NCBI GenBank assembly: GCA_018303505.1
Contig: JAGVYA010000005.1
Coordinates: 1 to 37,358 of the forward strand
Source: Candidatus Woesearchaeota archaeon
GTDB lineage: Archaea; Nanobdellota; Nanobdellia; Woesearchaeales; GW2011-AR4
Direction of reading: 5' to 3'
DNA length: 37,358 nucleotides
This document shows positions 1 to 37,358 of the stretch, piece by piece. A program made the translations under genes and the position numbers. The notes under the pieces are model-generated. The model worked only from the letters and a program-made list of their open reading frames with translations. It searched no databases and was not told the origin of the DNA. Every line of letters starts with the position of its first letter. Positions within the stretch are counted from its first letter, which is position 1.

Positions 1-726
1 CCAAGCAAAGCAGTCCTTTTGGTTGGCGGAAGAGGAAGCAGATTAAGGCCTTTAACAGACAAAATCCCAAAATCTCTGCTAGAAGTGCAGGGTAAAACAA
101 TAACAGAGCATTTGCTTGACTTGCTTAAGAAATACGGGATAAGGGATGCTGTCTTGTGCGTTGGCTACTTAAAAGACAAAATAAAGGAATATTTTGGAGA
201 TGGAACAAAAATTGGAGTTAACATAACTTATGTTGAGGAAAATGAACCATTAGGAACAGCCGGCCCTTTAAAGCTGGCAAAGAAATACCTCAAGGACAGC
301 TTTATCGTATCGAATGGCGATGAGCTAAAGAACATAAACATTCCAAGAATGTTCAGGCTGCATAAAAGAAAAAATGCCTTGGCAACTATTGCCTTGACAA
401 CAGTAGATGATCCTTCCCATTATGGAGTTGCAAGGCTTGATGGCTCAAGGATTGTAGAGTTTGTCGAGAAGCCAGTTAAAGCGCCATCAAATCTGATTAA
501 TGCCGGGTTTTACATTCTTGAGCCTGAGGTTATCAACATGATTCCCGACGGATTTTCAATGCTTGAAAAGGATGTTTTTCCCAAGCTTGCAAAAATGGGA
601 AGATTAAGGGGATTTCCATTTGCCGGGCAGTGGTTTGACATTGGCAACATTGAAAGGTACAAAATTGCAGAGAAGAAATGGGAAGGAATACTTCCTTTTG
701 AGGAAGATGAAATGGATTTGGGATGA
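1..726 (+). CDS. Sugar-phosphate nucleotidyltransferase (5' end outside window)
   Basis: The open frame runs from base 1 with no stop, so the true start codon lies just upstream of the window. The visible N-terminus reads KAVLLVGGRGSRLRPLT, the nucleotide-binding signature of the glucose-1-phosphate thymidylyl / mannose-1-phosphate guanylyltransferase family, followed by the PKSLLEV loop. The family transfers NMP from an NTP to a sugar 1-phosphate to make an NDP-sugar for glycan synthesis. At about 240 residues it holds only the catalytic domain and lacks the C-terminal left-handed beta-helix of GlmU-type enzymes. The phosphomannomutase/phosphoglucomutase at 1495 would supply its sugar 1-phosphate, so the two probably form one pathway, now separated by a toxin-antitoxin pair. 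The exact sugar cannot be told from sequence. Confidence 0.9.
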   Translation, partial: PSKAVLLVGGRGSRLRPLTDKIPKSLLEVQGKTITEHLLDLLKKYGIRDAVLCVGYLKDKIKEYFGDGTKIGVNITYVEENEPLGTAGPLKLAKKYLKDSFIVSNGDELKNINIPRMFRLHKRKNALATIALTTVDDPSHYGVARLDGSRIVEFVEKPVKAPSNLINAGFYILEPEVINMIPDGFSMLEKDVFPKLAKMGRLRGFPFAGQWFDIGNIERYKIAEKKWEGILPFEEDEMDLG

Positions 727-735
727 AAACCACAA

Positions 736-748
736 AATTTATATATCC
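736..748 (+). promoter_or_regulatory. TATA-like promoter of the toxin-antitoxin pair
   Basis: The run AATTTATATATCC lies about 40 bases upstream of the antitoxin start and directly after the preceding gene's stop codon. An AGGTGAT ribosome-binding site at 771-777 follows it. This suggests that the toxin-antitoxin pair carries its own promoter. Archaeal TATA consensus is known; use of this box is inferred. Confidence 0.5.
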
Positions 749-781
749 AATACGTATTTAAGTAACATTCAGGTGATATTT

Positions 782-1072
782 ATGGAATTCAAGAAGGTTA
801 ACATAACGCTGCCAGCTCAGTTGTTTGAAAAGTCAAAGCAATTGATAGACAAAGGACTATACTCGAGCTTTTCAGATTTGGTAAGAAGCAGTATAAGAAA
901 AGAGCTTAAGGAAGAGCATCAATTATTAAGCAAAGAAGACGAGTGGCAAAGAATGATAAAAGAAATAAGAACAGACCTTCAGAAGACAGAACTTGCTAAA
1001 ATGTCGAAAGAGCAAATAATAAAAAGACTTAGAAAGACTAGAGACAGAATATGGGAAGAAAAGTATGCTTAA
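782..1072 (+). CDS. Ribbon-helix-helix antitoxin (VapB-like)
   Basis: A 96-residue protein. I chose ATG 782 over the longer upstream frame because AGGTGAT lies just before it and a TATA-like box lies upstream. The N-terminus (FKKVNITLPAQLFEKSKQL) is a beta strand followed by helices with FSDLVRSSIRKEL, typical of ribbon-helix-helix DNA-binding antitoxins. The rest is a charged helical tail that would wrap the toxin. Its 3' end overlaps the PIN-domain gene by 8 bases, as expected of translationally coupled VapBC. The protein should neutralise the toxin and repress its own promoter. The family call is firm; the exact subfamily is not. Confidence 0.82.
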   Translation: MEFKKVNITLPAQLFEKSKQLIDKGLYSSFSDLVRSSIRKELKEEHQLLSKEDEWQRMIKEIRTDLQKTELAKMSKEQIIKRLRKTRDRIWEEKYA

Positions 1073-1490
1073 GAAAAAGGCAGTTATTGATAGCAATGAA
1101 ATAATTTTAGGATTAACTACAGAAAATACCAGCTCTGCAATTTTTATTATCAAGCTAAACGAGTTGAAAGACAAATACGAATTTATAATTAGCGATGACA
1201 TTTATCAAGAAGTGATGAGGAATATTCCCAATTACACAAAAGAAAAATTTAGCAAGCTGTTGGAATTTAAAATAATAACTATAAATGATTTTTTAACTGA
1301 TGTTGAGCTATTTCAAAAATATAAGAATCTAGGTTTTAAAAAAGGTGATATAGCTATAGCATCATTTGCTGATAAAGAAAATGCAGATATTCTGATTTCA
1401 GAAAACAGGCATTTCTTAAAATGGTTGCAAACCAGAAAGTTTAAAATACTAAATGCTGAACAATTTCTTAAAGAAATCATAAAATTTTGA
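1065..1490 (+). CDS. PIN-domain ribonuclease toxin (VapC-like)
   Basis: A 141-residue PIN-fold protein. Acidic residues expected at the metal site are visible: D9 in VIDSNE, E49 in IYQEV, D95 in KKGDIAIA, and the ILISENRHF strand near 110-116, where the usual fourth Asp appears replaced by Glu/Asn. PIN toxins are Mg-dependent endoribonucleases that cut tRNA, rRNA or mRNA. It overlaps the antitoxin gene and ends 4 bases before the phosphomannomutase start, so the pair is wedged tightly into a sugar-metabolism gene string. Confidence 0.83.
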   Translation: MLKKKAVIDSNEIILGLTTENTSSAIFIIKLNELKDKYEFIISDDIYQEVMRNIPNYTKEKFSKLLEFKIITINDFLTDVELFQKYKNLGFKKGDIAIASFADKENADILISENRHFLKWLQTRKFKILNAEQFLKEIIKF

Positions 1491-1494
1491 TAAA

Positions 1495-2904
1495 ATGCTC
1501 AACGAAATCTTCAAAGCCTATGATGTAAGGGGAATCTATAATAAAAATCTTACTGAAGACATTGTTTATAATATAGGAAGGGCATTTGTTTGCTTTCTTA
1601 AGTGCAAGAATGTTGTTGTTGGAACAGATATGAGGATATCTTCTCCAAAACTTAGCAAGGCTTTTATGAAAGGAGTTGCAGAGCAAGGCGCCAATGCAAT
1701 TTTTATCGGGCAAGTCTGCACAGACGCTGTTTATTTTACCTCTGGCTTTTTGCATAAGCCGGCTGTAATGTTCACTGCTTCCCACAATCCGCCTCAATAT
1801 AATGGAATAAAATTTTGCAGGGAAAATGCAATCCCAATCAATGAAGACACAGGCTTAAAAAGGATAAAATCAATAATTGAAAATAATGAATATGGAAGAA
1901 CTAAAATTAAAAAAAATGGCAAAATCACTAAAAAGGATATTTTAAAAAACTATGTCAATCATGTCAAAAAATTCATTGATATTAAAAAACTTAAAACCCA
2001 CAAAAATCAAAGATTGTTGGGGCACCGAAAATCTAAAAGATTTTCTAGTGAATTGAAAATTGCAGTTGATGCTGCAAACGGCATGGCGGGAAAAATAATC
2101 CCTTTAGTTTACAAAAATTTGCCGATAAAGATTGTCCCGCTTTATTTCAAATTAGACGGAAATTTTCCAAACCACCCTGCAGACCCTTCAAAATATGAAA
2201 ATTTAAGAGAACTACAAAAAATAGTAAAAGAAAAAAACTGCGATTTTGGGATTGCTTTTGATGGCGATGCCGACAGGATTTTTTTTGCCGATGAAAATGG
2301 AAATGTGATTAATGGCTCTTTAATGTCAGCATTAATTATTAAAAATATTTTAACAAAAAATAGAAATAAAAATCAAAAAATAATCTATAACGCGGTTTGC
2401 AGCCATATTGTTCCGGAAACAATAAAAAAATATGGCGGAACCCCAATTATAGAAAGAGTGGGGCATTCTTTTATCAAAGAAACAATGCGAAAAACAAAAG
2501 CACTTTTTGCATGCGAGCACTCTGCCCATTATTATTATATTGATAATTATCGCGCAGATTCCGGCATTATAACAAGCCTTATTGTTTCTGAAATTGTGTC
2601 AAAGGAAAACAAGCCATTGTCAGAATTGTTGGAGGAATTCAGAAAATATTGGACAATGGAAGAAACAAGCGTTGAAGTTAGGGATAAAAATGCTAAATTG
2701 AAAGAAATTGAATCAATCTATAAAAAACAAAACCCTAAAAAGATATCAAAACTTGACGGCATCACAGTTGAATTTAAGAATTGGTGGTTTAATGTAAGGC
2801 CAAGCAACACAGAGCCATTGCTTAGATTGAATCTTGAAGCTGATTCTGAAGAGTTGATGGAAGAGAAGAGGGAAGAACTGCTAAACATTATGAAAAGTCA
2901 ATAA
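1495..2904 (+). CDS. Phosphomannomutase/phosphoglucomutase
   Basis: A 469-residue alpha-D-phosphohexomutase that interconverts sugar 6- and 1-phosphates. All four family signatures are visible: the phosphoserine loop TASHNPP with S96, the metal loop FDGDADR with D256/D258/D260, the sugar-specificity loop CEHSAHYYY near 345, and the phosphate-binding loop RPSNTEP near 435-441. The length fits the family. Odd point: a lysine-rich insertion at about residues 166-185, between domains 1 and 2, is encoded partly by a DNA palindrome (2023-2050). Substrate preference (mannose or glucose) cannot be decided. It probably feeds the nucleotidyltransferase at the window's left edge. Confidence 0.93.
   Translation: MLNEIFKAYDVRGIYNKNLTEDIVYNIGRAFVCFLKCKNVVVGTDMRISSPKLSKAFMKGVAEQGANAIFIGQVCTDAVYFTSGFLHKPAVMFTASHNPPQYNGIKFCRENAIPINEDTGLKRIKSIIENNEYGRTKIKKNGKITKKDILKNYVNHVKKFIDIKKLKTHKNQRLLGHRKSKRFSSELKIAVDAANGMAGKIIPLVYKNLPIKIVPLYFKLDGNFPNHPADPSKYENLRELQKIVKEKNCDFGIAFDGDADRIFFADENGNVINGSLMSALIIKNILTKNRNKNQKIIYNAVCSHIVPETIKKYGGTPIIERVGHSFIKETMRKTKALFACEHSAHYYYIDNYRADSGIITSLIVSEIVSKENKPLSELLEEFRKYWTMEETSVEVRDKNAKLKEIESIYKKQNPKKISKLDGITVEFKNWWFNVRPSNTEPLLRLNLEADSEELMEEKREELLNIMKSQ
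2023..2050. repeat. Palindrome inside the phosphomannomutase gene
   Basis: CAC-C-GAAAATC, a 5-base loop, then GATTTTC-TA-GTG forms a perfect 7-bp stem with a further 3-bp outer stem. It lies in frame in the coding sequence and encodes part of a linker insertion (GHRKSKRFSSE). Its right end (TTTTCTAGTG) resembles the right end of the 96-bp insert at 22031-22126 (TTTTTTAGTG). Confidence 0.6.
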
Positions 2905-2918
2905 CATATACAAACCAT

Positions 2919-2989
2919 AACCTGTCGAAAATCAGATACATGTGAGCGGGTTCGTGAGCTCGCCCACATCTCACTGATTTTTAGAGGTT
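2919..2989. repeat. GAG-type hairpin repeat, copy 1
   Basis: An imperfect stem-loop: AACCT at the left pairs with AGGTT at the right, and GAAAATCAG pairs with CTGATTTTT. The centre is a GC-rich hairpin with TGTGAGCGGG and CTCGCCCACA. Very similar hairpins occur at 26174-26239 and 35097-35150. It is placed just after the phosphomannomutase stop codon, so it could also act as a 3'-end structure. Confidence 0.6.
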
Positions 2990-3062
2990 TCGGAAAACAT
3001 GAGAAAATCAAGGATTTTCTATGTCACAGAAAAATGAAGTTTTTCCTGCTGATTTTTATTTT
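2990..3062. other. AT-rich hairpins downstream of the phosphomannomutase gene
   Basis: Two further small stem-loops follow the GAG-type hairpin. A perfect 8-bp stem, AGAAAATC-AAG-GATTTTCT, lies at 3002-3020, then an AAAAA/TTTTT stem near 3028-3046. No open reading frame of note is present in 2905-3148. The stretch ends with a TATA-like TTTAAATACC at 3071-3080 that probably starts rnp2 transcription. Confidence 0.45.
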
Positions 3063-3106
3063 CCGCAACCTTTAAATACCTCCAAGTAATCCTAAATCCC
3101 AACAGA

Positions 3107-3138
3107 GAGAAGAGAAAGGAGATATTATATTTCTTCTC
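3107..3138 (+). promoter_or_regulatory. Leader hairpin holding a Shine-Dalgarno-like motif, upstream of rnp2
   Basis: GAGAAGA at 3107-3113 can pair with TCTTCTC at 3132-3138, leaving AAAGGAG in the loop. The start codon is only at 3149, so the linear distance from the purine-rich motif is much longer than usual. Folding the stem would bring it closer. That it controls translation is inference. Confidence 0.35.
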
Positions 3139-3148
3139 AAATATTGAG

Positions 3149-3514
3149 ATGGTGAAGACGAAACTAAAGCCAGTTTTACCAAGCTTGAGGGAAAAAAAGC
3201 GTTATTTGGTATTTGAAGTCATCTCAAAAGAAAAAATAAATGATGCAAACAAGATTTCAAATGCAGTATGGCATTACTCTCTTCAATTCCTTGGCCAGCT
3301 TGGAGCTGCAAAAGCAGGCATAATTGTTTTAAACAATAAATGGGATTCAAAACTTCAGAGAGGCATCATAAAAGTAAGCCACAAGCATGTTGATGCTGTA
3401 AAAGCTGCATTGGCATTTGCCGATAAAATTGACAACAACGATGTTATTTTCAGAAGCTTGGGGGTTTCAGGAATATTGAGGAAAGCTGAAAATAAGTATT
3501 TAAAAATAGCTTAA
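3149..3514 (+). CDS. rnp2: RNase P protein component 2 (Pop5/Rnp2)
   Basis: A 121-residue protein with the Pop5 fold signature: LREKKRYLVFEV at the N-terminus, a central WHYSLQFLGQLGAAKAGI segment, and IIKVSHKHVDAVKAALAF. Pop5 binds the catalytic domain of RNase P RNA and helps cut the 5' leader from pre-tRNA. In many archaea it sits at the front of the proteasome/exosome gene cluster, as here, ahead of psmA. The partner Rpp30/Rnp3, often adjacent, is not in this window. A half copy of the palindromic element separates it from psmA. Confidence 0.9.
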   Translation: MVKTKLKPVLPSLREKKRYLVFEVISKEKINDANKISNAVWHYSLQFLGQLGAAKAGIIVLNNKWDSKLQRGIIKVSHKHVDAVKAALAFADKIDNNDVIFRSLGVSGILRKAENKYLKIA

Positions 3515-3619
3515 AATAAATACAAAAAATTCGCCGATTAAAATTCAAAAAACACGAGAGCGACTTTTTGCAGTATAGGTGAAGAAAGTAAACCGCTTTT
3601 GATGGTTATTGAATAAATA

Positions 3620-3686
3620 GGCGAGGCAAAATTTAGTGGCAGGCAAATTTTGCCGAGCAGTAAATATTGTCGCAAAGCGACGGATT
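3620..3686. repeat. Palindromic element, copy A (right half only)
   Basis: The sequence holds GGCAAAATTT, a loop with TGGCAG, then AAATTTTGCC (a perfect 10-bp stem) flanked by GCGAG and GAGCAGTAAATATT. It ends with the tip hairpin GTCGC-AAA-GCGAC and the terminus CGGATT. The mirror-image left arm expected between 3530 and 3615 is not recognisable, so this is a half element. It sits in the rnp2-psmA spacer, upstream of the psmA ribosome-binding site AGGAGGT at 3721-3727. Confidence 0.75.
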
Positions 3687-3737
3687 GAAAAAATAAAATA
3701 ATAATAAAAAATAATTATTAAGGAGGTAAGAATCAAA

Positions 3738-4490
3738 ATGCAACAGCCAATGCCGCATCAGTTGATGGGTTACGACAGGGCAATAACAATGTTCAGCCCT
3801 GACGGAAGATTATTGCAAGTAGAGTATGCTAAAAAAACAGTAAGGCAAGGCTCAACAGCTATTGGAATGGTATGCTCTGATGGAGTTCTGCTGGTAGCGG
3901 ACAAGAGAGTTGTAGATTCTTTAGTTGTGCCAGAGAGCGTTGAAAAGATATGGCAGATTGACGAGCATATTGGAGCAGCAGCATCAGGGATATTAAGTGA
4001 TGCAAGGGTTCTTATTGACAGGGCGCAATTAAAAGCGCAGCAAAACAGGGTAACTTATGATTCAGAGATAGATACTCTAACAATTGTAAAAGATATGTGC
4101 GACTTAAAGCAGGTATGCACCCAGAGCGGCGGCTTAAGGCCGTTTGGAGTGTCAATTTTAGTTGCTGGCATTGATGACCATACCCCCCGATTGTTCGAAA
4201 CAGACCCAATAGGAATTTTTTTTCAGTACAGGGCAACTGCAATTGGCGAAGGAGAGATAGAAGTAGAAGAAATTTTACACAATGATTACAAGCCTAATTT
4301 GACAATAGAGGAAGGCTTGAAATTGTCTTTAAAGGCATTAAAAAAAGTTTTAGGGGAAAATTTCAAAATTGAAAGAATTGATGCAGCATATATTAATACA
4401 ACAGAGAAAAAATTTAGAAGGCTGATGAAATCAAGGATAGAGAAGACAGCATCGGAATTGAAAGAGGATAAAAAGCCTGCAAAGAAATGA
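3738..4490 (+). CDS. psmA: Proteasome subunit alpha
   Basis: A 250-residue protein. The N-terminal signature GYDRAITMFSPDGRLLQVEYA is the alpha-subunit gate region; the later DKRV and SGGLRPFGVSILVAG segments match the family. Alpha subunits form the outer rings of the 20S proteasome, gate substrate entry and dock the ATPase. They have no catalytic Thr. An AGGAGGT ribosome-binding site lies 10 bases upstream of the start. The C-terminal tail is Lys-rich (KKPAKK) and lacks an obvious extra domain. The beta subunit gene is not in the window. It is followed after 8 bases by SBDS, the usual archaeal order. Confidence 0.97.
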   Translation: MQQPMPHQLMGYDRAITMFSPDGRLLQVEYAKKTVRQGSTAIGMVCSDGVLLVADKRVVDSLVVPESVEKIWQIDEHIGAAASGILSDARVLIDRAQLKAQQNRVTYDSEIDTLTIVKDMCDLKQVCTQSGGLRPFGVSILVAGIDDHTPRLFETDPIGIFFQYRATAIGEGEIEVEEILHNDYKPNLTIEEGLKLSLKALKKVLGENFKIERIDAAYINTTEKKFRRLMKSRIEKTASELKEDKKPAKK

Positions 4491-4498
4491 TGTGAAAC

Positions 4499-5203
4499 AT
4501 GATGGTCACAGTTGATCAAGCCATAATTGCAAGATTAAAAACCCACGGGCAAAGCTTTGAGATTCTTGTTGATTGCAGCAATGCGCTTGCCTTAAGGGAA
4601 GGAAAAAATGTAGATATGCACGATATTCTTGCAGCCATGCAAATCTTTTCCGATGCAAAAAAGGGATTGGCAGCTTCTGAAACTGCAATGAAGCAGATTT
4701 TCGGAACAAGCGATGCTGAGGAAGTTGCAAGGCAGATTATACAAAAAGGAGATATTCAACTAACACAGGAGTACAGGGAAAACATAAGGGAGGAAAAAAG
4801 AAAGCAGATTATTACAATAATACACAGGAATGGTGTTGACCCAAAAACTCATTTTCCGCATCCTCCGCAGAGAATAGAGAATGCGCTCATAGAGGCAAAA
4901 TTCCATGTTGATGAATTTATGCCTGTGCAGGAGCAGGTTCAGGAAGCCTTAAAAAACCTAAGGCCGATATTGCCCATAAAGTTTGAGGTAAAGGAGCTTG
5001 CAATCAAGATTGCTCCAGAGTACGCGCCAAAGTGCTATTCAACTGTAAAAACATTTGGCACAATATTGAGGGAGGATTGGCAGAGCAATGGCTACTGGAT
5101 CGCTGTTGTTGAGCTTCCCGGAGGAATGGAAAATGATTTTTACGATAAATTAAACAAGATATGCCATGGAAATGTTGAGAGCAAGGTTTTGAAGATTAAG
5201 TGA
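4499..5203 (+). CDS. sdo1: Ribosome maturation protein SBDS/Sdo1
   Basis: A 234-residue protein with the three SBDS domains: the N-terminal FYSH-like domain (IIARLKTHGQSFEILVD), the middle helical domain (YRENIREEKRKQIITIIHRNGVDPKTHFPHPPQRIENAL), and the C-terminal ferredoxin-like domain (LPIKFEVKELAIKI onward). With the EF-2-like GTPase it releases the anti-association factor eIF6 from the 60S/50S subunit in late ribosome assembly. Its stop codon overlaps the GTG start of the next gene, which suggests translational coupling inside the exosome operon. Confidence 0.95.
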   Translation: MMVTVDQAIIARLKTHGQSFEILVDCSNALALREGKNVDMHDILAAMQIFSDAKKGLAASETAMKQIFGTSDAEEVARQIIQKGDIQLTQEYRENIREEKRKQIITIIHRNGVDPKTHFPHPPQRIENALIEAKFHVDEFMPVQEQVQEALKNLRPILPIKFEVKELAIKIAPEYAPKCYSTVKTFGTILREDWQSNGYWIAVVELPGGMENDFYDKLNKICHGNVESKVLKIK

Positions 5204-5601
5204 TTGGAATGACATATAAATCATTAATGGAAAGATTACAGGGTATCAAGCCGGAAGCACATTCTGCCAAGAATGATGCTTTAGCTAAAATAGCAACTGT
5301 TGTTCTTGAAGATTTGTTCAAAACTGCTGCTCTCGGTATTGACACACAATATAAACTTAAATTTGCAGGCGCATTAGAAGGGGTAATCAGGAGGTCACCA
5401 CATTTACATCCAAATCCAAGTGAATTTGCAGATGATTTAATGTTAGGAAAGTTTGAATTAGGCGCACACAACACTTTGGCTATGAGAAGCACCTTTGAAT
5501 TGATAGAAGGGCAGATAGGAAAATTATACAAATTTGGAGCTGTCGAGGCTGCCCTTAGTTTTGCTGAACGCTACAAGGCATTGTCAGAGCAAATCCAATA
5601 A
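5200..5601 (+). CDS. Unknown 133-residue protein inside the exosome operon
   Basis: I do not recognise the family. The GTG at 5200 overlaps the SBDS stop (GTGA); an ATG at 5209 (MTYKSLMERLQ) is an equally good start and would give 130 residues. The protein is predicted mostly helical, without signal peptide or membrane segments, and contains a His-rich turn (RRSPHLHPNPSEFADDL). It lies between SBDS and Rrp4, which are normally neighbours in the archaeal cluster. It may be a lineage-specific addition to ribosome or RNA processing, but that rests only on position. Confidence 0.75.
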   Translation: MIGMTYKSLMERLQGIKPEAHSAKNDALAKIATVVLEDLFKTAALGIDTQYKLKFAGALEGVIRRSPHLHPNPSEFADDLMLGKFELGAHNTLAMRSTFELIEGQIGKLYKFGAVEAALSFAERYKALSEQIQ

Positions 5602-5652
5602 CAGAATAATTTATGCAATAATCTAAGAATAAAAAATTGATTGTTACAAAAA

Positions 5653-6345
5653 ATGTCAGAAATAATGGTTAAGGACAAAGACATATCAGTTCCGGGTGAA
5701 ACATTAGCAGTTGGAATGGATATTTTGCCCGGAATGGGAACTTACAGGGATGGGGAAAAAATAATTGCAAACAGGCTTGGACTGGCAATGATTGAAGGAC
5801 GAACAATAAAGCTGATTCCTTTGTCAGGAAGATATATTCCTAAAACAGGCGATACAGTAATATGCAAGGTTATTGACGTTGGCTTTAATGGCTGGAGATT
5901 AGATACAAATTCCGCATATTCTGCAATGCTGTCGATGAAGGATGCAACATCCGAGTTCATCGCAAGAGGGGCAAATTTAACCCAATACTACGATTTAGGA
6001 GACTATATAGTATGCAAGATTGTCAATGTCACAAGCCAGAAGCTTATTGATGTCACAATGAAAGGGCCTGGGCTTAGAAAATTGAAAGGCGGGAGAGTAA
6101 TTGAAGTGGATTCAAACAAAGTGCCGAGAATTATAGGAAAGCAGGGCTCAATGGTTATAATGATAAAAGATGCCACAAATTGCAATATATCTGTCGGTCA
6201 AAATGGATTGATATGGATTGACGGAGAGCCAATGAATGAGCTGCTTGCAATACAAACAATAAGGAAGATAGAGAAAGAAAGCCATTTGAGCGGCTTGACT
6301 GACAAGATAAAGGAATTTTTGGATAAGAATGGAAAGCATAAATAA
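5653..6345 (+). CDS. rrp4: Exosome RNA-binding subunit Rrp4
   Basis: A 230-residue protein. ATG 5653 is preferred over the upstream TTG at 5641; ATG 5665 is also possible. Domain order is visible: N-terminal strand domain (VPGETLAVGMDILPGMGTY), S1 domain (TGDTVICKVIDVGFNGWRLD to IVCKIVNV), then a KH domain with the GKQG-type loop (RIIGKQGSMVIMIKDATN). Rrp4 forms the RNA-binding cap on the hexameric Rrp41-Rrp42 ring and feeds RNA 3' ends into the pore. It is upstream of rrp41 and rrp42 in the expected order. Confidence 0.95.
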   Translation: MSEIMVKDKDISVPGETLAVGMDILPGMGTYRDGEKIIANRLGLAMIEGRTIKLIPLSGRYIPKTGDTVICKVIDVGFNGWRLDTNSAYSAMLSMKDATSEFIARGANLTQYYDLGDYIVCKIVNVTSQKLIDVTMKGPGLRKLKGGRVIEVDSNKVPRIIGKQGSMVIMIKDATNCNISVGQNGLIWIDGEPMNELLAIQTIRKIEKESHLSGLTDKIKEFLDKNGKHK

Positions 6346-6542
6346 AAAATTTAGAATTTTATTTTTTGAATTATTAATTTTTGAAATAAAATTTAATGAA
6401 CGCGCCTTATTGTCAAAGGCGGGAAGCGCAATAACATCAACAAGGTGAATATTACAAAAATTCAATATAAGATTCATTAATGAAACTCAATAAAGAATTC
6501 AATAAAATAAAGTGAAATTAAAGTTAATAAGGTGAAATAAAA
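6346..6542. other. rrp4-rrp41 spacer
   Basis: An AT-rich spacer without a credible gene. It contains one small GC hairpin (GCGCCTT/AAAGGCG near 6399-6419) and, just before rrp41, an AAGGTGAA ribosome-binding site at 6530-6537. It is longer than the other gaps in the exosome cluster, so rrp41-rrp42 may have a second promoter, but I see no clear TATA box. Confidence 0.4.
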
Positions 6543-7253
6543 ATGACATATAAAACAAGAATTGATGGAAGAGGCTTTGATGAAACAAGGCCTATAGAAG
6601 CAAAAGTTGGAGTTATAAAGAGAGCTGATGGCTCTGCAATGTTCAAGATAGGCAATACATGGGCGTATGCTGCAGTTTATGGTCCTAGGAATCTGCATCC
6701 AAAGTTTTTGCAGGATCCCCAAAAGGGAATATTGAGGTGCAATTACAATATGATGCCTTTCTCAAGCTCTGGCGAGAGGGTAAGGCCAGGCGGCTCAAGA
6801 AGGTCAAAGGAAATATCATTGGTGACAGAAAAAGCTTTATTGCCTGTTTTGGATTTGGAAGAATACCCAAATTCTGTTGTTGATGTTTTCATAGAATTGC
6901 CGCAGACAGAAGCAGGCTCAAGATGCGCTGGCATATGCGCAGCGTCAATGGCATTAGCCGATGCAGGATTAAATATGAAGGATTTGGTATGCGCGGTTTC
7001 TGTCGGAAGGGTTGCTGACAAATTGCTTGTTGACTTGGATTATTCAGAAGAAAGCTATGCAGATGGGCCGGTAGCTGACATACCAGTCGCAATAATGCCA
7101 AATTCTGGAAAAATAACTTTATTGCAGATGGACGGCGAAGTCAAAAAAGAAGAACTGATGAAGCTGCTTGAAATGGGAAAAAAAGTTTTGATGAACATTT
7201 ATGAAATACAAAAAAAGGCATTGAAGGAAAAATATCACGAGGTTGAGGTATAA
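6543..7253 (+). CDS. rrp41: Exosome catalytic subunit Rrp41
   Basis: A 236-residue RNase PH-fold protein. RVRPGGSRRSKEISLVTEKAL (R86, R87 region) is the RNA and phosphate binding signature of the active Rrp41, and the acidic residues of the active site are present (D174 and D179 in SYADGPVADIPVA). Rrp41 degrades RNA 3' to 5' by phosphorolysis and adds heteropolymeric tails in the reverse reaction. It acts as a heterodimer with Rrp42, whose start codon overlaps its stop by one base (TAATG). Confidence 0.97.
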   Translation: MTYKTRIDGRGFDETRPIEAKVGVIKRADGSAMFKIGNTWAYAAVYGPRNLHPKFLQDPQKGILRCNYNMMPFSSSGERVRPGGSRRSKEISLVTEKALLPVLDLEEYPNSVVDVFIELPQTEAGSRCAGICAASMALADAGLNMKDLVCAVSVGRVADKLLVDLDYSEESYADGPVADIPVAIMPNSGKITLLQMDGEVKKEELMKLLEMGKKVLMNIYEIQKKALKEKYHEVEV

Positions 7254-8026
7254 TGCACAGGGAACTTAGAAGCCACATAATAAGCCTGTTGAATGCTGGC
7301 ACAAGGCTTGATGGAAGAAAACTAATAGAATACAGAAAGCCAATAGGAGTAGAGCACAATGTTATAAAGACTGCAGAGGGCTCTGCAAGAGTAAAAATAG
7401 GCGAGACAGAAGTAATTGTCGGAATTAAAATGAATGTGGGTGAGCCATATCCCGATACCCCAAATGAGGGAACAATAATTGTTGGAGCTGAATTAATTCC
7501 ATTGTCTAATCCTGAATTTGAGCTTGGGCCTCCTGGGATACAGGCAATAGAGCTTGCAAGAGTTGTTGACAGGGGCATAAGAGAAAGCAAAGCCCTTGAT
7601 TTCAAAAAGCTGTGCATAGAAAAAGGCGAGAAAGTATGGACAGTTATCATTGACATATGCCCATTGAATGATGCAGGCAACTTGTTTGATGCCTCTTCAC
7701 TTGCTGCATTAGCAGCTCTGAAGGATACAAAGTACCCAAGCTTTGACGGCGAAAAGGTTGATTACAAGCAGAAAACTGACAAAAAGCTGCAATTGGAAAA
7801 GATGCCAATTGCCGTTACTGTGATAAAAATAGGCGATAAATTCATTATTGATCCTGATACAGAAGAGGAGAAGGCAATTGACACAAGGCTTACTGTTTCA
7901 TCAATTGAAGACGGCACTTTATGCGCTTTGCAAAAAGGAGGGGATTTTCCACTGACAATGCAGGACATTGACAAGATGCTTGATATTGGGATTGAGAAGG
8001 CAAAGGAATTAAGGAAGCATTTGTGA
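7253..8026 (+). CDS. rrp42: Exosome ring subunit Rrp42
   Basis: A 257-residue RNase PH-fold protein starting MHRELRSHIISLLNAG-TRLDGRK, typical of Rrp42. It lacks the GSRRS phosphate-binding signature and carries the inactive-subunit segment NPEFELGPPGIQAIELARVVDRGIRES. Rrp42 completes the ring and shapes the Rrp41 active site and RNA path. The genes that follow rrp42 in many archaea (rpl37ae, rpoP, Brix-domain, prefoldin beta) are absent here. Confidence 0.95.
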   Translation: MHRELRSHIISLLNAGTRLDGRKLIEYRKPIGVEHNVIKTAEGSARVKIGETEVIVGIKMNVGEPYPDTPNEGTIIVGAELIPLSNPEFELGPPGIQAIELARVVDRGIRESKALDFKKLCIEKGEKVWTVIIDICPLNDAGNLFDASSLAALAALKDTKYPSFDGEKVDYKQKTDKKLQLEKMPIAVTVIKIGDKFIIDPDTEEEKAIDTRLTVSSIEDGTLCALQKGGDFPLTMQDIDKMLDIGIEKAKELRKHL

Positions 8027-8094
8027 GATTTTTATTCTTATTTATTTTGGGGTAAAGTCAATTTAGGTGTGTTGTGACAACTTACAAAATTTTA

Positions 8095-8222
8095 AATCCG
8101 CCTTCGGCAATAATTAGTAAATGCTCCACATTTATCGGGTATTCATTGAATCATTTCGAGGCGAAAATTCAATGGTGGGAGAATTTTCGCCGAGTGTAAA
8201 ATTTGTCGCGAAGCGACGGATT
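8095..8222. repeat. Palindromic element, copy B
   Basis: It starts AATCCG with tip GCCTTCGGC, and ends with tip GTCGC-GAA-GCGAC and CGGATT. The right arm is intact: GGCGAAAATTC, a loop with ATGGTGGGA, then GAATTTTCGCC. The left stem-loop has decayed. It fills most of the 8027-8295 gap, which has no gene. A TATA-like TTTTTATAG at 8265-8273 lies between it and the next start codon. Confidence 0.8.
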
Positions 8223-8295
8223 TGTTTTCCCACTTAACTTGAAATTGCCTTATTTTGGATATATTTTTATAGTGTTGTAGTTTATTTAGCCTAAA

Positions 8296-8622
8296 ATGGA
8301 AGATAGTAAATTAATTCAAAGAATTGAAGAGTTGGGGGCTCTAAGACAGCGTATAGTGAGAGAGCTAGAAAGTTTGCTTGGCGGTGGCTTTAAAGTGAAA
8401 GATTATGAACATATAACTATCGAAGTGCAAAGGGGTAATTCTACAGTTCCGTTTGCCGCAGTTCTTCCACCTGAAATTGGTGGTGTAGCCATACGTGTTG
8501 TTGAACTGGACGCAATTCTTAATGCAACGGGGATTGAATTTGTAGAATATAGGTCAAAATACAGGCAAATTGCTGAGCGACTGCAATCTTTATGTATTGG
8601 GAATGTAGTTTATAATCATTAA
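8296..8622 (+). CDS. Unknown 108-residue protein
   Basis: The family is not recognised. The N-terminal third is a charged helix (IQRIEELGALRQRIVRELESLL) that could form a coiled coil; the rest is mixed alpha/beta with a Pro-Pro turn (AVLPPEIGGVAIRVVELDAIL). No membrane segment or signal peptide. The start is placed about 26 bases after a TATA-like box, fitting a leaderless mRNA. The DUF357 gene starts 5 bases after its stop, so the two are probably co-transcribed. Confidence 0.7.
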   Translation: MEDSKLIQRIEELGALRQRIVRELESLLGGGFKVKDYEHITIEVQRGNSTVPFAAVLPPEIGGVAIRVVELDAILNATGIEFVEYRSKYRQIAERLQSLCIGNVVYNH

Positions 8623-8627
8623 TTCAA

Positions 8628-8900
8628 ATGCAATCCCTTAACCAAAAACTTCAAAAATACTTTGAATTAACTTCCAAAGGATTAAAGAAAGTAAAAATTG
8701 TCGAAAAGCACAGAAAGGAAGCAGAGGATTTTCTTGATTTAGCGCAAAGATATTTTGATGATGCAAAATACTTTGAGAAGAAAGGCGACTTAGTAAATGC
8801 CTATGGAGCTGTTGTTTATTCACATGCTTTTCTTGATGCAGGAGCAAGGCTTGGATTTTTTGATGTTGGAAAATACAATGAATTGTTTATGGTTGATTAA
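8628..8900 (+). CDS. DUF357 family protein
   Basis: A 90-residue, all-helical protein. The segment AQRYFDDAKYFEKKGDLVNAYGAVVYSHAFLDAGARLGFFDV matches the DUF357 signature, an archaeal family with a helical-hairpin arrangement reminiscent of HEPN-type proteins. Function is unknown in the literature I know. It follows an unknown gene with a 5-base gap and converges with the membrane-protein gene on the other strand, whose stop lies 4 bases beyond. Confidence 0.85.
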   Translation: MQSLNQKLQKYFELTSKGLKKVKIVEKHRKEAEDFLDLAQRYFDDAKYFEKKGDLVNAYGAVVYSHAFLDAGARLGFFDVGKYNELFMVD

Positions 8901-8904
8901 AATA

Positions 8905-9174
8905 TTATTTTTTATTGAGGTATTTCAGCCAAAATTCTTTGAAAAAAGGCAGTGTCAACGTTGAAAGCATAAATGCAACTGCAGGCACAATCGCATTCAG
9001 CCAAGGTTGGGTGATTTTAATTGCTTGAAGGTAAAATCCGATAGCAAGGTAAGTAAAAAGCATCAATAAAACCCTTCTCGTGATGCTTACTTCCCAAGCC
9101 TTCTCTGATTCAACCTTTTTGTTTCTTTCTTCTATTTGCTTTACTCTTCTTTCTAAACCCTTTGCATTTATCAT
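8905..9174 (-). CDS. Small two-helix membrane protein
   Basis: An 89-residue protein. It has a charged N-terminal helix (KGLERRVKQIEERNKKVESEKAWE), then two hydrophobic segments (about residues 33-52 and 60-78) with a Pro-Trp-Leu-Asn-Ala turn between them. I recall similar short proteins in DPANN and candidate-phylum genomes, but no function. It is downstream of the four-helix membrane protein gene with a 4-base gap, so the pair is probably one operon. Confidence 0.78.
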   Translation of the reverse strand: MINAKGLERRVKQIEERNKKVESEKAWEVSITRRVLLMLFTYLAIGFYLQAIKITQPWLNAIVPAVAFMLSTLTLPFFKEFWLKYLNKK

Positions 9175-9178
9175 TTGC

Positions 9179-9574
9179 TCACATCCAAAATGGAATTGTC
9201 AAAAGCCATATAGCATTGCTGACTACAAGGAATATACCTATTCCAGCTATGATTGATTCGTTCTGCAAGTACGGAACTAAGATTGGTGTTATGTAAGGAA
9301 TATTCCAGCCTGTGAAATGCGATATAAAAGCAAGCGATATCACTAAATCTATTAAATTATGCAGTATTGACAGCATAATCAACCCAAAATGCGTTGTCAA
9401 GTCCCTAAACTCATTGATTATGTCCAAAAATATAAAAATTATTAATGCAGCAAAAGCAATCACATATACAAAGTCATTTAACTTTAAGGAGAAAAACCTT
9501 CCAGTCAATCCCAGAAGCAAAAGCCCGCATACAATGCCAATGATTGCATCTTCTGCTTCAAAAGCAAGTTTCAT
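9179..9574 (-). CDS. Four-helix membrane protein of unknown function
   Basis: A 131-residue, very hydrophobic protein with about four membrane segments (near residues 10-27, 33-52, 63-85 and 105-128). I see no catalytic motif or transporter signature. It is the first gene of a two-gene minus-strand operon. Its 5' side faces the divergent gene at 9749, with AT-rich promoter DNA between them. Confidence 0.75.
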   Translation of the reverse strand: MKLAFEAEDAIIGIVCGLLLLGLTGRFFSLKLNDFVYVIAFAALIIFIFLDIINEFRDLTTHFGLIMLSILHNLIDLVISLAFISHFTGWNIPYITPILVPYLQNESIIAGIGIFLVVSNAIWLLTIPFWM

Positions 9575-9718
9575 GAAAATAGATCAATATAATATGTTTA
9601 TAAATATTACTCAAAAAATTTTGATATTCTTGTTTTGGGAAATCTATAAAGAGAAAATTATGTTCCGATAATTTTGTTTAGATTTAAATAGTAATTTTTA
9701 AGTAGTTACAAAGATAAG

Positions 9719-9726
9719 TTTTATAA
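9719..9726 (+). promoter_or_regulatory. TATA-like box for a leaderless start
   Basis: TTTATAAA lies about 26 bases upstream of the ATG at 9749. This is the spacing expected when the transcript begins at the start codon. It decides between the upstream TTG (9728) and ATG 9749. Confidence 0.5.
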
Positions 9727-9748
9727 ATTGCCATTAGATACTTGGCTT

Positions 9749-10398
9749 ATGACTATAGATGATGCTGTAACTCAATGTGGAGCTACCCCCTATGTACATT
9801 CCTCTGGAAGAAAGAGGGTGTATGTTGTCTCTTCCTTACACTATGTGCTTGATGAAGAAGAGAACAGAAGGGAGAGAACAGAAGATGTACTTGAAGTGAG
9901 GCTCCAATTGATTGAAGCGCTTGCAACAACAATTAGGAGAGGCTCATATTTTTCTGATGGTTTTTACAAACACTTATCAGATTTCCTTAATAGCATTTTG
10001 GAAACTACACAATTATCGCGCATAAGGAATTTTAACAAAAAATCATACGAGGAAGGTGGTGAAGGATTTGCGATGTACGATATGGGTAAAGTAGTTGAAT
10101 TGTTCAAACGTTTGAGAAAAAGAAATTGCATGTTTAGATTTAAGCCGACAGAAAAGGAGGAAGATTTGCTATTTGGGGAACAAGGGACAATATATTATTT
10201 GTTGGATTAGCGCATGCACTTGAAACTCTTCCACAGTCTGGATTAGACTGGTATAGATTAAATGTGGTCTATATAGAGGACGTTAACGAAATTCATGTAG
10301 GTGGCACAATTCCAAAAAGGTTTCAGCAAAGTATAGGCAGATTAGCTCAGCAAACAAAGTCAGGAATAGTGATAACCAATTTAGTTGATTATGTCTAA
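9749..10398 (+). pseudogene. Unknown gene split by a one-base frameshift
   Basis: The first frame runs from ATG 9749 to TAG 10210. A second frame, shifted by -1, is open from 10144 to the TAA at 10398 and reads as good protein (FVGLAHALETLPQSGLDW to SGIVITNLVDYV) but has no start codon of its own. Joining them around 10150, near a run of four A residues, would give about 215 residues. The simplest reading is loss of one base, by mutation or assembly error. I do not recognise the family. The N-terminal part is helical and charged; the C-terminal part has strands that look like an alpha/beta core. Confidence 0.65.
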
Positions 10399-10422
10399 AA
10401 GACTGTAATTTAATTCGCACAA

Positions 10423-10824
10423 TTATTTCCTTCCAAAATAAAAGAACTTTTCAATGCTGACATCTTTTGGCTCGTAATCTCCATATCTTGGCCTTACAGG
10501 CTCTGCATTCTTTGCAGCTCCGCTTTGGAAGTTTTCATGCCTTTCATCTTCAGGCCTGCAGTCGATGATTTTGACTTCTTTTTTTGGTGCATGCGCCTCA
10601 ATGCGGCTTTCTTGCTCTGGCTCTACGAGTGTTCTTTGAACAGTCTTGCTCTGCTGCGGCTGGAACTGCAGCCTTGAAATCTGGCTTTTAAGGGAATTTA
10701 TTTCACCGGCTTGTGAGCAAGCAGTCTCTTTTAGGCTATTAATTTCCTGCTGAAGCTTTTTTGTTGCCATTTCTATGATTAATTCAAACCTCTTTTGAGT
10801 GAAAACATCAAATTGCTGCTCCAT
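10423..10824 (-). CDS. Coiled-coil protein downstream of ftsZ
   Basis: A 133-residue protein starting MEQQFDVFTQKRFELIIEM. ATG 10824 is chosen because AAGGATT lies 7 to 10 bases upstream; the longer frame starts with TTG. Residues about 15-52 form a heptad-like coiled coil (KKLQQEINSLKETACSQAGEINSLKSQISRL). The remainder is polar and probably disordered, ending in FFYFGRK. No enzymatic motif. It is the last gene of an ftsZ - repeat protein - coiled-coil series, but an element copy separates it from the others, so co-transcription is uncertain. Confidence 0.75.
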   Translation of the reverse strand: MEQQFDVFTQKRFELIIEMATKKLQQEINSLKETACSQAGEINSLKSQISRLQFQPQQSKTVQRTLVEPEQESRIEAHAPKKEVKIIDCRPEDERHENFQSGAAKNAEPVRPRYGDYEPKDVSIEKFFYFGRK

Positions 10825-10867
10825 TTTTATCAATCCTTTTTAATTGAATTTTTATTATTTATTCTTC

Positions 10868-11008
10868 AATCCGTCGCTATGCGACAATATTTACTGCTCG
10901 GTTTTGCTTTTCTACCATATCGCAAAACCTCGCCAATATATTGGCAATGCATTCCGCCCAATGCGAGGGCGGCTATCTTATTGTAATTTGCGAAGCAAAT
11001 TACGGATT
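10868..11008. repeat. Palindromic element, copy C
   Basis: It starts AATCCG with tip GTCGC-TAT-GCGAC and ends with a tip AATTTGC-GAA-GCAAATT and CGGATT. The left stem-loop is intact: GGTTTTGC, a loop with TTCTACCATA, then GCAAAACC. Read on the minus strand, the left arm is almost the same as the right half of copy A, including the linker GAGCAGTAAATATT. The right stem-loop differs (GCCCAATGCGAGGGC). It fills the gap between the coiled-coil and the repeat-protein genes. Confidence 0.8.
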
Positions 11009-11092
11009 GAATTTTTTATTTTGTGTTCTCAAATTGTTGATTTTGTTTCTTTATACTTGCCTCTAACTTAGTTTTAAATCAAATTAAAAAAT

Positions 11093-11845
11093 TTAATAAC
11101 TTGAGAGCTTGTTGCCAAAGTTCTCTCTTATAAATTGCACCATCATGTCATTGCCAGCCAGCTGATAGGTCTTTAATGCAGTTGCAAGCAAGCCTTCCCT
11201 TAAGCAGACATCTCCCAAAGAGCTTAATTTCTCTTTGTCATGAGCAAGCTCGTAAGCCTTTGCAGCATATCCTATTTGCCTCTCTTTAAGGCATTTGTCT
11301 CCAATTTCAGCTAGCTTATGCGGGCTATTTATTGCGCTGAATATCTCAATGGCGTAATCCCATTTGCCCTTTTGGAAGCATTCATCTCCTACTTTTATCA
11401 AGCTTTCAGCATCGTTACAGAGTCTAAATGCCCTTATAGCATCAGCAAAATGCCCATTCTCCAGGCATTTCTTTCCAATCTTTAATAGGTTATCATTGGA
11501 GTCTGCAAGCCTGTAAGTGTCAATTGCATTGGTGAATAATCCCACTTCCTCATAATGCTCCCCTACTTCCACTAAGCGCTGCCTGTTTCCAGCAAGGATA
11601 AAAGCCTTGACAGAATCGTTCATGTTGCCTCTTCTTATGTACTCTTCGCCTAAGGCATTAAGAAGCTTTGATCTTGTTGCTTCATCAAACATTGAAAGGT
11701 TGACATTATCAATACCTTTCTCAAGAAGAACAGGAACAATTCTTTTGAAGTTCTCTATATCTTGTGAATGGCTCATGAATTTCTCATTAGAATCTGCTAT
11801 CTCAGACACCATTTTCCTTACTATTTTATCTTCATCAACTGACAT
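11093..11845 (-). CDS. TPR-like helical repeat protein
   Basis: A 250-residue protein built from roughly six repeats of about 30 residues of the type 'GDKCLKERQIGYAAKAYELA', each a helix pair with Gly, Ala and Tyr at spaced positions. This is a tetratricopeptide-like solenoid and probably a protein-protein scaffold. No signal peptide. It lies 53 bases downstream of ftsZ on the same strand with a GGTGATTA ribosome-binding site, so it may be co-expressed with the division protein. A role in division is inferred from position only. Confidence 0.85.
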   Translation of the reverse strand: MSVDEDKIVRKMVSEIADSNEKFMSHSQDIENFKRIVPVLLEKGIDNVNLSMFDEATRSKLLNALGEEYIRRGNMNDSVKAFILAGNRQRLVEVGEHYEEVGLFTNAIDTYRLADSNDNLLKIGKKCLENGHFADAIRAFRLCNDAESLIKVGDECFQKGKWDYAIEIFSAINSPHKLAEIGDKCLKERQIGYAAKAYELAHDKEKLSSLGDVCLREGLLATALKTYQLAGNDMMVQFIRENFGNKLSSY

Positions 11846-11898
11846 TTGTAATCACCTTTTTCCCAACATTAAATAATTAAAATTAAAATAAAAAAAAT

Positions 11899-12978
11899 CT
11901 AATCCGTAAAGTAATCAATTCCCAGCTCGTCGCTGAATCTCTTGGCTTCAATCACTCTTGTTTTTTTGTCTGCCTTGCCAAGTATCCACGGCGAATTGAC
12001 TCCGGTTATTATTGTCATAACAGCTAGCTTGCCTTTCATCTGCTCAGAGACTCTTGCTCCCCAGATGACATTAGCATCTTGGTCAAGGCTCTCTGTAACT
12101 AGCTCGCCAATTCTGTTTACTTCATCAAGAGTCATGTCAGGTCCCCCTTCAACATGGATTAAAGCGCCAGTTGCGCCTTTGTAGCTTATTTCCAACAATG
12201 GGTTGCTTAAAGCTCCTTTTACAGCTTCTTCCACTCTATTTGTTGTATCAGAAACGCCAACACCAATTGCTGCTACACCGCCATCTTGCATGATTGCCTT
12301 TACATCAGCATAGTCCAAGTTGACCAATGATGGAACTGCTATTGTCTCTACAATGCCCCTTATCATTGTTGATACCAATTCATTTGCAACTGCAAATGCT
12401 TGCTGTACTGGCAAGTTGCCTGCAATGTTAACTAGCCTGTTGTTGTCAATCACAATAACTGTGTCACTAGTTTGCCTAAGCTGCTGCAATCCAAATTCTG
12501 CCTTGTCAATCCTTGCTCTTTCAATCTTAAATGGCATTGTTACTGTTCCAATTACAATAGCTCCTGAATCTTTTGCAACTTGCGCAACAACTGGGGCTGC
12601 TCCTGTTCCGGTTCCCCCTCCCATTCCAGCGCATATGAAGACCATGTCAGAGCCTTTTAGAACTTCCTTGATTTCTTGTATGTTTTCCTGAGCAGCCTTG
12701 CTTCCTTTGTCAGGAAAGCCGCCGCATCCTAAGCCTCTTGTCAGCTCTCTTCCAATTAAAAACCTCTTGTCAGCTTCTGTAATCTCCAAATGCTGCTTGT
12801 CAGTGTTGCAAGCAAGAATCTCAGCGCCTCTTATTCCCTTTCTGTAAAGCCAGCTAACCATATTGCTGCCAGCTCCGCCACAGCCAATAACCTTAATATT
12901 AGCATGGCCAACTTGCAAATCATCGTTTTGTGCCACTTGTTGTTTTAGTGCACTTTCAATAACAAAATCCATTGCCAT
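11899..12978 (-). CDS. ftsZ: Cell division protein FtsZ
   Basis: A 359-residue tubulin-fold GTPase. The nucleotide-binding signature [14 protein letters not shown] is present, with the N-terminal [10 protein letters not shown] and the T7-loop region around [14 protein letters not shown] 12978 is preferred over a GTG at 12987 because GAGGTG lies just before it. The protein ends soon after the core (IDYFTD) and has only a short C-terminal tail. FtsZ polymerises into the division ring. Archaea have FtsZ1 and FtsZ2; I cannot assign the type. The promoter region upstream contains a 14-bp palindrome. Confidence 0.97.
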
Positions 12979-13078
12979 TCTTTTCACCTCAACTTAGACT
13001 TTTTTAAGTATATCAAGCCAATTTTTAAAATTGGGGGTAGTTCTAATATATGAACTAGTATATAAATATTACTATTTT

Positions 13079-13092
13079 GTATACTGGTATAC
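13079..13092. promoter_or_regulatory. Palindrome upstream of ftsZ
   Basis: GTATAC-TG-GTATAC is a near-perfect palindrome about 100 bases upstream of the ftsZ start. AGTATATAAATA at 13057-13068 is a TATA-like run. It could be an operator for ftsZ or part of a promoter for either direction. The 12979-13192 spacer has no gene. Confidence 0.35.
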
Positions 13093-13192
13093 TATCCATT
13101 TTTAAGCAAAAAGTTAATTTTCTTCTATATCGAAAATAATAAAGTTATTTAAAAATGAAGATTATTTCATTAGAAAGTGGTAAATTTTCACG

Positions 13193-13570
13193 TCAAGGCT
13201 CAACTCTTTTTATCTCCAAATTGTCAAAATCTTTGTCGTAGGAAACAATTTCAAAGCAATTATAAAGGAGAGCTGTAACGTAATGAACCATGTCAAATGC
13301 GTCAAGGTTATATTTTTCTATGCGCTTAAAGCTATCAAATAATAAGTTTTTGTCTAACTGCACTATAACGCCATTGCCTTTAAATAAGGATTTGATGCAA
13401 CTGGCGGCATAAGATTTGTTATCTTTAATTATAGATAGTGCATGTTGAGCTTCTACTAAGCAAAGCGTGTTTGTTACAAATTCTTCGCTCAAAATATTCC
13501 TACATCTCTCTTTATCTACGTTATTGAAGAAAGCCTTGACAATAACATTAGCGTCTATAAAAGTTGTCAT
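13193..13570 (-). CDS. PIN-domain toxin (VapC-like)
   Basis: A 125-residue PIN-fold protein with all expected acidic positions: D6 (FIDANVI), E40 (LVEAQHAL), D93 (DAFDMVHYV) and D112/D114 (VSYDKDFD). It should be an Mg-dependent ribonuclease. Its start overlaps the antitoxin stop by 4 bases (ATGA), which indicates translational coupling. It is a complete toxin with no missing catalytic residue. Confidence 0.9.
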   Translation of the reverse strand: MTTFIDANVIVKAFFNNVDKERCRNILSEEFVTNTLCLVEAQHALSIIKDNKSYAASCIKSLFKGNGVIVQLDKNLLFDSFKRIEKYNLDAFDMVHYVTALLYNCFEIVSYDKDFDNLEIKRVEP

Positions 13571-13803
13571 CTTTTTAACCCCAGATCATGGGTTAAATCA
13601 ATTATTTCTTTAGTCGTATATTTTTTCTTTTCTTTTATCTTATCCCCTTTTTTAAACATTTCTTCCATTGATGGTATATTTTCACTTTCCAGTACCCTTT
13701 TAATTACAGAGTCGTAACTCTCTCTAGGATATGTTTTCTTTTCTTCCAATCTTTTCTTAGTTTCCTCATGAAGTTGTATGCTCGTCAGTTTCAATTTAAT
13801 CAC
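13567..13803 (-). CDS. VapB-like antitoxin
   Basis: A 78-residue protein. The N-terminus (LKLTSIQLHEETKKRLEEKK) and YDSVIKRVLE match the short archaeal antitoxin type with a swapped-hairpin or ribbon-helix-helix DNA-binding part. The Lys-rich tail would bind the toxin. It is first in the operon. A CACCTCACT block (GAGGTG on the minus strand) just upstream is the ribosome-binding site, and a perfect 18-bp palindrome follows. Confidence 0.83.
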   Translation of the reverse strand: MIKLKLTSIQLHEETKKRLEEKKTYPRESYDSVIKRVLESENIPSMEEMFKKGDKIKEKKKYTTKEIIDLTHDLGLKR

Positions 13804-13807
13804 CTCA

Positions 13808-13825
13808 CTATAGGTTAACCTATAG
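13808..13825. promoter_or_regulatory. Perfect 18-bp palindrome, probable toxin-antitoxin operator
   Basis: CTATAGGTTAACCTATAG is identical on both strands. It lies between the antitoxin start (13803) and a TATA-like run (13841-13852, TATATATAAATA region), so it covers the expected transcription start. A further CTATAG half-site lies at 13830-13835. Binding by the antitoxin is inferred from the general logic of such operons. Confidence 0.65.
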
Positions 13826-13861
13826 ATAGCTATAGATACTTATATATAAATATTTCTATTT

Positions 13862-14200
13862 TCAATAATCAAATCTGGGGTCCATAGAATCCTTTATCAA
13901 ATCATTCTCGTCTTTGTATCTCTTGACTATCATTAATCTTGTTTTGCCGCAATAAGGGCATTTTACCGCCTTTGGCGAGCCCCTTTTAACCGAGAATTTA
14001 AAGCGGCAGCTTACGCAGATGAACTTTATTTCTTCGCCTTCTTCAGCCTTTTCCAAGCTTAATTTCTCCTTCTTCTCTATTTTTTGCTGCTTCTCAAGGC
14101 ATTCAACACAAATCAGCTTGTTGTTGGAATCATACTTGATATTGTCAAAATTGAATTCTCTTTTGCATCTAGAACATCTGTATAGTGAAGTTAAAGGCAT
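13862..14200 (-). CDS. Double zinc-ribbon protein
   Basis: A 112-residue protein with two zinc ribbons: CSRCKREF paired with CVECLEKQ (residues about 9-36), and CVSCRFKFS paired with CPYCGKTR (about 62-87), separated by a charged linker. The C-terminus is acidic. Such proteins often serve as RNA-, DNA- or protein-binding adaptors. It is 45 bases downstream of the MFS gene on the same strand. Specific function unknown. Confidence 0.85.
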   Translation of the reverse strand: MPLTSLYRCSRCKREFNFDNIKYDSNNKLICVECLEKQQKIEKKEKLSLEKAEEGEEIKFICVSCRFKFSVKRGSPKAVKCPYCGKTRLMIVKRYKDENDLIKDSMDPRFDY

Positions 14201-14245
14201 TTTTCATCTAAACAATATCTTTAATCTGGGACAATAAATATTTTT

Positions 14246-15769
14246 CTATTTCCTGGCCTTTCCTTTCTCTATCTCCTCAGTTATATGCTCAATCTCATGC
14301 ATGTCTGTAATCTCATGATATTCTCTTTTGGGTGAAATGTTTTTATCTATGAATTTAAGCAGTTTTTTATTATAAATTTCATTTTCTTTTGAGCTTGTTT
14401 TTTGTTTTATTGGCTTTTGTTCTCTCTTCTGTCGTTTTTCCTCTTCGTGCTTGCGGTATTTTCCAATGACTTCAAAAACAAGCCCTTCGCTTGGCCTTAT
14501 TGTAAGGTACTTTTTGAAGAAAGAATGCCCAATACCAAGCTCTATCAGCCTTGCTTCTTTAAGTGTTGGCAATAGCAGCAAGGAAGTAACTAATCTTAAA
14601 ACACCCGAAATCAAAAAAACAAACGGTATGCTTGAAATAAAAATCCATGCCGGCAATATACTTATTAAGAAACCTCCAAATAAAGCCCCTGCAAATATTG
14701 CCATGCCTTCAAAGAATTTATAGTAAGCAATGCATCTGACCCTGTTTTCTGGCTTTACAGCATCAAAGATGAAATTTGACGAGCTTAAATTAAAGCCGGC
14801 CCATGACAATCCTGAAAATATTTCAACTATGATTAGATAATAAAAGTTGCTGGAAAACAGCCATAAAAATGGAATTATAGGAGTAAGCATTCCGCTTATG
14901 TACAAGACAAATTTCGTGCCGCGCTCGTCTATTATTTTGCCAAGGACGCCCATTGCGATAAAACTGGCTGTCAATTCAGCAGCAATAATAATTGTAAATT
15001 GCAGATAAGTAAAACCCAAATCTTTTAACATAAACACAGCGAAGAAAGGTGATGCTATATAAGTTGCAAACTTAAACAAAACAACATAAATCACAAAATG
15101 TCCATAGTTTGTTTTGTCCATCCTTTTCACGAAATCAAAAAGCGAGAATTTTTCCTCATGAGCCAAATCAGGCATAGGATTGTGCATCATTCCCTTAAAA
15201 ACTCCAGAAAGAACTCTCGCAATAAATGCTATAACAAACAAGATTGTAAATCCAAGAAAAGGGTTTTTTGGCGAGAAATAATTTAATATCAAACCTGCAG
15301 CTAAAGCGGCAATAAACGAAGCTGCGCCTACAACACGATTGCGAAGCCCAAAAAACCTGCCCCGCTCATATTTTGGCACTATGTCGCCGATTAAAGAATT
15401 TCCAATAGGCTGCATTAATTGAACGAATATTGCTTGCAGCGATACATAAACCACAAGCAGGTATTTTTGGCTTGGAGTAGCATAAGGAATGAGCAATAAT
15501 GGAATCCATAAAATAGCGTGCATAAAAGAGCTTACAACAAGAATCTTTCTTCTATCCTTTAATAATTCAACAATCTTTGCTGTAAAAAGCTGTATGAAAG
15601 CGCCTATTAGCTGCGGGACATATGTTAAGGCTGCAATAAGGTTTACAGAAGCATTCAATGCAACAGCAAAAGGCGTTAAAAACGAGGCTGTCAGGCCATC
15701 CATAACTGCAAAAGCAGCGCCATCATATATCGAATATTTCAAGCTCTTTTTTACAACATCTTCTGCCAT
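14246..15769 (-). CDS. Major facilitator superfamily transporter
   Basis: About 507 residues with 12 predicted membrane helices. ATG 15769 is chosen, with GTGAT upstream; a GTG at 15778 is possible. Family-like motifs include GDIVPKYERGRFFGLRNRV in the loop between helices of the first half and the long cytoplasmic, Lys-rich C-terminal tail (after about residue 430). The substrate is not predictable. The tail of about 80 charged residues is longer than usual and could interact with cytoplasmic partners. Confidence 0.88.
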   Translation of the reverse strand: MAEDVVKKSLKYSIYDGAAFAVMDGLTASFLTPFAVALNASVNLIAALTYVPQLIGAFIQLFTAKIVELLKDRRKILVVSSFMHAILWIPLLLIPYATPSQKYLLVVYVSLQAIFVQLMQPIGNSLIGDIVPKYERGRFFGLRNRVVGAASFIAALAAGLILNYFSPKNPFLGFTILFVIAFIARVLSGVFKGMMHNPMPDLAHEEKFSLFDFVKRMDKTNYGHFVIYVVLFKFATYIASPFFAVFMLKDLGFTYLQFTIIIAAELTASFIAMGVLGKIIDERGTKFVLYISGMLTPIIPFLWLFSSNFYYLIIVEIFSGLSWAGFNLSSSNFIFDAVKPENRVRCIAYYKFFEGMAIFAGALFGGFLISILPAWIFISSIPFVFLISGVLRLVTSLLLLPTLKEARLIELGIGHSFFKKYLTIRPSEGLVFEVIGKYRKHEEEKRQKREQKPIKQKTSSKENEIYNKKLLKFIDKNISPKREYHEITDMHEIEHITEEIEKGKARK

Positions 15770-15835
15770 GGAAATCACACTAAAAAGTTCAGAACTCGTA
15801 TTATGTATGTATAACCATCATTTCTTTTTTAAATA

Positions 15836-15931
15836 TCATTTTTTAGCTAACGTTTCACCGCACTCCGGGCAATAGTCCGCTTCTTCTTGCAATTCAGTTC
15901 CGCATAAAGGACATTCAAGCGCTGATTTCAT
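15836..15931 (-). CDS. Tiny zinc-ribbon protein (31 residues)
   Basis: MKSALECPLCGTELQEEADY followed by CPECGETLAKK forms a single zinc ribbon with two CxxC knuckles 11 residues apart. The reading frame is complete from ATG to TGA. It lies between the MFS gene and Cbf5/TruB. Such micro-proteins are common in compact archaeal genomes. The motif is too regular to be chance, but expression is unproven. Confidence 0.65.
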   Translation of the reverse strand: MKSALECPLCGTELQEEADYCPECGETLAKK

Positions 15932-16023
15932 TTTAAAATCAATTTCAGAATGTATAAACTGATATTTAAAGTTAACTATTGATTAGGGATTTTAGAAAAT
16001 ATTCCTTTGGAATCTCATCTCTT

Positions 16024-17010
16024 TTATTGATGCAGTGTTCTATAACCTCCCGGCTGCATAAACACCTTTTCAGTCTGGACAGCAATTCCCTTTTCACCAA
16101 TCATCTCTTTTGATGTCGTCTTTGCAATTCCTAATGCAACCAACTCATCCTTTAAGGACATAATTGCAACAGTTTCTTCTTTGCTTATATTATCATTTAA
16201 TTTGCTTATCCCAGGCACTTTCAAGTCAACACCATGGCATAAGCTTTCAACTGTTGTGTCAAAAACCCACACTTTAGGCAGATGTTTTACTCCATTCTCA
16301 ACTGGTTGTATAACCTTTCTCAAAAAGTTATCATTGCTTTCTTTTTTCCAGAAATAATAGGCATCAGTCAGCTCATGCAGCGTGAATAAAGTGAATTCAT
16401 CAAACGGGCCTGCTTTTGTTCTTCTCAATTCTGCCATATGAGCGCCTGTTCCCAGTTTTTTACCAACATCATGAATCAGCTTTCTTATGTAAGTTCCTGC
16501 CTCCGTCCCTACTTTAAACAATACATCTTTTCCGTCAATTTCAAGAATGTCAAGATAATAAACAGTTCTTCTTCTTAGCTGCCTTTTAACAGAGCTTTTT
16601 AATGGGGGCAATTGCTGTATTTTCCCGATAAAATATTTATTAATTGTATCCTTTAATTTTTCTTCCTCAACATTTTTGTGAAGGTGCATTATTGCTATAT
16701 ACTCCTTGCCAGCTGTGAGCAGAGTCTGCACAATCCTTGTAGCCCTGCCTAATGCAACTGGAAGAACACCAGTGACAGCCGGGTCTAAAGTTCCGGAATG
16801 GCCGCTTTTATTTATGTTTAGAATTTTTTGAACATATGCCGAGACTTGATGTGAAGTTGGCCCTTTTGGCTTGTCTATATTTACAATGCCATAACTTACA
16901 ATTTCTTCGGTTTTCCTGTCTTCTGGTTTGCAGCCTAAGCTAGGGTCTGTTTCTGCTTCTTTTCTTGTTACAATCCCCCTTTCTATTTTTTCAAATGGCA
17001 GTAAATTCAT
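16024..17010 (-). CDS. cbf5: tRNA/rRNA pseudouridine synthase Cbf5/TruB family
   Basis: A 328-residue protein. The motif HSGTLDPAVTGVLPVALGRATR contains the catalytic Asp (D76), preceded by IVNIDKPKGPTSHQVS. The C-terminal third (from about residue 240, HLPKVWVFDTTVESLCHGVDLKVPGI) is a PUA domain. In archaea this enzyme is the catalytic core of H/ACA RNPs and can also make psi55 in tRNA. The N-terminal 35 residues (MNLLPFEKIERGI) match the Cbf5 extension. Confidence 0.94.
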   Translation of the reverse strand: MNLLPFEKIERGIVTRKEAETDPSLGCKPEDRKTEEIVSYGIVNIDKPKGPTSHQVSAYVQKILNINKSGHSGTLDPAVTGVLPVALGRATRIVQTLLTAGKEYIAIMHLHKNVEEEKLKDTINKYFIGKIQQLPPLKSSVKRQLRRRTVYYLDILEIDGKDVLFKVGTEAGTYIRKLIHDVGKKLGTGAHMAELRRTKAGPFDEFTLFTLHELTDAYYFWKKESNDNFLRKVIQPVENGVKHLPKVWVFDTTVESLCHGVDLKVPGISKLNDNISKEETVAIMSLKDELVALGIAKTTSKEMIGEKGIAVQTEKVFMQPGGYRTLHQ

Positions 17011-17063
17011 GCAAGAAAGAAAAGGTTATGTTTTAATAAAGTTATTTGTTTGCTTATTAAAAG

Positions 17064-17375
17064 TTAGAATTCAAACAAAACTTTCTCAAAATTAACAATT
17101 CTCTTATTCTTTATTTCAATCCCTTCTTTTCTCAATAATTCAGCCTTCTTTTTTAATCCGCTTGCAAACCCGTGCAAATGCCCTTTGCTGTCAACAACGC
17201 GATGGCATGGCACAATTGGCGCATAAGGATTACACCTCATTGCCTGTCCGACTGTCCTGTAAGCTTTTGTTCCTGCCGCTTCAGCAAGAATTTTGTAAGT
17301 TGTTACCTTGCCTTTCGGGACTTTTTTAAGAAGATTATAGATTTTATAGTTGAACGAATTTGGTTTGCGAATCAT
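17064..17375 (-). CDS. ogt: Methylated-DNA-protein cysteine methyltransferase
   Basis: A 103-residue protein containing only the active-site domain. PCHRVV carries the acceptor Cys (C57), preceded by the helix-turn-helix region TVGQAMRCNPYAP and the GKVTTYKILAEAAG helix. It removes O6-alkyl groups from guanine in one suicidal transfer. The N-terminal ribonuclease-H-like domain of Ada/Ogt is missing, giving the short form also known from other archaea. The 77-residue gene starting at 17623 lies just upstream on the same strand. Confidence 0.92.
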   Translation of the reverse strand: MIRKPNSFNYKIYNLLKKVPKGKVTTYKILAEAAGTKAYRTVGQAMRCNPYAPIVPCHRVVDSKGHLHGFASGLKKKAELLRKEGIEIKNKRIVNFEKVLFEF

Positions 17376-17389
17376 TTACGATAAAGGCA

Positions 17390-17623
17390 TTACCCTAATT
17401 TTTCTGCAATTTTTGAAGCTTTAATTAAAAGATCTGGTTTTGGAGAGCCTATTGCTGCGTAGATTTCCGCTGGAACAATAAGAAACTTGTAAGGAGTCAA
17501 TTCCATACCGAATAGGTATCCTTCTGGGACTTGCCTCATGTAATAAACATTTTTTCTATCAAGGCTGTTTGGATACCTTTCCACTAGTTGCTGTATAGTG
17601 ATGTAATTTATGCTTTTATCCAT
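17390..17623 (-). CDS. Unknown 77-residue protein
   Basis: No family recognised. Mixed alpha/beta with a Tyr-rich middle (NVYYMRQVPEGYLFGMELTPYKFLIVPAEIYAAIG) and a C-terminal helix. A TATA-like TTTAAAT lies about 25 bases upstream of the ATG, which suits a leaderless mRNA. It is followed 14 bases later by ogt and is probably co-transcribed with it. Confidence 0.65.
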   Translation of the reverse strand: MDKSINYITIQQLVERYPNSLDRKNVYYMRQVPEGYLFGMELTPYKFLIVPAEIYAAIGSPKPDLLIKASKIAEKLG

Positions 17624-17703
17624 TATTAAGATTGGTAGTGTTCTAAAATATTTAAATTTATCCAGAATAGTAAGAGATTACTTTGATTTTGATAAAGAAA
17701 TGG

Positions 17704-18180
17704 TTAAATGTTACAATGTGTCAATCCTCTCTTTTCCAAATACCTTTGAGGGTATTCCTCTGCCTTGTAGAATGTCGAAGCAGGAAGTATCTTTGTCACA
17801 ATCGGCTTATTGTACTTGCCTGACTTTTCAAGCTTCTGCTTTGATGGAATTGCAGTTTTTCTTTGGCTTTCATTGTGGTAGAAAATCGCTGACCTGTATT
17901 GTGTTCCAACATCAGGGTCCTGCATGTTTAAGGTTGTTGGATTATGATTTTTCCAAAAAACATCCAAAAGCTCTTCATATGATACTTTTGAAGGGTCGAA
18001 CTCTACTTCAATAGCCTCTGCGTGTCCTGTTTCATCAGTGCAAACATTCCCATAAGTTGGGTTTTTTATTGTGCCACCTGTATAGCCGACAGCTGTATCT
18101 ACAACTCCCTTTATCTTGCGAAAAGTCTCTTCAACTCCCCAGAAGCATCCTGCTGCAAAAGTCGCTTTTTCTGTTTTCAT
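17704..18180 (-). CDS. msrA: Peptide methionine sulfoxide reductase A
   Basis: A 158-residue protein starting at ATG 18180, chosen because a TATA-like TATTAAAATA lies about 25 bases upstream; ATG 18201 would add seven residues. The active-site motif GCFWG holds the catalytic Cys (C12), followed by [27 protein letters not shown] and the [15 protein letters not shown] block. MsrA reduces methionine-S-sulfoxide with electrons from thioredoxin; a thioredoxin gene is at 24549. Confidence 0.96.
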
Positions 18181-18243
18181 GACAAAGAATGAGCTGAACA
18201 TATTTTAATACTTTTTCCCAAATTAAGCCAAAAAGAAAAATAA

Positions 18244-18410
18244 TGCTCCCGCCGGGACAATCATGATAAAAGATATTTCTTTCACCATTTTGAACCCAGG
18301 TCTTCGGATCGAAAATCCGAAATGATTGGTTATCCCTAAAGAACAACCCCATATTGTGGATTTTCTTCAGACCGGAGTGTGCGAGTATGTGCTCTCTACA
18401 CCACGGGAGC
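18244..18410 (-). tRNA. tRNA-Glu (UUC) with two introns (D-loop and T-loop)
   Basis: The minus strand begins GCTCCCGTGGTGTAG and ends CCCGGCGGGAGC-A, which closes a 7-bp acceptor stem. Stem TCGGA, loop TTTTCGA and stem TCCGA give anticodon TTC (Glu). The two extra blocks are about 60 bases in the D-loop (window 18336-18395; placement is ambiguous by 3 bases because TAG occurs at both ends) and 31 bases in the T-loop (18258-18288), between TTCAAA and T. Removing them leaves a 76-base tRNA with normal D, anticodon and T arms. Both blocks fold into hairpins. CCA is not encoded. A decayed gene is the alternative, but every stem is intact. Confidence 0.82.
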
Positions 18411-18523
18411 ATAGCTATTTGTTTTATTGATTTGTTTTTAAATTTAGTGATTTTTGCTATCGTTACTATATAATAACAAAAACCGAAAAGTTTTTAAATA
18501 GAGCAAACAAACCTATTATAAAA

Positions 18524-19708
18524 ATGAAGATGCAAAAACATTATTTTTTTACATGTCTTGTAATTTTAACTTTGATTCTAATTGGATTAGCAGTCACTGC
18601 CCAAGGCAATGGCAAAGCAAGGGCAATTGCTCATACAGATAAAGAAGTTGCAGATGCAGTGGCAAAAGGTTGTAAAGTGGTGAGAGATGCAAGGACATTA
18701 AAAGCATTAGTTTGTTCAAAAGATGTTGCTTCTTCACTAGGTTTGCAGGAAGATATTCAGGTTTTTGCCATGGACTCGGGAGCTAATAAACAAATAAGGG
18801 CGGACTTAGTGCAATCATCTGGAAATAACGGAACAGGAAGAAAGGTTGTTGTGCTGGATTCTGGCTATAACTATAATCATTCAGAATTAAACTCAAGTTA
18901 TTTGGGCGGAAAGGATTTTGTTAATGATGACAATGACCCATTTGATGATAATGGCCATGGAAGCCATGTTGCCGGTATAATAACAGCAGACGGAGTTGAT
19001 GCTAAAGCAAAGGGAGTTGCACCATTAACAGGCATAATTGCAGGAAAGGTTCTCGATTCTTCTGGTGGAGGCTATTTTAGCGATGTTGTTGCGTCAATTT
19101 ATTGGGCAGTAGATGGTGAGGATGGGGTTGCGGGCGATGTCTGCACCACAGACAATTCAACAGGCGAAACTACTTGTACTAATGATGACTTTAATGCAGA
19201 TGCAATAAGCATGAGCCTTGGAACTTCACAACCTTACACTTACAAAGGATTCTGCGATAATGTCTTGCCAGATTTGACAAATGCAATTAATTACTCAAGA
19301 GGTAGAAATGTAATTGTGGTTGTGGCAGCAGGCAACAGCGGAGGCGCAGGAGTTTCAATTCCAGGGTGCATAAGCTATTCAACAACTGTCGGAGCAGTTG
19401 ACAGCACTGACAAAATTGCAAGATTTTCAGGCAGAGGAAGTGCAGTTGATATCTCAGCTCCAGGCGTTAACATATATTCATCTTGGCTTGGAACTTCTTA
19501 TAAGACAGCAAGCGGCACAAGCATGGCAACTCCAATGGTAAGCGGAACAGTAGCATTAGTCAAATTTGCTCATCCAGAATATACAGTAGCTCAAATAGAA
19601 AGTGCATTGTTCAATACAGCAAAAGATTTAGGAAAGACAGGCAAAGACACAAGCTATGGTTGGGGCAGAGTAGATGCTTATGCAGCAGTAAATTATGCAG
19701 CACCTTAA
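18524..19708 (+). CDS. Secreted subtilisin-like serine protease (S8 family)
   Basis: A 394-residue protein with an N-terminal signal peptide (hydrophobic residues about 8-26). The propeptide-like region runs to about residue 100. The catalytic triad is D112 (VVVLDSGYNYNH), H145 (DNGHGSHVAGI) and S333 (GTSMATPMVSG), with the oxyanion Asn at N271 (VAAGNSGG). Four Cys residues near 207, 218, 244 and 282 may form disulfides outside the cell. A TATA-like TTTTTAAAT lies about 30 bases upstream. It is flanked by two intron-containing tRNA genes on the opposite strand. Confidence 0.96.
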   Translation: MKMQKHYFFTCLVILTLILIGLAVTAQGNGKARAIAHTDKEVADAVAKGCKVVRDARTLKALVCSKDVASSLGLQEDIQVFAMDSGANKQIRADLVQSSGNNGTGRKVVVLDSGYNYNHSELNSSYLGGKDFVNDDNDPFDDNGHGSHVAGIITADGVDAKAKGVAPLTGIIAGKVLDSSGGGYFSDVVASIYWAVDGEDGVAGDVCTTDNSTGETTCTNDDFNADAISMSLGTSQPYTYKGFCDNVLPDLTNAINYSRGRNVIVVVAAGNSGGAGVSIPGCISYSTTVGAVDSTDKIARFSGRGSAVDISAPGVNIYSSWLGTSYKTASGTSMATPMVSGTVALVKFAHPEYTVAQIESALFNTAKDLGKTGKDTSYGWGRVDAYAAVNYAAP

Positions 19709-19788
19709 ATTTCTATTAAGTTAACCATATTTTTTAATAAATAATATGTCGATGTTATTCTCTGAGAGTACGATATATTGAAGAAAAA

Positions 19789-19937
19789 TGGGCCCACGGA
19801 GATTTGAACTCCAGACCTCCGGCTGGCCTAGAGAATTCTTGGATTCTTTACTTTGATACCAAAAATCTCGTATAAGACTTGCGTGTTCAAAGATACTTTT
19901 TGAACTCGGCGCTCTAACCAGCCTGAGCTATGGGCCC
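19789..19937 (-). tRNA. Probable tRNA-Ile (UAU) with two introns (29/30 and 37/38)
   Basis: The minus strand begins GGGCCCATAGCTCAG and ends CTCCGTGGGCCC-A; acceptor stem, D-arm GCTC/GAGC and T-arm TGGAG-TTCAAAT-CTCCG are all normal. The anticodon arm is rebuilt only if two introns are removed: 28 bases at 19879-19906 (inside the 5' stem strand, after CCG) and 46 bases at 19825-19870 (canonical site). The result is CCGGT-CTTATAA-GCCGG, anticodon TAT (window 19872-19874), and a 75-base tRNA. The first intron contains GTTCAAA/TTTGAAC, flanked by GCG/CGC, like a bulge-helix-bulge motif. Amino acid identity rests on this model. Confidence 0.72.
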
Positions 19938-20012
19938 AATAGAATTAAAAGATTTAATAGCAATTTAAAAGGTTTTCTGAAAAGGTTTTGTATTTTTCAA
20001 TTTTATAACCTT

Positions 20013-20151
20013 AATCTGTCTGCGACGCATTTTAGTGCTCGGCTTTCGCTTCCTGCCAGTGAGTTGTGAGGCTCGTGAGATAAATCGAGGCAAAAATTCA
20101 ATGGCAGAAGAATTTTTGCCGAGTGTAGAATTTGTTGCGAAGCAACGGATT
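20013..20151. repeat. Palindromic element, copy D
   Basis: It starts AATCTG (one change from AATCCG) and ends with tip GTTGC-GAA-GCAAC and CGGATT. The right stem GGCAAAAATTC/GAATTTTTGCC encloses ATGGCAGAA. The left arm keeps AGTGCTCGGC and TTCCTGCCA but its stem is decayed, and the centre holds TGAGTTGTGAGGCTCGTGAGA. It lies between the tRNA-Ile and a small minus-strand gene. Confidence 0.8.
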
Positions 20152-20180
20152 GAAGTTACTAATCTTTATTAACTCGTTTT

Positions 20181-20396
20181 TTACCCGAATTTTCCTTCTC
20201 TGGACAGCCCTTCAACAGCCAACCTTAATTTTTCAACATGCCTTTCTAAGTCCTGCTTTAATTCATTGTACTCTTCTGCGCACAATGGATGGTTATCCCT
20301 TTCTGCGTCCTTAATCGCATGCTTCTCAATAAATGCGGCAATTTTCATAATTTTATAAAGAAGCTTAGCCTTGTCATAGTTGCAGTTGCATAACAT
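20181..20396 (-). CDS. Small helical protein, unknown
   Basis: A 71-residue protein starting MLCNCNYDKAKLLYKIMKI. ATG 20396 is chosen because AGAGGTGAT lies just upstream. It is almost entirely helical and charged, with CNC near the N-terminus and a further Cys at about residue 39 (HPLCAEEYNEL). This may indicate a metal site, but I cannot name a family. It is divergent from the lipoprotein gene at 20492. Confidence 0.7.
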   Translation of the reverse strand: MLCNCNYDKAKLLYKIMKIAAFIEKHAIKDAERDNHPLCAEEYNELKQDLERHVEKLRLAVEGLSREGKFG

Positions 20397-20491
20397 CACT
20401 ATCACCTCTAAGTTTTTATATTAATTTTAGTCTATATAAACATTTCCACAACATATTTATATAAGTTTAATAAAGAAATAAATAAAAGAGA

Positions 20492-21322
20492 ATGATTAAA
20501 ATAAATAAAAGCCACATTCTATTGCTTATAATATTTGCAGCTACTTTGATAATCATAAGCAGCTGCGCAAAGCCAGAGTGCAGAACAAGCTCCGATTGCA
20601 GCTCAAGGACTTGCTTCTTGTCAAAATGCGAGGACAAAAAATGTGTTTATAATCTGCAGAGAAACTGCTGCGGCAACCGAATCAATGAAAGCACAGAGAA
20701 TGGAAAGCCAGGCAACCAGTGCACTTGCCCGCAAGATTATGGAAAATGCCAGGGAAAAGGCCAGATAAGGATAGGCTCAAGAACACAAGATACAAATTAT
20801 GCTAGCTATTACTGCAATGTTGATGAACAATGCGTTTTAGGAGTGGAAAAAAGCAATGTTGCCCCACTAAACTTTTTAGACCCAATAAATCTGGGTTTTT
20901 TAAAAGCAAGCTCTGTTATAAAATATAACAAGCCTTTTAATCTTGCCAGAGATAGCTTTGAATTCAAGATAACCTTGGATGATGTCAGCAAGGATGTTGT
21001 ACTGCCTCTAAAGCTGACCAAGGTAAAGCTGCTTTACAGCAGCGAATACGCAAGAGCAGAGCTGTTAATTGCTGAGAAAGACCTGGACAGCGTCCTTAAC
21101 GGGATAGGCGACTATTCAACAATTAATGCGCCATTGACTTTGAATTACAAACCGCAAGAGATTGAAGAGCAAGGCTCGTTGAGGTACAGCATTGATTACA
21201 CTTATACAAGGCAGGTGCTAAGCGGCAAAACAACTAATGGAACAAATATATACAATAATGAAACAAAAAGGGAAACATTTACAGCGCCTGTAAAGCCAGT
21301 TTTCTTTTTTAGAAGCAGCTAA
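20492..21322 (+). CDS. Cysteine-rich lipoprotein-like surface protein
   Basis: A 276-residue protein with an N-terminal hydrophobic segment (residues about 8-24) ending IIISSCAKPE, a lipobox-like Cys at 26. Residues 26-115 are Cys-rich (CRTSSDCSSRTCFLSKCEDKKCVY and CTCPQDYGKC), suggesting a disulfide-knotted extracellular module. The rest looks like a beta-rich domain. A TATA-like TATTTATATAAG at 20454-20465 predicts a leaderless mRNA. The pilin-like gene at 21324 starts one base after its stop, so they are one operon and may act together at the surface. Confidence 0.75.
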   Translation: MIKINKSHILLLIIFAATLIIISSCAKPECRTSSDCSSRTCFLSKCEDKKCVYNLQRNCCGNRINESTENGKPGNQCTCPQDYGKCQGKGQIRIGSRTQDTNYASYYCNVDEQCVLGVEKSNVAPLNFLDPINLGFLKASSVIKYNKPFNLARDSFEFKITLDDVSKDVVLPLKLTKVKLLYSSEYARAELLIAEKDLDSVLNGIGDYSTINAPLTLNYKPQEIEEQGSLRYSIDYTYTRQVLSGKTTNGTNIYNNETKRETFTAPVKPVFFFRSS

Positions 21323-21323
21323 A

Positions 21324-21857
21324 ATGCTTAGCAAAAAGGCAATAGAATTATCGCTTAACTTTATCGTTATACTTATAATCTCAATAATAATATTCGGCTT
21401 TGGCGTAAGGTTCATACAAAAGCTTTCTTCCCAGGCAACAGAATTGCAGGAAATCACAACAAGCGAGCTTGACGAAAGAATAGGCGACCTTGTCTGCGAA
21501 GGCTCTGACAGAGTTTGCGTTGGAATTGACCGCAAAACAATTCGCAGAACAAAGTTTGACGTTTTCGGATTGAAAATTGTGAATATACTTGAAGGCCAGA
21601 GCTTTGACATAACTGTTGCAAGGCCAAGCCCTTCCGGCTATACAATAAGCAATCAGCCAATTGAAAGCGACGACTTGTTATGGAATCCAAAAGCCAGAAG
21701 CGTATTTATAGAAAAAAATGAGGAGAAGAACCTTGGCATTGGCGTGCAGGTTCCCGCAGATATTGTTTCAGGCGCTTATATTTTTGATGTCAGGATACAG
21801 ACTGCAGACGGCAAACCCTATTCAAACGTGCAGAAATTGTATGTTGATGTGCCTTGA
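21324..21857 (+). CDS. Pilin-like membrane-anchored protein
   Basis: A 177-residue protein. Residues 1-30 (LSKKAIELSLNFIVILIISIII) resemble a type IV pilin N-terminus: KK before a small residue, a Glu, then a long hydrophobic helix. The remainder is a beta-rich extracellular domain containing two Cys residues. The same plan (short basic start, helix, beta domain ending in a 'SGAYIFDVRIQ'-like strand) is seen in the protein at 26322. Function may be surface appendage or anchoring; this is inferred from architecture. Confidence 0.65.
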   Translation: MLSKKAIELSLNFIVILIISIIIFGFGVRFIQKLSSQATELQEITTSELDERIGDLVCEGSDRVCVGIDRKTIRRTKFDVFGLKIVNILEGQSFDITVARPSPSGYTISNQPIESDDLLWNPKARSVFIEKNEEKNLGIGVQVPADIVSGAYIFDVRIQTADGKPYSNVQKLYVDVP

Positions 21858-21889
21858 TCGATTTTTAGAAATTTAATTTATAACCTTTC

Positions 21890-22135
21890 AATCCGCCTTC
21901 GGCATATTTTAGTGCTCGGCGTTACTTTTCTTCCATATCGTAACGCCTCGCCTATACATTATTACAATGTATTCGAGGCGAAAAATTAGTGGCAGGCAAT
22001 TTTTCGCCGAGTGTAAATGTTGTTGCGAAGTCCTAAAAAATTCCGTAGGAATTTTTTGGACACCAAAAATGCCCGACTTGTGAGCGAGTTCTCTTCGCTC
22101 ACCCGCATGCCACGCATTTTTTAGTGCAACGGATT
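21890..22135. repeat. Palindromic element, copy E, with nested insertion
   Basis: The left arm starts AATCCG, tip GCCTTCGGC, then stem GGCGTTAC/GTAACGCC around TTCTTCCATA. The centre is TATACATTATTACAATGTA. The right stem GGCGAAAAATT/AATTTTTCGCC encloses AGTGGCAGGC. The right tip is GTTGCGAAG followed by 96 foreign bases and then CAACGGATT. Removing the insert restores GTTGC-GAA-GCAAC exactly. It is the largest copy and fills the gap between the pilin-like gene and tpiA. Confidence 0.87.
22031..22126. mobile_element. 96-bp insert inside element copy E
   Basis: The block interrupts the right tip hairpin of copy E with no visible target duplication. It contains a hairpin TCC-TAAAAAATTCC-GTA-GGAATTTTTT-GGA and then a GAG-type hairpin, GTGAGCGA...TCGCTCAC. 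Its ends, TCCTAAAAAA and TTTTTTAGTG, are near inverted repeats. It codes for no protein. Confidence 0.6.
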
Positions 22136-22160
22136 GAGATATCTCATTATTCATTATTTA

Positions 22161-22922
22161 TTATTTAGCACTCTGCACAATCTCAGCAAAGTTTTTAGCA
22201 TTCAATGAGGCATTTCCAACCAAGCCGCCATCAATGTTTGGCATTCCCAACAATTCTTTTGCATTTTCAGGCTTCATTGAGCCGCCGTAAATAATTCTTA
22301 TATTTTTTGAAATATTTTTGCCAAACATCTTTTCAACAACGCTTCTTATAAACTTATGGCCTTCTTCAGCATCTTCAGCAGTTGCAGCCTTGTGGTTTGG
22401 GTTGCCCTTGCTTATAGCCCAGATGGGCTCATATGCAACATTGATTTTTAATATTTGATTTTTATCAATGTTCCCGAGGCAATTTTTTAATTGATTTTGA
22501 ATAATTTCTCTTGTTTTTCCGTTTTTTCTTTGCCCCATATTCTCGCCAACGCACAAAATCGGCTTTAAATTATTTTTAAGGGCAGCAATAACCTTTTTGT
22601 TTATCAAAAAATCATCCTCATTAAAAATTTCCCTTCTTTCTGAATGCCCCAAAATAACATATTCGCATCCTATTTCTTTAAGCATTAAAGCAGAGATTTC
22701 GCCAGTGTAAGCTCCAGAGTCTTCAAAATGCATGTTTTGAGCTCCTAGCTTTATGCTGCTATTTTTTATTTCATTAGCTACGACATTTAAAGATGTAAAC
22801 GCTGGGCAAATTACAATATCAACATCCTTTTCATTAACTATTTTTTCAAATTCCTTGACGAATGATATTGATTCTTTAACAGTCTTATTCATCTTCCAGT
22901 TTGCTGCAATTAGTTTTTTCAT
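22161..22922 (-). CDS. tpiA: Triosephosphate isomerase, bacterial-type length
   Basis: A 253-residue TIM barrel. Catalytic residues are visible: N8/K10 in AANWKMN, H93 in LGHSERRE, E165 in YEPIWAI, and the phosphate loop YGGSMKPEN then GGLVGNASL. It interconverts DHAP and glyceraldehyde 3-phosphate. Most archaeal TIMs are about 225 residues; this length and motif set match the bacterial/eukaryotic form. It lies one base after the DUF1461 gene on the same strand. Confidence 0.96.
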   Translation of the reverse strand: MKKLIAANWKMNKTVKESISFVKEFEKIVNEKDVDIVICPAFTSLNVVANEIKNSSIKLGAQNMHFEDSGAYTGEISALMLKEIGCEYVILGHSERREIFNEDDFLINKKVIAALKNNLKPILCVGENMGQRKNGKTREIIQNQLKNCLGNIDKNQILKINVAYEPIWAISKGNPNHKAATAEDAEEGHKFIRSVVEKMFGKNISKNIRIIYGGSMKPENAKELLGMPNIDGGLVGNASLNAKNFAEIVQSAK

Positions 22923-22923
22923 C

Positions 22924-23604
22924 TTAATTTGAATGTGGTTTTTTATTTGTTTTTATTCTTTTTGCTTTTGGCTTCAATATTAAAAAAATGCCTGTGATTA
23001 TGACCGCAGCAGACCCTAAAATGACCCATTTCGATATTTTTGCTCCCAAGTCCATAAACAGCTGCTCAGGGTAAAGCCTTACTATGATCTCCTTCAAAGG
23101 ATCAAATGTGTAAGTATTTTTTTTAAAAAATAACATATGGAATGATTCAAAAGTTGATGAAAAACCCGAGTTTATGAAAAAAAATAAAATTGCTGCAAGA
23201 ATTATTGTTAAAATACCGCCAAAAACAAAAATTTTGCCTACAAAATTTATTATATAAATATTAACCTTTAATACAAATACTGAAGCAATCATCAACAGCA
23301 CAAATAAAATAATAAAAATATACATTATTGCAGTTGAAATTCTCACTATTTCTCTCACATCAGCCAGATGCTGCCCCTCCCTTTCGTTAAACTCGCTTGG
23401 AATTTCATTGCTTTTACCTGTTATAAAATTTATTACTTTTTCATGAAGCTGTGCTGCTTCGGGAATGTCCTTCTGCACCCCGTATTCTAAAAATTTTTGA
23501 TAATAAAAAGAGTTGTCGAATCCAACAAAATTCAAAACAAGAAGGAAGAGTATGAAGGGCAGAATAATAATCAGTAAAAATTTTGATATTGTGAGAAATT
23601 TCAT
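22924..23604 (-). CDS. DUF1461 integral membrane protein
   Basis: A 226-residue protein with about five membrane segments. The family signature FNEREGQHLADVREI (after the first long loop) and the later NTYTFDPLKEIIVRLYPEQLFMD block are both present. Function is unknown for the family. The first loop (residues about 30-85) is predicted outside. It is between a charged protein gene and tpiA on the minus strand. Confidence 0.87.
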   Translation of the reverse strand: MKFLTISKFLLIIILPFILFLLVLNFVGFDNSFYYQKFLEYGVQKDIPEAAQLHEKVINFITGKSNEIPSEFNEREGQHLADVREIVRISTAIMYIFIILFVLLMIASVFVLKVNIYIINFVGKIFVFGGILTIILAAILFFFINSGFSSTFESFHMLFFKKNTYTFDPLKEIIVRLYPEQLFMDLGAKISKWVILGSAAVIITGIFLILKPKAKRIKTNKKPHSN

Positions 23605-23610
23605 GTCACA

Positions 23611-24024
23611 TTAATTGTCCATTACAATAACCTTCTTTTCCTCTTCAATGGCTTTTTTAATGGCATCTTCAATAGAGTCAATATCCTTCTTTCTTTCAGC
23701 CTTTTTTATTTCATATCTTTTTTCATTAAATACCTGCTTTGCTGCCATGAACGTAACCTCGTCTTCCTTCATTTCCGGTTTTTCATTTTTTCCTTCTTCC
23801 AAATCTTCGAAAATACTTGTTTTGTCTTTATCGTCCTTTTCCTTTTCATCCTGCTTCTTTATGTAATCAGAAGAAATATCCTTTTCTTTTTGGCCATATT
23901 TTTGCTCATTGTATTTTCTATCATTTTTTTTTCCATCGGAGAGCGTGCTGCTGTATTTTGAAGAATTATAGCTGCTTGAATGAATGTTCCACTTGTCCTC
24001 GTCCCATAACTTTATCTTGTACAT
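23611..24024 (-). CDS. Highly charged, probably disordered protein
   Basis: A 137-residue protein with a Lys/Glu/Asp-rich composition throughout, few hydrophobics, and a Ser/Tyr/Lys-rich start (NIHSSSYNSSKYSSTLSDGKK). The C-terminal 40 residues could form a helix. No domain is recognised. The ATG at 24024 precedes it directly; its stop is 6 bases from the DUF1461 start, so co-expression is likely. Codon and amino acid composition fit a real gene, but function cannot be guessed. Confidence 0.65.
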   Translation of the reverse strand: MYKIKLWDEDKWNIHSSSYNSSKYSSTLSDGKKNDRKYNEQKYGQKEKDISSDYIKKQDEKEKDDKDKTSIFEDLEEGKNEKPEMKEDEVTFMAAKQVFNEKRYEIKKAERKKDIDSIEDAIKKAIEEEKKVIVMDN

Positions 24025-24058
24025 TTTTATAATTATATTTTTTATTCTTTTTTAATTA

Positions 24059-24165
24059 AATCCGTTGCCTTCGGCAACAATATTTTGTGCTCGGCTTCGT
24101 TTTCCTGCCATTGAGTTGAACGCGAGCGTGCGAGCGTTCTCGCACGCAACTCACTCAGCCTCGCC
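24059..24165. repeat. Palindromic element, copy F (left half only)
   Basis: It starts AATCCG with tip GTTGCC-TTC-GGCAAC, linker AATATTTTGTG, then CTCGGC and the loop motif TTTTCCTGCCA, and reaches GCCTCGCC at 24158-24165. The stem between holds a GAG-type hairpin (24126-24147). No right arm follows. Confidence 0.7.
24126..24147. repeat. GAG-type hairpin inside copy F
   Basis: GCGTGCGAG-CGTT-CTCGCACGC is a perfect 9-bp stem. GTTG and CAAC flank it at 24115-24118 and 24147-24150. It sits where the stem-loop of the parent element should be, so it looks like a nested insertion or replacement. Confidence 0.6.
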
Positions 24166-24329
24166 TATAAATTTATTAAAACATTAAAAGCGGGTTACTT
24201 TCTTAGTGCTTACTTCCAAAGGTCGCTCTCGTTTTACTTCAAAATTTTTAATTTTGAAGTTCCCAAAAATCCTTTAGATTTTTTAGGATGTTGATTTTAT
24301 TTTTCATTGAAATTTTATAGCGTGTTGTA
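24166..24329. other. Non-coding spacer with perfect AT hairpin
   Basis: No gene is seen between copy F and the 52-residue gene. A perfect 11-bp stem, ACTTCAAAATT-TTT-AATTTTGAAGT, lies at 24236-24260, and a looser AAAAATC/GATTTTT stem at 24266-24284. The first could be a terminator-like or element-derived structure. Confidence 0.45.
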
Positions 24330-24488
24330 TTAAGATGCAATCAAACCATTCCAAACGGATTTTTTAATCTTATGCCCTTTCCTGATCAGCAAATCCGCTT
24401 CCCTGCTGTTTTTTTCCAGCACTATGGCTTCAAATTCAAAGTCCGGCGCTATTTCATCCAGCTCAAAAAACGGGTTTAATTGCTTCAT
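24330..24488 (-). CDS. Small protein (52 residues), unknown
   Basis: The protein starts MKQLNPFFELDEIAPDFEFE and ends NGLIAS. The ATG at 24488 is preceded by AGAGGTAC, a good ribosome-binding site, and the frame is open to TAA at 24330. It has an acidic first half and a basic second half (LIRKGHKIKKSVW). It lies 60 bases downstream of thioredoxin on the same strand. No family is recognised. Confidence 0.6.
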   Translation of the reverse strand: MKQLNPFFELDEIAPDFEFEAIVLEKNSREADLLIRKGHKIKKSVWNGLIAS

Positions 24489-24548
24489 TTTCGTACCTCT
24501 TGCCCTTTTTAAATCTTTCGATTTTTAACCACTAAAAAGTAATTACAA

Positions 24549-24890
24549 TTAGGCTTTCGCTAATATCAGGTCTATTTTTTTTCTCAACTCTGCTTCAGGA
24601 TAGGCTCCAACAACCCTGTCCAGCTCGTTGCCTTTATTAAAAATAATCATGCAGGGTATGCCCCTAACATCGAATTGGGCTGCAATTTCCTGATTGTCGT
24701 CAACATTCAATTTTGTAAATTTGAGTTTATTAAGGTACTCATTCGATAATTTTTCAAGCGCAGGGCTGACAATTCTGCACGGCCCGCACCATGGCGCCCA
24801 GAAATCAACCAGCACCGGCATTTTATTTTGCAGAACTTCTCTCTCGAAGGTATCCTTTGTAAGGTCGAGCATTTTTAATATGACATTCAT
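24549..24890 (-). CDS. trxA: Thioredoxin
   Basis: A 113-residue thioredoxin-fold protein. The redox motif WCGPC (C35, C38) follows the VDFWAPW strand; the cis-Pro loop is GIPCM, with the strand IIFNKGNELDRVVGA after it. It reduces protein disulfides and can serve MsrA (17704). ATG 24872 (MLDLTKDTF) is an alternative start and fits a leaderless mRNA with the TATA-like TTTAAATAATAA upstream. The residue after the cis-Pro is Cys, a small oddity. Confidence 0.95.
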   Translation of the reverse strand: MNVILKMLDLTKDTFEREVLQNKMPVLVDFWAPWCGPCRIVSPALEKLSNEYLNKLKFTKLNVDDNQEIAAQFDVRGIPCMIIFNKGNELDRVVGAYPEAELRKKIDLILAKA

Positions 24891-24922
24891 GCTTATTATT
24901 TAAATTTTTAGTTTTTGTTCTT

Positions 24923-25429
24923 CTACCTGTAAATCAAATACCTTCTTTTGTCTAAATCCATGTCTATGAAAGAGTCGCATTCTTCTCTCAGCAAAGACGA
25001 GCTTGATTTTCCAAACGCTATTACTTCTATCCTGCAGCCTAGCGCATGCCTCAAGTGATTCAGCAGCGGAACATAATCACCATCCCCGCTTACTATCACA
25101 ATCGTGTCAAGCTTAGGAGCAAGCTCGATTGTGTCCATCGCCAATCCGATGTCCCAGTCGCCCTTTTTTGCACCGCCTGCAAAAATCTGCAGGTCTTTTG
25201 CCTTAACCTCAAACCCAATCTTTTCAAGTGCATCAAAAAAATTCTGCTCCTCTTTTACATCCGCTTTTATGACATAGGCTATAGCCCTTATCAAACTCCT
25301 GTCCTTGACAGCAGCTTTAAGAATCTGGGCAAAATTAACCTTTGCATTGTACAAATTTTTTGCAGAATAATACATGTTCTGCACATCAACAAAGACGCCA
25401 ACTCTCTGATCTTTAAAATTAAAAGCCAT
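24923..25429 (-). CDS. NYN-domain (LabA/DUF88-like) ribonuclease
   Basis: A 168-residue protein. The N-terminal VGVFVDVQNMYY (D15, N18) and the later LDTIVIVSGDGDYVPLLNHLR are the metal-site motifs of the NYN branch of the PIN-like superfamily. These are predicted RNA nucleases. No extra RNA-binding domain is attached. The start lies 4 bases after the zinc-ribbon gene's stop codon, so the two are co-transcribed, and an RNA-related role for the pair is reasonable. Confidence 0.9.
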   Translation of the reverse strand: MAFNFKDQRVGVFVDVQNMYYSAKNLYNAKVNFAQILKAAVKDRSLIRAIAYVIKADVKEEQNFFDALEKIGFEVKAKDLQIFAGGAKKGDWDIGLAMDTIELAPKLDTIVIVSGDGDYVPLLNHLRHALGCRIEVIAFGKSSSSLLREECDSFIDMDLDKRRYLIYR

Positions 25430-25433
25430 AAAA

Positions 25434-25589
25434 TCACCTTATTGTTGGGATACCCTCTTCGTAGCCGCAATTTGAGCAGCATATTCTATTATTTTCATAA
25501 GATAATGCCAATTGTTTGCATCTTGGGCATTGCTTAACAACAGAAAACTTTCTAAGCTTTTTTTCAAATTTTGGCTCATCGTGGTTCAT
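25434..25589 (-). CDS. Small zinc-ribbon protein (51 residues)
   Basis: MNHDEPKFEKKLRKFSVVKQ followed by CPRCKQLALSYENNRICCSNCGYEEG gives one zinc ribbon. ATG 25589 is chosen, with TAGGAGCAAT just upstream and a TATA-like TATATATAA at 25612-25621. The longer open frame reaches upstream into element copy G and is not credible. It precedes the NYN nuclease gene by 4 bases and could be its adaptor, which is an inference. Confidence 0.78.
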   Translation of the reverse strand: MNHDEPKFEKKLRKFSVVKQCPRCKQLALSYENNRICCSNCGYEEGIPTIR

Positions 25590-25669
25590 GCCTATTGCTC
25601 CTATTTTGCTGCTTATATATAAAGCTTGTGAAAAAAGGTAATTATTTAGCTTTATGAAGTAAATTTTTA

Positions 25670-25832
25670 AATCCGTGCTTCGCACAAAAAAATATTGTGC
25701 TCGGCTTTTTTTGTCTGCCACTAAAAAAAGCCAAGCCTATTTATTCATTAATTATTGAATAAATTCGAGGCAAAAATTAGTGGCAAGACAATTTTTGCCG
25801 AGTGTAAATTTTGTTAGCGAAGCGAACGGATT
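25670..25832. repeat. Palindromic element, copy G (most complete)
   Basis: It starts AATCCG, tip GTGC-TTC-GCAC; left stem GGCTTTTTTT, loop with TCTGCCACT, then AAAAAAAGCC. The centre is TATTTATTCATTAATTATTGAATAAAT. The right stem GGCAAAAATT/AATTTTTGCC encloses AGTGGCAAGAC; right tip GTTAGCGAAGCGAAC, then CGGATT. It lies just upstream of the zinc-ribbon/NYN operon. Both arms and both tips can still pair. The rest of the 25590-25911 gap has no gene. Confidence 0.88.
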
Positions 25833-25911
25833 AATATATCCCTTCAGGATACTAAAGTATTACGAAAAAAGCAATAAAAGAAAAATTTGAAATAAAAAAT
25901 CTGGAATTATC

Positions 25912-26148
25912 TTACCTTATAATCTCGTATTCCTTAATAATGATCCATGTGAATATGAATAAAACAACAGCGCCTGCAATCATCCATGACAAACCAAGTT
26001 GCGTTGCTGAGTTTGACATCAAATACAGCCCATATGCCATTATGCCAAAGCCCAGCCACAGAAACTTGTCCAATACAAGCTTCATGATTTCAAATTCCTG
26101 CTGTTCAGACAACCTTCTTTTCATTTTCCTCATTTTAAATTTCTCCAA
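25912..26148 (-). CDS. Small two-helix membrane protein
   Basis: A 78-residue protein. Basic N-terminus (MEKFKMRKMKRRLSEQQE), then two hydrophobic helices (about residues 28-45 and 51-72). Positive-inside charge puts the N-terminus in the cytoplasm. ATG 26133 (MRKMKRR) is another possible start. Unknown function. Confidence 0.7.
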   Translation of the reverse strand: MEKFKMRKMKRRLSEQQEFEIMKLVLDKFLWLGFGIMAYGLYLMSNSATQLGLSWMIAGAVVLFIFTWIIIKEYEIIR

Positions 26149-26173
26149 AATTTAAATCTTGAAAATTTTTAAT

Positions 26174-26239
26174 TCCAAGAAAATCCAGTGAGATGCGAGT
26201 GAGCTCGCGAACTCGCTCACATTCGACTGATTTTCTGGA
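26174..26239. repeat. GAG-type hairpin repeat, copy 2
   Basis: TCCAAGAAAATC at the left pairs with GATTTTCTGGA at the right, and GAGTGAGCTCGC with GCGAACTCGCTC in the centre. It closely matches the copies at 2919-2989 and 35097-35150 in the flanking GAAAATC/GATTTTC arms and the central GAG repeat. Confidence 0.65.
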
Positions 26240-26312
26240 CCACAAAATTGCCGAGACTTTGTCTTGGACAACCCGAGAATCTTTGATTCTCGACGTCTTT
26301 GATTTTGTCGGT
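26240..26312. other. Tandem hairpins between two minus-strand genes
   Basis: AGAC-TTT-GTCT (26255-26265), then GAGAATC-TTT-GATTCTC (26275-26291), enclosed by CACAAAATT near 26241 and GATTTTGTCGG near 26301. The group makes a branched structure next to the GAG-type hairpin. A short open frame across it on the minus strand is not convincing as a gene. Confidence 0.45.
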
Positions 26313-26321
26313 TTCATTGTT

Positions 26322-26867
26322 CTATCCTTTTACAACAATAAAAAAGTCTTTTTGCACATAAACATTATTTGGAGGAGGCAAATCATCGTCAATAACATCA
26401 AATGTCAAAAAGTACGAGCCAGACAGAACTCTTGTGGGGATGCTTAACCTTATGTTCCTTACCTCTGAGTCAGCAGATGACAATGTGTACACTTGTGTTT
26501 CAGCAAACTGGAACCAAGATGGATTGTTAATGCTGAAAGGAGTTCCGTCAGGGCTAGATATGGGAGTAAACCTCATTTTATAATGCAATGGAGTGTCTTT
26601 TTTGTTTCTTATGCCAACGGTCAGGACTGTTGAGCCTCCTTTGTCTATTGTTACATCAGTTTTAGGAAAAGATACTTTTTTATCACTTGAAATGAGGTCA
26701 TCAAGAACCCGCTGCCTAACTTGCTCTGTAACATCTTCTGTTGTGCTGCTTATATTCTTAAACATTCCCCTTATAAACCCTAATCCTAAACCAAGAAGAG
26801 TCATTGCAAGAACAACTATGACAACAGCCTGTATTGAAATTTCTAAAGAAGCTTTTTTATTAAACAT
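26322..26867 (-). CDS. Pilin-like membrane-anchored protein
   Basis: A 181-residue protein with a type IV pilin-like N-terminus (NKKASLEISIQAVVIVVLAM): KK, a small residue, a Glu, then a long hydrophobic helix. The remainder is beta-rich and ends SGSYFLTFDVIDDD, like the end of the protein at 21324. A GAGGTGT ribosome-binding site lies upstream of ATG 26867. It probably sits on the cell surface with a membrane anchor. Membership of a true pilus is unproven. Confidence 0.7.
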   Translation of the reverse strand: MFNKKASLEISIQAVVIVVLAMTLLGLGLGFIRGMFKNISSTTEDVTEQVRQRVLDDLISSDKKVSFPKTDVTIDKGGSTVLTVGIRNKKDTPLHYKMRFTPISSPDGTPFSINNPSWFQFAETQVYTLSSADSEVRNIRLSIPTRVLSGSYFLTFDVIDDDLPPPNNVYVQKDFFIVVKG

Positions 26868-26933
26868 TCGTACACCTCTTTTCCCAGCAAATAATGCGAT
26901 AATTTATTTCATTTATGATACTACTTTATAAAG

Positions 26934-26981
26934 TTTTCTAAAACTGAGGTTTTCTAAAACTGAAGTTTTCTAAAACTGAAG
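26934..26981 (+). repeat. Three tandem 16-bp palindromic repeats upstream of rpl10e
   Basis: The unit TTTTCTAAAACTGA(A/G)G occurs three times head to tail. Each joined unit contains AGTTTT-CT-AAAACT, a palindrome. They lie just upstream of a TATA-like GATTTAAAAATAAC (26995-27008) and 46 bases before the L10e start codon. They may be binding sites for a regulator of ribosomal protein L10e. Confidence 0.7.
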
Positions 26982-27026
26982 TTTAAACAGCAAAGATTTA
27001 AAAATAACCTAAAATTTCATATTAAC

Positions 27027-27548
27027 ATGGCAAGATTAAGGACGTTCACATCTTACAGGAATCTTAAAAGGCCTTATACGAGAACATCAAAGTTCAAGGC
27101 AAAATCCTACATTAGAATGACCCCTAATGTAAAGGTTGTACGGTTTGACATAGGAGCAAACAAGGAATTTGGCTGCACGCTAAATCTGTTGTCAAAATCT
27201 GACCTTCAAATAAGGGACAATGCCCTGGAAAGCGCCCGTCAAACATCAAATAAACTGCTTGAAACTTATCTTGGATTAAACGGGTTTCACCTCAAAGTTA
27301 AAGTATATCCATACCATGTATTGAGGGAGCATGCGCTTGCATCTGGCGCTGGTGCTGACAGGTTTAGCTCAGGCATGGCGCATTCATTTGGCAAGCCAAT
27401 GGGAGTTGCTGCAAGAATAAAAAAAGGCCAGACAATCTTCCAAGTCAGTGTCGACAAGCAGAATATCGGGGTTGCAAAACAAGCTTTGGAAAGAGCCTCA
27501 AAAAAGCTTCCATGCTCCTGCACAATACAGCTTATAGAGAAGAAATAA
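27027..27548 (+). CDS. rpl10e: Ribosomal protein L10e (uL16 family)
   Basis: A 173-residue protein with the family blocks KRPYTRTSKFKAKSYI, FGCTLNLLSKSDLQIRDNALESAR, and the conserved GADRFSSGMAHSFGKPMGVAARI segment near the peptidyl transferase centre. It is an essential large-subunit protein assembled late, the same step in which SBDS acts. The TATA box about 25 bases upstream suggests a leaderless mRNA. The three tandem palindromes upstream may regulate it. Confidence 0.96.
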   Translation: MARLRTFTSYRNLKRPYTRTSKFKAKSYIRMTPNVKVVRFDIGANKEFGCTLNLLSKSDLQIRDNALESARQTSNKLLETYLGLNGFHLKVKVYPYHVLREHALASGAGADRFSSGMAHSFGKPMGVAARIKKGQTIFQVSVDKQNIGVAKQALERASKKLPCSCTIQLIEKK

Positions 27549-27563
27549 TTTTTCAATTTTAAA

Positions 27564-28619
27564 ATGTCATTTATCGAATATCTTTCAGTTCTTCAGCAAA
27601 ATAAGTATGCATATTCTTTAATCATACTGATTGTTTTCTACATAATATCCCAATTAGTTGTTATTGTGTCAAGAAACGTGGTTCTTAAATTAACTAGAAA
27701 AACCAAAACAGACATTGATGATCTACTCGTGAAGAAAACCAACAAGCCTATATCATTAATATTAATTCTCATTGGTTTAAGGCTAGCGTTTTTGCCTCTT
27801 GGAATAAAACAGAATATTTTAGACATAGTTGAACATACGCTTGCCTCTTTAATTATTATTATAATTATATATGTAGTAATCGCTGTTTTTGATATTATTA
27901 TAGATAACTGGGGAAGGAGGGTAGCGGAAAAAACAAAGGCGCCAATAGACGAGGAAATCATTAGAATATCACATAGATTTTCTAGAATTTTTATTGCGAT
28001 TACCGGATTGTTGTTCGTACTTCCAATTTGGGGCATTCAGATTGGGCCTTTGCTGGCAAGCCTAGGCATTGCTGGAATAGCAATAGCGTTTGCTCTTCAA
28101 AACTCGTTAGGCAACATCTTTGGCGGAATATCGTTGCTTTTGGACAAGAGCGTAAAGGTTGGTGATAAAATAAGGCTTGACAATGATACAATGGGCACTG
28201 TTATGGATGTTGGCTTGAGAAGCACAAAGATATTAACTTGGGACGGTGAATTAGTAACAATCCCAAATGGAAAATTGGCAGATTCAAGAATACTTAACTT
28301 TTATCAGCCAAATCCTTCTGTTAGAGTTGTTATTGAGTTTGGCGTAGAGTACGGCTCTGACACATCAAAGGTAAACAAAGTCATTCTTGACGCAATATCA
28401 AAAATTCCTGTTGTGCTTAAAGATCCTGCTCCAAAGGTTATGATGATGGAAATGGGTGATTCTGCGCTTAAATTCAAGGCATTGTTCTGGGTGGAGAATT
28501 TTGACATAAAGTTTGACACTAAATCTTTAGCGACAGAAGAAATCTATAATGCTTTGAGAAAAGCAGGCATTGGCATTCCATTCCCAACAAGGACTATTTA
28601 TTTGAAGAATGAGAAATAA
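27564..28619 (+). CDS. MscS-family mechanosensitive channel
   Basis: A 351-residue membrane protein. Helices lie near residues 17-36, 56-75, 90-112 and 133-155, and the pore helix (PLLASLGIAGIAIAFALQNSLGNIFGGISLLLD) is followed by the beta domain signature VKVGDKIRLDNDTMGTVMDVGLRSTKI. The channel opens under membrane tension and releases solutes in osmotic downshock. It has one more N-terminal helix pair than E. coli MscS. Its stop abuts the stop of the hydrolase gene on the opposite strand. Confidence 0.95.
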   Translation: MSFIEYLSVLQQNKYAYSLIILIVFYIISQLVVIVSRNVVLKLTRKTKTDIDDLLVKKTNKPISLILILIGLRLAFLPLGIKQNILDIVEHTLASLIIIIIIYVVIAVFDIIIDNWGRRVAEKTKAPIDEEIIRISHRFSRIFIAITGLLFVLPIWGIQIGPLLASLGIAGIAIAFALQNSLGNIFGGISLLLDKSVKVGDKIRLDNDTMGTVMDVGLRSTKILTWDGELVTIPNGKLADSRILNFYQPNPSVRVVIEFGVEYGSDTSKVNKVILDAISKIPVVLKDPAPKVMMMEMGDSALKFKALFWVENFDIKFDTKSLATEEIYNALRKAGIGIPFPTRTIYLKNEK

Positions 28620-31151
28620 TCATTCCCTTAATATGCCCTTTATTATGCTATAAGTCTCCGGATATTGTTCAATATTAAGAATTTCTGTGTGCAAAGACCC
28701 TCCAAACAATCCGCCGCAAGTGCCATTTACAAAATATAGACTTGCATCCTTCAATTTTGCATTTTCAGTTAAAACAATTCCATCTCCATTGCCGAATTTC
28801 ATTTGGCAGCCCTGGCCAATTATCGCATAAAGCTTAACCTTAGCAGGCTGCTTTAATGGGTCGTTTAATTTATTGATAAACAGGCTGTTTTCATGCATAT
28901 CCCGGCATTCCCTGTTCTCTCCAATTAATCCGCAGTAATCGCTTATTGCGCCAGCAATTCCATTGTTTGGGGTTGCTAGCATCACCAACTTATCAATATC
29001 GTCATCGCCAAAAATCTGCATGTACCTTCTTGCTACTAACCCACCCATTGAATGGGCTATAATATTCACTTTGGGCTTGTTAGTCCTTTGTTTTACTATC
29101 TCAATCAAATCCCTTATCCTCAAGGCATAGGTGTCTATGTTTTCGCTCTTGGTTGGAACAACAATGTACTTGTCTTCTTTTCTGAAAGCGTCATAGTAGT
29201 AGCTTGCTTTTACTGTTACAGGCTTGCCTGACAAGCCCCATATGCCCTGCTGCAACGGCTCATTTTTTGAGTATAAAGAGACTATGCCTGAATTTAAGTA
29301 GCCATCATCCTGCAATTTTGACTGCAGCTTATTGAAGGAGTCCAAAGAGAATTCAGGAGAATTGCCCTTTGCCAAGGAATGCCCGTGCAAGAAAATTATG
29401 GGAAAGGTTTTTGGGTCATTTTTGCATGAGTCATCCCTGCAGCACGGCTTGCACTCATTGAAAACGCAGCAGATAGGCGGATTATCAGACAAGATAGTAT
29501 CTATTTTTGAAAAAATTTTATATGTTATATTTGCGCTTATAGGCTCAAAATTGAAATTAGCAATTGACGGCTTTTCAATTTTTTGGCATTTATCTATTAA
29601 TTGCGATGCTTTATCAGATGGTTTTATTTTTGATAGTAAATATAACGAAAGGTTTACAGATTGATTGTAATCCAATTGAATTAATTCTGCCTTACTTTTT
29701 GGTAATATCTCATCGGCAATTTTTATAACTTCAAGATTTGTTTTGTTCTCTAGCTTTATATTCTCAAATGCATCAAAGTAAGAATTATTGATTTTTCTAA
29801 TTTCATTATCCTTGAAATTGCCAGCTAATTCTAAAAAGTAGTTATCTGATGGAAAGCTTATGTTTTTATCTGCAATAATGATTGATGCCTCATTCCTGAT
29901 TATTGAATATTTATTGTTTAATCCTGTCAATGAATCGCAATTTTGCATTAAATCAACAGATTTTGGATAATCTTCAATAACTCTCTCAGTATTTTTTATT
30001 CCATTTAGAATTGAAATATTCTCATTGCAATCCTGTTTCAAGCTGCACAACAAGTCATTTTCATATTTTAAGTGATATTCTAAACTAAAAAATAGCTCAG
30101 TTGATGAAATTTCTGTCTTTTCTTTTATTGAATTTTGCTGTTTTGTAATATTGTCAATTCCTTCAGCAATCTCATCATAATTTTCGAATGTATTATTTGC
30201 CATAGATGAAGAGATTTTATTGAAATTATCTGCAACATAAATAAGATTATTTGACATTCCATTATCCCCCAATAAATCTACAAAATTGCTCAAATCATTT
30301 AAATCCTCACTTAAAATTTTTAATTTAAATAATAATCCATTATGCAGAGCAACAACGTCATCAATCTTTTTGCCCAAATCGCCAATGAATTTTTTGATGC
30401 TGTATGATGTTTCAAAAAGACTTTCGTTGAATAACTGGTTTAGTTCAATGTAATTTTCAACTGACCACAGGCTTCTTAAGTTCTCTATTGAAATTCTTGT
30501 TTTGTCGTACAGGTCATCTGCATCTATCTTCCCTTTTGTCAAATTTTTAAGGTTAACCTTAAAGCTTAGCTCAAAATATTTTTGATTTAATTGCTGATGC
30601 AGCACATCAACATCGCTTAATAACTCAAGCAATTTCGTGACATTTTGCTTCAATATTTTTTTCAGCTCTTTCTCGGTTTCAGTAAGGTCATAGTTTACCG
30701 TGATAAGGGAAGACCTTGATTTTTCAGGGCTTTTTGTGAGGCACAAAAATGAGCGTATGCTGCGGCAGCTTGCATCAAAGCTGTAGATGTCCTGCCCGCT
30801 TCCAAGCCTTTTGACGCTTAAGTCATATTCTTTTGTGAAGTGCTGCTCTTTTTGAATTTCAAAATCCCCTTTGTCAATAACCTCGTTTGTGCTTCTGTCG
30901 TTGAAAGAATAAGAGCACAAAGCCTTGCAGTATGCAACATTGTCTATTGATACATCAAATTTAGCCTTGCTTAATTCGCCGTAATGCATGCTAAAGGACT
31001 GCTGATTAGGCATTAAGTAAACAATCAGCTCGTTGCCAAGAAAAAAATTTATTTTTTGATTGGTTACAACAACGATGTATATGAATAACAAAGTGACTAT
31101 TGCAATAATAATGAACTCGTACCTCTTCCAAAAGGATTTTTGTTCTGGCAC
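28620..31151 (-). CDS. Large membrane-anchored alpha/beta hydrolase (lipase-like)
   Basis: An 843-residue protein. One membrane helix near residues 12-31 anchors the N-terminus; residues about 130-540 are helical and charged, with long coiled-coil stretches; a short Cys-rich patch (ICCVFNECKPCCRDDSC) lies at about 565. The hydrolase domain begins FPIIFLHGHS and has the nucleophile elbow AHSMGG (S701), LVMLATPNNG, and a likely catalytic His at H821 in GSLHTEIL. The fold matches lipase/PGAP1-like esterases that act on lipids outside the membrane. The big helical N-terminal region is unusual. Its partner substrate is unknown. Confidence 0.85.
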   Translation of the reverse strand: MPEQKSFWKRYEFIIIAIVTLLFIYIVVVTNQKINFFLGNELIVYLMPNQQSFSMHYGELSKAKFDVSIDNVAYCKALCSYSFNDRSTNEVIDKGDFEIQKEQHFTKEYDLSVKRLGSGQDIYSFDASCRSIRSFLCLTKSPEKSRSSLITVNYDLTETEKELKKILKQNVTKLLELLSDVDVLHQQLNQKYFELSFKVNLKNLTKGKIDADDLYDKTRISIENLRSLWSVENYIELNQLFNESLFETSYSIKKFIGDLGKKIDDVVALHNGLLFKLKILSEDLNDLSNFVDLLGDNGMSNNLIYVADNFNKISSSMANNTFENYDEIAEGIDNITKQQNSIKEKTEISSTELFFSLEYHLKYENDLLCSLKQDCNENISILNGIKNTERVIEDYPKSVDLMQNCDSLTGLNNKYSIIRNEASIIIADKNISFPSDNYFLELAGNFKDNEIRKINNSYFDAFENIKLENKTNLEVIKIADEILPKSKAELIQLDYNQSVNLSLYLLSKIKPSDKASQLIDKCQKIEKPSIANFNFEPISANITYKIFSKIDTILSDNPPICCVFNECKPCCRDDSCKNDPKTFPIIFLHGHSLAKGNSPEFSLDSFNKLQSKLQDDGYLNSGIVSLYSKNEPLQQGIWGLSGKPVTVKASYYYDAFRKEDKYIVVPTKSENIDTYALRIRDLIEIVKQRTNKPKVNIIAHSMGGLVARRYMQIFGDDDIDKLVMLATPNNGIAGAISDYCGLIGENRECRDMHENSLFINKLNDPLKQPAKVKLYAIIGQGCQMKFGNGDGIVLTENAKLKDASLYFVNGTCGGLFGGSLHTEILNIEQYPETYSIIKGILRE

Positions 31152-31228
31152 AATTGATTAATATTCATAGTAAGATAAAAAGGTTTCGTGATATTTACCG
31201 CAAAAACCCAAGTAATTTACCGAGAAAG

Positions 31229-31237
31229 TTTATAAAG
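31229..31237 (+). promoter_or_regulatory. TATA-like box of the RelE-like gene
   Basis: TTTATAAAG lies 17-25 bases before the ATG codons at 31253 and 31259, the distance expected for a leaderless transcript. This supports a start in that region over the upstream ATG at 31154. Confidence 0.45.
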
Positions 31238-31252
31238 AATTGGACTAACATT

Positions 31253-31576
31253 ATGAAAATGTTTAAAGTAATCGGAACTGATACGTACCTGAAAGAAATT
31301 AGCAAATGGTCAAATCCTGAAATTGCAATAGCAGAAAAAATTCCGAAACAGCTTGCAGAAAATCCATTTGTTGGTCAGCAATTGAGATATCCTTTCTTGA
31401 GAGAAAAGCGAATAAAAGAAAAGAGAGTATATTATCTCATCTATGAAGACTTAAATTTAGTTCTACTTGTTGCTACGAGTGGTAAAAAAGATCAACAAGC
31501 AACTATAGACCATATAATATCACAATTTGCTGAATACAGAAAAGTTGCAGAAGATATTGCTAAGCAAGTCTCTTAA
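31253..31576 (+). CDS. RelE/ParE-like toxin
   Basis: A 107-residue protein starting MKMFKVIGTDTYLKEISKW. The TATA-like box rules out the longer ORF from 31154. The segments VGQQLRYPFLREKRIKEKRVYYLIYEDLNLVLLVATSGKKDQQATIDHI show the RelE/ParE beta-sheet fold with basic residues on the strands. RelE enzymes cut mRNA at the ribosome; ParE members inhibit gyrase. Which one this is cannot be told. Its 3' end overlaps the antitoxin-like gene on the opposite strand by 17 bases, an unusual convergent arrangement. Confidence 0.78.
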   Translation: MKMFKVIGTDTYLKEISKWSNPEIAIAEKIPKQLAENPFVGQQLRYPFLREKRIKEKRVYYLIYEDLNLVLLVATSGKKDQQATIDHIISQFAEYRKVAEDIAKQVS

Positions 31577-31694
31577 ATCTGCCCTGCTTTAAATCCTCTA
31601 GAGAACTAGCAAATTGCCTTATTAAATCAAAATCAAGTTGCTCTAATTTCTTAAGTCTTTCGTATTCTTCTTTTGGAATAGTCACTGTTTCCAT
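31560..31694 (-). CDS. Small antitoxin-like protein, convergent with the RelE-like gene
   Basis: A 44-residue protein, METVTIPKEEYERLKKLEQL... ending QGRFKRLA, with ATG 31694. This resembles the short RelB-type archaeal antitoxins with a first strand (TVTIP) and two helices. The frame extends upstream to 31760 but a TATA-like run TATATATAAAA at 31718-31728 suggests a leaderless start at 31694. Its role as antitoxin is inferred from sequence type and location. Confidence 0.7.
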   Translation of the reverse strand: METVTIPKEEYERLKKLEQLDFDLIRQFASSLEDLKQGRFKRLA

Positions 31695-31756
31695 TTTAAT
31701 AAGAACAATAGCGGTCCTTATATATAAAAATATCGGTTCTTTCTCGGTAAAAGTTT

Positions 31757-31778
31757 GCATAATGCATATGCATTATGC
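31757..31778. repeat. Perfect 22-bp palindrome
   Basis: GCATAATGCAT followed by its exact complement ATGCATTATGC makes a palindrome with no loop. It lies 63 bases upstream of the antitoxin-like start codon on the minus strand. ATTTTCGAGTGTAAAAT at 31800-31816 resembles the right arm of the palindromic element family, so this may be a decayed copy. Confidence 0.5.
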
Positions 31779-31866
31779 GAAGCTGGGAAGAGAAACCCCA
31801 TTTTCGAGTGTAAAATCGTGATGATTAGGCGAACTTTTTAAAATTATAAAAATAATAATAAAAATT

Positions 31867-32268
31867 TTATCTTCTTAATATTGAACTTTTATAAATATGC
31901 TGCATGTAAGGCCCCATTCTTATGACTTCTGCAGTAATGCCCCTTTTGCTCAACTCGTTTTCCAGCTCCTCTTTTTGAATTTTTTGGTCATATCCCAGGC
32001 AGATTACATCTGGCTTTATTTTTTCAATTATATCAAAAATATTTCCTTTATTGCCCAATACAGCTTCGTCAACAATTTTTAGCGTTCTTACTGCTTCTAC
32101 TCTTGCCTTTTCATCATGGACAGGTTTTTTGCCTTTGAAAGATTGCGATGTGTCATCTCTTGCAACTACAACAATCAGTCTATCTCCATATTTTTTCGCT
32201 TCAGAAAGATAGTATAAATGTCCAGGATGTATTACATCAAACGTGCCTGCGCACATGACTTTTTTCAT
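31867..32268 (-). CDS. ribL: FAD synthase (RibL-type cytidylyltransferase-like)
   Basis: A 133-residue protein with the CTP:nucleotidyltransferase signature CAGTFDVIHPGHLYYLSEAKK (HPGH) and the archaeal RibL ending SKRGITAEVIRM-GPYMQHIYKSS. RibL transfers AMP to FMN to form FAD. Length and motifs match the archaeal enzyme, which is unrelated to the bacterial RibF. Minus-strand gene, isolated from other riboflavin genes. Confidence 0.88.
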   Translation of the reverse strand: MKKVMCAGTFDVIHPGHLYYLSEAKKYGDRLIVVVARDDTSQSFKGKKPVHDEKARVEAVRTLKIVDEAVLGNKGNIFDIIEKIKPDVICLGYDQKIQKEELENELSKRGITAEVIRMGPYMQHIYKSSILRR

Positions 32269-32357
32269 AAGAAAAAGTGTTGGAAGGGGATTTAAAAAGA
32301 TTGTGTAGATTGAAATTTCAGCTTAGTTATATTAATTTGCTTAAAAAAGCTAAAGTT

Positions 32358-32708
32358 TTATCCTCTTCCCGAGCCGTTTAATTCAGCAATTTCATGGTTG
32401 TACAAACTGACTCTGTCAGCTAAACCATACTGTTTGGCTATCGCTATCCAAAACACATAATTTAGTATCGCTTGTTTTGGACCGAGTTCTGCTTCTAACA
32501 GGTCTTTTTCAACTAAATCTAAGGCCGTTTCCAATTCCCCTTGGCGAGGAGTATAAATGGCTGGCACTAATTCAGCAATCAAGCCAATGTACTCTCTTGC
32601 TGCTTTTGGTGTTCTGTCCTCTAAAACTTTAGAACAGAGTGTTGACGCCATCTCAACTAGACGCTTTGTTCCTGATAGAGCTATAGGCGACATACTTCCC
32701 ATGGTCAT
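32358..32708 (-). CDS. Unknown 116-residue protein with a strong ribosome-binding site
   Basis: The protein is helical (SGTKRLVEMASTLCSKVLEDR and so on), with no signal or membrane segment. ATG 32708 is fixed by AAAGGAGGTGG 6 bases upstream, the strongest Shine-Dalgarno sequence in this window. Such strong initiation suggests high translation. No family is recognised. The C-terminus ends with NGSGRG. It lies divergent from the Lrp regulator, which may control it. Confidence 0.75.
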   Translation of the reverse strand: MTMGSMSPIALSGTKRLVEMASTLCSKVLEDRTPKAAREYIGLIAELVPAIYTPRQGELETALDLVEKDLLEAELGPKQAILNYVFWIAIAKQYGLADRVSLYNHEIAELNGSGRG

Positions 32709-32869
32709 TAATATCCACCTCCTTTGATTGCCTTATTAATAAATGTATGAATTAGACATATATATAATTTTTTATAGTTTTATTAAATAAAAATCATATA
32801 AAAACCAATAAATTTAAATATATGTTTAAAAATTTGTTATAAATTGAACACAAATTAAACAAACGTAAA

Positions 32870-33316
32870 ATGCAGTTAGAACAAACAGATAAAAAAATAT
32901 TGAACATTATAGTTGATAATTCAAGGCTTTCTTTGAGGCGGATAGCAAAAAAAGCAGACGTTTCTGTTGCAACAGTGATGCACCATATTAAAAAACTTGA
33001 AAAAGAAGGTATAATAAAAAAATACACAACAAAGCTTGACTATGAAAAAATAGGCTACGATGTTGAAGTAATTATTGAAATCAGGATTTCTAAAGGAAAA
33101 TTATTTGAGGTTGAGAGAAAGATTGCTATGCATCCAAATGTTTTTGCCGTTTATGATATAACAGGCGCATTTGACGCTGTTGTACTTGCAAGATTTCCAA
33201 CAAGAAGGCAGATGGATAATTTCTTAAAAAAATTGCAGACTTATGATTTTGTTGAAAGAACAGAGACAAAACTTATTCTTAATACGATAAAAGAAGAGAA
33301 TATTGAGGTAGGTTAA
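32870..33316 (+). CDS. Lrp/AsnC-family transcriptional regulator
   Basis: A 148-residue protein. The N-terminal helix-turn-helix (LEQTDKKILNIIVDNSRLSLRRIAKKADVSVATVMHHIKKLEKEGIIKKYT) is followed by the C-terminal RAM domain (VEVIIEIRISKGKLFEVERKIAMHPNVFAVYDITGAFDAVVLARF). Such dimers or octamers bind promoters and often sense amino acids. The effector is unknown. It is divergent from the unknown gene at 32708, with a shared promoter region of about 160 bases that contains several TATA-like runs. Confidence 0.95.
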   Translation: MQLEQTDKKILNIIVDNSRLSLRRIAKKADVSVATVMHHIKKLEKEGIIKKYTTKLDYEKIGYDVEVIIEIRISKGKLFEVERKIAMHPNVFAVYDITGAFDAVVLARFPTRRQMDNFLKKLQTYDFVERTETKLILNTIKEENIEVG

Positions 33317-33319
33317 ACT

Positions 33320-33647
33320 TTATCTTTGACAAGGTGAAACTTCAATTGCATATTTACTTAGATGATAATTTATTCTTCCAAGCATGAACTTTAGTTGTTC
33401 ACTTGTGCCTATAGATCCCGCCTGAGTCAGATGCAAAAAAAATAGAATATGCACCGATGCAGGGTTCTCTCCATAATGTAACCAGCGGCACTTCATCAAA
33501 GGTCTTCGGTTCAGATGCAGAATAGGCACTTATTGTACACAGATTTCCAGCATATGGGTGTCCGACTCCTACTCCTTTCAAAGTTTTATCATTACAAACG
33601 TCATCAATGAATCTGGGTAAGTCCTGCGTTTGTATTGCTTGCGGCAT
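33320..33647 (-). pseudogene. Unknown gene split at a run of eight A/T
   Basis: The first frame starts at ATG 33647 (MPQAIQTQDLPRFIDDV) and ends at a stop at 33399. A second frame, +1 relative, is open from 33529 to 33320 and includes GSIGTSEQLKFMLGRINYHL. They join at a homopolymer of eight A on the plus strand (33435-33442). Removing one base would make a single protein of about 109 residues. The gene could be a real pseudogene, a phase-variable gene, or an assembly slip. No family is recognised. Confidence 0.6.
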
Positions 33648-33704
33648 TAAAAAAAAATACTGCCTTATGCTTTATTTAAAACTTTCGTTGTTTCGTTGGA
33701 TATA

Positions 33705-33811
33705 TGGGGCTGCGAGGATTCGAACCCCGGTCGGACCCATATCGGACAAGATTTGCGAACGCAAAAAGGTTGTCCCCAAGGGCCAATTCTACCAAGCTAT
33801 ACTACAGCCCC
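33705..33811 (-). tRNA. tRNA-Pro (probably GGG) with one intron
   Basis: The minus strand starts GGGGCTGTAGTATAG and ends CGCAGCCCC-A, closing a 7-bp acceptor stem. The T-arm is CGGGG-TTCGAAT-CCTCG. The anticodon arm is GGCCC-TTGGGG, then a 34-base intron (33740-33773), then T-GGGTC. The intron folds through GGACAA/TTGTCC and TTTGCG/CGCAAA. Mature length 73. The stem pairing favours anticodon GGG; TGG would need a weaker stem. Both are Pro. Confidence 0.85.
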
Positions 33812-33861
33812 AAAAAGATAAGTATAAAATAAATCTTTAAAAAGATGATGAATTTTAGAAA

Positions 33862-34446
33862 TCAAATCAAGGGCGCAATAATATTTAAAACTCCTCCTGT
33901 TATGAATTTGATAGCAATTGCCGCCAATATAATGCCCATGACTCTTGATATTACATCAGTCCAGTGCGCCCCTAAGATCTTGTATAGCTTTGAAGAGTAC
34001 ATTAAAATAATCCATGTTGCCAGCAAAGTCAAAAATGCTGCAATAACTGTCACTAAAATGCCCCTTTCTTTAACTAGGATTATAGTTATAGTAATAACCC
34101 CCGGTCCTGTAAGCAGCGGCGTTCCAACAGGGACGCTTAAGTCAAACCCATGCGATTTCACATACTTAAGAGATGCGCCAAAAACGTACAATATGCCCAT
34201 TATCAACAAAACAATGCCGCCTGCAATCTGAAAACTATCCAGGTCTATTCCAAATAAATCAAATACCTGCAGTCCAAAGAACAGGAAAATGAAAAGCAGG
34301 ACTCCAGCAACAAAAACAGACCTGTCAATATTCCTTTTTATTTCCTTTAAGGGCATACCCTTTGTTAAATTGATAAATAATGTAAGATTTCCTATAGGAT
34401 CCATTATCACAAACAATGCAATAAATGCTTCAAGCAAGCCTTCCAT
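33862..34446 (-). CDS. MarC-family (UPF0056) membrane protein
   Basis: A 194-residue protein with six predicted helices. The family signature FVIMDPIGNLTLFINLT lies at the N-terminus, and the central PVGTPLLTGPGVITITIIL matches the GPG motif. The family is conserved in bacteria and archaea, and its function is unclear. The last of three genes on the minus strand: two small membrane proteins precede it. Confidence 0.92.
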   Translation of the reverse strand: MEGLLEAFIALFVIMDPIGNLTLFINLTKGMPLKEIKRNIDRSVFVAGVLLFIFLFFGLQVFDLFGIDLDSFQIAGGIVLLIMGILYVFGASLKYVKSHGFDLSVPVGTPLLTGPGVITITIILVKERGILVTVIAAFLTLLATWIILMYSSKLYKILGAHWTDVISRVMGIILAAIAIKFITGGVLNIIAPLI

Positions 34447-34450
34447 TTTA

Positions 34451-34615
34451 TTAGCCTTTTAAACTGCAAAATATGTTGTCAGCGCTTACAGCAGCAAACA
34501 AAATTGCGACAGCCAGCAATGTGTAATTCTTTATCTTAATTGAGTATACTGCAATTACTGCCCCTATTACTGCCAAAATTAAAAAAATCGCAGCTTTTGT
34601 TGTAAATTTCTTCAT
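34451..34615 (-). CDS. Small membrane protein (54 residues)
   Basis: It starts MKKFTTKAAIFLILAVIGAV and ends NIFCSLKG. Two hydrophobic segments lie at residues 8-24 and 31-46. Its ATG at 34615 overlaps the upstream gene's stop by 4 bases (34612-34615), and its stop is 4 bases before MarC, so it sits in a tightly packed operon. The function is unknown. Confidence 0.72.
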   Translation of the reverse strand: MKKFTTKAAIFLILAVIGAVIAVYSIKIKNYTLLAVAILFAAVSADNIFCSLKG

Positions 34616-35031
34616 AAGGGCTTTTTGTTGTTTTTCTTTGATGCTTTTGCAATGGGTTTTTTCTTTGGCAATAAAATGAACAATGAAATGCCAACTACAA
34701 CGATTGTATAGATGATTGAGTACCTTACTATATCAGAGGCATCCACTGCCTTGTACGCATAAACAACAAGGCTCACCATTCCTGCAAAAAACAATAAAGT
34801 AGCTAAAGTGTGATAACCCATTTTTTCGGTATGAAAATAAACCCCCGAAACCAAAAAGAACGAAACAACTGTTATAAATAAAAAAATTACAACTATGTTC
34901 ATGTACCTTATGCTCTCAAAATGTATAGTAGAATAAATTGATATGTACATTGTAAATAAGAATGCAGCCAGTATGGAGATGTAATAAAACCATTGCGGAG
35001 ATTTACCTATCTTCACCTCTTTTATTTTCAT
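34612..35031 (-). CDS. Four-helix membrane protein of unknown function
   Basis: A 139-residue protein with about four helices (residues near 15-32, 43-65, 75-92 and 103-121), and a basic C-terminal tail (PKKKPIAKASKKNNKK). Positive charge places the tail in the cytoplasm. It is the first gene of the operon that continues with the 54-residue protein and MarC. No motif that identifies a function. Confidence 0.78.
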   Translation of the reverse strand: MKIKEVKIGKSPQWFYYISILAAFLFTMYISIYSTIHFESIRYMNIVVIFLFITVVSFFLVSGVYFHTEKMGYHTLATLLFFAGMVSLVVYAYKAVDASDIVRYSIIYTIVVVGISLFILLPKKKPIAKASKKNNKKPL

Positions 35032-35071
35032 CTTCTAATTTATTTTTATAATAGTTAATATTTAAACTTTG

Positions 35072-35089
35072 CGGAAATATAAATTTCCG
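35072..35089. other. Small perfect hairpin
   Basis: CGGAAAT, a 4-base loop, then ATTTCCG forms a 7-bp stem next to the GAG-type hairpin at 35097. The 35032-35166 gap has no gene. Confidence 0.4.
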
Positions 35090-35096
35090 AAAACCC

Positions 35097-35150
35097 CGAA
35101 AATCAGACAGTTGTGAGCGAGTGAACTCACTCGCATTTCACTGATTTTCG
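35097..35150. repeat. GAG-type hairpin repeat, copy 3
   Basis: CGAAAATCAG pairs perfectly with CTGATTTTCG, and the centre GCGAGTG-AACT-CACTCGC makes an inner stem. The closest relative is the copy at 2919-2989. Located between the four-helix membrane protein and the AbrB/PIN pair. Confidence 0.65.
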
Positions 35151-35166
35151 ATGTTATTGATTCTGC

Positions 35167-35556
35167 TTAATTGCCGATATAAACAATGTTTTTTAAATTT
35201 TCAAAATGAGTGTCACCACTTACAACCCAGCATTTGAGCTCGTTTTGTTTTGCCACTAGAATAGAGTCAATTAATCCAAAGTCCTTAATTTTTTTTCTTA
35301 TTTCATGTCTTACTTCTGCAGCCTCTAACCAATTGTTTGTTAATACAGGTAAAATAATAGAATTTCTTTTTAAAACAATATACATTCGGCTGAAGTCCTT
35401 ATTAGTCCTTAAGCAATAAGTTTTTAATTCACTAATTGTGCATTCCATTGTTACGAATTTATTATTTTTATTATTGAGTAGCTTTTTTAATATCAAGCCA
35501 CTTTCGGAGCCAATAGAATATTCTACCCAAGCATAGGCATCAACTATGTATATCAT
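35167..35556 (-). CDS. PIN-domain toxin (VapC-like)
   Basis: A 129-residue protein with D6 in YIVDAYAWVEY, E43 in TISELKTY, D97 in GLIDSILVA and D115 in VSGDTHFENL, the four acidic positions of a PIN nuclease. The start ATG overlaps the antitoxin's stop by one base. A complete, probably active toxin. Confidence 0.9.
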   Translation of the reverse strand: MIYIVDAYAWVEYSIGSESGLILKKLLNNKNNKFVTMECTISELKTYCLRTNKDFSRMYIVLKRNSIILPVLTNNWLEAAEVRHEIRKKIKDFGLIDSILVAKQNELKCWVVSGDTHFENLKNIVYIGN

Positions 35557-35759
35557 CAGAAATCACTATCGCCTTTGTCTTCTTTAGCGAAAGGGGGTGC
35601 TCCTTTGAACATACCAAAAGCATCTATTCTTTTTTCCTTTGAAATTTCTAATTTTACAGTATCTCCCTCATTTAAATCTTCTAGCTTCACTATCTCTTTA
35701 GGAATTATTAACCCTAGCGAGTTGCCCCATTGCTTAATTTTTGTTTCAGTCATTACCAT
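35556..35759 (-). CDS. AbrB-type antitoxin
   Basis: A 67-residue protein with the swapped-hairpin motif ETKIKQWGNSLGLIIPKEIVK, typical of AbrB/SpoVT DNA-binding domains in VapB antitoxins. ATG 35759 is chosen because AGGTGAT lies just upstream; ATG 35753 (MTETK) is also possible. The tail (DAFGMFKGAPPF) binds the toxin in this family. First gene of the pair. Confidence 0.9.
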   Translation of the reverse strand: MVMTETKIKQWGNSLGLIIPKEIVKLEDLNEGDTVKLEISKEKRIDAFGMFKGAPPFAKEDKGDSDF

Positions 35760-35785
35760 ACGTATCACCTTTAAAATATAACTAA

Positions 35786-35803
35786 TTATACAAAAAAGTA
35801 TAA
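35786..35803. promoter_or_regulatory. Inverted repeat between TATA box and antitoxin start
   Basis: TTATAC-AAAAAA-GTATAA is a perfect 6-bp inverted repeat with a 6-base spacer, 27 to 44 bases upstream of the AbrB-type antitoxin start. A TATA-like run TTATATAAAA lies at 35805-35814 on the far side (minus strand). It fits an autoregulatory operator. Binding is inferred. Confidence 0.5.
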
Positions 35804-35841
35804 CTTATATAAAAAGGTTTTGGTTTAGTAGGGCAGAAAAA

Positions 35842-36621
35842 TTATTTTATCTCAATTAATTCAATTTGTTGAGATAAGTCCCTTATAATATCATCCAAAT
35901 GTCCTTTGCCTACCCCAGCTAAGAGTTTATCAATTGTGTCTTGTTTTAAGATACCTGCTATCTCCCTAGACATTATTTTATTTCTTTCTTCGACTAAATG
36001 TTTATGAAGAACAGGATCCGTCCACTTAATAAGATTTTCTAACTCGCTTTCAGAAAGTTCAGCTAACATAGGCTCTAAAAGTCTTGCCTGATGGTATAAA
36101 AGAGGACCAACTAGTGCACCGTAAGCAGCAATCCTTAAAAGTTCTAATTTTCTTTCAAGAGGCAAATTATCGAATGGTTTGTAAGAATTTTCCAATCTTT
36201 GAACTTTATGACCTCTTTGTTTTGCTATTAAAAGAATATTATCATAAAATCTTCCTGTACCTAATTTCGTATAAAAAATAGGGATTTTCATTAGAAATTC
36301 AAAAGCTTCTTGGTAAACAAGATTTCCTAAAGATTGATTGCTTTGTTTGCCACCTTCATAAGCAAAATGTTGATGCTCATCAACAAGCTTTTTCCCTAGT
36401 TCATGTTCTTTTTGGTTATAATAATGGGCTTCTCCCACCAAAGTAAAATTTTTTTCTTTTCCATTAATTCTAACTTTGTATCTCTTGACAATTAAAGCTT
36501 GGGCTTGTTCTTGTTGTGTTGGATGTCCATATCTTTTATAAGAGTCATACATAGCAAGTGCAGTAAATTCCAAATATGCTAAAGCATATAATCCTACAAT
36601 TGCTCCACTACCCCACTTCAA
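35842..36621 (-). CDS. TraB/TIKI-superfamily protein
   Basis: A 259-residue protein. A hydrophobic N-terminal segment (residues about 5-25) is followed by LVGEAHYYNQ (H66), FAYEGG, EERNKIMSREIAGIL and a GVGKGHLDDI block, which match the GxxH, E, ERNxxM and GxGH motifs of TraB/PrgY-like proteins in the TIKI superfamily. Metal-dependent protease activity is known for TIKI itself. Unlike most archaeal TraB proteins there are no C-terminal membrane helices. Catalysis is not proven here. Confidence 0.78.
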   Translation of the reverse strand: MKWGSGAIVGLYALAYLEFTALAMYDSYKRYGHPTQQEQAQALIVKRYKVRINGKEKNFTLVGEAHYYNQKEHELGKKLVDEHQHFAYEGGKQSNQSLGNLVYQEAFEFLMKIPIFYTKLGTGRFYDNILLIAKQRGHKVQRLENSYKPFDNLPLERKLELLRIAAYGALVGPLLYHQARLLEPMLAELSESELENLIKWTDPVLHKHLVEERNKIMSREIAGILKQDTIDKLLAGVGKGHLDDIIRDLSQQIELIEIK

Positions 36622-36698
36622 AACCTTTTTTGCTAATTTTTTATCTCCATTTTTAATTGAAATTTCTATATTATAGTAACTACTTTGACTTATTTAAT

Positions 36699-37358
36699 CT
36701 ATTGTTTCTGCTTTGCTTCGTAATCACTTATTATTTTACTTACAACACTTCTCACATGATTCGATGAAATGGCAAACCCCAAGCCTTCAAAGCCGCCAAC
36801 CTTGAAATTGTTAATGCCCACAATTTCGCCTTTTGTGTTAATCAAAGGGCCTCCTGAATTGCCAGGATTAATTGGAACATCTGTTTGAATGTATTTTATA
36901 TTATTTTGCGCTGTCCTGAATGCGCTCACAATACCTTCTGTCACTGTAAAAGCCAGTCCAGCTGGATTGCCTGCCGCTATAACCTTTTCTCCAACCTTAA
37001 CTTCATCAGAATCGCCAAAATCAAGGGCTCTTAAATCAGGAGCATTTATTTTCAGCACAGCAATGTCCGCATTTTCATCATAACCAACAAGGGTATTTGC
37101 ATCATAAGTGTTGCCAGAGTATGTTATCACCTTAACACCTGATGCCCCGTTTATGACATGGACATTCGTCACAACATACCCCTTTCTGTCAATTATTGCG
37201 CCGCTTCCCTGGCCAGCATTCGTCTTAACGCTCACAACAGACTGCAAGACATCATCGACAATTGCAGAGAAATCCGCGCTTTTAATTCTTATATCTTTTA
37301 ATTCATCTTTCAGCTCGCTCAGCTTTATATCGCTCTGGCGCTCTATCTCATCAATAAG
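36699..37358 (-). CDS. HtrA/DegP-type serine protease (5' end outside window)
   Basis: The visible 219 residues are open to the window edge. The edge section (about 37248-37358) is a charged helix (LIDEIERQSDIKLSELKDEL), probably a coiled coil after a membrane anchor. The protease domain shows the triad H (VTNVHVING), D (NADIAVLKI) and S (PGNSGGPL). The protein ends after the protease domain, with no PDZ domain, so it is a short HtrA. It degrades or guards misfolded proteins, probably outside the membrane. Confidence 0.92.
   Translation of the reverse strand, partial: LIDEIERQSDIKLSELKDELKDIRIKSADFSAIVDDVLQSVVSVKTNAGQGSGAIIDRKGYVVTNVHVINGASGVKVITYSGNTYDANTLVGYDENADIAVLKINAPDLRALDFGDSDEVKVGEKVIAAGNPAGLAFTVTEGIVSAFRTAQNNIKYIQTDVPINPGNSGGPLINTKGEIVGINNFKVGGFEGLGFAISSNHVRSVVSKIISDYEAKQKQ

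Follow-up and report, generated by a model that had tools for sequence, protein, structure and literature searches.

The bcr1-type repeats of Bacillus cereus are intergenic repeats of about 150 nt with a conserved secondary structure, and mitochondria harbour double-hairpin elements, mobile hairpins which nest in one another. MITEs without known parents exist as well. According to the available part of a review (PMC10969869) prokaryotic MITEs are short, non-coding and dispersed, possess inverted ends, are flanked by target duplications and show insertion polymorphism. REP sequences and BIMEs, as presented in the accessible part of PMC3733652, are intergenic high-copy palindromes. For the maintenance of hairpins by template switching, the available part of PMC8794818 predicts that a single event changes both sides, that stems are extended and that sequence is inserted in one stem half.

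Features of each of these systems recur in a palindrome family of which seven copies were detected within the window, i.e. the whole analysed stretch of 37,358 nt (GCA_018303505.1, contig JAGVYA010000005.1), of a Candidatus Woesearchaeota archaeon. The family is likened to the bcr1-type repeats by description alone, and the hosts differ. The mitochondrial double-hairpin elements are organellar and much smaller, whereas the Woesearchaeota elements have a constant loop and constant joints. In contrast to the prokaryotic MITEs covered by the available part of PMC10969869, no parent transposon was found here, the core is structured with exchangeable hairpins, and there are two unrelated end pairs. 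Compared to the REP/BIME of the accessible part of PMC3733652 the elements are far larger, comprise several hairpins, are associated with target duplications and reside in a genome without a Y1 transposase. A REP foot (GTAG or CGTC) was not seen at the conserved arm base when read by eye, and the arms are not palindromes of 20-40 bp. The available part of PMC8794818 does not predict a G.A tandem restricted to one strand or a constant loop.

The element is polar and consists of an L arm followed by one of at least three right halves. Arms are approximately 68 nt long with several hairpins each; in the L arm, AATCCG is followed by a tip hairpin and then by an AT-rich joint, which ends in TGCTC (or a near variant); next come a loop hairpin containing CTGCCA and, finally, TCGCC. 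As its right half the element has either an R arm (built like the L arm but inverted, with ACACTC and TCGAA), a T tail containing a separate hairpin (form B) or a set of other hairpins. Form B is represented by the copies at 3555-3686 on the minus strand (L arm 3625-3654 and 3669-3686, T tail hairpin 3555-3604) and at 24059-24231 on the plus strand (T tail 24186-24231), the latter with a nested palindrome in its loop hairpin (24093-24160). The remaining copies are all located on the plus strand. Those at 8095-8222 and 20013-20151 have an intact R arm (8160-8191 and 8205-8222; 20089-20120 and 20134-20151) beside an eroded (tip 8095-8108) and a damaged L arm, respectively, and the latter copy adjoins a tRNA gene. 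The copy at 21890-22135 carries an L arm (21890-21947) and an R arm (21977-22008), with other palindromes inserted in its last tip. In the copy at 10868-11008, which the original prediction had singled out, an L arm with tip hairpin (10868-10885) and loop hairpin (10900-10929) is followed by a central palindrome (10932-10945), an alternative right half and an AATCCG/CGGATT closing. It offers one typical arm only, its right half being a different hairpin pair (10954-10972, 10983-11008). The seventh copy, at 25638-25863, is a complete mobile unit.

Some palindromes lie within the loops or tips of others, at 24093-24160 and 22035-22123 of the window and beyond it (L030 1660-1945; L028 7398; L031 3909); their motifs include TGAGTTG...CAACTCA, GTGAGCGAGT and ATGTCGATAAATTCC..., some of them identical in two copies. 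A second palindrome family with imperfect nested stems (GAAAATCAG ... GTGAGC ... CTGATTTTC) was found at 2928-2982, 26181-26235 and 35092-35155 of the window, and a 16-bp unit (AAGTTTTCTAAAACTG) is repeated three times head-to-tail at 26931-26984. Palindromes were also observed in tRNA genes of the same genome: the intron of a tRNA-His gene (L029 865-1028, minus strand, G000:C1) contains a GTGAC...GCTCAC palindrome, and a tRNA gene assigned to Leu (aag) by ARAGORN (L015 3664-3858, minus strand, G000:C35) carries a palindrome at the place of a short D-arm sequence in another tRNA of the set. An intron-containing tRNA gene at 19789-19937 (minus strand) of the window has an Rfam match and was missed by plain ARAGORN.

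The 226-bp unit at 25638-25863 reveals the transposon-like nature of the family. Its imperfect inverted ends of 22 bp (25638-25659, GTAATTATTTAGCTTTATGAAG; 25842-25863, inverted GTAATACTTTAGTATCCTGAAG) lie inside a perfect 8-bp target-site duplication GAAAAAAG (25630-25637 and 25864-25871) and enclose a core at 25670-25832 that is composed of an L arm and an R arm (hairpins 25703-25732, 25769-25799 and 25813-25832). A sister copy in L030 shares a near-identical core and has its own perfect 8-bp duplication TATTTCTA; these two copies of the same genome (G000) differ mainly by the insertion of a palindrome next to the tip hairpin and by a nested hairpin that takes the place of a loop. The copy of genome G018 (L111) is likewise flanked by a perfect 8-bp duplication, GTTTTTTG. 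Such a duplication was thus present in three of the four two-ended units read, L022 lacking a perfect one, while L306 showed one recognisable end only.

A second shell is formed by TAGTCAGCGACATAAGTAATTGGACA and its partner (TAGT..ACTA), with equal 3-bp flanks in 7/8 units compared to 8/56 in a cross-unit control. Since the core occurs both in the shell with 8-bp and in that with 3-bp target duplications, it represents a module found in two shells. A related form of the second shell also exists without the core, as double-hairpin elements of about 90 bp with TAG...CTA ends in G000, G001 and G016 (L325, L312, L317, L324 and L318, near 1500), for which 3-bp duplications were read by eye and no match to the core model was obtained. 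The stems of these core-less elements likewise vary in step (AAAAGACA/TGTCTTTT, AAGTGACA/TGTCACTT). Recognisable outer inverted ends of the two kinds are present in a minority of copies; most have AT-rich flanks only, which measure about 35 nt and may represent ends that have decayed. The outer ends were chosen post hoc, having first been noticed as flank motifs. When local alignment was used to detect them automatically, the signal was weak (best z 3.3), and automatic flank clustering placed 185/218 in one low-complexity cluster.

Insertion polymorphism was apparent at five sites (10868, 20012, 21888, 24055 and 25671), where the orthologous spacers of several relatives are devoid of the element; the comparison at 8115 and 3420 gave no spacer pair. 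At 10868 no element is present in G003, G011, G014, G015 and G016. The site of the copy at 20013-20151 lacks the element in two relatives and has a different filling in a third. At 21888 the spacer amounts to 6-19 nt in four of the five relatives compared and to 88 nt without the element in the fifth, at 24055 to 1 nt in G005, and at 25671 to 13 nt in G001 and G011. The copies are thus short, non-coding and dispersed, with terminal inverted repeats, target-site duplication and presence or absence at orthologous sites. Given the inverted ends and target duplications in both shells, the family consists of MITE-like mobile elements with one hairpin core in two shells. The original prediction, which had correctly recognised a covarying structure, omitted this transposon-like nature.

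The stems that it quoted as differing yet pairing were all located in the window: GGCAAAATTT/AAATTTTGCC at 3625-3654, GGCGAAAATTC/GAATTTTCGCC at 8160-8191, GGTTTTGC/GCAAAACC at 10900-10929, GGCGTTAC/GTAACGCC at 21918-21947 and GGCTTTTTTT/AAAAAAAGCC at 25703-25732. The quoted tips GTCGC, GTTGC(C) and GTGC were found as well. The copy at 10868-11008 folds much better than shuffled versions of itself, with z scores of -6.3 as RNA and -5.8 as DNA and 0/200 shuffles as good. Across 28 aligned arms, 91.1% of 380 stem cells were paired compared to 73.5% after shuffling, a fraction reached by 0/500 shuffles, although the alignment anchors were hand-made and anchors and model are biased towards structure. 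A slid-partner control yielded 37-46% paired cells. Two-sided changes amounted to 66 cells (20 when shuffled) and affected 10 of 14 pairs. Of the 218 distinct arms, 193 could be parsed; in these, Watson-Crick pairing of stem positions 4-8 reached 81.5% in L arms and 100% in R arms, compared to 31.9% and 81.0% after shuffling, respectively. The outer stem is a perfect 8-bp helix in 120/193 arms with 32 different 5' sequences. The loop was indeed found to vary little, with the CTGCCA hexamer in 131/193 arms, a variant of one or two letters in 53 and no recognisable motif in nine. The covariation with a near-constant loop is thus confirmed as real.

Relatedness of the copies survives such shuffling and, therefore, orthologous copies provide the stronger test of covariation. 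Fifteen sets of orthologous insertions with 39 arms were chosen by eye from their flanks. These flanks resemble each other far more than random pairs do (p 6e-13 to 1e-24), whereas the core arms barely exceed random likeness (25.7 vs 22.3, p 0.014): the hairpin sequences are entirely different, and the stems are still paired. Both hairpins could be parsed in 30/37 ortholog pairs, in which 74 stem pairs had changed on both sides and 57 were unchanged, besides 39 with another mismatch, five G.T or A.C steps and five unpaired in both. The loop motif was retained in 35/39 orthologous arms. Pairing is thus kept at fixed places during stem turnover, also between orthologous copies of different species, and the 74 two-sided changes bear out the claim that the pattern reflects more than recent copying alone. 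Homogenisation of arms within genomes was considered and rejected, the nearest-neighbour signal being weak: nearest neighbours came from the same genome for 73/93 arms in G000 (58.6 expected), for 5/21, 4/8 and 1/8 in other genomes and for none in the four smallest samples.

The loop hairpins of L arms contain five isolated A.C and two G.T beside 1126 Watson-Crick pairs, and a control of only 12 tRNAs from the same loci shows 7 G.T in 144 stem pairs. Since both pairs are rare, G.T versus A.C is uninformative as sole strand test. Among the imperfections, a tandem that reads T.C/C.T on the L strand is the most frequent, accounting for 38/46 internal two-by-two mismatches with no case of reverse polarity. 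It corresponds to a tandem G.A on the opposite strand, mostly in a Py-GA-Pu context. Similarly, 141 of 191 tip triloops read TTC and two GAA, so that the opposite strand carries C(GAA)G, a tip which is stable in DNA. Given these G.A tandems and C(GAA)G tips, the strand leaving the element outward probably folds better than its complement. That the fold may be recognised is supported by the strand specificity of the tandem mismatch, the orientation of the tips and the constant loop. Where the L strand is the sense strand, the TC/TC polarity was found in 3/18 parsed arms compared to 23/75, and GA/GA in 0/18; the polarity does not flip, which favours a property of the element rather than of the transcript, with few cases. 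Moreover, R arms have the opposite polarity within the same element.

Taken together, we presume with a probability of about 0.6 that the palindromes are a small non-autonomous MITE-like family of one Woesearchaeota-type family, the core of which acts as folded single-stranded DNA with stems rewritten by template switching. The core would act as a folded single DNA strand at each element end, the acting strand being the one leaving the element outward with C(GAA)G tips, tandem G.A pairs and a TGGCAG loop. A putative protein of the mobilising or host machinery would read the loop and the joints, so that only pairing would matter in the stems. The replication fork would copy one arm from the other, so that both sides change at once, and thereby create new perfect stems without G.T intermediates; it may also add nested hairpins. 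An ordinary structured RNA fits the data less well than a fold of the DNA strand whose pairing is maintained by templated rewriting, although stable G.A tandems and GAA tips are possible in RNA too and the tRNA wobble control is small (12 tRNAs). Furthermore, most copies are without recognisable outer ends, no transposase with such ends was found, template switching alone could account for the pairing, and a purely selfish element does not explain why the L end points to a start codon in about three of four cases.

A variant that accommodates this bias is appreciably less probable. It regards the core as portable and common to two unrelated shells, likewise read as folded DNA, with stems rewritten on the spot by template switching at a higher rate than the adjacent spacer changes, with position, loop and joints inherited but not the stem sequence, and with the copies at gene starts kept by the host.

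A cis-acting RNA is rather improbable. In this reading the element, once inserted, would have been retained as a structured leader or an intercistronic RNA for the gene downstream, with stem covariation arising from use of the RNA fold. The L end faces the start codon in a ratio of 47:16 for the own genome and of 59:19 for relatives, and the distance is most commonly 29-42 nt, as judged from a simple ORF caller with ORFs of at least 80 codons. Where both neighbouring genes run in one direction, the L strand is antisense in a ratio of 37:12 and 49:12, respectively, so that the mRNA strand is usually the one bearing the G.A tandems and GAA tips. Insertions also persist at orthologous spacers although their outer ends are mostly unrecognisable. 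Given the bias, some copies may have been taken over as leaders or intercistronic RNAs. However, such an RNA agrees poorly with the near absence of wobble pairs, with the unflipped TC/TC polarity in the small sample of sense-strand cases and the opposite polarity of R arms described above, and with the lack of any Rfam 15 family at gathering score in the window except one tRNA.

It seems unlikely that the structure has no function at all, arm-to-arm template switching keeping any palindrome perfect and the loop being constant because it is not copied. The instant two-sided changes, few intermediates, nested hairpins and stems evolving faster than flanks would all follow from it. According to the available part of PMC8794818 the mechanism is known for RNA genes and can create the same covariation pattern as selection on structure. 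The original prediction of selection for structure plus a recognised loop holds as far as the structure is kept through two-sided changes and the loop is near-constant, but the covariation alone is no proof of selection. Nevertheless, loop, joints and tip polarity are preserved across many species, and the mismatches are non-random, mostly the one tandem expected to be stable on one strand.

A transposase with the ends of these elements was not found in the genomes searched, which are incomplete, so that its absence is a weak argument. Among DDE transposases, the sole DDE_Tnp_1 (PF01609) locus of G000 is without such ends, and PF12762 was not detected in this genome. An IS481-like transposase gene below the NCBIfam cut-off, which adjoins a DDE_Tnp_1 gene (L290 2223-3110, G000:C60), has different ends as read by eye. 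In viral contigs the core pattern was found in six, but model matches were weak (best E 0.014) and the end motif occurred in none. Although the copies are intergenic palindromes, often in inverted pairs, and Y1 transposases occur in 14 of the 35 genomes searched, a REP/BIME-like system mobilised by a REP-associated Y1 transposase is highly improbable, as PF01797 has no match in G000 or G001 despite 104 arm matches (E<=1) in the former and 44 (E<=0.001) in the latter, the Y1 loci L067-L074 lack a core arm, and inverted ends with target duplications are at odds with such a system.

The family is abundant in its host, with 104 arm matches (model R1, E<=1) in a genome of 1.3 Mb on 77 contigs that is 88% complete. 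At E<=0.001 carriers comprise all 20 genomes of the genus, 9/16 others of the family and 0/23 from other families of the order. The named carriers among the matches listed (80 of at least 109 loci) are mostly Candidatus Woesearchaeota MAGs, many from groundwater, and include one further MAG labelled Nanoarchaeota; matches in unrelated bacteria are probably due to chance. No published description of the element family was found in the literature searched, most subscription papers lying outside that search.

This poorly known group of tiny archaea with small genomes gains a family of mobile elements for which no earlier description was found. Functional RNA structure is normally proven by covariation. 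In the present family, hundreds of copies combine strong covariation with near-missing wobble intermediates and whole-stem replacement between orthologs, and the family offers a natural test bed for distinguishing whether RNA is under selection, a DNA strand is under selection or mutation is templated.

Follow-up and report, generated by a model that had tools for sequence, protein, structure and literature searches.

A candidate single-copy tRNA-Glu(UUC) gene with three noncanonical introns in a Woesearchaeal genome, and the splicing endonuclease found with it

The stretch of DNA analysed here (the window, 37,358 nt) is contig C65 of a 1.3 Mb MAG in 77 contigs that is 88% complete. One locus in it raises the question of whether a heavily interrupted tRNA-Glu(UUC) is a working gene and, if so, how many introns divide it and which enzyme could remove them. 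ARAGORN called no tRNA in the whole unspliced window. Rfam cmscan at the gathering threshold missed the locus and found only the tRNA at 19789-19937, and with permissive filters it gave chance matches only at the tRNA-Glu locus. The initial annotation had recognised all parts of a tRNA-Glu(UUC) in a DPANN-like genome, divided by a 60-nt intron in the D-loop and a 31-nt intron in the T-loop. The parts are all present, on the minus strand, for which no assignment had been given. The DPANN-like affiliation agrees with the nearest named-genome matches of a window protein, which are Candidatus Woesearchaeota MAGs with 77-87% identity.

The tRNA-Glu(UUC) locus and its relatives

An anticodon-arm pattern search returned one copy per genome in 14 genomes, namely the source, 12 congeners and G020 of the same family; a fifteenth match, in G043, was rejected as a chance match. 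Junctions were placed by comparison of these loci and were not chosen by folding (Table 1). The 5' part of the acceptor and D arms, UCCGG, the block from CCAAUCAU to UUCRAA and the UCCCGG-acceptor segment were conserved across the 14 loci, and three inserts between them were present or absent independently of each other. Intron i1 was present in 3 of the 14 loci (the source G000, G009 and G019), i2 in 13 and i3 in 11. Only G019 lacked i2, and its locus (L060) keeps the spliced D-loop UCCGGCCAAUCAU. Intron i3 was absent from G004, G009 and G019 and measured 21-136 nt in the other relatives. The 31 nt proposed for the T-loop were therefore exact, as presence and absence among the relatives show, and the anticodon loop was uninterrupted, as had been claimed. 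The extra D-loop sequence was also real; its size and unity were not, since it consists of 61 nt, 19 in i1 and 42 in i2, on either side of UCCGG. The two introns claimed for this tRNA are three, because i1 and i2 are separately present or absent in relatives.

Table 1. Coordinates of the interrupted tRNA-Glu(UUC) gene in the window
Feature	Position	Strand	Basis or remark
tRNA-Glu(UUC) gene, precursor without leader or trailer	18244..18410	-	Body of 74 nt after splicing, followed by discriminator A73 at 18244
Exon 1, acceptor 5' strand to G15, GCUCCCGUGGUGUAG	18396..18410	-	Comparison with relatives
Intron i1, 19 nt, position 15/16, AGAGCACAUACUCGCACAC	18377..18395	-	Comparison with relatives, BHB motif
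Exon 2, 5-nt micro-exon UCCGG, U16-G19	18372..18376	-	Invariant, 14/14 related loci
Intron i2, 42 nt, position 19/20	18330..18371	-	Comparison with relatives, BHB motif
Exon 3: D-arm 3' part, anticodon arm (UUC), variable loop, T-stem 5' strand, UUCAAA	18289..18329	-	
Intron i3, 31 nt, T-loop position 59/60	18258..18288	-	Comparison with relatives, BHB motif
Exon 4: U60, T-stem and acceptor 3' strands, discriminator A	18244..18257	-	
TATA-like box AAATTTAAAAA, 25-35 nt upstream of tRNA-Glu	18435..18445	-	Like box in several relatives

When all three introns were taken out, a standard tRNA was restored and ARAGORN called tRNA-Glu(ttc) with a 74-nt body. Removal of the introns gave a tRNA-Glu(UUC) body of the same length in all 14 loci, alike except for a few substitutions. 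The fold of the precursor was much more stable than those of shuffled sequences (z = -5.8). No second tRNA-Glu(UUC) was found by pattern and census searches in the source MAG, the tRNA census being partial; an intact second copy was what the initial annotation had set as refutation. The MAG is 88% complete, so another tRNA-Glu could lie outside the assembled part.

Several relatives carry the same or a similar TATA-like box about as far from the gene. Four others (L062, L066, L068 and L070) have the 3' end of another tRNA directly 5' of tRNA-Glu in place of the box, which suggests co-transcription of the two tRNAs in some species.

The T-loop introns of L065 (G018) and L066 (G001) have grown to 127 and 136 nt and keep a 4/4 central helix, UUCA/UGAA. 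These long inserts were considered as split genes, which was rejected because the 3' exon follows 127-136 nt downstream.

Motifs at the splice junctions

All three junction pairs placed by comparison formed an archaeal BHB motif, with two 3-nt bulges and a 4-bp helix between them (i1, 4/4 pairs; i2, 4/4 after removal of i1; i3, 3/4). At i1, the bulges AG|A and AC|U enclosed the helix GUGU/GCAC, with a 3-bp inner helix, GAG/CUC. The i2 motif had the bulges GG|U and AA|C around the helix GUCC/GGAU and an 8-bp inner helix, CUGAAGAA/UUCUUUAG. Its central helix paired at 3/4 positions in the full precursor and at 4/4 once i1 was removed; the four exon bases of this helix (G15 U16 C17 C17a) are interrupted by i1. 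Splicing is therefore probably ordered, and judged from these pairings i1 is probably removed before i2. There is a precedent for ordered intron removal in other multi-intron tRNAs of archaea (PMC8450103). At i3, the bulges AA|A and UG|U enclosed the helix UUCA/UGAU, with one U.U mismatch, next to a 10-bp inner helix.

The outer helix of i3 is the 5-bp T-stem, which gives an hBHBh' context. Neither i1 nor i2 had an outer helix, and both belong to the relaxed HBh' class. A strict hBHBh' motif was thus found at no junction: the outer helix h is missing at i1 and i2, and at i3 it is present but with a 3/4 central helix. The requirement of a strict BHB at every junction was dropped, as i1 and i2 have no outer helix. 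An unguided listing of BHB pairs, with ARAGORN scoring the products, was also abandoned; it produced numerous false tRNAs and did not recover the correct three-intron solution.

Shuffled introns reached the observed motif values with frequencies of 6e-4 (i1), 1.5e-5 (i2) and 5.5e-5 (i3). Compensatory changes were found among the relatives in the inner helices of all three introns. The inner helix of i1 covaried in G009 and G019, the evidence for this intron coming from three genomes, and part of the i2 covariation reflects just two sequence types. In helix H of i3, the pair A57-U was replaced by G57-C where exon position 57 is G.

Splicing enzymes and other interrupted genes

One EndA gene was found in the source genome. 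It encodes 201 aa with an N-terminal PF02778 and a catalytic PF01974 domain, and its best PDB match was N. equitans NEQ205, a catalytic subunit (4.5e-36). One protein of ~180-200 aa with both EndA domains and no second subunit corresponds to the alpha-4 type, and the gene count points to a homotetramer. Among the 20 genus and 99 order genomes searched, nearly every genome with a match had one EndA. The exceptions were G012 and G069 with two, G071 with a gene split in two pieces, and G002 with a contig-end duplicate of the N-terminal domain. Within the genus, no second PF01974/PF02778 protein was found beyond copies in two MAGs that are duplicated or sit at a contig end.

A CSL/ASL insert with a conserved Lys between YG and LSL..EA(L)YL was found in 0 of 45 aligned Woesearchaeal EndAs. 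All 45 are as short as the M. jannaschii enzyme where that of S. tokodaii has its insert and that of ARMAN-2 its ASL (Tyr160/Lys161). By the textbook rule, an alpha-type EndA without CSL/ASL does not cut relaxed HBh' motifs efficiently. In the accepted picture, diversified tRNA introns are tied to an EndA with an extra RNA-gripping loop, and CSL/ASL enzymes accompany such introns (PMC12397907). Because i1 and i2 have no outer helix, relaxed EndA specificity is expected for them, as the initial annotation had held; i3 lies in an hBHBh' context with one mismatch in its central helix, and the sole EndA found has no CSL/ASL loop. As read from the sequence there is a conflict between the relaxed HBh' sites in this genome and the only detected EndA, which lacks the relaxed-specificity loop.

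An RtcB gene is present in the source genome and is itself interrupted. This rtcB (L134, G000:C64:9916-11259, minus strand) contains a 30-nt insert with an in-frame TGA, placed exactly within a BHB (GGGG/CCCU, 4/4, with a 10-bp inner helix). Splicing at the predicted junction GGGGAU|ACGG would restore the motif MPDGHWGYGFPIGG, which intronless relatives encode directly. Inserts of 30, 30, 33, 31 and 31 nt were found in five species of the genus, and five other species have no insert at that site. The lengths differ and do not keep the frame; codon recoding was therefore ruled out as a general explanation of the TGA. RtcB would be needed for the splicing of its own mRNA. An intron in an archaeal rtcB was not mentioned anywhere in the literature searched, the coverage of which was incomplete. 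Inserts with stops were also seen a few codons upstream, between MPDGH and WGYG, in L171 (G006), L174/L180 (G016) and L178 (G011), and G006 has a second insert downstream, near GGIGFDIN. In G019 (L176/L179), rtcB is a single open frame of 992 aa; it includes a large in-frame insertion in the same region, possibly an intein.

Other tRNA genes of the source genome are interrupted as well. In tRNA-Asn (L014, G000:C43) a D-loop intron of 21 nt occupies the i1 site, 15/16, and tRNA-Arg(CCU) (L010, G000:C4) is split at 53/54 by one of 31 nt; both introns lack an outer helix and are HBh'. The tRNA at 19789-19937 of the window (minus strand) is a tRNA-Ile(UAU) interrupted by two introns, one of 28 nt at 29/30 in the anticodon stem and one of 46 nt at 37/38. 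Archaea rarely use UAU as an isoleucine anticodon. The introns of these three tRNAs share the 3-4-3 BHB geometry, and ARAGORN named every spliced form. Of 16 tRNA loci examined in this partial census, it recognised only those for Gly, Val and His unspliced. Since standard finders miss intron-split tRNA genes, the tRNA counts of DPANN MAGs, and completeness estimated from them, may be too low. A further interrupted tRNA at 33705-33811 (minus strand) resembles tRNA-Pro(GGG) with an insert in its anticodon loop.

Most intact tRNA-Glu matches in the order were intron-free. D-loop introns of tRNA-Glu occurred in other families at 19/20, the i2 site, in G069 and at 20/20a in G052, G089 and G110. Inserts at the T-loop site were seen in G044, G089 and G172, also of other families.

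Alternative readings and known splicing systems

The single 60-nt D-loop intron of the initial annotation, next to one T-loop intron, has about the right length, and a D-loop AGGGAUAACCAA is imaginable. However, no 60-nt frame near its junction forms a BHB, the best having a 3/4 helix and a 1-bp inner helix. UCCGG is invariant, most relatives lack i1 and keep i2, and G019 has i1 without i2, so that this very unlikely reading is in effect refuted. That standard tRNA finders miss the locus would also suit a decaying pseudogene with random insertions, which is highly improbable given that every exon base is paired or conserved, that none of the 14 genomes yielded a second copy, and that motifs and covariation are maintained. 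As the MAG is in 77 contigs, an assembly artefact or chimera was considered too. It is barely conceivable, because the same architecture recurs in independently assembled congeners and in G020, of another genus, and D- and T-loop introns occur in other families of the order.

The lack of a permissive loop in EndA leaves room for a different account, in which a genuine precursor is cut not by the single alpha-type EndA but by a further nuclease or an EndA partner that has escaped recognition. We regard this as unlikely, as no second PF01974/PF02778 protein was found in the genus apart from the duplicated or contig-end copies and the splice sites retain the 3-4-3 geometry of EndA substrates.

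Very probably the locus is a working tRNA-Glu(UUC) gene in single copy, and three BHB-type introns would be spliced from its transcript during maturation. The subsets of introns across the 14 loci, the motif geometry, the compensatory changes, the single copy, the TATA-like box and the presence of EndA and RtcB genes argue for this reading. Against it stand the U.U mismatch in helix H of i3, the missing outer helices of i1 and i2, and an EndA without the permissive loop. In the predicted order of events, i1 would be cut first, joining G15 to U16 and completing the helix GUCC/GGAU that defines i2. Intron i2 would leave after it, and i3 would leave the T-loop with the T-stem as outer helix. The organism's one EndA would make the cuts and RtcB would join the exons, giving a tRNA-Glu that is presumably aminoacylated.

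As to the order as a whole, the chances seem about even that in Woesearchaeales a single alpha-type EndA, cutting HBh' motifs without CSL/ASL, supports noncanonical splicing of the Thermoproteales kind, and that in several species this machinery also splices its own rtcB mRNA. If true, there would be a further route to broad EndA specificity, or the loop rule would be wrong, and the need of RtcB for its own splicing would couple ligase production to splicing capacity. The order combines diversified introns in the D-loop, anticodon stem and T-loop with an EndA without the loop, which brings the loop rule within reach of a test on a single recombinant protein. Presence and absence of introns within one genus also provide before/after pairs for intron gain or loss.

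Three-intron tRNAs are already known from Thermoproteales; the surprise lies in the Woesearchaeal enzyme, an alpha-type EndA without CSL/ASL. No report of a three-intron noncanonical-BHB tRNA in Woesearchaeota was found in the literature searched, which is weak evidence as coverage was incomplete. In Thermoproteales (Pyrobaculum, Thermofilum), tRNAs carry up to three BHB introns at noncanonical positions (PMC3218864, PMC8450103), and close-set introns leave in order. The tRNA-Glu resembles them in having, within one tRNA, the two to three introns outside 37/38 that mark this type (15/16, 19/20 and 59/60). Those hosts, however, are Crenarchaeota with an (alpha-beta)2 EndA carrying the CSL, whereas the Woesearchaeon has a single alpha-type EndA without a loop. 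ARMAN-2 (Micrarchaeum) is likewise a DPANN archaeon with an EndA system, and enzymes with CSL or ASL go with diversified introns (PMC12397907). Its EndA is an epsilon-2 three-unit enzyme with Tyr160/Lys161 in the ASL, whereas the 201-aa Woesearchaeal EndA has neither the ASL nor an equivalent lysine. The EndA of N. equitans (NEQ205/NEQ261), which includes the best PDB match, cleaves noncanonical BHB motifs, as cited in PMC4090602. It is heteromeric and serves a genome with split tRNAs; here no second subunit was found and tRNA-Glu would be spliced in cis. Finally, the BHB intron of the source rtcB resembles the crenarchaeal cbf5 pre-mRNA introns (PMC2738675) in lying in a protein-coding gene, but gene and lineage differ, and the product of rtcB is the splicing ligase itself.

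Follow-up and report, generated by a model that had tools for sequence, protein, structure and literature searches.

Small dispersed repeats such as ERIC, NEMIS/Correia and RUP are palindromic sequences of 100-200 nt that are scattered over genomes, are often transcribed together with their neighbors and in some cases are flanked by a target duplication. RU repeats are likewise palindromic, dispersed and 100-200 nt long (PMC2759123). Members of the IS66 family have ends starting with GTAA and produce 8-bp repeats (PMC11946415, PMC12898284). The miniature transposons (MITEs) with ends of this type (IS66/ISBst12 group) are short and non-coding. REPINs and REP-BIME mosaics comprise inverted hairpin units, about 100 per genome, which occur between genes as singles or in mosaics with other motifs (PMC3116915). 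Riboswitches and ribosomal-protein leader RNAs are structured, covarying elements located upstream of start codons.

The element analyzed here, present in a 37,358-nt stretch of DNA (the window) from a groundwater member of Candidatus Woesearchaeota, tiny archaea in which gene regulation is, to our knowledge, almost unknown, shares features with all of these systems. It is short and non-coding, with ends beginning with GTAA and an 8-bp target duplication, as in IS66-type MITEs, but its interior consists of two covarying hairpin arms instead of a deleted transposase gene, and no matching autonomous element was found. It resembles REPINs in its inverted hairpin units, copy number, mosaics and intergenic location; however, its arms are larger, with two hairpins each, its complete copies carry terminal repeats and 8-bp duplications, it is biased to 5' leaders, and its own genome lacks a Y1/RAYT gene. 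Likeness to ERIC, NEMIS/Correia, RUP and RU is by description; the element differs from them in being archaeal and in having interchangeable left modules. Unlike riboswitches and ribosomal-protein leaders, the arms are not tied to one pathway, are gained and lost at orthologs, and have no counterpart in Rfam, where gathering and permissive thresholds yielded only tRNA and weak chance matches. A literature search found no description of such an element in Woesearchaeota, in agreement with the first-pass annotation, which knew of no described archaeal family with this layout.

At 25670-25832 lies the core of a miniature transposon that spans 226 bp (25638-25863) and has no gene predicted inside. 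The first-pass annotation had recognized this core and correctly listed its CGGATT termini, tip hairpin, linker, larger stem-loop, AT-rich center and mirror arm; its span stopped short of the terminal inverted repeats and the target duplication, and the two arms, inverted as it had described, are not the same but belong to types b and a. The complete form, of about 225 bp, comprises imperfect terminal inverted repeats starting with GTAAT, the inverted, non-identical arms a and b, and a short AT-rich center. In the window copy, the left repeat (GTAATTATTTAGCTTTATGAAG, 25638..25659, + strand) likewise begins with GTAAT and matches the reverse complement of the right end at 12 of the first 18 positions; the right repeat (25842..25863) reads GTAATACTTTAGTATCCTGAAG on the - strand. 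Between them lie the b arm (25670..25736, - strand), composed of tip hairpin, linker and large hairpin, reading leftward and scoring 65.4 bits with covariance model R1 and 62.4 bits with R2, and its mirror, the a arm (25765..25832, + strand; 71.8 bits with R1), with the linker GAGTGTAAA. An arm of about 66 nt contains a stem-loop of 9-10 bp with TGGCAG in the loop, CCGAGCA or CCGAGTG, an A/T linker, the tip hairpin and CGGATT; b arms contain CCGAGCACTAAA and a arms CCGAGTGTAAA. In b arms, conservation is higher in the loops, the linkers and the ends than in the stems, and hence something reads them; the conserved loop and end motifs are TGGCAG, CCGAGCA and CGGATT.

The unit is flanked by an exact 8-bp duplication, GAAAAAAG, whose left (25630..25637) and right (25864..25871) copies are identical. 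The same ends recur in this genome at C30:25123 and C17:29237, and the ends of the complete MITE are of the GTAATNNTTNAGNNTNNTGAAG type. Between the window copy and the C30 copy, homology stops abruptly at the same outer points and the flanks are unrelated; the C30 copy has an exact 8-bp duplication of its own, TATTTCTA, and a copy with the same ends in another species (G018 C113) has GTTTTTTG on both sides. These three copies are independent insertions. Terminal repeats with an exact duplication, found again at other targets, support for this copy the earlier suggestion of a MITE. The third copy with ends in the own genome, at C17, has no intact duplication, which is decayed or absent also at two G019 copies, and at L255, in another genus, 7 of the 8 positions match. 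Terminal repeats are carried by only three copies in the own genome and by several in relatives, and a scan of 161 arm flanks was bimodal, with full ends at a few copies and no trace of them at the rest. In a search for target duplications at copies without terminal repeats, the best scores did not exceed those of a control in which random positions reached 24 as well, so the duplication claim rests on the shared ends and the different flanks of the copies compared.

Complete copies have the GTAA start and 8-bp duplication of IS66 elements; neither an IS66-type (PF03050) nor a Y1 transposase was found in the own genome, which is only 88% complete. IS66-type transposases are present in two members of the genus, G015 and G017, but the end found for the G017 element, GTAACTATAAAGTCCC, differs from the MITE ends. 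No IS66 transposase with matching ends was recovered, and a pattern search of 20 draft genomes detected no transposase between matching ends. Judging from the GTAA start and the 8-bp duplication, the family is plausibly moved by an IS66-type transposase.

All seven places in the window reported in the first-pass annotation are real, with arms at each of them. Two of them, taken earlier for halves, are not truncated but consist of a b arm joined to a different module, c: at 3621..3686 (+ strand, 85.4 bits with R1), the b arm lies 51 nt before the ATG at 3738 and has as left partner a c module (CGAGAGCGACTTTT..AAAGTAAACCGCTTTT; 3551..3605, + strand, 72.1 bits with model R3, with covariation), and at 24059..24125 (- strand, 47.6 bits with R2), a b arm with a palindromic insert next to its loop is separated by 34 nt from the beginning of gene 23611-24024 downstream and is accompanied by a c module at 24181..24235 (- strand, 64.0 bits with R3). 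Another b arm, at 10868..10933 (- strand, 82.2 bits with R1), precedes the - strand gene 10423-10833, at a distance of 34 nt from its ATG at 10833; its left partner at 10934..11008 (- strand) is module d, composed of a tip hairpin and a GATAGCCGCCC..GGGCGG hairpin, which also stands beside b at C45 and, as a variant, at C21. The remaining places hold a arms together with b arms of varying quality: a degenerate b-like left half at 8095..8150 (- strand, only 9.2 bits with R1) with an a arm at 8156..8222 (+ strand, 72.3 bits with R1); a b arm with an altered large stem at 20013..20076 (- strand, 13.6 bits with R1 and 26 bits with R2) with an a arm at 20085..20151 (+ strand, 71.6 bits with R1); and a b arm at 21890..21951 (- strand, 67.6 bits with R1) with an a arm at 21973..22135 (+ strand; R2 match and sequence reading), in which other palindromes, together about 96 nt long, interrupt the tip hairpin.

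Other palindromes occur in the window as well. A second family, rich in GTGAGCGAG/CTCGCTCAC motifs, is present at 2927-2982, 26180-26235 and 35092-35155, and similar palindromes sit in or beside arm loops at 24107-24160, C30:25181 and C60. A third hairpin type (TCGATAAATC..GATTTTCGATCATG..) is inserted in several arms at or near one and the same ATATG/GCAG loop site (C69:4663-4724, C11:589 and C66:79228), and at 22030-22130 of the window a tip hairpin is split by other palindromes.

A genome-wide search with the covariance model built from the seven window arms identified about 98 arm units in the draft genome of 1,305,313 bases, a lower estimate, as 150 candidates were scored; most of these matches have E below 1e-7, and some of the weakest, e.g., C18:884, are likely chance matches. 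Further copies beyond the seven, on which the first-pass annotation had made its reading depend, are thus abundant, and its remark that the copies lie between genes holds for nearly all of them. In the seven-arm window alignment, compensatory changes were found in 8 of 14 pairs, and both the number of paired cells and the covariation score exceeded all 500 shuffles and every slid control. The excess is larger with 92 arms, for which 258 changes on both sides of a pair were counted versus 86 expected. All 20 genomes of the genus that were examined contain arms, as do 9 of the 15 other family members, and none were found among the rest of the 147 genomes sampled. A degenerate arm pattern searched over 84,980 species matched ten records, all from Candidatus Woesearchaeota, which agrees with the archaeal, DPANN affiliation assumed at first, and matched no viral contig.

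Among all copies read, almost every element contains a b arm, and many consist of b only; otherwise its partner is an a arm, module c, module d or a gene-specific leader. The copies without terminal repeats, which are the majority, consist of a single b arm or of b linked to a further module. Module c shows covariation of its own in an alignment of 29 sequences and was also found without a detected b arm; at three of eight such loci inspected, a short or b-like sequence follows c. Similarity is 0.84 among a arms versus 0.70-0.73 among b arms, as expected if the a-b form were younger. Several further leader sequences are associated with these modules. At L278 and L282, c is joined to a conserved stretch, AATGGCAGGAATTAATATTGCGTCATGTGGG, which shares an ATGGCAG motif with the b loop, and a leader carrying this stretch is also found upstream of gene g2 in L199, L201 and L208. 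Hairpins with GTTCCGYCAGTTGACGGCGGGAAACTTTTT form another left partner of b at L100, L140, L219 and L220, and G014 and G008 carry an inverted relative in their S15 leaders. A conserved leader (GCCCGAGTTCnATAAGAGCGTTTCTAGGGTT..TTCTCGTGGC) precedes b at L061, L242 and L128, and in the latter two the downstream gene encodes ribosomal protein S13 (Pfam was run on L128 only).

Gene context was derived from a home-made gene predictor, whose start calls are approximate. Arms are located mostly before genes and not after them. In single elements, b points to a downstream gene on its own strand in 58 of 72 cases, and single b arms have genes on both sides in their own direction far more often than in the reverse one (++ 48 vs. 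-- 9, p=1.5e-7). For other genomes, elements with high model scores were chosen, a selection that may have biased details, though not obviously the orientation; pairs show the same bias in the own genome and not in other genomes. Distances from b to the start codon peak at 28-50 nt, and the spacer is A-rich, with 58% A in the last 30 nt versus 38% for other genes. Decayed terminal repeats were considered as the source of these spacers at ordinary copies and rejected, with no trace above shuffles beyond the few copies carrying terminal repeats. Replacement of a Shine-Dalgarno sequence by the b arm was also rejected, as motifs resembling it are uncommon to the same degree whether an arm is present (17%) or absent (13%). 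Downstream genes checked with Pfam include S15, S13, S2, S19e, L11, Hsp70, GyrB and CTP synthase. The orientation and position bias towards start codons suggests a role of b arms in leaders.

Occupied and empty sites among relatives point to turnover. The S15 locus, the clearest case, comprises a TATA-like box, a conserved leader hairpin, b, about 35 nt and ATG; the arm is present in 13 of 18 genomes of the genus, G005, G010 and G001 have the same leader and no arm, and G014 and G008 have another insert. At PyrG (CTP synthase), 8 of 19 genomes have the arm, and comparison of the insert with empty relatives revealed no clean duplication. At genes whose orthologs are 85-95% identical, the arm was found in 4 of 18 (gene 23611-24024) and in 1 of 15 (gene 3738-4490), the arm at 3621..3686 being absent upstream of all 14 other full-length orthologs. 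Comparing arms at one gene across species gave similarities no higher than comparing arms from different genes (S15, 0.685; PyrG, 0.739; S15 vs. PyrG, 0.675; within genome, 0.706). This pattern fits repeated gain or conversion, although it could equally arise from saturation, as the stems vary freely; sequence similarity did not show inheritance of individual copies at S15 and PyrG, which stem saturation could hide.

We regard as reasonably probable a non-autonomous MITE family whose arms are acquired and retained in 5' leaders and whose mover is plausibly of the IS66 type; the family is real and active-looking, with unusual structured arms and many leader-resident derivatives. The element lacks a transposase of its own and is probably moved in trans by a DDE transposase, its GTAA start and the 8 bp of target duplicated on insertion fitting the IS66 group. 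A DDE transposase needs no internal hairpins, and conservation of the arms therefore requires a separate cause. The arms, above all b, recur without ends in leaders, alone or with other modules, and are gained and lost between species; copies in leaders are retained mainly with b towards the start codon and about 30-50 A-rich nt left in front. A b arm so placed may be tolerated, or may serve the mRNA leader as a hairpin cassette, possibly shielding or stabilizing the message or keeping the ribosome landing site open. Terminal repeats are found in a minority of copies, so the majority could have another history; copies without ends may have come about by loss of the ends, by recombination or through a second mover. 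A wider reading, in which modules a, b, c, d and others would be dealt among the messages of the whole archaeal family as a mobile modular 5'-leader system, spread at least partly by transposition and acting on S15, S13, CTP synthase and other housekeeping genes by controlling or insulating their translation, is rather unlikely. A vertically inherited family of cis-regulatory leader RNAs, merely captured by transposon copies, would account for the strand and position bias, the A-rich unstructured spacer, the covariation of a conserved structure, the modular combination with other leader hairpins and the presence of b at the same genes in several species (S15, S13, PyrG, DnaK, GyrB, CoaD and S19e among them); we consider it unlikely, as empty sites are frequent among close relatives and sharing a gene does not make copies from different species more similar to each other. 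Moreover, arm stems contain 27 G-U pairs versus 14 A-C mismatches, a difference that is not significant (p=0.06) and is favored by the scoring model itself, against more than 1,900 Watson-Crick pairs. Functional RNA usually tolerates more wobble, and with so few wobble pairs the constraint may act on DNA hairpins, or on both DNA and RNA; since the wobble counts do not decide between them, the leader function is something that we infer.

Movement of inverted hairpin arms as single-stranded DNA by a HUH (Y1/RAYT-like) transposase acting in trans, with single arms as defunct remnants, corresponds to the REP-like option of the first-pass annotation. Of the 22 close pairs, 21 are divergent ('-+'), with a gap of 18-34 nt in most, as in a REPIN doublet, but the a arm is missing from most elements. 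Loops, linkers and CGGATT ends more conserved than stems, as if a protein read the hairpins, and almost purely Watson-Crick covariation would suit such a mechanism, and Y1 transposases are encoded by 9 of the 20 genus members and by G020, which belongs to the same family; however, none was found in the own genome, G001, G006, G013, G017 or G019, each with at least 20 scored arms. Exact 8-bp duplications and long terminal repeats are not HUH signatures, single b arms are not clearly more diverged than paired ones (0.70-0.72 vs. 0.73), and we find this mechanism quite improbable. DNA palindromes without a function, either selfish or neutral, whose symmetry is maintained by template switching in replication, would explain why stems turn over fast and stay Watson-Crick, and why other palindromes were inserted in or next to loops (window 22030-22130, C30, C69), but such a process leaves the conserved TGGCAG, CCGAGCA and CGGATT, the target duplications and the strand bias unexplained and is very hard to credit. 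Unrelated terminators with chance similarity, which the first-pass annotation had named as the finding that would overturn it, would likewise be hairpins between genes; with 98 genome matches to the seven-sequence model, loops conserved in sequence and a location before genes, they can practically be dismissed. On the preferred reading, that of a MITE family with leader-resident arms, the element may be altering the untranslated leaders of host mRNAs. Its defined ends, together with the S15 and PyrG sites that are filled in some relatives and empty in others, make it testable whether a small transposon can distribute structured leaders over a genome.

Some other features deserve mention. The hairpin leader (GAAAGATAGCnCGGTGAAAGCTnGGCTATGCTGGA) that follows a TATA-like box precedes S15 in this family and in most other families of the order sampled (L288-L314, upstream of rpsO; in the own genome, C10:5700-5770, L074). 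It shows compensatory changes, has no Rfam match and is a candidate archaeal S15 autoregulatory leader. In the window, a tRNA gene on the - strand (19789-19937) spans 149 nt versus the 71 positions of the model, which suggests an intron, and a short tandem repeat with 16-nt units (AAGTTTTCTAAAACTG) is located at 26931-26984.
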